IMG/VR virus record: IMGVR_UViG_3300021085_000128
Location: 1-31,490 of that record
DNA from: a virus
DNA length: 31,490 nt
Reading direction: 5' to 3' (one strand)
The notes under the pieces were generated by a model. The model was not told where the DNA came from. It did no database searches and was given only the letters and a program-made list of their open reading frames with translations. Below are positions 1 through 31,490 of this stretch, in pieces. The first letter of the stretch is position 1; each line of letters begins with the position of its first letter. Position numbers and translations under genes: made by a program.

Positions 1-266
1 AGAAAACAGTAAGAAGGGCAAGCGAATTATTTTTCCAAAACAGTATGCAGAACAATGCAACCTTAGAACACGAAATGGAGATTAATAACTTGACTGTTGT
101 TGAATCGTGGATTGTAGAAGATACTAAAATGGATAAAACCAACAAGTATGGTTTAAGTGTACCTAAGGGCACTTGGATGATCAGTATGAAAGTAGAAAAC
201 GAAGACGTTTGGAAGAACTACATAGAAACTGGCAAAGTAAAAGGTTTTAGCATAGAGGGTTTTTTC
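1..266. repeat. Terminal overlap, left copy
   Basis: Bases 1-266 match 31225-31490 in direct orientation with five substitutions, at 29, 53, 56, 134 and 140. Both copies lie inside the protease gene in the same frame, and all five changes fall at third codon positions and are silent. The simplest reading is that the ends overlap because the molecule is circular or circularly permuted, and that the two copies come from different alleles in a phage population. Confidence 0.9.
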
Positions 267-818
267 GCAGATAAAGCACAAGTAAAAGATCCAAGTTTAA
301 AATCTGAATGGAGTAAAGAACTACAAGAGATAGAAGAAGCTGAGGCTGAATATATGCTCAGTAATATTAAGGCATTAATTAAGAAAGACAAAAGAACTAA
401 GTCTGGTAAAAGAACAGAATTAGAAACATTTAATGACTATCCACAAGCGGTAAGTAATAATGCAAAGCGAGGTATAGAATTAAATAAAAAAGTAAATAAT
501 AAATGTGCTACACAAGTAGGTAAGATTCGTGCACAACAATTAGCTAACAAAGAAAACATTAGCGTTGAAACCTTAAAAAGAATGTACAGTTATTTAAGCA
601 GAGCACAAGAGTATTATGATGAAAGCGACAAAGAAGCGTGTGGAACTATCTCATATTTATTGTGGGGTGGTAAAGCTGGTTTAAGATGGTCAGAAAGTAA
701 ATTAAAAAAGTTAGAAGCTGGAAAAAACACAAAAAGTCCTTGCTGGGATGGATATGAACAAAAAGGATGGCAAACAATAAACGGAAAAAGAAGACCTAAT
801 TGCGTAAAAAAGAAATAA
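1..818 (+). CDS. Head maturation (prohead) protease, XkdF / peptidase S78_2-like, 3' part with C-terminal extension (partial at window edge)
   Basis: The frame is open from the first bases, so the ATG at 45 is internal. The true start is at 30990 across the circular join, giving a protein of about 350 aa. This part holds the candidate catalytic histidine (EHE, bases about 66-74) and serine (VES), then the GTW...MKV and GFSIEGFF motifs typical of XkdF-like capsid proteases, which process scaffold and capsid. After the protease domain come two elements recurrent in phage head proteins: a helical cysteine-containing domain (DYPQAVSNNAKRG, CATQVGKIRAQQLA, ACGTISYLLWGG) and a C-terminal tail of the form PCWDGYEQ...RPNCV. 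Their function is unknown to me. The protease role follows from the motifs and from the scaffold and capsid genes downstream. Confidence 0.85.
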   Translation, partial: KTVRRASELFFQNSMQNNATLEHEMEINNLTVVESWIVEDTKMDKTNKYGLSVPKGTWMISMKVENEDVWKNYIETGKVKGFSIEGFFADKAQVKDPSLKSEWSKELQEIEEAEAEYMLSNIKALIKKDKRTKSGKRTELETFNDYPQAVSNNAKRGIELNKKVNNKCATQVGKIRAQQLANKENISVETLKRMYSYLSRAQEYYDESDKEACGTISYLLWGGKAGLRWSESKLKKLEAGKNTKSPCWDGYEQKGWQTINGKRRPNCVKKK

Positions 819-819
819 T

Positions 820-972
820 ATGAAAAAGAAAAGATTTAAAACACCAAGCAACACAAGTCCAAGCAATAGCAGAAGGGGTTGTTTATGTTCTGATAATACT
901 TACAGCAGTAAATGTTGTGATGGAAGTTTGCAAGCTCAAGGGATAGGAAACGTAACTAAAACGTCAGAATAA
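820..972 (+). CDS. Small cysteine-rich head-module protein (RGCLC...CCDGS motif)
   Basis: This 50-aa gene starts two bases after the protease stop. Its N-terminus is basic and rich in Ser, Thr and Asn. The core RGCLCSDNTYSSKCCDGSLQ is followed by AQGIGNV. Four closely spaced cysteines suggest metal binding or disulfides. I recognise the pattern as recurrent next to head genes in Bacteroidetes phages but know no function for it. Its place between protease and scaffold suggests a minor head or assembly role. Reality of the gene: fairly sure. Function: unknown. Confidence 0.7.
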   Translation: MKKKRFKTPSNTSPSNSRRGCLCSDNTYSSKCCDGSLQAQGIGNVTKTSE

Positions 973-1001
973 AAATAAAGTTGCAAAAAAATATAACAGT
1001 T

Positions 1002-1025
1002 AACGTTTTCAAACGTTTATAGATA
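1002..1025 (+). promoter_or_regulatory. Palindrome plus shared 15-mer upstream of the capsid operon
   Basis: AACGTTT-TC-AAACGTT (1002-1017) is a perfect inverted repeat. It overlaps AAACGTTTATAGATA (1011-1025), which recurs exactly at 22699-22713 directly before the tail operon. It lies 12 bases before the scaffold start. No TAnnTTTG box is present here. It could be an operator or a promoter read by a phage-specific factor; this is inference. Confidence 0.45.
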
Positions 1026-1037
1026 TATACTCAAATT

Positions 1038-1655
1038 ATGAAAGCAAACGACATACTAAACAAAATAAAAAATATTGTTGGTGAAAAAGTTGAACTTTCT
1101 GAAAACAAAATAGAAATGGCTGAAGTTACTTTAGAGAATGGAACTGTACTTGTTGCAGAATCGTTTGAAGCTGGTAATTCAATATTCATTAAAACAGAAG
1201 ATGAGCAGATTGCTTTACCTGTTGGTGAATATGAATTAGAAAGTGGTAAAGTTTTGGCTGTTGTTGAAGAAGGTTTAATTGACAGTATTAAAGAAGCTGC
1301 TAAAGAAGAAGCAGCTGAAGAAGAACTTTCTGAGGAGTCTGAAGAAGTTGAAGAAACTGAATTGGAAGAAGAAGAAAAAGAAGAAATGAACTACGTTACT
1401 AAAGAAGAATTTGCATCTGCTGTTGAAGAAATCAAAGCAATGATAGACGAAAAACTTGGTAGCAAAGAAGAAATGAAGGAAGAAGCACAAGAAGAAGTTA
1501 AAGAAGAAAAAGAAGAACTTTCTGCTGTTGCTCCTGAACCTGTAAAACATAATCCTGAAGCTGAAGTTGATAATAAACTAAACTTTAAAATTTCTGAAAA
1601 CAGAATTAAAACAACTAAAGACAGGGTTTTTGATAAAATTTTTAACAATAATTAA
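1038..1655 (+). CDS. Probable scaffolding / capsid assembly protein
   Basis: This 205-aa protein lies between protease and major capsid. Residues 1-80 form a globular beta-rich part (TLENGTVLVAESFE, IALPVGEYELESGKVLAVVE). Residues 85-165 are a very acidic Glu/Lys helix that should form a coiled coil. A basic C-terminus (KTTKDRVFDKIF) may bind capsid subunits. This is the usual architecture of a scaffold: expendable acidic coiled coil plus a C-terminal capsid-binding helix, cleaved by the neighbouring protease. The long open frames opposite it come from the GAA-rich repeat and are not genes. A decoration role for the N-terminal domain is an alternative. Confidence 0.65.
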   Translation: MKANDILNKIKNIVGEKVELSENKIEMAEVTLENGTVLVAESFEAGNSIFIKTEDEQIALPVGEYELESGKVLAVVEEGLIDSIKEAAKEEAAEEELSEESEEVEETELEEEEKEEMNYVTKEEFASAVEEIKAMIDEKLGSKEEMKEEAQEEVKEEKEELSAVAPEPVKHNPEAEVDNKLNFKISENRIKTTKDRVFDKIFNNN

Positions 1656-1666
1656 TATAAAATAAA

Positions 1667-2593
1667 ATGGCTAATAGTTTAAATAGTTTAGCGACTACAT
1701 ATGCTGGTGAGTTTGCGGGTAAATATTTATCTGCTGCTTTATTATCAGCTAACACAATTGATAAAGGTGGAATAGAAGTAAAACCTAATATCAAATTCAA
1801 ATCAGTAATGAAAAAAGTAGCAACTGGTGCTGTAATAGCAAATGCAAGTTGTGATTTTACTAAGACTGACGATGCAGTAACAATAACTGAAAGAATCCTA
1901 CAACCAGAGGAGTTTCAAGTAAACCTTGAATTTTGTAAAAAAGATTTTGCTGAGGATTGGGAAGCGGTTTCAATGGGTTATTCTGCATTTGATAATATGC
2001 CACCTAAATTTTCAGATTACATCATAGGTCATGTTGCTGGAATGGTTGCAGAAAAAACAGAACAAAATATCTGGGAAGGTACAAACGCTACTGCTGGAGA
2101 ATTCGATGGCTTGGCTACTTTAGCTTTAGCTGATACTGATGTTCTTGATGTAACTGGAACAACTGTTGATGCTGCTAATGTTGTTGCTGAATTAGGTAAA
2201 ATTGTTGATGCAATACCTTCTTCACTTTATGGTAAAGAAGATGTTCACATTTACATTTCACAAAACATAGCAAGATCTTACGTGAGAGCATTAGGTGGAT
2301 TCGCTGCTACTAATAGTGGTGTAAACGCTCAGTCTCATATGTGGTACGGAGATGGCGCACTTTCTTTTGATGGTGTTAAATTATTCGTTGCAAATGGTCT
2401 TAATGACAATACTGCAATGGCTGCTCAGAAATCTAACTTATTCTTTGGAACTGGTTTACTTTCTGACATGAACGAAGTGAAATTGATAGACATGGCGGAC
2501 ATTGACGGATCACAGAACGTTAGAGTTGTAATGAGATATACAGCTGGTGTTCAATACGGAATTGGTTCTGATATTGTACTTTACCACGTTTAA
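1667..2593 (+). CDS. Major capsid protein (HK97 fold)
   Basis: This 308-aa protein follows the scaffold by 11 bases. The length suits an HK97-fold shell protein. The N-terminal arm (SLATTYAGEFAGKYLSAALL) leads into a segment with QPEEFQVNLEFCKKDF. Then come a helical spine (about 120-150, DYIIGHVAGMVAEKTEQNIW) and an A-domain-like beta region ending in RVVMRYTAGVQYGIGSDIVL. No obvious delta domain is present. It is followed by a weak hairpin that could trim read-through. Identification rests on position between scaffold and tail tube, size, and overall similarity to Bacteroidetes phage shell proteins. Confidence 0.8.
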   Translation: MANSLNSLATTYAGEFAGKYLSAALLSANTIDKGGIEVKPNIKFKSVMKKVATGAVIANASCDFTKTDDAVTITERILQPEEFQVNLEFCKKDFAEDWEAVSMGYSAFDNMPPKFSDYIIGHVAGMVAEKTEQNIWEGTNATAGEFDGLATLALADTDVLDVTGTTVDAANVVAELGKIVDAIPSSLYGKEDVHIYISQNIARSYVRALGGFAATNSGVNAQSHMWYGDGALSFDGVKLFVANGLNDNTAMAAQKSNLFFGTGLLSDMNEVKLIDMADIDGSQNVRVVMRYTAGVQYGIGSDIVLYHV

Positions 2594-2609
2594 GAAATAA
2601 AAAAATAAC

Positions 2610-2631
2610 AAGGGGGCTGTAATGTCCCCTT
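2610..2631 (+). terminator. Weak hairpin after the major capsid gene
   Basis: AAGGGG (2610-2615) pairs with CCCCTT (2626-2631) across a 10-base loop, followed by AATTT rather than a long T run. It may act as a partial terminator or as an mRNA 3'-end stabiliser that sets capsid above downstream expression. Confidence 0.45.
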
Positions 2632-2650
2632 AATTTAAAATTAATAACAA

Positions 2651-3196
2651 ATGGCTTGCGATTTAACACAAGGTAGAAAAGTACCATGCAAAGACGTAAT
2701 AGGCGGCATAGTTAGAGTTTACTTCATTGACTATGGAGACTTAGGCGCTGTAACTAAGGTTGACGATGAAATTACTGTACTTGCTGGGACTTTTAATGCT
2801 TATCAATACGATTTAAAAGGCACTAACAGTTTAGAAACTGCTATTACCTCAAGTAGAGAGAATGGAACAACATTCTTCGAAGAAACATTAACTTTAACTT
2901 TACCTAAGTTATCTAAAGAAGATAATAAGGAATTAAAACTCATGGCTTACGGAAGACCTCACATTGTTGTTGAGGACAGAAATGGTAATTGCATGTTAGC
3001 TGGCTTAGAGCATGGCATGGATGTTACAGGCGGTACAATTGCTACTGGCACTGCTTTCGGCGACATGAGCGGTTACACATTAACGCTTACAGGACAAGAG
3101 CTTGAACCAGCTAACTTTATTGCTGGAGCTATTGCTGGAAGTCCTTTTGAAACTGCTGCTACAGGAGCAACAATAGTTTTAGGTACAAATAGTTAA
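2651..3196 (+). CDS. Probable major tail tube protein
   Basis: This 181-aa protein is rich in beta structure, Gly and Thr and begins MACDLTQGRKVPCKDVIGG. It has alternating strands (VRVYFIDYGD, FFEETLTLTL, HIVVEDRNGN) and an Ala/Gly/Thr-rich C-terminus. It lies directly after the capsid and before a strong terminator, a place suited to the second most abundant virion protein. No other tube candidate exists in the tail operon. Size and composition fit a tail tube subunit; a capsid decoration protein is the main alternative. Confidence 0.55.
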   Translation: MACDLTQGRKVPCKDVIGGIVRVYFIDYGDLGAVTKVDDEITVLAGTFNAYQYDLKGTNSLETAITSSRENGTTFFEETLTLTLPKLSKEDNKELKLMAYGRPHIVVEDRNGNCMLAGLEHGMDVTGGTIATGTAFGDMSGYTLTLTGQELEPANFIAGAIAGSPFETAATGATIVLGTNS

Positions 3197-3248
3197 AAAA
3201 AGACGCGATTAATATAATTGTGTGATTCATAATATATAGTTTGATTGG

Positions 3249-3279
3249 AGGGGAGGAAGTGATTAGCCTCCCCTTTTTT
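3249..3279 (+). terminator. Strong rho-independent terminator after the capsid/tube genes
   Basis: AGGGGAGG (3249-3256) pairs perfectly with CCTCCCCT (3267-3274) across a 10-base loop, and the arm runs into six T residues. It isolates the abundant capsid and tube transcript from the portal gene downstream. Confidence 0.85.
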
Positions 3280-3289
3280 ATTTAAAAAT

Positions 3290-3643
3290 ATGCAAATATT
3301 AACTACAAGTGGCACACGAATTATTAACTTTATACCAAGAGAAACAATAACTGGTACTAAAACTTATAAATTAGTGATAAAGTCAGAGGCTCAAAATAAA
3401 GTTATATTAACAGATGATGCAGCAACATTTTCTGAACTGGATTACTATTACCAATATTCAACTACTCAAGCATTAGTTGAAAATAATTACTATACTATTA
3501 CAATCACCAATACAACAGACAACGCAATAATTTTTAAAGACAAAATGTATTGTTCAGACCAAACACTTTCAGACTATGAAATTTCAAATGGTGTTTATAT
3601 AGAACAAAGCACAGGAGACAATCAATTTGTACATTATGGATAA
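3290..3643 (+). CDS. Unknown beta-rich structural protein
   Basis: This 117-aa protein lies between the terminator and the portal and overlaps the portal start by 8 bases. It has alternating hydrophobic strands (TYKLVIKSEAQNKVILTD, YYTITITNTTDNAIIF), reads like one small beta domain, and has no signal peptide or membrane segment. The length and context would suit a head-tail adaptor, a decoration protein or a small tail protein. I do not recognise the family. Confidence 0.6.
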   Translation: MQILTTSGTRIINFIPRETITGTKTYKLVIKSEAQNKVILTDDAATFSELDYYYQYSTTQALVENNYYTITITNTTDNAIIFKDKMYCSDQTLSDYEISNGVYIEQSTGDNQFVHYG

Positions 3644-5420
3644 CTTACACTTAATACAACTTAATCAATACGAACGACCTACTATTACAGAAGAACGTAA
3701 TAAAGACTATGTATCAATAGGAGATAACAACGATTATTACCAATGTTTAATTGATGCTTATATGGATAGCACTACAAACAATGCAGTAATTAACGGAATA
3801 GTCAACCAGATATATGGCAAAGGATTAGATGCTACTGATTCATCTGAGAAGCCAGACCAGTATGCTCAAATGATGAGTTTAGTTAAACCTCACGATTTAA
3901 GAAATGTTTGTCAAGATCTTAAGTTATTAGGAGAAGCTGCCTTTCAAATTACTTACAATGGTAATAAGATATCAGCGATAACACATTTCCCAAGAGAAAC
4001 GTTAAGAGCTGAAAAGATGAATGACAAAGGCGAAATAAAAAACTATTTTTATTCTGCTGATTGGTCTAAGGTTCAAAGAAATACTAAACTAAAAAAGTTT
4101 CCTGTTTTTGGTAGTGGTGGACAAAATGAAATTTATATTATTAAAAGATATGTCACAGGTTTCTACTACTATTCACCAGCTGACTACAATACATCTTACG
4201 CCACTTTAGAAAATGAAATCGCTTGTTATTTAATTAACGATACTCAAAATGGTTTTAGCGGAACTAAAGTTGTCAATTTTAACAATGGTGTTCCAGATAG
4301 AGAAAAGCAACTTGCTATAAAGAATGACGTAATGTCAAAACTAACTGGTAGTTATGGCGAGAAAGTGATTGTAGCATTTAACAACAATGCAGAAAGTAAA
4401 ACGACTGTTGAGGATATACCACTAAATGATGCTCCAGCTCATTACGAATATTTAAGTACAGAATGTTCAAGAAAAATTATGTTAACTCACAGAGTGACAT
4501 CACCATTGCTTTTAGGTTTATCTTCTGCTAATGGTTTCTCAAGTAATGCTGACGAAATAGAGAACGCCTCAAGACTTTTTAACAACGTAGTTATACAACC
4601 ATACCAAAACCTTTTAATTGATAGCTTAGATACAATATTAGCAGTAAATGATATTAGTTTAAATCTTTACTTTAAAACTATTGAGCCTTTAGAGTTCATG
4701 GATTTAGAGAACGTTGAAGGCGAAGAAGCTATTGAAGAACAAACTGGCATTAAAGAAGAAGAAGAAAAAACCGCAGAACTCGAAATGATGGCTTTTAAGA
4801 GTATTTCAAGCAAGGATAGTGATAAACTACTACACGAAGCATTAAACGAGCTTAAAGGCGAAGTAATGGATTCGGAGCAATTTGAGATAGTTGACATTAG
4901 AGATGTAGACGAAGAAAATGAAAGCGTTGAAGATTGGGCAAGCTCAATGATTCAATTAAGCGATGTTGTAGATAGTAAAGAAGATGGTTTTTCTACTTTA
5001 GATAAATCAAAATATAAAGTCCGTTATAAATACGCTAAAGGTAGTAGTAGAGGTGGAAACAGCAGAGAGTTTTGTCAAGAAATGATGAACAGAACAAGAG
5101 CTGGTATTGTTTACAGATTAGAAGATATTGACAAAGCAAGCAGAGATATGAGCTTTGCAGCTGCTAAATTACCAATGCATAATGGGCAAAAGTATGATTT
5201 GTTTAAATTTAAAGGCGGTGTTTATTGCCGACACAAATGGCAACAAGTATTATATACTATAAAAAAAGGAAAAGAAGTTGGTAGTGATGACTTAGATGAC
5301 TACAAAAAAACTAAATCAATTCCTAAAAGTTACGAACCAAAACCAAGAGGTAGAAAAGAAGCAAAAAAAGCTCCTGTTAATATGCCAAATAATGGACATC
5401 ACCCAAATTACAAGAAATGA
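3636..5420 (+). CDS. Portal protein with C-terminal extension
   Basis: The portal forms the 12-fold channel through which DNA enters the head and to which the terminase docks. I chose ATG 3636 (MDNLHLIQLNQYERPTI) over the upstream TTG at 3627. Residues 1-360 look like an HK97/SPP1-type portal, with NNAVINGIVNQIYGKGLD near the start and LTHRVTSPLLLGL plus NADEIENASRLFNNVVIQP near 285-330. A Glu-rich linker (about 365-385) leads to a further 200 aa with KYKVRYKYAKG, REFCQEMMNRTR, YRLEDIDKASRDMSF and FKGGVYCRHKW. This tail recurs in Bacteroidetes phage head proteins but is not part of a standard portal. It may sit inside the capsid or be processed by the protease. The gene overlaps the next by 4 bases. 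Confidence 0.85.
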   Translation: MDNLHLIQLNQYERPTITEERNKDYVSIGDNNDYYQCLIDAYMDSTTNNAVINGIVNQIYGKGLDATDSSEKPDQYAQMMSLVKPHDLRNVCQDLKLLGEAAFQITYNGNKISAITHFPRETLRAEKMNDKGEIKNYFYSADWSKVQRNTKLKKFPVFGSGGQNEIYIIKRYVTGFYYYSPADYNTSYATLENEIACYLINDTQNGFSGTKVVNFNNGVPDREKQLAIKNDVMSKLTGSYGEKVIVAFNNNAESKTTVEDIPLNDAPAHYEYLSTECSRKIMLTHRVTSPLLLGLSSANGFSSNADEIENASRLFNNVVIQPYQNLLIDSLDTILAVNDISLNLYFKTIEPLEFMDLENVEGEEAIEEQTGIKEEEEKTAELEMMAFKSISSKDSDKLLHEALNELKGEVMDSEQFEIVDIRDVDEENESVEDWASSMIQLSDVVDSKEDGFSTLDKSKYKVRYKYAKGSSRGGNSREFCQEMMNRTRAGIVYRLEDIDKASRDMSFAAAKLPMHNGQKYDLFKFKGGVYCRHKWQQVLYTIKKGKEVGSDDLDDYKKTKSIPKSYEPKPRGRKEAKKAPVNMPNNGHHPNYKK

Positions 5421-5923
5421 GTAAAGCACTATTTGTAACAAGACACGATATTTCAGTTTTTACTGCTGCTAATGGTAATATAGATAATGATAAACTATTG
5501 CCATTTATAAACCAAGCACAAGATATACATATACAGAATTATCTTGGAACAGATTTGTATAATAAAATACAAGCAGAAATTGTTGCTGGTACATTAGTTG
5601 ACCCTTATTTAGCTTTGTTAAATGATTATATTAAGGATATGTTGCTACATTGGTCAATGGTAGAATACTTACCTTATGCTGGTGTTAATATTGCTAATGG
5701 TGGTATATACACAAAGAATCCTGAAAACAGCACAGCATTAACAAAAGAGCACGTAGATAGCTTAATTGAAAAAAGTAGAACAACAGCTCAGTTTTACACA
5801 AATAGATTTATTGATTATATGCAAAGTGGAATAGCACCTTCAAATTTTCCAGAATATTACAGTAACACACAAGCGGATATGTATCCAGATGACGTTGCAG
5901 ATTTTGGTGGTTGGGTACTTTAA
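5417..5923 (+). CDS. Head-tail connector protein (DUF6712-like)
   Basis: This 168-aa, mainly helical protein starts in an ATGA overlap with the portal. It begins FVTRHDISVFTAANGNID and has LLPFINQAQDIHIQNYLG, then LLNDYIKDMLLHWSMVEYLP, and ends in a Pro/Asp-rich tail. Position straight after the portal, size and helix pattern fit a first neck protein that docks under the portal ring. Family assignment is from recall of similar Bacteroidetes phage proteins. Confidence 0.65.
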   Translation: MSKALFVTRHDISVFTAANGNIDNDKLLPFINQAQDIHIQNYLGTDLYNKIQAEIVAGTLVDPYLALLNDYIKDMLLHWSMVEYLPYAGVNIANGGIYTKNPENSTALTKEHVDSLIEKSRTTAQFYTNRFIDYMQSGIAPSNFPEYYSNTQADMYPDDVADFGGWVL

Positions 5924-5935
5924 AAATAAAAACAA

Positions 5936-7630
5936 ATGAGTGATACTTGGGGTAAAGGTTCAGTAAATAATAACATAGGTTGGGGACAAGCTGCTGGTAG
6001 TGCGACTAATGACTGGGGTAAATCTCAGAAAGATAGTTGGGCTGGTCAAACAGATATTGTTGGCATAACTTCTGTATCCATTACTTATTCATCAAGCGCA
6101 TTTTGTTCTGACGCAAATGACCCAACTCCAACCATAAGCAACAACGCTGGTGCTGGAACTTTTAGTTCAACTGCTGGTTTAGTTTTTATTAGTACATCAA
6201 CAGGTGAAATTGACATTTCTGGTTCAACTGCTGGTAGTTATGTAATTACTTATACAGATACAGATGCTGCTACTGCAACTTTTGATTTATCTATTAATAC
6301 AATACCTACTGTGACAGTAAGTGCTTCTGCTGGTACTATTTGTGATGGTGAAAGCACAATATTAACTGCAAGTGGTGCTAATTCTTATACTTGGAGTAAT
6401 GGCGGAACAGGAGCAAGCATAACAGTTTCACCAAATACAACAACTTTATTTACTGCAACAGGAACAGATTCTAATGGTTGCACAAGTTCAGGCGGAACAA
6501 CAATTACTGTAAATGCTCAAGATAGTGCTGCTTTTAGTTATGCTGCAAGTGCTTTCTGTGCTAATGGTACAGACCCAACACCAACAATAACAGGAACTGC
6601 TGGTGGTGCTTTTACTTCTACTGCTGGAATAACTTTAAATAGTTCTACAGGTGAAATAGATTTGGATGCTTCTACAGTTGGAACTTATTCAATTACTTAT
6701 ACGACTACAGGAGTTTGTCCAGATAACCAAAGTACAAACATTACAATTAACGCTGCTGACAATGCTGCTTTTTCTTATTCTGCGAGCAGTTATGAACCAA
6801 CAGATGCAGACCCAACACCAACTATAACAGGTTTAACAGGCGGAACGTTTAGCGGAACAACTGGTTTAGTAATTAATTCAACTACTGGTGAAATAGATTT
6901 AAGTGCTTCTACTGTTGCGAGTCATACTATTACTTATGATACTACTTCAAGTGGTTCAAGTGTTTGTCCAAATACATCTACACAAACTGTAGATATTGCT
7001 TTAGCTGGTATTGCTAATAATTACAGTATGAGCTTTGATGGTATTGATGATTATATAGATGCTGGAAATATTTCAGCACTAAACGGAGCTACGCAAGCAA
7101 CTTGGTCTTGTTGGTATAGAAAAACAGCAACTGGTGCAATGTATTTTATGGGTACTTACGGAGGTGCTTCTGAAAGACAATTTCTTCCATATCAATTCAG
7201 TCAAAGTACAAATTCTAAAATGTATGTATATATGGGTAGTTCTGTTGGTACACAAAGATTAATGTTTCAAAATACTACAGACGCAGTAATTAATGTAAAT
7301 ACTTGGTATCACATGGCTTTTGTATATAACGAGTCTGAATTAAGCAATGCAGATAAGTTAAAATTCTATCTTGATGGAACACAAATAACCAATCAAACAG
7401 CTGGTTTTGCTTTGACTTCTTTAAATACTGTAACAAATAGTTTTATTATAGGAGCCCCACTTTCAGTGGAGAAGTTCACTGGAGACCTTGACGAAGTAGC
7501 AATCTGGAATACAGCTCTAACATCTACACAAGTACAAAGCATTTACGATGCAACAGACACTAATTTAACTAAAGACTTAACCACAGTATCAGGTTCAAAC
7601 CTAATATACTGGAATAGAATGGGAGATTAA
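5936..7630 (+). CDS. Ig-like-repeat and LamG-domain surface protein, probable tail fibre / host-binding
   Basis: This 564-aa protein has no signal peptide. Residues 1-40 are a Trp/Gly-rich N-terminal anchor (GWGQAAGSATNDWGKS). Three related beta modules cover about 47-115, 197-272 and 278-355, each with a DPTPTI...G.F..T.G......STGEID pattern and a closing ITY strand. Between the first two, residues 125-192 form an Ig/PKD-like module (ICDGESTILTASGANSYTW). Residues 362-550 are a LamG/concanavalin-like domain (YSMSFDGIDDYIDAGN ... FYLDGTQI ... DLDEVAIWNTAL). Such modules are typical of Bacteroidetes surface adhesins, so the phage may have taken them from a host. Binding to a surface glycan or protein is inferred. 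The next gene starts 2 bases on and is also LamG-rich. Confidence 0.75.
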   Translation: MSDTWGKGSVNNNIGWGQAAGSATNDWGKSQKDSWAGQTDIVGITSVSITYSSSAFCSDANDPTPTISNNAGAGTFSSTAGLVFISTSTGEIDISGSTAGSYVITYTDTDAATATFDLSINTIPTVTVSASAGTICDGESTILTASGANSYTWSNGGTGASITVSPNTTTLFTATGTDSNGCTSSGGTTITVNAQDSAAFSYAASAFCANGTDPTPTITGTAGGAFTSTAGITLNSSTGEIDLDASTVGTYSITYTTTGVCPDNQSTNITINAADNAAFSYSASSYEPTDADPTPTITGLTGGTFSGTTGLVINSTTGEIDLSASTVASHTITYDTTSSGSSVCPNTSTQTVDIALAGIANNYSMSFDGIDDYIDAGNISALNGATQATWSCWYRKTATGAMYFMGTYGGASERQFLPYQFSQSTNSKMYVYMGSSVGTQRLMFQNTTDAVINVNTWYHMAFVYNESELSNADKLKFYLDGTQITNQTAGFALTSLNTVTNSFIIGAPLSVEKFTGDLDEVAIWNTALTSTQVQSIYDATDTNLTKDLTTVSGSNLIYWNRMGD

Positions 7631-7632
7631 TT

Positions 7633-9834
7633 ATGAGTACACAGTTTACAAATAGACAATGGCGTTTGCCTAACAATGAGAATAAAGACAAGCAGAGTAA
7701 CTATTCTATGGACTTTGATGGGAGTAGTTATATTAGCTGTGGAGATGTACCATTAGAAGGTGTTTACACTATTTCATTTTGGATAAACCCAGATGCTAGC
7801 CCAAGTAGTTTATATTTTTTACTTGACAAAACTGATGTTAGCCCTAGTATAAGCACAAGAGTAACTCAATCAAGTAACAACACAATAAGATTTCAAATTG
7901 GCTCTTCCAACTTTTCAAGCACAGATACCTTAACTAATAATAGTTGGAACAATGTTATTTTAATAGCTAACGGCTCGAGTTCTAAAATATATATAAATAA
8001 TGGTACAGCCGCTATTGGAACTTTGGCAACTGCTCCTAATACAACTGATTCATTTTTTATAGGAACAGACAATGCACAACAAAGCGCATATTTTTTCAAT
8101 GGACAAATAGATGGAGTAGCCATTTTTAACTACGCTCTTACAGATGGAACAGGTGGCACAGTTAATCAAATTGCTGCTCTTTATGGTTCAAGCTCTACTG
8201 GTATAGGAAACCCAATGTCGCTAAGTCCAGCTCCAGTTGCTTACTACCCTTTAGGTGACCAAGATGCGTTTAACGGAGCAGATTATTTAGTGCCTAATAG
8301 TTCTTTGAAAGATTATGTTTTTTCTTTTGATGCTGATTATATAGATACTTTTGAAATACCAGCAACCTACACTGCTTTAACATTGTCTTGTTGGGTTAAT
8401 TTTGATAATCTAACAGCTTATAGTACTGTTTTAGGTCAATGGGTTAATAATTCTTTTGCAAATTCAACAGTTTTAATGTATCTTGATAATACAGGTAAAA
8501 TACAAGTTTTATATAGTACTGGCTCATCATACACACGTGCTGGCCTTAATACAACACTATCTACTAATACTTGGTATAATTTAGTAACTACTTGGGATGG
8601 CACTACTGTTAAATTATATGTAAATTCTTTTTTGCAAACAACAACTGGCTCTTTATCTTCTTTAAACGATGCGAATGTTACTTTAAAGTTAGGAGCTTAT
8701 AATTCTGGAGCAAGCACAATAAACCATCTTGATGGCAAACTTTCAAACGCTCAAATATTTAACTCAGCACTATCAGCAACAGGTTCTAACTCAGTAGAAA
8801 CTCTTTACAATAATGGTTCTCCACTTACTTCAATGTCAGGATTTACTTCTTTGCAAGGTTGGTGGAAGTTAGATGCTTCTGCTACTTATGATGGTTCTGA
8901 TTGGACTGTCCCTGATGACAGTTCTAATTCTAACGATGGCACAAGCTCAGGAATGACACAAGCGAATTTAGTACAAAGTGATTTAAGTTTTACAAGTGGT
9001 TATTCACCCTACGCACTTTTACTGGATGGAACAGATGATTATATAAATTGTGGTAATGATAGTAGTTTAGTTCCTTCATCTCAAATTACTTTAAGTTTAT
9101 GGTTTAAAACAAGTGGCTCAGCAAGTGCAATCCCAAGATTAATTAATAAAAGTTATGGTGGTAGTCCTTATGATTCATACTTTATTAGAATAAATAATAA
9201 TGTTCTAAATTTTAAAATTGGCGTTTCTTCTGCAAGTGTTCAAATATCTGGAACAACAAATGTAGTAGATGGAAATTGGCATAATGTTATTGGTACTTAT
9301 GATGGTTCTCAATTGAAATTGTATTTAGATGGTAATTCAGAAGCAACCCCAATAAGTGAAACAAGAGCAATTATAGAAAACACTTCTTATAATTTAACTC
9401 TTGGTTGTGAGTTTGGTGCTTATGGTTTTAGTTGGCCATTTACAGGTTCTATGTCAAATGTATCTATCTGGAATGCTGGTTTAACATCTGCACAAGTAAC
9501 AGAAATTTATAATGAAGGAGTGCCATCTAATCTAAACAACCATAGTGCCTATTCAAACTTAGTAAGCTGGTGGCAGTTAGGAAGCAACACGTCTTGGGTA
9601 GACCCTTACTGGATAGCTTTAGATGAAAAGGGAACTAAAAACGGAGAAAGCCAAAATGTAGCAGCTCCTAACAATATGGGTGAAAATGCTATCGTAGATG
9701 GTGTTGGTAGTTATGCCAACGGTTTGAGTTCTGGAATGTCAGACAATATAGTCGGCTCAGCTCCGTTTTCAGATGCAAATTCTCTATCGGTCAACATGGA
9801 TGTAGAAGATAGAACAACAGACACACCAAGTTAA
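7633..9834 (+). CDS. Triple-LamG surface protein, probable receptor-binding
   Basis: This 733-aa protein shares the pattern of the preceding gene's C-terminus. Three LamG/concanavalin-like domains start near residues 23 (YSMDFDGSSYISCG), 226 (YVFSFDADYIDTFEIP) and 457 (YALLLDGTDDYINCGN). Each has the W-x-x-V/L strand and a closing I/V-W-N/F-x-A-L motif. Linkers carry SWWQLG- or GWWKLD-type sequences. Residues 640-733 have no recognised domain. LamG modules bind carbohydrate or protein ligands, so with its neighbour it probably forms a host-range organelle. The internal domain duplication would allow exchange by recombination. No membrane segment or signal peptide is visible. Confidence 0.75.
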   Translation: MSTQFTNRQWRLPNNENKDKQSNYSMDFDGSSYISCGDVPLEGVYTISFWINPDASPSSLYFLLDKTDVSPSISTRVTQSSNNTIRFQIGSSNFSSTDTLTNNSWNNVILIANGSSSKIYINNGTAAIGTLATAPNTTDSFFIGTDNAQQSAYFFNGQIDGVAIFNYALTDGTGGTVNQIAALYGSSSTGIGNPMSLSPAPVAYYPLGDQDAFNGADYLVPNSSLKDYVFSFDADYIDTFEIPATYTALTLSCWVNFDNLTAYSTVLGQWVNNSFANSTVLMYLDNTGKIQVLYSTGSSYTRAGLNTTLSTNTWYNLVTTWDGTTVKLYVNSFLQTTTGSLSSLNDANVTLKLGAYNSGASTINHLDGKLSNAQIFNSALSATGSNSVETLYNNGSPLTSMSGFTSLQGWWKLDASATYDGSDWTVPDDSSNSNDGTSSGMTQANLVQSDLSFTSGYSPYALLLDGTDDYINCGNDSSLVPSSQITLSLWFKTSGSASAIPRLINKSYGGSPYDSYFIRINNNVLNFKIGVSSASVQISGTTNVVDGNWHNVIGTYDGSQLKLYLDGNSEATPISETRAIIENTSYNLTLGCEFGAYGFSWPFTGSMSNVSIWNAGLTSAQVTEIYNEGVPSNLNNHSAYSNLVSWWQLGSNTSWVDPYWIALDEKGTKNGESQNVAAPNNMGENAIVDGVGSYANGLSSGMSDNIVGSAPFSDANSLSVNMDVEDRTTDTPS

Positions 9835-9854
9835 ATAATATTAAATAAATAAAA

Positions 9855-10100
9855 ATGAATAATAGAACATACATAATTTGTGATTTATCAGATAGCAACC
9901 TTGTGCTTTTTTCACAAGTAAACCAAAGCTCTGCTCAATCTGTAAGAAGGAATTTAGCTAATACTGAAATGGTTTTAAGTTACCAAGTTGAACCAAGTTT
10001 TATAACTGATGGAACTTTAACACCTTTAGGAGTATATACTCATGAAGAAATTTTAGTTATTTTAGCTGGCAGCGATTGGAGTGAACCAATGCCAGAATAA
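9855..10100 (+). CDS. Small protein downstream of the tail fibres, unknown
   Basis: This 81-aa protein begins MNNRTYIICDLSDSNLVLFS and ends GSDWSEPMPE, with an even mix of strand and helix and no membrane segment. Its TAA stop shares a base with the next start (TAATG). Small proteins of this shape often follow fibre genes in Flavobacterium-type phages, where a fibre chaperone or attachment role is conceivable. I have no family evidence for a function. Confidence 0.6.
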   Translation: MNNRTYIICDLSDSNLVLFSQVNQSSAQSVRRNLANTEMVLSYQVEPSFITDGTLTPLGVYTHEEILVILAGSDWSEPMPE

Positions 10101-10426
10101 TGAATTGCTTAAAAAGTATAAAGATGGATGATCACAGTATATTAATGGCTGTAACTGCTTTAATATCCGCAATAGGATTGAAAGAGGTTTGGAGTATATG
10201 GAAAAAGAAAATAGACATAACTGCTCAGAAAGATGAAAGAGAAGACAGTTTATACGCTCAACAAGTTGCTGTTCTTAGTAATAAGATACAACAGCTTGAA
10301 ACAAAAATAGAGTTGTTAATTGAGGAAAATATACAGTTAAGAGTTAAGGTTGTGAAGATGGAAGCACGCTTAATCAATAGTGCTAAGAAAAAAGTAAATA
10401 AAAGAAAAGATGAGAAAAGTAAATAA
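10100..10426 (+). CDS. Membrane-anchored coiled-coil protein, possible lysis accessory
   Basis: This 108-aa protein starts at ATG 10100 in a TAATG overlap; ATG 10124 (MDDHSILMAV) is an alternative. One hydrophobic helix (about 13-30, ILMAVTALISAIGLKEVWSIW) is followed by a basic stretch and a long coiled coil (about 40-95, QVAVLSNKIQQLETKIELLIEE) and a Lys-rich end. It overlaps the amidase gene by 17 bases, so a lysis role such as a holin-like or spanin-like protein is plausible. No lipobox is seen. Confidence 0.6.
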   Translation: MNCLKSIKMDDHSILMAVTALISAIGLKEVWSIWKKKIDITAQKDEREDSLYAQQVAVLSNKIQQLETKIELLIEENIQLRVKVVKMEARLINSAKKKVNKRKDEKSK

Positions 10427-10922
10427 AATAGTAATACATTGTACTGCTACCAAAGAAGGGCAGAACGTTAGTCCAGCTACTATAAAGAAGTGGCATTTAA
10501 ACAGAGGTTTTTCAGACATTGGCTACCATTACATAATTGGTATTGAAGGGAAAATTAATTCTGGTAGACCAGTTTCTAAGATTGGTGCGCACGTGAAGAA
10601 CGGTAATAGCGATAGCATTGGTCTTGCTTATGTTGGTGGTTTAGATCTTAATGGTAAAGAAAAAGACACAAGAACAGAAGCGCAAAAAGAATCATTAATT
10701 AAAATACTTAAAGTATTAAAAAACATTTATCCTAAAGCAAGTATTCATGGACATAGAGACTATTCACCTGACAAAGATGGCGATGGTGTAGAGGAACACG
10801 AATTTATGAAGCAGTGTCCTTGTTTTTCAGCTGAGGAAGAATATTTAGATTTACAACCAAAGTCATTTAAACCAAAAACCAAAAAAGTAAAAGAAAAACT
10901 AAATGGAAAAAAATCAAACTAA
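10410..10922 (+). CDS. Endolysin: N-acetylmuramoyl-L-alanine amidase (Amidase_2, T7-lysozyme-like)
   Basis: This enzyme cuts the bond between MurNAc and L-Ala in peptidoglycan to release progeny. At 170 aa it is close to the single-domain T7 lysozyme type. The Zn ligands expected for the family are visible: H10 in IVIHCTAT, a histidine of the IHGHRDYS motif (113/115), and a cysteine of QCPCF (136/138). GYHYIIGIEGKI is the usual second motif. The C-terminal 30 residues are Lys-rich (KSFKPKTKKVKEK). There is no signal peptide, so export would depend on the holin encoded just downstream. Confidence 0.92.
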   Translation: MRKVNKIVIHCTATKEGQNVSPATIKKWHLNRGFSDIGYHYIIGIEGKINSGRPVSKIGAHVKNGNSDSIGLAYVGGLDLNGKEKDTRTEAQKESLIKILKVLKNIYPKASIHGHRDYSPDKDGDGVEEHEFMKQCPCFSAEEEYLDLQPKSFKPKTKKVKEKLNGKKSN

Positions 10923-11016
10923 CTTAGAAGACTTAATTAAAAGAATGGAAAACGTGCCAGTTCCAGAAAGAACTTGTAACATTGAGGATGAAAGTTGCGA
11001 AAGCTGTTCGGGGTGA
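10903..11016 (+). CDS. 37-aa peptide between endolysin and holin
   Basis: ATG 10903 lies inside the end of the amidase gene. The 37-aa product begins MEKNQTNLEDLIKRMENVPV and ends CNIEDESCESCSG, with three cysteines in the last 13 residues. It tiles neatly between the amidase and holin genes, overlapping both. No membrane segment is seen. Function is unknown; lysis timing or metal binding would be guesses. Confidence 0.5.
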   Translation: MEKNQTNLEDLIKRMENVPVPERTCNIEDESCESCSG

Positions 11017-11450
11017 AGAAACTACAAGACACTAAAATAGGGCAAATACTAAAAGAAAAAGCACCACAAGTTTTTGAGGTAGCAAAGAATCTTTTACCAG
11101 ATAAAGGCTTGTTAGGAGTTGTTAAAAATTTAGTTAGTCAATCAAATATATCAAAAGAAGATAAAGAACAAATACATAAACAGCTTGTAGAGTTTTACGA
11201 GTTAGAGGTGCAAGACAGAGACAGCGCAAGAGATAGAGAGGTTAAAATGGCTGAGGCTGGTAGAAGTGACTGGATGATGAATGTAACAGGTGTTATTGGT
11301 TTAGCTTGTTTTGTTTTTATAATTTATGCAGTAGTGTATATACCACAGGTTTTAGACAATGAATTGTTTATACATTTGATGGGTATGGTAGAAGGTGTTG
11401 TTATTGGAAACATCTTTGCTTTTTACTACGGAACAAGCTCCAAAAAGTAA
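10995..11450 (+). CDS. Holin of the 3TM superfamily (GTA_holin_3TM-like)
   Basis: The frame opens right after a stop, so the start is TTG 10995 or GTG 11013; no early ATG exists. Residues 1-75 are an amphipathic helical region (VFEVAKNLLPDKGLLGVV). The family-typical RDSARDREVKMAEAGRSDW segment follows, then two or three membrane helices from about 92 to 146 (MNVTGVIGLACFVFIIYAVV; LMGMVEGVVIGNIFAFYYG). Holins make the inner-membrane lesion that lets endolysin out. Position beside the amidase supports this. The start codon is the least certain part. Confidence 0.75.
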   Translation: MRKLFGVKKLQDTKIGQILKEKAPQVFEVAKNLLPDKGLLGVVKNLVSQSNISKEDKEQIHKQLVEFYELEVQDRDSARDREVKMAEAGRSDWMMNVTGVIGLACFVFIIYAVVYIPQVLDNELFIHLMGMVEGVVIGNIFAFYYGTSSKK

Positions 11451-11470
11451 TTAATAAATTTTTTTTATAT

Positions 11471-11493
11471 ATTTAACAAAAAAACTGTTAAAT
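11471..11493 (+). promoter_or_regulatory. Inverted repeat covering the phosphoesterase start codon
   Basis: ATTTAACA (11471-11478) and TGTTAAAT (11486-11493) are perfect 8-base arms around a 7-base loop. The ATG at 11492 starts inside the second arm. A TATATTTA sequence (11468-11475), one mismatch from the TAnnTTTG box, overlaps the first arm. It could be an operator at a weak promoter or an mRNA hairpin hiding the start codon. Confidence 0.45.
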
Positions 11494-12550
11494 GAAATCA
11501 CATAATAAAAGGTGGCGAGAAAAAGGTGCTAACCCAAAATACCGTTTAAATCCCGAAGAATCTGAAATTATTAATAATTACAGGAGAGCTAAAGAAGAAT
11601 GCGAAAAAGAGGGTTTAGATCCTAAAACATTACATAGTGGCTGGATTAAAAACGAAAATGCGAGTTTATATTTTCAACAGCCTAAAGCTCAAGAACAAGA
11701 CTTTAAAAAGTTATCTGAAGAACTTGTAGAAGAATTAAAACAATATTCTCCTGAATATCCTAAAATTAAAAGACCTAAAGAAATAGATGGTCATTTATTC
11801 TTTTGCTGTCCAAGCGATTTACATATTGGTAAATTATGCAAGAGCTTTGTTAGTGGTGAGGAGTATAACAGTCAAGTGGCAGTTATTAGAGCTTTAGAAG
11901 GTGTTAGAGGTTGCATTGAAAAAGCTAAAGGGTTTCATATAGATAAAGTTGTTTTCTTACTTTCTGGAGATCTTTTGCACGTTGATAGTTTTAAAAACAC
12001 AACCACAAATAATACACCACAAGATACAGATGGATTATGGAGCGACAACTTTATGTTAGCAAAGCGATTAATGGTGGAGATTATAGAGCTGTTAATGCAA
12101 TTGGCTGATGTTCATGTAATGTTTACTGCTGGTAATCACGATACTATATCAGGTTTTTTAATGGCTCAAATATTACAAACGCATTTTAGAAAGAGCAAAA
12201 ACATTACTTGGGATATTAGTATGCAGATGCGTAAATATTACAAGTATCATAATGCTTTAATAGGTAGCACGCATGGCGATAAAATAAAATTAAACTTATT
12301 ACCAATGCTTATGGCTGATGAATCTACTGACTGGAGCAATACTAAATACAGGTATATGTTTACTCAGCACGTTCATCATAAGGTAGGTAAAGACTTTATA
12401 GGTGTAAATATAGAAAGTTTACGAAGTCCAAGCGAGGCAGATGCTTGGCATCATAAAAGCGGTTACCAATCGAGTAATAATAAAGCAATAGAAAGTTTTA
12501 TTTTTAGTAAATTTAATGGTCAGGTAGCCAGAATCACACACTTGTTTTAA
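11492..12550 (+). CDS. Calcineurin-like metallophosphoesterase
   Basis: This 352-aa protein has the complete dimetal phosphoesterase motif series: SDLHIGK (D109, H111), SGDLLH (D160), GNHD (215-218), STHGDK (H261) and QHVHHK (H293-H296). The first 95 residues are a helical Lys/Glu-rich extension (RRAKEECEKEGLDPKTLHSG). The family includes DNA nucleases such as SbcD/Mre11 and many phosphatases. Phages often carry one between lysis and early genes, perhaps for recombination, DNA degradation or removal of modified nucleotides. The substrate cannot be read from sequence. Confidence 0.85.
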   Translation: MKSHNKRWREKGANPKYRLNPEESEIINNYRRAKEECEKEGLDPKTLHSGWIKNENASLYFQQPKAQEQDFKKLSEELVEELKQYSPEYPKIKRPKEIDGHLFFCCPSDLHIGKLCKSFVSGEEYNSQVAVIRALEGVRGCIEKAKGFHIDKVVFLLSGDLLHVDSFKNTTTNNTPQDTDGLWSDNFMLAKRLMVEIIELLMQLADVHVMFTAGNHDTISGFLMAQILQTHFRKSKNITWDISMQMRKYYKYHNALIGSTHGDKIKLNLLPMLMADESTDWSNTKYRYMFTQHVHHKVGKDFIGVNIESLRSPSEADAWHHKSGYQSSNNKAIESFIFSKFNGQVARITHLF

Positions 12551-12613
12551 GGGGAGAAGTAATTTTTTTTAAAAAAAAGATCTTAAAAGTTTTTTATTTA
12601 TAATATATTATAT

Positions 12614-12621
12614 TATATTTG
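12614..12621 (+). promoter_or_regulatory. Bacteroidetes-type promoter (-7 box TATATTTG) for the early region
   Basis: TATATTTG fits the TAnnTTTG -7 consensus of the Bacteroidetes primary sigma factor and sits in a 90-base AT-only gap, 19 bases before the ATG at 12641. The context TTATATTTGA recurs at the other two promoter calls. A clear TTG at -33 is missing; a T-rich tract is there instead. Transcription should start about 6-7 bases downstream. Confidence 0.7.
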
Positions 12622-12640
12622 AACTATCAAACTAATAAAA

Positions 12641-12757
12641 ATGGATATATTTAATCAAAAAACACAAATCTTTACCGACTTAGAAGAACTAAGTCAATTA
12701 GCAAATAAAATAGATAAACAAAACGAAGAATTAATTAACTATATAAATAACAAATAA
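12641..12757 (+). CDS. 38-aa early peptide
   Basis: ATG 12641 follows the promoter with an A-rich leader (ACTAATAAAA). The product (MDIFNQKTQIFTDLEELSQL...) is a short, mostly helical, acidic peptide with heptad-like leucine and isoleucine spacing and could form a small coiled coil. It ends 2 bases before the next gene. As the first gene of the early operon it would be made soon after infection. Function unknown. Confidence 0.55.
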   Translation: MDIFNQKTQIFTDLEELSQLANKIDKQNEELINYINNK

Positions 12758-12759
12758 TT

Positions 12760-13059
12760 ATGAAAATCACATTAACACAATCGCAATTCGTATATGAATT
12801 TAATAAAATCAGACCTAACCATTTTAGCAGACAAGGCTTAGAATGTTTGTTTGACTTCTTTGAAGAACTTGACGAAGGTTCAGAAACAGAAACAGAATTT
12901 GATCCAATAGCAATATGTTGCGAGTGGCTTGAGTATGATAGCATCGAGGAGTTCTGGGATGAGTATGACAAAGACGATTACGAAGACATTGAAGCAATAC
13001 AAGATATGACGCAAGTTATAGAGTTAAGTCATGGAGCATTTATAATATTACAATTTTAA
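12760..13059 (+). CDS. Very acidic small early protein
   Basis: This 99-aa protein has 26 Asp/Glu against 5 Lys/Arg by my count. The N-terminal half (FVYEFNKIRPNHFSRQGLEC) leads to a dense acidic segment and the motif FDPIAICCEWLEYDS, followed by EEFWDEYDKDDYEDIEA. I recognise the ...IAICCE..EY... pattern as common in small early proteins of phages and prophages, but know no proven function. Strong negative charge and early position make a DNA-mimic or anti-defence role possible; that is inference only. Confidence 0.7.
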   Translation: MKITLTQSQFVYEFNKIRPNHFSRQGLECLFDFFEELDEGSETETEFDPIAICCEWLEYDSIEEFWDEYDKDDYEDIEAIQDMTQVIELSHGAFIILQF

Positions 13060-13061
13060 TT

Positions 13062-13277
13062 ATGGAAGAAAAGAAACACATATACGTACACGAAACGCAT
13101 ACTATTTGGGCAGATCATGGAGAACTTAATTTAGAATGCGAGCAAGGAACTATTACCTTTAATATGCAATCATTATTTAATGACTTACCTATTTTTATGC
13201 AATATTGTATAAAAGATCAAGAAGAAAATAAAAAAGAAGTATTAAAACAAATAGAAATATTAACCAAAAAAATATGA
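13062..13277 (+). CDS. Small early protein, unknown
   Basis: This 71-aa protein starts 2 bases after the previous stop. Its N-terminal half looks like a beta hairpin (HIYVHETHTIWADHGELNLE) with several histidines. The C-terminal half is a charged helix (KDQEENKKEVLKQIEILTKK). It ends in an ATGA overlap with the ribbon-helix-helix gene, so the two are probably translated together. I do not recognise the family. Confidence 0.6.
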   Translation: MEEKKHIYVHETHTIWADHGELNLECEQGTITFNMQSLFNDLPIFMQYCIKDQEENKKEVLKQIEILTKKI

Positions 13278-13417
13278 GCTTTACAAACAAAAGTTTTTAT
13301 GTACCCTCTGAAGATCTTGACGAGCTACATAAATTTCAAGAGAAATGCAAAAAGAATGGACATAGGTCTTATTCACAAGTATTAATTAACCTTATAAAAG
13401 AATACAACAGAAAATGA
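13274..13417 (+). CDS. Ribbon-helix-helix-type DNA-binding protein
   Basis: This 47-aa protein has an N-terminal strand (KSFYVPSEDL), a first helix (DLDELHKFQEKCKKN) and a second helix (SYSQVLINLIKEYNR) after a short turn. That is the size and order of Arc/MetJ-fold repressors, in which dimer beta ribbons enter the DNA major groove. ATGA overlaps lie on both sides. It is the only obvious small repressor candidate, so early-gene autoregulation is a reasonable inference. The fold call comes from pattern alone. Confidence 0.6.
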   Translation: MSFTNKSFYVPSEDLDELHKFQEKCKKNGHRSYSQVLINLIKEYNRK

Positions 13418-13770
13418 TACCTTATCCACATCCGAATAATGAACACCACCATAACGAACAAATCAAAGAATGGTGGGCATACGAAACAACAAGCTATTTA
13501 GAAGATAGGTTGATTAATCTTATAACAAAAGTGAAGTGGAACAGGGGGGTAGTTAAACAAATGATTAAAGAAAATAAATTTAACTCAAACGATAGGGAGA
13601 TACATAAAAACAGAATGGACAGCTTTATAAATGAGTTAAATCAAATTGAAAAACAATTACGCACTATTGGAATGCGATACAATCCCAAACGACTATTAAT
13701 AATAAAACAATCAATAAAACAAATACAACAATTAAAACATAACAACTATGACAGTAAGAAAAATTTTTAA
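13414..13770 (+). CDS. Early helical protein, unknown
   Basis: This 118-aa protein begins with a His/Pro/Asn-rich stretch (YPHPNNEHHHNEQIKEWW). Two long basic helices follow (EDRLINLITKVKWNRGVVKQ; RMDSFINELNQIEKQLRTIG), and the C-terminus is rich in Gln, Ile and Lys. Basic helices could bind nucleic acid. It overlaps the following gene by 23 bases. I do not recognise the family. Confidence 0.55.
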   Translation: MIPYPHPNNEHHHNEQIKEWWAYETTSYLEDRLINLITKVKWNRGVVKQMIKENKFNSNDREIHKNRMDSFINELNQIEKQLRTIGMRYNPKRLLIIKQSIKQIQQLKHNNYDSKKNF

Positions 13771-14125
13771 ATCATTTAAGGAAAGGCAAATACCTTATTC
13801 GATAGTAGCGCAAAAAATGAATACTCCTTTAACCACTTATGGAGAAATAAAATTGGAAGAAAAAGATCTACAATATTATTTTATAGTTTGTAAAGATTCA
13901 TTAATGGTTAAAGATAATGACACAGGTTATGAGTTAGGATTTAGATATAATAAATACAATCAAAATAATAACATACTTGAAAAAAAATTATCTAAACAGA
14001 TGTTAGATCACTTTAAAGAAAACATAAATGACTTTAATTTAGTTCTGGATAATGAAGTAGGTAAAGCATACGAACCAAAAAATATTACCTCATTTAAAAA
14101 ATATTATAAAAACCTATACAATTAA
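13748..14125 (+). CDS. Early protein, unknown
   Basis: This 125-aa protein has a central mixed alpha/beta region (YGEIKLEEKDLQYYFIVCKD, then ELGFRYNKYNQNN) and a helical C-terminal part (LSKQMLDHFKENINDFNLVL). It has no membrane segment. It is followed by a short gap holding a near-consensus promoter box. Nothing in it allows a functional call. Confidence 0.55.
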   Translation: MTVRKIFKSFKERQIPYSIVAQKMNTPLTTYGEIKLEEKDLQYYFIVCKDSLMVKDNDTGYELGFRYNKYNQNNNILEKKLSKQMLDHFKENINDFNLVLDNEVGKAYEPKNITSFKKYYKNLYN

Positions 14126-14129
14126 TTAT

Positions 14130-14137
14130 TATATTTA
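14130..14137 (+). promoter_or_regulatory. Possible weak promoter box (TATATTTA)
   Basis: TATATTTA matches TAnnTTTG at all but the last base and lies in one of the few gaps of the early region, 23 bases before ATG 14161. The context ATTATATTTA resembles the promoter at 12614. Confidence 0.3.
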
Positions 14138-14160
14138 TCAAACAAACAAAAACATAAATT

Positions 14161-14535
14161 ATGAAAATCAAACAAATCGCAGAAAAATATAAATTATCAA
14201 AAGACGACTTTTGGGAATTAAAAAGAGGAACAAGATCAATGTGGATAATTACCCACGATGCTTGTGAAAAGATAGCAGCTCAAGAAAACATACAGTTTGG
14301 CGCACCTACAATATATAGAGACAGCAACCAAGATGTTGCAATAGTAGGAGATGCTAAAAGAGGTAATAAAATTATCTGGTCAACTGGTGAAGCAAGCCCT
14401 AAAAACTGCAAAGCTCCTTACCCTTTTGCAATGGCTGAGAAACGATTAAAAGATAGATTAGTATTAAAATTAATTAACGCCTACGAATATGGTATTTATT
14501 CAGATTCTGAAGCAGATAACTTTAAAAAACAATGA
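14161..14535 (+). CDS. Recombination/replication-associated protein (PYPxAMAEKRxxDR motif), tentative
   Basis: This 124-aa protein begins with an HTH-like helix pair (IKQIAEKYKLSKDDFWELKR). The middle carries a strand (APTIYRDSNQDVAIVGDAKR). The C-terminal half has TGEASPKNC, PYPFAMAEKRLKDRLVLKLI and YSDSEAD. I associate the GEA...P.AMAEKR..DR..L+L pattern with phage proteins encoded beside recombinases and with annealing-protein-like sequences. It precedes the YqaJ-type nuclease by one small gene, which fits a two-component recombination pair. The annealing role is unproven. Confidence 0.45.
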   Translation: MKIKQIAEKYKLSKDDFWELKRGTRSMWIITHDACEKIAAQENIQFGAPTIYRDSNQDVAIVGDAKRGNKIIWSTGEASPKNCKAPYPFAMAEKRLKDRLVLKLINAYEYGIYSDSEADNFKKQ

Positions 14536-14624
14536 TAGAAACAAACGTTTTAGAGGTGATACAAGTGGTCTTGCTTTGCCTCACATTGGGAGTTGTTATT
14601 GGTACTCAATTAAATAAAAAATAA
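14532..14624 (+). CDS. 30-aa membrane peptide
   Basis: ATG 14532 lies in an ATGA overlap with the gene before. The product is a single hydrophobic helix (VLEVIQVVLLCLTLGVVIGT) ending QLNKK, so it should be inserted with the basic end in the cytoplasm. It leaves 3 bases before the nuclease gene. Tiling and composition support a real gene; function is unknown. Confidence 0.5.
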   Translation: MIETNVLEVIQVVLLCLTLGVVIGTQLNKK

Positions 14625-14627
14625 ATT

Positions 14628-15275
14628 ATGAATCAATTTAAAATAAGATGTTCAGCTATTAACAGTATTATGACTAAACCTAAAAAAGATAGGTTGGTTT
14701 CTGCTGGAGCTGAGACATACTGCAAAAAATGGTATACTGAGCAAGTATATGAAAGAAAGGAGCAAGTCTACAGTAAGTATATGGAAAAAGGAAATGAAAC
14801 AGAAAATGAATCCATTGACTTTATATCAAATTATTTACAGCTTGGATCTTTAATTAAAAACGATGAATATTTTAGTAATGATTTTATGACTGGAACTCCT
14901 GACGTTATAACTGACAATGAGATCATTGAAATTAAAAACAGTTGGAATTGTTTTACTTTTCCTTTATTGGAAACAGAGATACCAAACAAAGGTTATTACT
15001 ATCAAGCTCAAGGATATATGCACTTAACTGGTTTAAAAAAAGCTAAATTAATTTATACGCTTATGAATACACCAGAGCATTTAATTGAGAAAGAATACAA
15101 CCCTTTTAAATCTGATGAAAATTACGAAGATTTTAGAGAAAAGTATTTATTTAGTAATATAGAACATCAATATAGAATAAAAACGTTTGATATAAGCTAC
15201 GATGAAGAAGTAATAGAAAATATTATTGATAGAGTCAATGCTTGTAGAGAATACATAGAAACAATTAAAATATGA
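14628..15275 (+). CDS. YqaJ-like exonuclease (PD-(D/E)XK recombination nuclease)
   Basis: This 215-aa protein has the core of lambda-exonuclease/YqaJ enzymes: an upstream acidic helix (KGNETENESIDF, E58/E60), GTPDVI (D92), EIIEIKNSW (E101, K103), and the following helix YYYQAQGYMHLTG with the conserved Gln. These enzymes digest one strand of duplex DNA to feed an annealing protein in phage recombination. The protein at 14161 and the SSB-like protein at 15481 are the likely partners. It ends in an ATGA overlap with a small membrane gene. Confidence 0.85.
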   Translation: MNQFKIRCSAINSIMTKPKKDRLVSAGAETYCKKWYTEQVYERKEQVYSKYMEKGNETENESIDFISNYLQLGSLIKNDEYFSNDFMTGTPDVITDNEIIEIKNSWNCFTFPLLETEIPNKGYYYQAQGYMHLTGLKKAKLIYTLMNTPEHLIEKEYNPFKSDENYEDFREKYLFSNIEHQYRIKTFDISYDEEVIENIIDRVNACREYIETIKI

Positions 15276-15427
15276 AAAAGTTTGCAATAATAGGTGGATT
15301 AAGTTTAATGACTGCTGGAACTACTAACATGGTTTGGCATAATCAAGATCTTAATTTAAATCCTAATACATTTGCAATAGCTACAGGGGGGTTCTTTGTA
15401 GCTATGGGAATAACGTATAAATTTTAA
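15272..15427 (+). CDS. 51-aa membrane protein
   Basis: ATG 15272 overlaps the nuclease stop (ATGA). The product has two hydrophobic helices, residues 4-19 (FAIIGGLSLMTAGTTN) and 34-48 (AIATGGFFVAMGITY), with a polar turn between them. Its stop shares a base with a downstream ATG. Small double-membrane peptides among early phage genes may act in host takeover, but no function can be read here. Confidence 0.5.
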   Translation: MKKFAIIGGLSLMTAGTTNMVWHNQDLNLNPNTFAIATGGFFVAMGITYKF

Positions 15428-15480
15428 TGATTAAAAAAGAATGGCATTTTATGTCAGATTACAAACAAAAACAAATAACA

Positions 15481-15741
15481 ATGGAAAAACAAAAAACAAT
15501 ATATTGTGGTGGCGGTAAAAAAATGGGAGCTGACTGGTTAAAAGTAACAGTTCATTTAGATAAAGCCAAAGAACACTTTTTTGAATATAAAGGTAATACA
15601 TACCTTAAATTAAATATTAATATTAAAGATCAACCTGACCAATATGACAAGGATGTTTCTTTAAGCGTTGATACTTACCAACCAGAAGAACAAAAGGAAA
15701 CAAAGCAAGAGGCAGAAGCCAAAGCGGATCTTCCGTTCTAA
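15481..15741 (+). CDS. SSB-like protein with acidic DLPF C-terminus
   Basis: I chose ATG 15481 (MEKQKTIYCGGGKK) because an A-rich ATAACA leader precedes it and the upstream extension to ATG 15427 looks non-conserved; 15427 shares a base with the previous stop and remains possible. The 86-aa product has a small beta-rich core (WLKVTVHLDKAKEHFFEYKG, YLKLNINIKDQP), then a disordered Glu/Lys tail ending ADLPF. A tail ending in D-x-P-F is the signature by which bacterial SSBs recruit partner proteins. A compact ssDNA-binding role in the recombination module is inferred. A terminator follows at once. Confidence 0.55.
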   Translation: MEKQKTIYCGGGKKMGADWLKVTVHLDKAKEHFFEYKGNTYLKLNINIKDQPDQYDKDVSLSVDTYQPEEQKETKQEAEAKADLPF

Positions 15742-15748
15742 ATTAATC

Positions 15749-15772
15749 AAGGGGTGTAACAACCCCTTTTTT
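15749..15772 (+). terminator. Rho-independent terminator ending the early operon
   Basis: AAGGGGT (15749-15755) pairs perfectly with ACCCCTT (15762-15768) across a 6-base loop and runs into a T tract. It is immediately followed by the next promoter box. Confidence 0.85.
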
Positions 15773-15778
15773 AAACCT

Positions 15779-15786
15779 TATATTTG
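15779..15786 (+). promoter_or_regulatory. Bacteroidetes-type promoter (TATATTTG) for the replication operon
   Basis: TATATTTG lies 7 bases after the terminator, with the same TTATATTTGA context as the promoters at 12614 and 22474. It would drive the operon from the replication initiator through the terminase. Predicted transcription start is near 15792. Confidence 0.7.
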
Positions 15787-15837
15787 AAGAAAGATAAATT
15801 AAATATCGGAAAAAATGAACCATATTATATAGACGAA

Positions 15838-15966
15838 ATGGATTACGGAACTTTAAATATTAATTATAAATTTAACGAATTAAACTATAAAGAAATCTTA
15901 GCATACAAAAATTACGAATCAAAACACAAATCATATTATGAAAGAATTTCCATACATAAAATTTAA
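15838..15966 (+). CDS. Small leader ORF before the replication initiator
   Basis: The frame is open from 15784, but that TTG lies inside the promoter box, so the first usable start is ATG 15838. The 42-aa product (MDYGTLNINYKFNELNYKEI...) is rich in Tyr, Asn and Lys. It overlaps the initiator gene by 29 bases and could couple its translation. It may equally be non-coding leader; the sequence is too short and biased to decide. Confidence 0.35.
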   Translation: MDYGTLNINYKFNELNYKEILAYKNYESKHKSYYERISIHKI

Positions 15967-16363
15967 TGTCAATCAATGGCTAACAGGAACTATTGCGTTC
16001 CAAAGGTTAGACGTTCAAGGAGCATACATGAAGGTCTGCTGCTATTATTGGTCAAAAGGTTGCGACTTGCCAAGAGATCATTTTAAATCTATCGTTCCAG
16101 AATATTATAATACATTACTAAAAACAAACTTAATTAAAGTTGTAGAAGGTAAAATTGTAATTGAATGGTTAGACGATATGTACAAAGATAATTTAAAGAG
16201 ATCTAAAATAAATGCAGCTAACGGAAGAAAAGGCGGACTAAAAAAAGCGTTCGCTAAAGATTCGCTTAGCATAAAGAAAAGAGAAGAAAAGAAAATAAAA
16301 GATCCTTACTTGAATTTACAACCAGAAGTTTTAGAAAAATTAAAAAACTTAAAGAATGCTTAG
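15938..16363 (+). CDS. Replication initiator-like protein (DUF1376 family)
   Basis: This 141-aa protein has the pattern of DUF1376 / phage O-like winged-helix proteins: YIKFNVNQWLTGTIAF, GAYMKVCCYYWSKGCDLP, IVIEWLDDMY, then KRSKINAANGRKGG. Residues 101-122 form a charged linker (FAKDSLSIKKREEKK). The C-terminus is a short helix that may contact the helicase. Such proteins bind the origin and load a helicase, and the next gene encodes a DnaB-like ATPase. The DNA coding for the linker contains a repeated element seen again at 22581 and may itself be the origin, as in lambda O. Confidence 0.7.
   Translation: MKEFPYIKFNVNQWLTGTIAFQRLDVQGAYMKVCCYYWSKGCDLPRDHFKSIVPEYYNTLLKTNLIKVVEGKIVIEWLDDMYKDNLKRSKINAANGRKGGLKKAFAKDSLSIKKREEKKIKDPYLNLQPEVLEKLKNLKNA
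16246..16300 (+). other. Origin-like element, copy 1 (two iterons, palindrome, purine tract)
   Basis: AGCGTTCGCT (16246-16255) is a palindrome. TTCGCTA at 16250 and TTCGCTT at 16261 repeat with an 11-base period. AAGCG and CGCTT at its edges are complementary. AGCATA and a purine-only stretch with GAGAAGAAAAGAAAA (16281-16295) follow. The same parts in the same order lie at 22581-22635 in non-coding DNA and a different frame, so the likeness is at DNA rather than protein level. Iterons plus an A-rich tract inside an initiator gene recall lambda ori; origin function is inferred. Confidence 0.5.
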
Positions 16364-17216
16364 CAGTAATAAGGATTCATTAAAGTATTTATTTGACTAC
16401 AAGGATGGTAAAATAAAGAAAGGTTTAGGAATAGGCTGTTTATTAGATGACAACTTTGTATACAAACAAGGTGAGTTTAATATGTTTTTAGGCTTAGACA
16501 ATGTCGGCAAGACTAATTGGATAGTATGGTACTTAACAGCATTAAGTAAATTACATGGCAAGAAGTGGTGCGTTTGGTCTGGAGAAAATAAAGCTGGTCA
16601 AATTAAAAGAGATATAATACAGTTTTGGTCTGGAGAAAGTTTAAAGGAATTAAACAAGAGCGAAATAGAAAACTATCATAATATCATAAATGAGTATTTT
16701 ATTTTTATAGATAATAGAAAACTATACGATCATAAAGACTTACTAAAGATATTTAAAGAAACAGAATGTGATGGTGGTTTTATAGATCCTTTTACTGGAT
16801 TGAATCATAATAGAAAAGTATCGCAGTTTGATAGAAATTATCAGATCTGTAATGATGTAAGAGAATTTTGCAATAGAACAAAGAAGTCAATATTTATTTC
16901 TATACATCCACAAACAGAAGCAGCAAGAAGGGTATTCCCACCAGATCACGATTTGGCTGGTAATATACAACCACCAAGAAAAGCAGATTGCGAAGGTGGT
17001 CAAGTGTTCCCGAATAGAGTAGACAATTTTATTTGCTTACACCGACTAATTTATAGCGAAGCACTTTGGATGCAAACAGAAGTCCATGTATATAAAATAA
17101 AGGATAAAGAAACTGGGGGTTCACCTACAATGCTTGGTAAGCCATTAAGATTTGACTACAATAATGGATTAGGTTTCACAATAGGAGGTAATAATATTTT
17201 AAAACAAAAACAATGA
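16356..17216 (+). CDS. RecA/DnaB-fold ATPase, probable replicative helicase
   Basis: This 286-aa protein has a RecA-type core: Walker A GLDNVGKT (46-53), a glutamate after strand 2 (WSGEN, E77), Walker B GGFIDPF (D144) and a sensor-like ISIHPQTEAA (H184, Q186). A glycine-rich loop (LAGNIQPPRKADCEGGQ) lies where DnaB/Twinkle enzymes bind DNA. The N-terminal domain of bacterial DnaB is missing, so it is a helicase-core form like those next to DUF1376 initiators in other phages. It overlaps the initiator gene by 8 bases. A RadA/Sak4-like role is a less likely alternative. Confidence 0.75.
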   Translation: MLSSNKDSLKYLFDYKDGKIKKGLGIGCLLDDNFVYKQGEFNMFLGLDNVGKTNWIVWYLTALSKLHGKKWCVWSGENKAGQIKRDIIQFWSGESLKELNKSEIENYHNIINEYFIFIDNRKLYDHKDLLKIFKETECDGGFIDPFTGLNHNRKVSQFDRNYQICNDVREFCNRTKKSIFISIHPQTEAARRVFPPDHDLAGNIQPPRKADCEGGQVFPNRVDNFICLHRLIYSEALWMQTEVHVYKIKDKETGGSPTMLGKPLRFDYNNGLGFTIGGNNILKQKQ

Positions 17217-17452
17217 AATACAAATACGAAGACATAAAAAATTTTATGAAGTTTAAAACATGGACTAATAAAGATAAAATAAATACACTTTTAGAAATAG
17301 ACTGTTCGCTTTATGCTCATTTAGGAACAGACTCTACTAAAGCAGAAAAAGAAGAAGTTAAAAGGAAAAGCATAGAGATATACAGAACTATTAAAAAGAT
17401 AGACAAAGAGCTTGGAGATCAATTTTTATTAACGATGAACTTAAAACAATGA
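17213..17452 (+). CDS. Small helical protein, unknown
   Basis: This 79-aa charged helical protein has ATGA overlaps on both sides. It begins MKYKYEDIKNFMKFKTW and has a central KAEKEEVKRKSIEIYRTIKK helix. It has no cysteine motif or membrane segment. Position after the helicase suggests a replication accessory role, but nothing in the sequence confirms it. Confidence 0.55.
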   Translation: MKYKYEDIKNFMKFKTWTNKDKINTLLEIDCSLYAHLGTDSTKAEKEEVKRKSIEIYRTIKKIDKELGDQFLLTMNLKQ

Positions 17453-17709
17453 ATGATTTAGATTTTATACATAGCAAGAATAAATTAGAAATATTAATTC
17501 TAAAGATCGAAAACAAATACAATAATATAAATATACCAGATGAAGCTAAAAGCTCCTTAGATGCTTTGTATCACACCTTAAATCTCATATTAAAGCAAGA
17601 AAATTACATTCAGACTTTGAAAAGTGAAATAATTTCCATAAAATTACAAAATATTGAAGCTTACAAGGAAACTTCAAGACTAAAAAATAAAGTTAAAAAG
17701 ATATTATGA
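17449..17709 (+). CDS. Small coiled-coil protein, unknown
   Basis: This 86-aa protein is almost all helix with heptad hydrophobics (KNKLEILILKIENKYNNINI; YIQTLKSEIISIKLQNIEAY) and a basic end, so it is probably a coiled-coil dimer. It is linked by ATGA to genes on both sides. I do not recognise the family. Confidence 0.5.
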   Translation: MNDLDFIHSKNKLEILILKIENKYNNINIPDEAKSSLDALYHTLNLILKQENYIQTLKSEIISIKLQNIEAYKETSRLKNKVKKIL

Positions 17710-17807
17710 AGGGTTTATTATTAATTACAATTGTATCGCATTTAATTAGTTTTATGTCTGGAATTGTACTTGTGAATATTATAAACAAATATTGTGAAGA
17801 AGATTAA
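17706..17807 (+). CDS. 33-aa membrane peptide
   Basis: ATG 17706 overlaps the preceding stop. The product is one hydrophobic helix (LLLITIVSHLISFMSGIVLV) with a short KYCEED tail. Tiling supports translation; function is unknown. Confidence 0.45.
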   Translation: MKGLLLITIVSHLISFMSGIVLVNIINKYCEED

Positions 17808-17943
17808 AAAATATGAACAATCAGACTTGGAGAATCTTATTACTGATTCTTACATTAGTAATGCTATTAATTACTTCTGCCATACACATCCGAATGACTC
17901 TGAGCTTGGCGCAATAATTAGAAAACACTTTCAAAAGTTATGA
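17794..17943 (+). CDS. 49-aa soluble protein, GTG start
   Basis: GTG 17794 lies within the previous gene's end, and the stop makes an ATGA overlap with the nuclease gene. The product (KKIKKYEQSDLENLITDSYI... CHTHPNDSELGAIIRKHFQK) reads as a small helical protein. A competing frame (ATG 17813-17917) would give a hydrophobic peptide. I prefer this one because it closes the gap exactly and has balanced composition. Function unknown. Confidence 0.5.
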   Translation: MKKIKKYEQSDLENLITDSYISNAINYFCHTHPNDSELGAIIRKHFQKL

Positions 17944-18290
17944 GTTTAAATGCAAATCAAAAGGGTAAAAGGTTCGAGCTAAAAATTGCAAAAGATCTTG
18001 CAAAGAAGTTTGACACCAATATAAGAAGAACACCTAACTCTGGTGGCTTAAGCATAAAGGGCGATATAATGACAACGTCTGGCATATTAAGCGAGTATAG
18101 TTGGGAGTGTAAGAACCAAGAGAAATTAAACATCTGGAAAGCGTTAGAGCAAAGCGAAGGCGATGCAAGGGGAACATTAAAAACTCCTGTTGTAGTGTTT
18201 ACTAAGAATTTTGAAAAGGATTACATTGCCTTACAGTATGATGACTTTGTAAACATATTACTTGAATTAGATGAGTACCGAAGTAAATAG
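17940..18290 (+). CDS. Holliday-junction-resolvase-like nuclease (PD-(D/E)XK)
   Basis: This 116-aa protein is the size of archaeal-type Hjc resolvases. KGKRFELKIAKDL gives the first acidic residue (E13). RRTPNSGGLSIKGDI gives D42. WECKNQ gives the E-x-K pair (E56, K58). These are followed by the helix KALEQSEGDA and strand TPVVVFTKN. Such enzymes cut branched DNA before packaging. It lies between replication and terminase genes as expected. A generic VRR-NUC-type endonuclease is the alternative. Confidence 0.75.
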   Translation: MSLNANQKGKRFELKIAKDLAKKFDTNIRRTPNSGGLSIKGDIMTTSGILSEYSWECKNQEKLNIWKALEQSEGDARGTLKTPVVVFTKNFEKDYIALQYDDFVNILLELDEYRSK

Positions 18291-18780
18291 CATATTAAAG
18301 ATATTAGTTAGAGACGAGGCTATTTGGTTAAACATGGCTGAGGAGATTAGCAGCAATAGTAAAGTGCCAGCAAAAGATTTATTGCATGATTTTTATGTTA
18401 CTTTACACAGTAAAATTGATAATGATAAAGTAAAAATTAACGATATTCTATATAACGATTCTTTAAATAAAGCGTTTATATATAAAATGATGCACAATAT
18501 ATTTATTGATACAGTTAGAGTTGACAGGGAAATAGTTATCCAAAAAGATTTAAAAAACATAGTAGAAGCTGACAACGATAGCTATGTAGATATAGAGAAA
18601 ATGGTTGACGATATAGTAAATGAATTTTACTGGTTTGATAGAAAGCTATTTAATTTATATAGAAAGAAATTCCACAGCATTAGAAAACTATCAGCAGCAA
18701 CCAACATCTCTCACGTTGTAGTATGGAGAACAATTAACAATTGTATTAAAGAAATAAAAAAAAAGATTAATGAAAACTGA
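18271..18780 (+). CDS. Sigma-70-like phage transcription factor
   Basis: This 169-aa protein has the two-domain look of a minimal sigma factor. A region-2-like helical part covers about 28-92 (DLLHDFYVTLHSK ... AFIYKMMHNIFIDTVR). After a linker comes a region-4-like HTH, about 119-163 (FDRKLFNLYRKKFHSIRKLS then ATNISHVVVWRTINNCIKEI). It overlaps the nuclease gene by 20 bases. It could redirect host RNA polymerase to late genes; the shared 15-mer at 1011 and 22699 is a candidate target. A non-sigma HTH regulator is the alternative. Confidence 0.6.
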   Translation: MSTEVNSILKILVRDEAIWLNMAEEISSNSKVPAKDLLHDFYVTLHSKIDNDKVKINDILYNDSLNKAFIYKMMHNIFIDTVRVDREIVIQKDLKNIVEADNDSYVDIEKMVDDIVNEFYWFDRKLFNLYRKKFHSIRKLSAATNISHVVVWRTINNCIKEIKKKINEN

Positions 18781-19036
18781 ATACTTAATTAAGAAAATAG
18801 GTAATGAAGTTATAGACTTGTTATTAGAAAAGAATGCAGCTTACGGAGATACTGCAAACAATCCCTCTAATATATTTAGCAAGTTAGATTCTACCGAAGC
18901 AATCAAAGTCAGAATAGATGACAAGTTAGCAAGAATAAAAAACAAAGGATTAAACGACAAGACAGAAGATACGCTTAGCGATTTAATTGGTTACTTAGTA
19001 TTATTAAAAATAGCATATATAAAAAATGAAAAGTAA
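18770..19036 (+). CDS. Nucleotide modification-associated domain protein (DUF1599 / Nmad1-like)
   Basis: This 88-aa all-helical protein has the motif series KNAAYGDTANNPSNIF, IKVRIDDKLARIKN and EDTLSDLIGYLVLLKIA. These match small DUF1599-type proteins, related to MazG/dUTPase-like NTP pyrophosphohydrolases and often placed in phage DNA-modification loci. The acidic residues in EDTLSDLIGY are the probable metal ligands. It stands three genes before the glycosyltransferase, so a part in nucleotide-pool or base modification is plausible. Confidence 0.6.
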   Translation: MKTEYLIKKIGNEVIDLLLEKNAAYGDTANNPSNIFSKLDSTEAIKVRIDDKLARIKNKGLNDKTEDTLSDLIGYLVLLKIAYIKNEK

Positions 19037-19406
19037 AGGTTTAGGCGATAGCATAGAAAAGGTTACAAAGGCTACAGGAATAAAGAAAGCTACTGACTGG
19101 ATATTTGACAAGTTAGGCAAAGACTGCGGATGCGATGCAAGAAAAGAAAAGCTAAATAAAATGTTTCCTTACAAAGATCCTGAATGTTTAACGGAAGATG
19201 AATACATGTATTTAAAAGGATTCTTTAGTATTAATAAAAACGTAGTTAACAGTCCAGAACAAAAAGAACTATTAAAGATTCACAATAGAGTGTTTAAAAC
19301 AAAACGAGAGACTTCCAGTTGCGGTTCTTGTGTTAAAGGTTTAGTTGATACGATGAAGAGATTATATAACGAATATGAATATGACCGAGAAAATAAAAGC
19401 AATTGA
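19026..19406 (+). CDS. Cys-rich small phage protein (DCGCDxRK motif)
   Basis: This 126-aa protein has GLGDSIEKVTKATGIKKATD, then KDCGCDARKEKLNKMFPY, a helical region with CLTEDEYMYLKGFF, and a later pair SCGSC before a C-terminal helix. The CxC and CxxC groups could bind one metal ion. I know this pattern from many Bacteroidetes and marine phages near replication or terminase genes, but no function is established to my knowledge. It overlaps the previous gene by 11 bases. Confidence 0.6.
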   Translation: MKSKGLGDSIEKVTKATGIKKATDWIFDKLGKDCGCDARKEKLNKMFPYKDPECLTEDEYMYLKGFFSINKNVVNSPEQKELLKIHNRVFKTKRETSSCGSCVKGLVDTMKRLYNEYEYDRENKSN

Positions 19407-19432
19407 AAGAAAGCTATTAAAATTTTTTAAAG

Positions 19433-20038
19433 ATGAAAACACAGAAAGTAAAACTAAGCGAAGTAAAAAGAAATCCAGACAATCCAAGACTGATAAAGGA
19501 TAATAAATTTCATAAGTTAGTAACATCTATTATTGAATTTCCTGAGATGCTGGAGATTAGACCAATAGTTGTTAATGACGATATGGTTGTGCTTGGTGGT
19601 AATATGCGTTTAAAGGCTTGCCAAGAAGCTAAGCTAAGAGAAGTGCCAATTATTAAAGCAAGTAAATTAACAGCGGAACAACAGCGTGAATTTATAGTTA
19701 AAGACAACGTTTCTTTTGGCGAATGGGATTGGGATATGATTGCAAATAAATGGGATTCTGTTGAGTTAGGTGACTTTGGTATGGATGTATGGAAGAACTA
19801 TGATGATGAAGTTAATAAAGTTAATTCTGGAGATGAAAACTCTGAATGGGTTGGTATGCCAGATTTTGAACCAAAGGAAGATGTAGTTAAAATTATTATT
19901 TCTTTTGATACGGAACAAGATAGAGAAGATTTTAACAATAAATATGAATTAAAATATAGTTCACAAAAAGGAAAAACTTGGACAACAAAATATCCATATA
20001 GAAAACAAAAAGACTTGACTTCAATTAGATATGAATAA
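19433..20038 (+). CDS. ParB-like nuclease-domain protein
   Basis: This 201-aa protein has an N-terminal ParB/Srx-type domain of about 90 aa: LSEVKRNPDNPRLIKD, then VVLGGNMRLKACQEA, the usual GGN.R box, followed by EFIVKDNVSFGEWDWDM. The C-terminal 60 residues hold a ferredoxin-like strand-helix pattern (VVKIIISFDTEQDREDFNNK) seen with such phage proteins. Without a ParA or parS it is unlikely to segregate DNA. Phage ParB-like proteins more often accompany DNA-modification or packaging genes, and it overlaps the glycosyltransferase gene by 8 bases. Confidence 0.75.
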   Translation: MKTQKVKLSEVKRNPDNPRLIKDNKFHKLVTSIIEFPEMLEIRPIVVNDDMVVLGGNMRLKACQEAKLREVPIIKASKLTAEQQREFIVKDNVSFGEWDWDMIANKWDSVELGDFGMDVWKNYDDEVNKVNSGDENSEWVGMPDFEPKEDVVKIIISFDTEQDREDFNNKYELKYSSQKGKTWTTKYPYRKQKDLTSIRYE

Positions 20039-20918
20039 ATATCCAATTTATATAGTTTCAAAAGGTAGGTGGGAGAATCCTATGACTGCTAAGTTTTTTA
20101 TTGCAGATGGTGTTGATTTTAAGATATTAGTTGAACCACAAGAGTATGACAACTATTGTAATTCAATAGGCGAAAAATATGTAATAAAATTGCCATTTTC
20201 TAATTTAGGTAAGGGTAGTTATCCAGCCAGAAATTACGCATGGGAAGATAGTATTAAAAATGGTTATGAAAGGCATTGGTGTTTTGATGATAATATAGCA
20301 AGAGTTCGTAGAGTATTTAAAGGGAATAAAATACCTTGTAATTCACTTAAAGCAATAGAAGTTCTTGAGGATTTTACAGATAGATACGAAAACATTGGAA
20401 TAACTGCTTTTAATTATGGTAAATTTGTTGTACCAAGTTCATCAGATAAAAAACCATTTTACATTAATGTTCACGCATATAGTGCTATGTTAATGAAAAA
20501 CAATGTGCCTTATAGATGGAGAATGAAATATAACGAAGATGTGGATTTATGTCTTCAAGTATTACATAATAAATTATGCACAGTTTTATTTAATGCTTTT
20601 GTGGTTGAAAAAATGAGTACAGTTGCAAAAATGAAAGGTGGTAATCAAGATGAACTATATAAAGGTAATGCATACGAAAAGAAAATATTAAAAGCAAGAT
20701 CTTTGGAGGAAGTTTGGCCACAATACGCAGAAACTAAAATAAGATTTAACAGACCACATCATTATGTTAATTGGAAAAAACATTTTAAACATTCCTTAAT
20801 AAGAAGAAAAGACATTGACTGGGATAAAATAAAAAATAAAAAGCATAATATTAAATTGACTAAAGTTAGTAATATTAAAAGTGAAGAACTAAAAAAGTTT
20901 TATAAAGAAAATAAATAA
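20031..20918 (+). CDS. TET-associated-type glycosyltransferase (TAGT family)
   Basis: This 295-aa GT-A-like enzyme begins YPIYIVSKGRW and has ILVEPQEYDNY, LPFSNLGKGSYPARNYAWED, and HWCFDDN (D86-D87) as a DxD-like metal and sugar-nucleotide site. Later YNEDVDLCLQVL (168-178) is a catalytic-acid segment. The KGRW and GSYPARN motifs are, to my knowledge, typical of the TAGT family, which adds sugar to 5-hydroxymethyl-pyrimidines made by TET/JBP oxygenases in phage DNA. No TET/JBP or hydroxymethylase gene is visible here, so the acceptor is open. The C-terminal 45 aa are Lys-rich and may bind DNA. Confidence 0.7.
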   Translation: MNKYPIYIVSKGRWENPMTAKFFIADGVDFKILVEPQEYDNYCNSIGEKYVIKLPFSNLGKGSYPARNYAWEDSIKNGYERHWCFDDNIARVRRVFKGNKIPCNSLKAIEVLEDFTDRYENIGITAFNYGKFVVPSSSDKKPFYINVHAYSAMLMKNNVPYRWRMKYNEDVDLCLQVLHNKLCTVLFNAFVVEKMSTVAKMKGGNQDELYKGNAYEKKILKARSLEEVWPQYAETKIRFNRPHHYVNWKKHFKHSLIRRKDIDWDKIKNKKHNIKLTKVSNIKSEELKKFYKENK

Positions 20919-20919
20919 A

Positions 20920-21270
20920 ATGCCAAACGAAGATAACATAAAAAAACACGAATTTAAAAAAGGTCAAAGCGGAAATCCAAAAGGCAGACCAAAAGGATCT
21001 AAGAACAGAAGCACAATTGCTCGAAGATGGTTAGAAGCTACAAGAAAAGGAAAGAACCCTTTAACTGGTGAAGATGAAGTTTTAACACAAGAAGACATTA
21101 TCACATTAGCTTTAATACGTAAAGCAATGGAAGGCGATGTAGCAGCTTATAAAGCGTTATTAGATTCAGGTTATGGAACAGCAAAAGATACTGTTGATAT
21201 TAATACAAATAATGCTGGTTTTGACTTTGACGAAATGATGAAGAAGTTAAGCAATAATGCTAAATCCTAA
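20920..21270 (+). CDS. Terminase small subunit-like protein (DUF5681 type)
   Basis: This 116-aa protein begins with the DUF5681 box (FKKGQSGNPKGRPKGSKNRS), a basic Gly/Pro-rich DNA-contact segment. A helical part follows (TQEDIITLALIRKAMEGDVA, AAYKALLDSGYG), then an acidic C-terminus (FDFDEMMKKL) that could bind the large subunit. It overlaps the large-subunit gene by 14 bases, as small subunits often do. It would recognise the packaging start site on the concatemer. Confidence 0.75.
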   Translation: MPNEDNIKKHEFKKGQSGNPKGRPKGSKNRSTIARRWLEATRKGKNPLTGEDEVLTQEDIITLALIRKAMEGDVAAYKALLDSGYGTAKDTVDINTNNAGFDFDEMMKKLSNNAKS

Positions 21271-22459
21271 ATTTAATATATTTCCTAATAATACAAGATA
21301 CTATTTATTAACTGGTGGTCGAGGTTCTGGAAAATCATTTGCAGTTGCTTTAAATACTCTCGTACTTTCTTTTGATAATAAATGTCAGCATAAGATCTTA
21401 TTTACAAGGTACACTTTAAGGTCTGCTTCTATTTCTATTATACCAGAGTTTAAAGAAAAGATTGAGTTAATGGAGTGGGATAGTTTATTTCATATAACTA
21501 ACAATGAGATAACTAACCTTGAAACTGGTAGCAAGATTTTATTTAGAGGTATTAAAACAAGCTCAGGGGATCAGACAGCTAACCTTAAGTCATTACAAGG
21601 CATAACCACTTGGATCATTGATGAAGCCGAAGAAATGGTTGACGAAGATGTATTTGACAAGATAGACTTTTCAGTAAGACAGAAAGGAGCAAAGAACAGA
21701 GTTGTAATGGTAATGAATCCATCTACTAAAGAACATTGGATCTATCAAAGATTTTATGAGAATGCTGGAGTGCAAGCTGGTTACTCTGGAATAAAAGGAG
21801 AAACAAGCTACTGTCATTCTACTTACTTGGATAATATAGAACACCTTTCAGAAAGTTATATTAACAGGATTAATGAAATGAAAGAGCGTAGACCTCAACG
21901 CTATAAACATACTATTGAGGGTGCTTGGTTAGAAAAAGCTGAGGGGGTTATATTTAACAACTGGAGTTTAGGAGAGTTTAAAGAAATAGGAAAACCAGTA
22001 TTTGGTCAAGATTATGGATTTAGCAACGATCCTTCAACGCTCGTTAAAACAAGCATAGACAAGGAGAATAAAATAATATATGTTCAATTATGTTTTTATA
22101 AAACACAGCTAACCACAAGCGCACTCTCTCTGTTAAATAAAGAATTTGCACAAAATAATTTAATAGTAGGAGATTCAGCAGAACCAAGATTAATAACAGA
22201 ACTAAGTAGAACCTGTACAGTTGTGCCAGCTATTAAAGGGCAAGGCAGTGTTACTTATGGGATTAGTTTATTACAGGATTATGATTTAATAATTGATCCA
22301 GATAGTACAGATCTAATAAAGGAGCTTAACAATTATGTATGGTTAGAAAAGAAAAGCCAGACACCTTGTGATAATTGGAATCATGCAATAGATGCTTTAC
22401 GATATGCAGTTAGCTATCAATTACAAAACCCAAATCAAGGTGAGTATCATTTTTATTAA
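21257..22459 (+). CDS. terL: Terminase large subunit
   Basis: This 400-aa packaging motor and nuclease has an ATPase domain with Walker A GGRGSGKS (20-27) and Walker B WIIDEAEE (D122, E123). The RNase H-like nuclease domain has D252 in FGQDYGFSND, D306 in VGDSAEP and D379 in WNHAIDALRYAV as metal ligands. Length and motif order match PBSX/Terminase_3-type enzymes. It docks on the portal, hydrolyses ATP to pump DNA, and cuts the concatemer. The largest intergenic gap follows. Confidence 0.95.
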   Translation: MLNPKFNIFPNNTRYYLLTGGRGSGKSFAVALNTLVLSFDNKCQHKILFTRYTLRSASISIIPEFKEKIELMEWDSLFHITNNEITNLETGSKILFRGIKTSSGDQTANLKSLQGITTWIIDEAEEMVDEDVFDKIDFSVRQKGAKNRVVMVMNPSTKEHWIYQRFYENAGVQAGYSGIKGETSYCHSTYLDNIEHLSESYINRINEMKERRPQRYKHTIEGAWLEKAEGVIFNNWSLGEFKEIGKPVFGQDYGFSNDPSTLVKTSIDKENKIIYVQLCFYKTQLTTSALSLLNKEFAQNNLIVGDSAEPRLITELSRTCTVVPAIKGQGSVTYGISLLQDYDLIIDPDSTDLIKELNNYVWLEKKSQTPCDNWNHAIDALRYAVSYQLQNPNQGEYHFY

Positions 22460-22473
22460 TTAAATATTTTTAT

Positions 22474-22481
22474 TATATTTG
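22474..22481 (+). promoter_or_regulatory. Bacteroidetes-type promoter (TATATTTG) for a short RNA
   Basis: TATATTTG, again in the context TTATATTTGA, begins 15 bases after the terL stop. The predicted start near 22488 is followed only 40-80 bases on by a strong terminator. Confidence 0.65.
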
Positions 22482-22487
22482 ACAAAG

Positions 22488-22568
22488 GTATTGGCTTGGG
22501 TGCCATTATTCATTACGTTAATTTTTATTAAAAAGGGTATTCGGCAAAAGAGCGTTACCCTTTTTTTT
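22488..22568 (+). ncRNA. Candidate small RNA (or attenuated leader) between terL and the tail operon
   Basis: A consensus promoter ends at 22481 and a perfect 10-bp terminator ends at 22568, giving a transcript of about 80 nt. No good reading frame starts inside it. A TTG-started frame running through it (22479 onward) begins inside the promoter box and translates the terminator, so it is unlikely. The transcript may be a free regulatory RNA or a leader where termination controls the tail operon. The call rests on signals only. Confidence 0.5.
22530..22568 (+). terminator. Rho-independent terminator with perfect 10-bp stem
   Basis: AAAAAGGGTA (22530-22539) pairs perfectly with TACCCTTTTT (22556-22565) across a 16-base loop, and the T run extends to 22568 (eight T). 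It stands between the promoter at 22474 and the tail operon. Confidence 0.8.
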
Positions 22569-22580
22569 GTTCTTACTTTT

Positions 22581-22640
22581 AGCGTTCGCTACAATTTCGC
22601 TAAGCATATAGATAAGATAAGAGAAGAAAAGAAAAGAACA
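22581..22640 (+). other. Origin-like element, copy 2 (non-coding)
   Basis: AGCGTTCGCT (22581-22590), TTCGCTA at 22585 and again at 22596 (11-base period), AGCATA at 22603, and GAGAAGAAAAGAAAA (22621-22635) follow the same order as at 16246-16295. The outer arms TTAGCG (22579-22584) and CGCTAA (22598-22603) pair. The first copy pairs AAGCG with CGCTT instead, so the bases differ but pairing is kept. It is a candidate second origin, initiator-binding or packaging site. Confidence 0.5.
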
Positions 22641-22698
22641 TTATATATCAGAAATTTAGATTTTTTTTTTAGCTTCGTATATAACGATTAGCTAATTA

Positions 22699-22713
22699 AA
22701 ACGTTTATAGATA
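22699..22713 (+). promoter_or_regulatory. Shared 15-mer directly before the tail operon
   Basis: AAACGTTTATAGATA is identical to 1011-1025 upstream of the scaffold/capsid genes and abuts the ATG at 22714. It may be a late promoter or operator for the two structural operons, possibly read by the sigma-like factor at 18271. Confidence 0.4.
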
Positions 22714-23385
22714 ATGAAACTTACAATTAACATACCTGAACAATTAAGTGAAGTTACTTTAAAGCAATACCAAAAGTGGTTAAAGATTGCTGAAGGTAAA
22801 GAACTGGATTCATTCCTACAACAGAAGATGATTGAGATTTTTTGTGATATACCACTAAAGAATGTTCTACAAATAAAAGCAAGCGACATTAATAATATTA
22901 CTGAAGAACTTACAAAGCTGTTTACTAATACACCTAAGTTTATAGATAGATTCGAAATGAATGGTAAAGAATTTGGATTTATACCTAAACTCGATGACAT
23001 TAGCTTTGGTGAATACGTTGACTTAGATACCTACCTTGCTGACTGGGAGTCCATGCACAAAGCAATGGGTGTTTTATTTAGACCAATAACATTCAAAAAG
23101 AAAAAGCAATACTTAATAGAAGATTACGATAGTGCTGACAAGTACGATATGACAGAAGTTACTTTAGATGTTGCTTTTGGTTCGCTTGTTTTTTTTTACA
23201 GTTTAAAGAACGAATTACAGAAAACTATCCTGAATTATTTAGCAACACAACAGGAGATAGAGCTACCTCAGCATCTGCGGGATTCTCTGCAAAATGGGGT
23301 TGGTATCAATCTATCTACGGACTCACTAATGGAGATATTCTCAAATACAATGAAATTACCAAATCAAAACTACACACCTGTTTAA
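22714..23385 (+). CDS. Tail assembly chaperone, zero-frame product (lambda G-like role)
   Basis: The 223-aa product is the first gene of the tail operon, with no typical ribosome site because the shared 15-mer abuts its ATG. Helical segments (EVTLKQYQKWLKIAEGKELD; QQKMIEIFCDIPLKNVLQIK) are followed by a middle part with FIPKLDDISFGEYVDLD. I recognise this pattern from Bacteroidetes phage proteins upstream of neck and tape-measure genes. In siphophages such proteins coat the tape measure during tail assembly. At codon 161 the gene crosses a T9 run where a -1 shift would give a longer second product. Confidence 0.7.
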   Translation: MKLTINIPEQLSEVTLKQYQKWLKIAEGKELDSFLQQKMIEIFCDIPLKNVLQIKASDINNITEELTKLFTNTPKFIDRFEMNGKEFGFIPKLDDISFGEYVDLDTYLADWESMHKAMGVLFRPITFKKKKQYLIEDYDSADKYDMTEVTLDVAFGSLVFFYSLKNELQKTILNYLATQQEIELPQHLRDSLQNGVGINLSTDSLMEIFSNTMKLPNQNYTPV

Positions 23386-23453
23386 TGCACTTAGCATTTG
23401 AAAAGGATAAATATGAATTAGAGCAACAAATATTAAAAAGAAATCAAAGATGA
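22714..23453 (+). CDS. Tail assembly chaperone, -1 frameshift product (lambda GT-like role)
   Basis: If ribosomes slip back one base at T TTT TTT (23190-23196), translation leaves the zero frame after residue 161. It then adds 85 aa from the overlapping frame to the TGA at 23451, for 246 aa in all. The added part reads as real protein: ERITENYPELFSN, FSAKWGWYQSIYGLTNGDIL, then CLMHLAFEKDKYELEQQILK. This motif is familiar from second-frame chaperone products. Both frames stay open together for about 190 bases. Without the shift only a 22-aa fragment (ATG 23385) could be made from its end. An extra T in the true sequence would instead fuse the frames permanently. Confidence 0.65.
23189..23197 (+). 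other. T9 slippery run for -1 frameshifting
   Basis: Nine T residues follow GTT...: zero-frame codons are GTT TTT TTT TAC, and a one-base slip back gives TTT TTT TTA CAG. T TTT TTT is a heptamer on which both tRNAs can re-pair perfectly. No strong downstream stem was found by eye. Confidence 0.6.
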
Positions 23454-23716
23454 CAAAAGAAGATATATTAGAAGAATTAACAAGCAGAGATTTATTAATT
23501 GAGAATGAACACATTATCCTTGTAGATGGATTTGAAGAAGCATTTATAGGTATATCAGCAAACAACCCAATTAAAGCAGTTTACGATTATTGGATATGTT
23601 TAGATTTATTAATACAAAGAGAGGGTGTCGACTTTGATGAAGCTATTGATAGTTTAGATGAATTTATTGAACAAGACTTAGGAGAACACACTCCAACTTA
23701 TATAAAATTAGTATGA
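23450..23716 (+). CDS. Small acidic tail-operon protein, unknown
   Basis: This 88-aa protein starts in an ATGA overlap with the end of the frameshift product, which itself suggests that the second chaperone frame is translated. It begins KEDILEELTSRDLLIENEHI, has a strand (ILVDGFEEAFIGIS) and ends in acidic helices (DFDEAIDSLDEFIEQDLG). Similar acidic proteins occur at this place in other phages. I know no function. Confidence 0.6.
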   Translation: MTKEDILEELTSRDLLIENEHIILVDGFEEAFIGISANNPIKAVYDYWICLDLLIQREGVDFDEAIDSLDEFIEQDLGEHTPTYIKLV

Positions 23717-24168
23717 ACAGTTTTTACAACATAATAGACAAGATTAAAGAAGTAGTTGTAGCAGAACCATTTAATAATGAAATTACATTTGGTGATATTG
23801 CTGACATTGATTTAAAGAAGCAGAGCTTATTTCCTTTAGCTCATGTAATGGTCAACAACAGTACTATCAATAACAACTACGTAACTTTTAACATTACTAT
23901 TTTCTTTATGGATTTAGTAGATATTAGCAACGAACAAGTGACTGATCTATATAGAGGTAATGACAACAGGCAAGATATATTAAACACACAATTAGCTTTA
24001 GCAACCAGAGTTATAAGAGTTTTACAAAAGAGTGATTTATACAAAGATAAATTTGAGTTAATCAATCCAGCTACTTGTGAACCATTTACAGAAAGGTTTG
24101 ACAATATGCTTGCTGGTTGGGCGGTTACTTTTGATTGTGGTACTAAAGATGAAATGACCTACTGTTAA
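23713..24168 (+). CDS. Neck / tail completion protein
   Basis: This 151-aa protein is linked to both neighbours by four-base or one-base overlaps. An N-terminal helix (FYNIIDKIKEVVVAEPF) is followed by strands (FPLAHVMVNN, VTFNITIFFMDLVD), a helix (LALATRVIRVLQKSD) and a final strand pair (NMLAGWAVTFDCG). This is the layout of tail terminator proteins (lambda gpU / SPP1 gp17 type), which cap the tail tube. Position next to a gp10-like protein supports the call. Confidence 0.6.
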   Translation: MNSFYNIIDKIKEVVVAEPFNNEITFGDIADIDLKKQSLFPLAHVMVNNSTINNNYVTFNITIFFMDLVDISNEQVTDLYRGNDNRQDILNTQLALATRVIRVLQKSDLYKDKFELINPATCEPFTERFDNMLAGWAVTFDCGTKDEMTYC

Positions 24169-24647
24169 TGAGTAAATTTAAACAAGCATTAGAAAAATAC
24201 GCTAAGTATGTTGTTCAGCAGTCAAGAAGTAATTTGACTAAAAAGAAAAACAACGCTTCTAAGCAACTGTATAATAGTTTAGAGTATAAAATACAAGGAG
24301 ATAGAGTTTCTTTTCTTAGTGAGAGTTATGGCGAGTTTATTGATAAAGGTGTTAAGGGTGCAAAGTCTACATATCCAGAAAGCTCTGCAAGTCCTTTTAA
24401 ATATACAACTAAACAACCACCAAGTAGAGTATTTGATAAATGGAGTATTAGAAAAGGCATAGCACCAAGAGATAAGCAAGGTAAGTTTGTAAGTAGGCAA
24501 TCACTAAATTTTTTAATTGCAAGAAGTATTAAAAACAAAGGTATTAGAGCAACATTATTTTTTACTAAACCTTTTGAAAGGGGTTTAGATTTATACGGAG
24601 ATGAAATAGCTGAGGGCTACATAAAAGATAAAATAGGAATAGAATGA
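24168..24647 (+). CDS. HK97 gp10-like head-tail / tail assembly protein
   Basis: This 159-aa basic protein begins KFKQALEKYAKYVVQQSRSN, has SKQLYNSLEYKIQGDRVSF, then SYGEFIDKGVKGAKS and a Pro-rich segment, and ends with RSIKNKGIRATLFFTKPFER. The YGEFIDKGVKG segment and overall size resemble HK97 gp10-like proteins found between connector and tail genes. It probably acts in joining head and tail. The start forms an ATG overlap with the previous stop. Confidence 0.6.
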   Translation: MSKFKQALEKYAKYVVQQSRSNLTKKKNNASKQLYNSLEYKIQGDRVSFLSESYGEFIDKGVKGAKSTYPESSASPFKYTTKQPPSRVFDKWSIRKGIAPRDKQGKFVSRQSLNFLIARSIKNKGIRATLFFTKPFERGLDLYGDEIAEGYIKDKIGIE

Positions 24648-25783
24648 GTACAATAATAAGAACAAGAAGCCCTTTTTTCATAAGGACACCACAAGAAACC
24701 AATAGTGAATTAAGTTACTTTCAAATTAATATAACTGTATTTGGTGGTTTAAGTAATTCAACGGAACAATGCGATGATTTATATGCAACCTATTCACTAC
24801 AAAAAAAACCAATTGGAAGCGAAGATTCTGTTAGTGTAGATATTAGCGAAATAGTAAACGACCATCTTGAGCAAATATTTACTGGAGTTTATTCTGTATC
24901 ATCAGCAAAAAGCTCTATTTGGGTAACTGTTGCAACATCTCCAAGACAAGCAGATGGTTCTTTAATAGATGATGCTTCAATAACTTCAAACACTTATTTA
25001 GCTCAAGAAGGTTACAATCATTTTAAAGATGGTGTTAACTATACAGCAGAACCTATTGCAATGATTAGTGGAAGTTATTTACAATACCATCAAGGAAGTA
25101 CAATTACAATACCAGTAAATGTTGAACGAGTTATTTCTATTCAATGGAAGTCAGGTACAAGCACAAGAGAAACAGATAGTTTTGCAGATAATGGAAATCA
25201 AAACCAAAAAATAGGATATGCGCAGTTCTCAGGTTCTACAGTATTAGACAATATATTAGTTACCTACGATGATTCGTATGAATCTACTATTACAATAGTA
25301 CCAATTGAAGAATGCAAATACCCAGTTCATAAAATTACTTTTGTTAATAGATGGGGAGCAATGCAAGATTTATTTTTCTTTAAAAAATCTACAGAAAGTT
25401 TAGAAACGAGAAGCGAAAATTTTAATAGAAGTATATTTGAAGCAAGGAATGTAGTTTTGTCACCACCTGAAGAAGGTGTTAATTGTGATGAATCAATTAC
25501 ATATAATACTTACTCAACAACAGCACACGCAAAGAAAACTTTTAATTCTAATGCTACTGAAAGCATTTCTTTAAATACTGGTTTTGTTAACGAATTAATG
25601 AATCCATATTTTGAGGAGTTAATGGTTAGTGAATACATTTGGCTAACTGATTCAACTAATACAATTTATCCTGTTAATTTAAAAGAAAGTTCATTTACTT
25701 ACAAGACTGGTTTGAATGATAGATTAATAAATTACACAATGAATTTTGAAAAGTCATTTAGCTTAGTAAATAATATTAGATAA
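24644..25783 (+). CDS. Structural tail protein, family unknown
   Basis: This 379-aa, beta-rich protein begins TIIRTRSPFFIRTPQETNSE, followed by strands (SYFQINITVFGG) and VSVDISEIVNDHLEQIF. A central Thr/Ser-rich part and a C-terminal domain (YPVHKITFVNRWGAMQDLFF, DRLINYTMNFEKSFSLVNNI) complete it. I have seen this pattern in other Bacteroidetes phages beside the tail protein encoded next, but know no assigned role. Baseplate or distal tail protein is plausible from its position. ATGA overlap upstream; one-base overlap downstream. Confidence 0.6.
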   Translation: MSTIIRTRSPFFIRTPQETNSELSYFQINITVFGGLSNSTEQCDDLYATYSLQKKPIGSEDSVSVDISEIVNDHLEQIFTGVYSVSSAKSSIWVTVATSPRQADGSLIDDASITSNTYLAQEGYNHFKDGVNYTAEPIAMISGSYLQYHQGSTITIPVNVERVISIQWKSGTSTRETDSFADNGNQNQKIGYAQFSGSTVLDNILVTYDDSYESTITIVPIEECKYPVHKITFVNRWGAMQDLFFFKKSTESLETRSENFNRSIFEARNVVLSPPEEGVNCDESITYNTYSTTAHAKKTFNSNATESISLNTGFVNELMNPYFEELMVSEYIWLTDSTNTIYPVNLKESSFTYKTGLNDRLINYTMNFEKSFSLVNNIR

Positions 25784-27999
25784 TGCAAAAAGTAGTTCTA
25801 TATATACAACCACAACTTAGAAACACAACAACGGAACAAGATTTTGTTAGAGTTGATTTAATGGAAGAAGAACTTATTTCATTAACTCAGGTTATTCAAG
25901 ATGTTAGTGACATAGATAAAATATTTACGGATTATAGTAGAACTTTTAATTTACCAGCAAGTAAAACAAATAATAAGATCTTTAAGCATTGGTACAACCC
26001 AGAGGTTGAAGGTTTTGATGCTAATATCTTTTGTGAGTCAAGAATTGAATTAAACCACCTGCATTTTAGGTTTGGTAAAATACAATTAAATGAGGTTGCT
26101 ATGAAGTATGGAGAGCCATCAATGTACAAGGTTACATTCTTCGGAAATACAGTAACTTTTAAAAATAAGATTAACGAAGACCAGCTGTCAGATTTAGTTT
26201 GGTTAAATAATTTTAATCACAATGCAGATGCTGACTATGTAAAAGACGCTTTAGAAAACGGAAAAAACTTCACAGTTGATAGTGTAAGTTATACTGATGC
26301 AATTATATACCCATTAATAGCACACTCACAAAGTTATATTTATGATAATCAAACTGGCTCTGCTAATTTAAGCAATGGTTTAAATATTAGCACAAATTCA
26401 TCACATCACCAACAAAGAGGTGTTGTTCCTGAAGATTTAAAACCAGCTATTCCAGTAAAGAATATTATTAAAGCAATTGAAGAACAATACAGCATAATTT
26501 TTAAAACTGGCGAGTTCTTTGATTCTACTGCAATGGATAATTTGTATCTATGGTTGCATAGGGCTAAAGGTAGAGTTACAGGAGATTTATTAGTTGAATT
26601 AAGTGGTGTTACGTTTATATGTCAAACAACTGCTAATTGTGTTCACTATAATGGTACAACTTATGACTCAGTTGAATTTGAAGAAGGAGATTATATATTT
26701 ACACAAAGGTTTTCTGCAAGTGCTAATCCACCTACACCAATGGAAGAAGGATTCAAATTTACTGCTAATATAACACCAGCTTCAAGCTCCATACCCTACT
26801 CAATTGAAATTGTTGACAGCTTAACAGATACTATTGTAGCAACAGCAAACAATTTAACAGACGCTCAAAGTCATTCAATTGGTTATGGTTTTGGTCAATC
26901 TAATTCATTAGCATTAAATGAGTCAAGAAGATTATTTGCAAGAGTTAGAAGTGTTGACCCTTTAACATTTTCTGCAAGTGTTTCTTTAGACCATTCATTT
27001 TATAATCCAAGCACGCAAAGGAGAGAATATAATTTGATTGCTAATTACAATAGTCAATCTTCAAGCATTGTTACAAGTGCTACAATAATAATTACAGAAC
27101 AAATACCACAAATTAAAATTAAAGACTTTCTAAATGGTTTGTTTAGAGCTTTTAACTTAACTGCTTATGTAGACTTTTTCGGGCAAGTAATTGTTGAAAC
27201 TTTAGATGATTATTATGCGGGTGGTAACACTTTTGACATTACTGAATTTGTAAAAACTGATGAACATACTATTAGCGATGCGTTACCATTTTCAAATGTA
27301 GATTTAGAATATTCAGAACCTAAAAGCATTTTGGCTCAAACGTTTCAATCTTTAAACAATAGAAGATATGGCGAATTAACTTACATTGGAGATGCAAGCA
27401 AAAAAAGAGAATATAAAATCACATTACCTTTTGAGCATATGTTATTTGAAAGGTTACAAGATAAAACAAGCGGAGCGTTAACTACAGTACAAGTTGGTAG
27501 TTTCTTAGATGATAATTTAGAACCAAGTATAGGACAGCCATTATTGTTTTATGGTATTCATCAACAAGATGTTTCAACAGTAATTAATTTTCTATATAGT
27601 ACAAGACCAGAAACTTACGCTGCTTTATGCCCATCAGGAACTAATTACAATTTAGAAAGTTATTGGATACCAAGTGCTTGTAATGAGTTAGGAACATCAA
27701 CAACAGCGCCAACTTACAATCTAAACTTTGGTAGTGAAATAAACACTTATACTTTAACTGATTATGGTGGTAATAATAACAGTTTGTTTCAAACTTATTA
27801 TACTAATTACATTACAAGAATATTTAACAAGAAAACAAGAATATTTAAATTCTCTGCAATACTACCATTAAAAGTATTATTGAATTTAACTTTAGATGAT
27901 TTGATTATAGTTGGTACAAGAGCTTATACTATAAATAAAATGTCAAGTAAATTACAATCAGGAGAAACGAATTTAGAACTATTAAACGAACCAACGTGA
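25783..27999 (+). CDS. Large tail / baseplate protein, family unknown
   Basis: This 738-aa protein has an N-terminal region with VRVDLMEEELISLTQVIQDV and DIDKIFTDYSRTFNLPAS, then LHFRFGKIQLNEVAMKYGEP. This pattern recurs in Bacteroidetes phage tail operons. A middle Ser/Thr-rich beta section covers about 265-430. From about 440, IKIKDFLNGLFRAFNLTAYV resembles the hub-like part of tail-tip proteins. The size and place next to the tape measure suggest a tail-tip or baseplate hub. I cannot confirm the family. Confidence 0.6.
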   Translation: MQKVVLYIQPQLRNTTTEQDFVRVDLMEEELISLTQVIQDVSDIDKIFTDYSRTFNLPASKTNNKIFKHWYNPEVEGFDANIFCESRIELNHLHFRFGKIQLNEVAMKYGEPSMYKVTFFGNTVTFKNKINEDQLSDLVWLNNFNHNADADYVKDALENGKNFTVDSVSYTDAIIYPLIAHSQSYIYDNQTGSANLSNGLNISTNSSHHQQRGVVPEDLKPAIPVKNIIKAIEEQYSIIFKTGEFFDSTAMDNLYLWLHRAKGRVTGDLLVELSGVTFICQTTANCVHYNGTTYDSVEFEEGDYIFTQRFSASANPPTPMEEGFKFTANITPASSSIPYSIEIVDSLTDTIVATANNLTDAQSHSIGYGFGQSNSLALNESRRLFARVRSVDPLTFSASVSLDHSFYNPSTQRREYNLIANYNSQSSSIVTSATIIITEQIPQIKIKDFLNGLFRAFNLTAYVDFFGQVIVETLDDYYAGGNTFDITEFVKTDEHTISDALPFSNVDLEYSEPKSILAQTFQSLNNRRYGELTYIGDASKKREYKITLPFEHMLFERLQDKTSGALTTVQVGSFLDDNLEPSIGQPLLFYGIHQQDVSTVINFLYSTRPETYAALCPSGTNYNLESYWIPSACNELGTSTTAPTYNLNFGSEINTYTLTDYGGNNNSLFQTYYTNYITRIFNKKTRIFKFSAILPLKVLLNLTLDDLIIVGTRAYTINKMSSKLQSGETNLELLNEPT

Positions 28000-28133
28000 A
28001 AACAATATTAGAAGCATTAGAATTTTGTAAAGAAAATAAACTTTACGATAAATACATTAAAATAGCATTAGGTGTTAATAAAGTGCCAATGACAATTAAA
28101 GAAGGTTTTAACCAATTAAGAATGAAGAAATGA
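27996..28133 (+). CDS. 45-aa protein before the tape measure
   Basis: GTG 27996 overlaps the preceding stop (GTGA), and the stop overlaps the next start (ATGA), so it tiles exactly. The product (KTILEALEFCKENKLYDKYI ... TIKEGFNQLRMKK) is a basic helical protein. Exact coupling on both sides argues for a real gene, perhaps a tape-measure assembly helper. No known family. Confidence 0.55.
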   Translation: MKTILEALEFCKENKLYDKYIKIALGVNKVPMTIKEGFNQLRMKK

Positions 28134-30979
28134 CTAAAGTAGTAAAAGTTATATTAGAAGCAGAAACTGGAAAAGCGAATGCTAATTTAAACAAGGTTAA
28201 TAAGAGTTTAAAAACAACTGAGAAACAAGCAAAAGAAACATCTGGAGCAATGACATCTGCTTTTAATGCTTTACCAGCATCAATACAAGGTGCAATAGGT
28301 CAAGTTAAAAATCTTGGTACATCTTTTAAAGCGTTAGCAGTTGGCGGTAGTGTTGCTGCAATTGCTGGTCTTGGTTCTTTGTTTGTAATGGCAACTAAAA
28401 AAGGAGCAGAGTTTGCAAAAGCATTATCTGGATTAGAAGCTGTGCTTGGAGCAAGCGATGCTGAAATTAATCAACTTTCCAACTCAGCAAAAGAACTTGG
28501 TGCATCAACTCAATTTACATCAAAACAAGTTGTTGAACTACAAACAGAATTCGCAAAACTTGGATTCTCTACTAAAGAAATACTTGAATCTACAAAAGCA
28601 ACATTAGATTTAGCTGCTTCTTTGGATGTTGGTTTGGGTGAAGCTGCAATGATAGCTGGTTCTACATTGAGGTCGTTTGGTTTAGAAGCAGCAGAAACTC
28701 AAAGAGTTGTTGATGTGATGGCTTTATCAACGAGTAAATCTGCTTTAGATTATGAAGGTTTAAGAGAGTCTTTAAAAATGGTAGCACCTTCTGCAAGAGC
28801 TTTGAATGTAGACATTGAAGAAACTACTGCTTTGCTTGGCATTTTAGCTGATAATGGAATAAAAGGCTCGATGGCTGGTACTGGTTTAGGTAAAACATTT
28901 ATTGAATTAAATAAAAAAGGCATTCCATTAAATGAGGCGTTAGAGAAAATAAAAAATAGTTCAAATGCTCTTAACGACGCAATTGACTTAGTTGGAGATA
29001 GAGGTGCAAAATCACTTTTAACTTTAGCTAATAATGCTCCTAAAATAGATGTATTAACTGAATCTTTTAGAAACTCACAAGGAGCAGCACAAAGATTAGC
29101 AGAAACAAGGCTTGACAATTTAGCTGGTGATACAACTAAACTTGGTTCAGCTTGGGAAGGTTTCTTATTATCTATTGAAGATGGCGAAGGATTATTTAAC
29201 AGTATTGCAAGAGGTATAGTTCAAGCTACAACATCGCTGTTAAATTTTATAACACCAACTGAAAAATTATCAGAATCTTTAGAAAAAGAAAGATCATCTT
29301 TGTTTAGGGTGCAAGCGCAACTTGGAAATGTAAACACTACACAAGAAGAAAGAACATCTTTAATTTTAGAACTTCAAAAACAATACCCAAATTACTTAAA
29401 AAACATTGATGCTGAAACTGCAAGTAATGAAGATTTAAACGCAGCTATTCAAGAAATAAATAAATCATTAATAAATAAAATACTAATACAAGAGAGGGAA
29501 GAAGAAATACAAGAGCAAGCACAAGAAACTGCTGACGAATTAAATAAAGTACTTGATAAAGAAGCTGAAACCCTTGATTATACTGCTAAATTAAGACAAA
29601 AATATTCTGATTTAGGTATTGAAATAAAAGCAACTTCACCAAATGAAGTTTTAAAAGAATTAAATGAAATTCAAGAAAGAGAAAATAAACTTCGTGAAGA
29701 AGGAAACGGACAAAATAAACTTAAAATTGATGACATTGGTAGATTAGTAAATGAGCAAATTAATTTACAATCTAAAATAAAAGCATTAAATAAAGCAGAA
29801 GAAGATTTTCAAGAAGAACAAGAAAAAGGAAACAATTTAATAAAAGAAAAAGATGCTTTAATGGAGCGTCTTGGAATTACAACAGATGATGTTACTAAAA
29901 AAACAGAAGGTGGTGTTAAAGCAGATGAAGAGCAAACTATTGTTATAAGAGATTTAATAAAAGAGCAAGAAGAACTATTAGAACAAGCTGAAAAACTACC
30001 GCAATCAACAGAAGCGGAACTTGCTGTTAAGAATAAAAAAATTGCCTTAATAAATAAAGAAATTAAAAGGCTTAAATCTTTAGGAATTGAACAAGAGAAA
30101 AAAGCTGTTAAAGAAATTGAAGTTACTAATGAATTAAATAAAAAATTATTAGAACAAATTGAAATAAAAGAAGATTTAGATGATTTTGATTTAGAAGAAG
30201 AAGAACCTGTTTTTGAAACAGATTTTTTAAAGAATACAGAAAAAGCAAGCAAGTTTCAAACAGAAGTAAAAATTGGAGCTATTGTAAACGAAATTGAAAG
30301 AGAAAAGCAATTAAGACTACAACAATTAGAATGGAATAAAGAAAACATTATTAAACAATCTATTCTTGATGGAACTTATTCAGCAGAACAAAAAATAGCA
30401 ATAGAAAAAGATTATCAAAGAAAAAAATCAGAAATTGAAATTGACGCTGATGAAAAAACTAAAAGACAAAAAATAGATAATCAAAATGCTATATTAAACG
30501 CAACAAGTTCAGCTTTAAGTTCTATTGGTCAAATTGCTGATGCTTTTGCTGGCGATGACGAAGAAAGGGCAAAGAAGGCTTTTAACATAAATAAAGGATT
30601 AGGTATTGCTCAAGCAATAATAGCTACATCACAAGGTATAATGAATGCTTACACTAATCCAGTTGATGTTGCAAGTGGAGTTGCGTTTGCGAAAAGTATT
30701 GGCATTGGTTTAGCTGGAGCTGCACAAATAGCAACAATTGCAAGTACAAAGTTTCAGCCTGCTGATGGCGGTGGTGGAAGCGCACCAAGTCCAAGCATTT
30801 CAGGGGGTGGAGAATCATCTACACAACCACCAAGTTTTAATGTAGTAGGTCAATCAGGGTTTAATCAAGTGGCTGGAGCATTAGGGCAACAACAACCAGT
30901 ACAAGCGTATGTTGTAGCTGGTAACGTAACAACAGCACAACAATTACAAAATAATACAATTACACAAGCAACATTTTAA
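28130..30979 (+). CDS. Tail tape measure protein (TP901 type)
   Basis: This 949-aa protein sets tail length. A coiled N-terminus (NANLNKVNKSLKTTEKQAKE) and a hydrophobic segment (about 69-88) precede the TP901 core, about 90-310 (SNSAKELGASTQFTSKQVVE, EFAKLGFSTKEILEST, TLDLAASLDVGLGEAAMIAG, GLRESLKMVAPSARALN). A long Glu/Lys coiled coil covers about 380-800, then a Gly/Ala-rich hydrophobic stretch near 821-873 and a Gly/Ser/Gln-rich end. At about 0.15 nm per residue the tail would be near 140 nm. The frames on the opposite strand are low-complexity shadows. Confidence 0.92.
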   Translation: MTKVVKVILEAETGKANANLNKVNKSLKTTEKQAKETSGAMTSAFNALPASIQGAIGQVKNLGTSFKALAVGGSVAAIAGLGSLFVMATKKGAEFAKALSGLEAVLGASDAEINQLSNSAKELGASTQFTSKQVVELQTEFAKLGFSTKEILESTKATLDLAASLDVGLGEAAMIAGSTLRSFGLEAAETQRVVDVMALSTSKSALDYEGLRESLKMVAPSARALNVDIEETTALLGILADNGIKGSMAGTGLGKTFIELNKKGIPLNEALEKIKNSSNALNDAIDLVGDRGAKSLLTLANNAPKIDVLTESFRNSQGAAQRLAETRLDNLAGDTTKLGSAWEGFLLSIEDGEGLFNSIARGIVQATTSLLNFITPTEKLSESLEKERSSLFRVQAQLGNVNTTQEERTSLILELQKQYPNYLKNIDAETASNEDLNAAIQEINKSLINKILIQEREEEIQEQAQETADELNKVLDKEAETLDYTAKLRQKYSDLGIEIKATSPNEVLKELNEIQERENKLREEGNGQNKLKIDDIGRLVNEQINLQSKIKALNKAEEDFQEEQEKGNNLIKEKDALMERLGITTDDVTKKTEGGVKADEEQTIVIRDLIKEQEELLEQAEKLPQSTEAELAVKNKKIALINKEIKRLKSLGIEQEKKAVKEIEVTNELNKKLLEQIEIKEDLDDFDLEEEEPVFETDFLKNTEKASKFQTEVKIGAIVNEIEREKQLRLQQLEWNKENIIKQSILDGTYSAEQKIAIEKDYQRKKSEIEIDADEKTKRQKIDNQNAILNATSSALSSIGQIADAFAGDDEERAKKAFNINKGLGIAQAIIATSQGIMNAYTNPVDVASGVAFAKSIGIGLAGAAQIATIASTKFQPADGGGGSAPSPSISGGGESSTQPPSFNVVGQSGFNQVAGALGQQQPVQAYVVAGNVTTAQQLQNNTITQATF

Positions 30980-30989
30980 AATAAATACA

Positions 30990-31490
30990 ATGGATATAAT
31001 AGAATTAATATTAGACGAAGATAGTGAAGGTCTAACTGGAATCGAAGCGGTTAGCATTGTCGAGCTACCAGCGATAGAGTCTGACTTTGTAGCACTATCA
31101 GAACAGGAAATTAAATTGGCTAAAGTAGATGGCGAGAAGCGTTTATTAATGGGAGCTGCTTTAATACCCAACAAACCGATCTTTAGAAAGAATGGAGACA
31201 ACACTTTCTATGTTTACTTTTCTGAGAAAACAGTAAGAAGGGCAAGCGAATTGTTTTTCCAAAACAGTATGCAGAATAACGCAACCTTAGAACACGAAAT
31301 GGAGATTAATAACTTGACTGTTGTTGAATCGTGGATTGTAGAAGATACTAAAATGGACAAAACTAACAAGTATGGTTTAAGTGTACCTAAGGGCACTTGG
31401 ATGATCAGTATGAAAGTAGAAAACGAAGACGTTTGGAAGAACTACATAGAAACTGGCAAAGTAAAAGGTTTTAGCATAGAGGGTTTTTTC
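30990..31490 (+). CDS. Head maturation protease, 5' part (partial at window edge)
   Basis: ATG 30990 follows the tape measure by 10 bases with an A-rich leader. The 167 residues here begin MDIIELILDEDSEGLTGIEA, with LPAIESDF and KRLLMGAALIPNKPIFRKNG before the region repeated at the left end. H102 (EHE) and S114 (VES) are candidate catalytic residues of the XkdF-like protease fold. The last codon (31488-31490) joins in frame to base 267, completing a protein of about 350 aa. The gene stands at the head of the capsid module on the circular map. Confidence 0.85.
   Translation, partial: MDIIELILDEDSEGLTGIEAVSIVELPAIESDFVALSEQEIKLAKVDGEKRLLMGAALIPNKPIFRKNGDNTFYVYFSEKTVRRASELFFQNSMQNNATLEHEMEINNLTVVESWIVEDTKMDKTNKYGLSVPKGTWMISMKVENEDVWKNYIETGKVKGFSIEGFF
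31225..31490. repeat. Terminal overlap, right copy
   Basis: This is the direct repeat of bases 1-266, with the five silent differences listed for the left copy. It marks the circular join of the assembly. Confidence 0.9.

Follow-up and report, generated by a model that had tools for sequence, protein, structure and literature searches.

The window analysed here, the whole stretch of viral DNA of 31,490 nt, contains two + strand copies of one element, at 16245-16302 and 22580-22640. From comparison with relatives, both copies are probably (a probability of roughly 0.7) phage replication origins bound by the phage initiator, like oriL and oriR of SPP1. Copy 1 lies inside the ORF at 15938-16363 and copy 2 is noncoding, about 120 nt past the terL stop. 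The two share one orientation and are spaced about 6.3 kb apart. The parts of the element and the genes that matter to it are listed here.

15938..16363, + strand: initiator-like gene (141 aa), directly upstream of the helicase-like gene
16245..16255, + strand: copy 1 box 1 (AAGCGTTCGCT), 11-bp register taken from relatives
16256..16266, + strand: copy 1 box 2 (AAAGATTCGCT), 11-bp register
16267..16276, + strand: copy 1 junction TAGCATAAAG, with AGCATW conserved in all types
16276..16302, + strand: copy 1 purine tract of period 5
16356..17216, + strand: DnaB/primase-helicase-like ATPase gene (PHROG 18375, 1.1e-20; PHROG 19)
17940-18290: RusA-like resolvase
21257..22459, + strand: terL, terminase large subunit (Terminase_3; PF04466, PF17288)
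22530..22568, + strand: terminator-like hairpin between terL and copy 2 (fold z = -3.3)
22580..22590, + strand: copy 2 box 1 (TAGCGTTCGCT), 11-bp register
22591..22601, + strand: copy 2 box 2 (ACAATTTCGCT), 11-bp register
22602..22611, + strand: copy 2 junction AAGCATATAG, with AGCATW conserved in all types
22611..22640, + strand: copy 2 purine tract of period 5, then an easily melted stretch

Local alignment of the two copies gives an ungapped 63-bp match with 52 identical positions (83%). It scores 82, where 2922 random pairs of stretches from the window averaged 25 and never exceeded 62, and this bears out the sequence-only reading, which had the element occurring twice, once in the initiator gene and once after terL. 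The sequence AGCGTTCGCTNNNNNTTCGCTNAGCATA is exact at 16246-16273 and 22581-22608 on the + strand, with 0 expected in shuffles, and the only two arrays of three or more GAWAA-type pentamers in the window are found one at each copy. The complementary arms that had also been described are indeed present in the window, but they are not constant in relatives, where the 11-bp direct repeat is. A hairpin or cruciform was therefore rejected as a conserved feature. Rfam and tRNA scans of the window gave no matches.

The product of 15938-16363 is a putative initiator, based upon the position of its gene and upon its PHROG and DUF1376 matches. It matches PHROG 29280 (1.6e-14) and PHROG 9327, 'primosomal protein' (1.4e-4). 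Its previous assignment as a DUF1376-type protein is not sustained, as the match to PF07120 (E = 0.027, 15.3 bits) is below the Pfam gathering cut-off of 30.1 and the PHROG 'primosomal protein' matches better. A search of solved structures found no credible relative of the initiator, and among GTDB contigs there was no initiator relative that would represent a host or prophage copy. The initiator ORF overlaps the start of the primase/helicase-like ATPase gene.

Several hundred IMG/VR contigs were gathered, of which many were excluded as chance matches. The element in the relatives consists of 2 to 5 boxes of 11 bp, followed by AGCATWAAGA and a period-5 purine tract, (GAWAA)n. The box period is evident at lag 11 (z = 6.5 in-gene and 9.8 noncoding), as is the period of 5 in the purine tract (z = 8.7 in-gene and 13.8 noncoding). 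The boxes themselves differ by lineage. In-gene boxes of type B relatives read GCTTAAGC...CTYAAGCATTAAG, those of L018 are CGCTC...CGCTCAAGCAT, those of L093 are AAGCAATGCTC repeats and those of L311 are ACAGC...GCT repeats; the elements after terL have the same kinds of box as the initiator genes. Boxes and a purine tract can be seen by eye inside the homologous gene of the cultured phages Arctus_1, morran9-1 and phi10:1. Where the in-gene copy lies, the choice of synonymous codons is frozen. In 58 initiator genes, picked by protein similarity alone and not by motif, codon identity at conserved residues is 0.98 in codons 100-115, where the element lies, versus 0.81 in the rest of the gene (p = 2e-5).

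The sequence-only reading had staked its case on the presence of the element in relatives with the same initiator. This search was run, and nearly all of them carry the element within the initiator gene. Copy 1 as a lambda-like in-gene origin is well supported by the comparison. The position relative to the initiator and to terL is mostly kept. Among 39 distinct contigs that have an initiator-like gene, terL and enough sequence past terL, 34 have both copies. In most near-complete records of this initiator class there are two good copies, both on the same strand and separated by 4.5-6.3 kb. IMG/VR was also scanned, without selection, for the pattern AGCATNNAGANAAGANAAGA; at least 18 matches fell in initiator genes, at least 24 no more than 1.3 kb past terL and at least 9 in other places. 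At least 69 further matches were set aside as a coding coincidence in one gene family, read as regA-like from its sequence. Of the matches downstream of terL, at least 7 follow a second terL lineage that is about 26% identical to the window terL by tblastn and has one member confirmed as Terminase_3. The noncoding copy thus follows terL even where terL is strongly diverged. One noncoding element is located away from terL (L271:3700-3780), in a contig whose initiator gene has no in-gene element.

The in-gene and terL-side boxes are more alike within a genome than between genomes (permutation p = 5e-5 for 13 representatives; exact p = 1.5e-4 for eight), based on local alignment of the box regions on both strands and treating representatives as independent despite shared ancestry. 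Recombination between the copies would give the same signal. There are also natural losses. Only the in-gene copy is found in L034, L076 and L088, the last two with just about 1 kb examined past terL. Only the terL-side copy is found in L381 (record G028), where an in-frame gap of 39 nt removes the in-gene element relative to L382. The same gap is present in the independent contigs L389 and L390, neither of which reaches terL. The cultured phage morran9-1 is low-scoring for both copies, though its initiator gene does show boxes followed up by eye together with a purine tract. Since boxes tend to match and rare genomes keep one copy, the copies look like interchangeable origins. Of the roles that had been offered for copy 2, the matching boxes and the loss of either copy favour that of a second origin, a regulatory site has some support from the promoter-like TANNTTTG enriched beside the element, and a packaging signal is the least supported.

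The plan of such an origin is itself known from lambda and SPP1. The window element is a widespread case of it that looks independent. Lambda and the lambdoid phages have one in-gene origin per genome, with iterons longer than those of the window, and we know of no period-5 purine repeat in these origins. To our knowledge, dual origins in tailed phages have largely been a matter of one worked example, SPP1. In lambda and the lambdoid phages, iterons and an AT-rich tract are located in the middle of the initiator gene, and two iterons with the tract are the minimal unwinding unit (PMC7466680). Copy 1 shares this layout, its iterons and its AT-rich tract both falling within the initiator gene. 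In the lactococcal phages TP901-1 and Tuc2009, direct repeats inside the replisome organizer (initiator) gene are the origin (PMC8965321); unlike the two copies of the window, a second origin copy is not mentioned in that paper.

In SPP1, oriL is inside gene 38 and oriR is noncoding; the two are of like organisation and are both bound by gp38 (PMC6316719, PMC3485210). The second origin is thought to stall the fork, triggering the switch to concatemers, and SPP1 also encodes a Holliday junction resolvase (PMC6316719, PMC3485210), for which the window has the RusA-like gene. A comparison of layouts finds in the window an origin-like element in the initiator gene and a second, noncoding element of like organisation. 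By this analogy, both phages would have one origin in the initiator gene and one that is intergenic, each with direct repeats and an unwinding region. The window differs from SPP1 in its 11-bp boxes with a period-5 purine tract and in having its second copy directly after terL, approximately 6 kb from the first, whereas the SPP1 origins are about 13 kb apart. In the bacterial basal unwinding system, DnaA boxes abut the short-period repeat of the DnaA-trio (PMC10797057). This resembles the window element in having double-strand boxes next to a short-period repeat, although there the period is 3 and the protein is DnaA, and here the period is 5 and the protein would be that of the phage. Lag 3 is not raised in the purine tracts of the element.

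It is possible to envisage how such origins might work. The initiator would bind the 11-bp boxes, all on the same side of the helix. The purine tract, which has its purines on the gene-coding strand, could then open together with the easily melted DNA that follows, both being held single-stranded, and the phage helicase from the adjoining gene would be loaded. Each origin would be able, at least in part, to stand in for the other. On the SPP1 analogy only, copy 2 may be a late origin or a fork barrier that aids the switch from circle to concatemer before packaging. A more ambitious proposal, plausible but on balance doubtful as a whole, is that a large phage group, probably with marine Flavobacteriia-like hosts, has two equivalent origins; that the post-terL position has been kept despite strong terL divergence; that the period-5 purine tract is a new unwinding code; and that either copy may be lost by a lineage, so that origin use shifts between coding and noncoding DNA. 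Flavobacteriia are the hosts of the named relatives by initiator, and of some of the named relatives by terL.

Certain points stand against the origin reading, namely the terL-side copies of type D relatives, the terL-side copies that are missing, the promoter-like motifs and the melting of copy 1, which is only moderately easy against the AT-rich genome background. The promoter-like motifs bear on a different explanation, in which copy 1 is the origin and copy 2 is an operator, where bound initiator controls the downstream late structural genes and ties late transcription to replication. Copy 2 does sit between terL and the structural genes. Of 45 post-terL stretches that have the element, 28 contain the Bacteroidota-type TANNTTTG, versus 17 of 64 without the element and 21% of shuffles, mostly 30-130 nt after the element, although these counts ignore the relatedness of the contigs and the window's own TANNTTTG lies upstream of its element. 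An operator is unlikely, as copy 2 keeps the whole origin including a period-5 purine tract that an operator does not need, and a contig exists with the noncoding copy only. The terL-side copy may still have a part in late transcription, by itself or on top of another role.

Type D relatives have had the initiator replaced by an unrelated protein family (MKLTKRKGFNFFRSY..., as at L100:2366-2782). Their initiator genes contain CCCCTA-type boxes of their own and a purine tract, with an apparent period of 6 by eye. Judged from sequence, this is the same design reached with another protein. Of eight type D records with terL, four have a terL-side element, of the type B form, and four do not; the terL-side boxes of those four genomes are unlike the boxes in their own initiator gene. 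The terL-side copy and the initiator are therefore not strictly tied, a strict coupling of the two being contradicted by L185, L191, L196 and L203. This may reflect a recent initiator exchange, recognition that is shared, or a second binding protein. Inhavirus P12024S and P12024L, whose terL is related (53%), encode a VirE-type primase in place of the window-type initiator and show no element after terL.

The persistence of the terL-side copy in four genomes with an unrelated initiator would also suit binding of both copies by another phage or host factor, such as a helicase, a ParB-like protein or a host nucleoid protein, for DNA organisation or segregation rather than the start of replication. 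The window does contain a ParB-like nuclease gene, at 19433-20038. This is nevertheless quite improbable, given that nearly all relatives have the first copy within the initiator gene and that the boxes vary by lineage in step in both copies. A packaging (pac) signal adjoining the terminase genes could account for the post-terL position of copy 2 in two terminase lineages, but with an equal copy in the initiator gene, boxes that follow that copy and some terL contigs without copy 2, it is very improbable. That copy 2 is a non-functional relic, a recombination copy of copy 1, would explain why the copies within one genome resemble each other and is hardly credible for an element that holds the same position in strongly diverged genomes, its period and tract intact.

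With the two copies as origins, the single-copy genomes and lineage-specific boxes make the question of why there should be two testable by comparison and by plasmid assays. The low-complexity, lysine-rich tail of the initiator proteins would then be explained as the origin read through as protein.

The ends of the window, 1-266 and 31225-31490, overlap by 266 nt with 5 mismatches. Such an overlap probably means a circular or terminally redundant genome, nearly complete at about 31.2 kb, and the sequence was probably assembled from a mixed population. Contig ends fall at differing places. GC skew shows a steady rise, which reflects gene orientation, almost every gene being on the same strand.

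The post-terL hairpin is seen in the window and in L001, L096, L105, L118 and L034. Its loop TCGGCAAAAGAGCG is conserved, its stem varies (GGGTA/TACCC, GTAGGTA/TACCTAC) and a T run follows; it occurs with and without the element. The stretch at 18271-18780 weakly matches a family of RNA polymerase sigma factors (PHROG 1740, 1e-4). The ParB-like protein matches several PHROGs, as a nuclease or methyltransferase-type protein. Beside it is a TET-associated glycosyltransferase gene at 20031-20918 (PF20691, 1.7e-39), which suggests that the phage DNA may be hypermodified.
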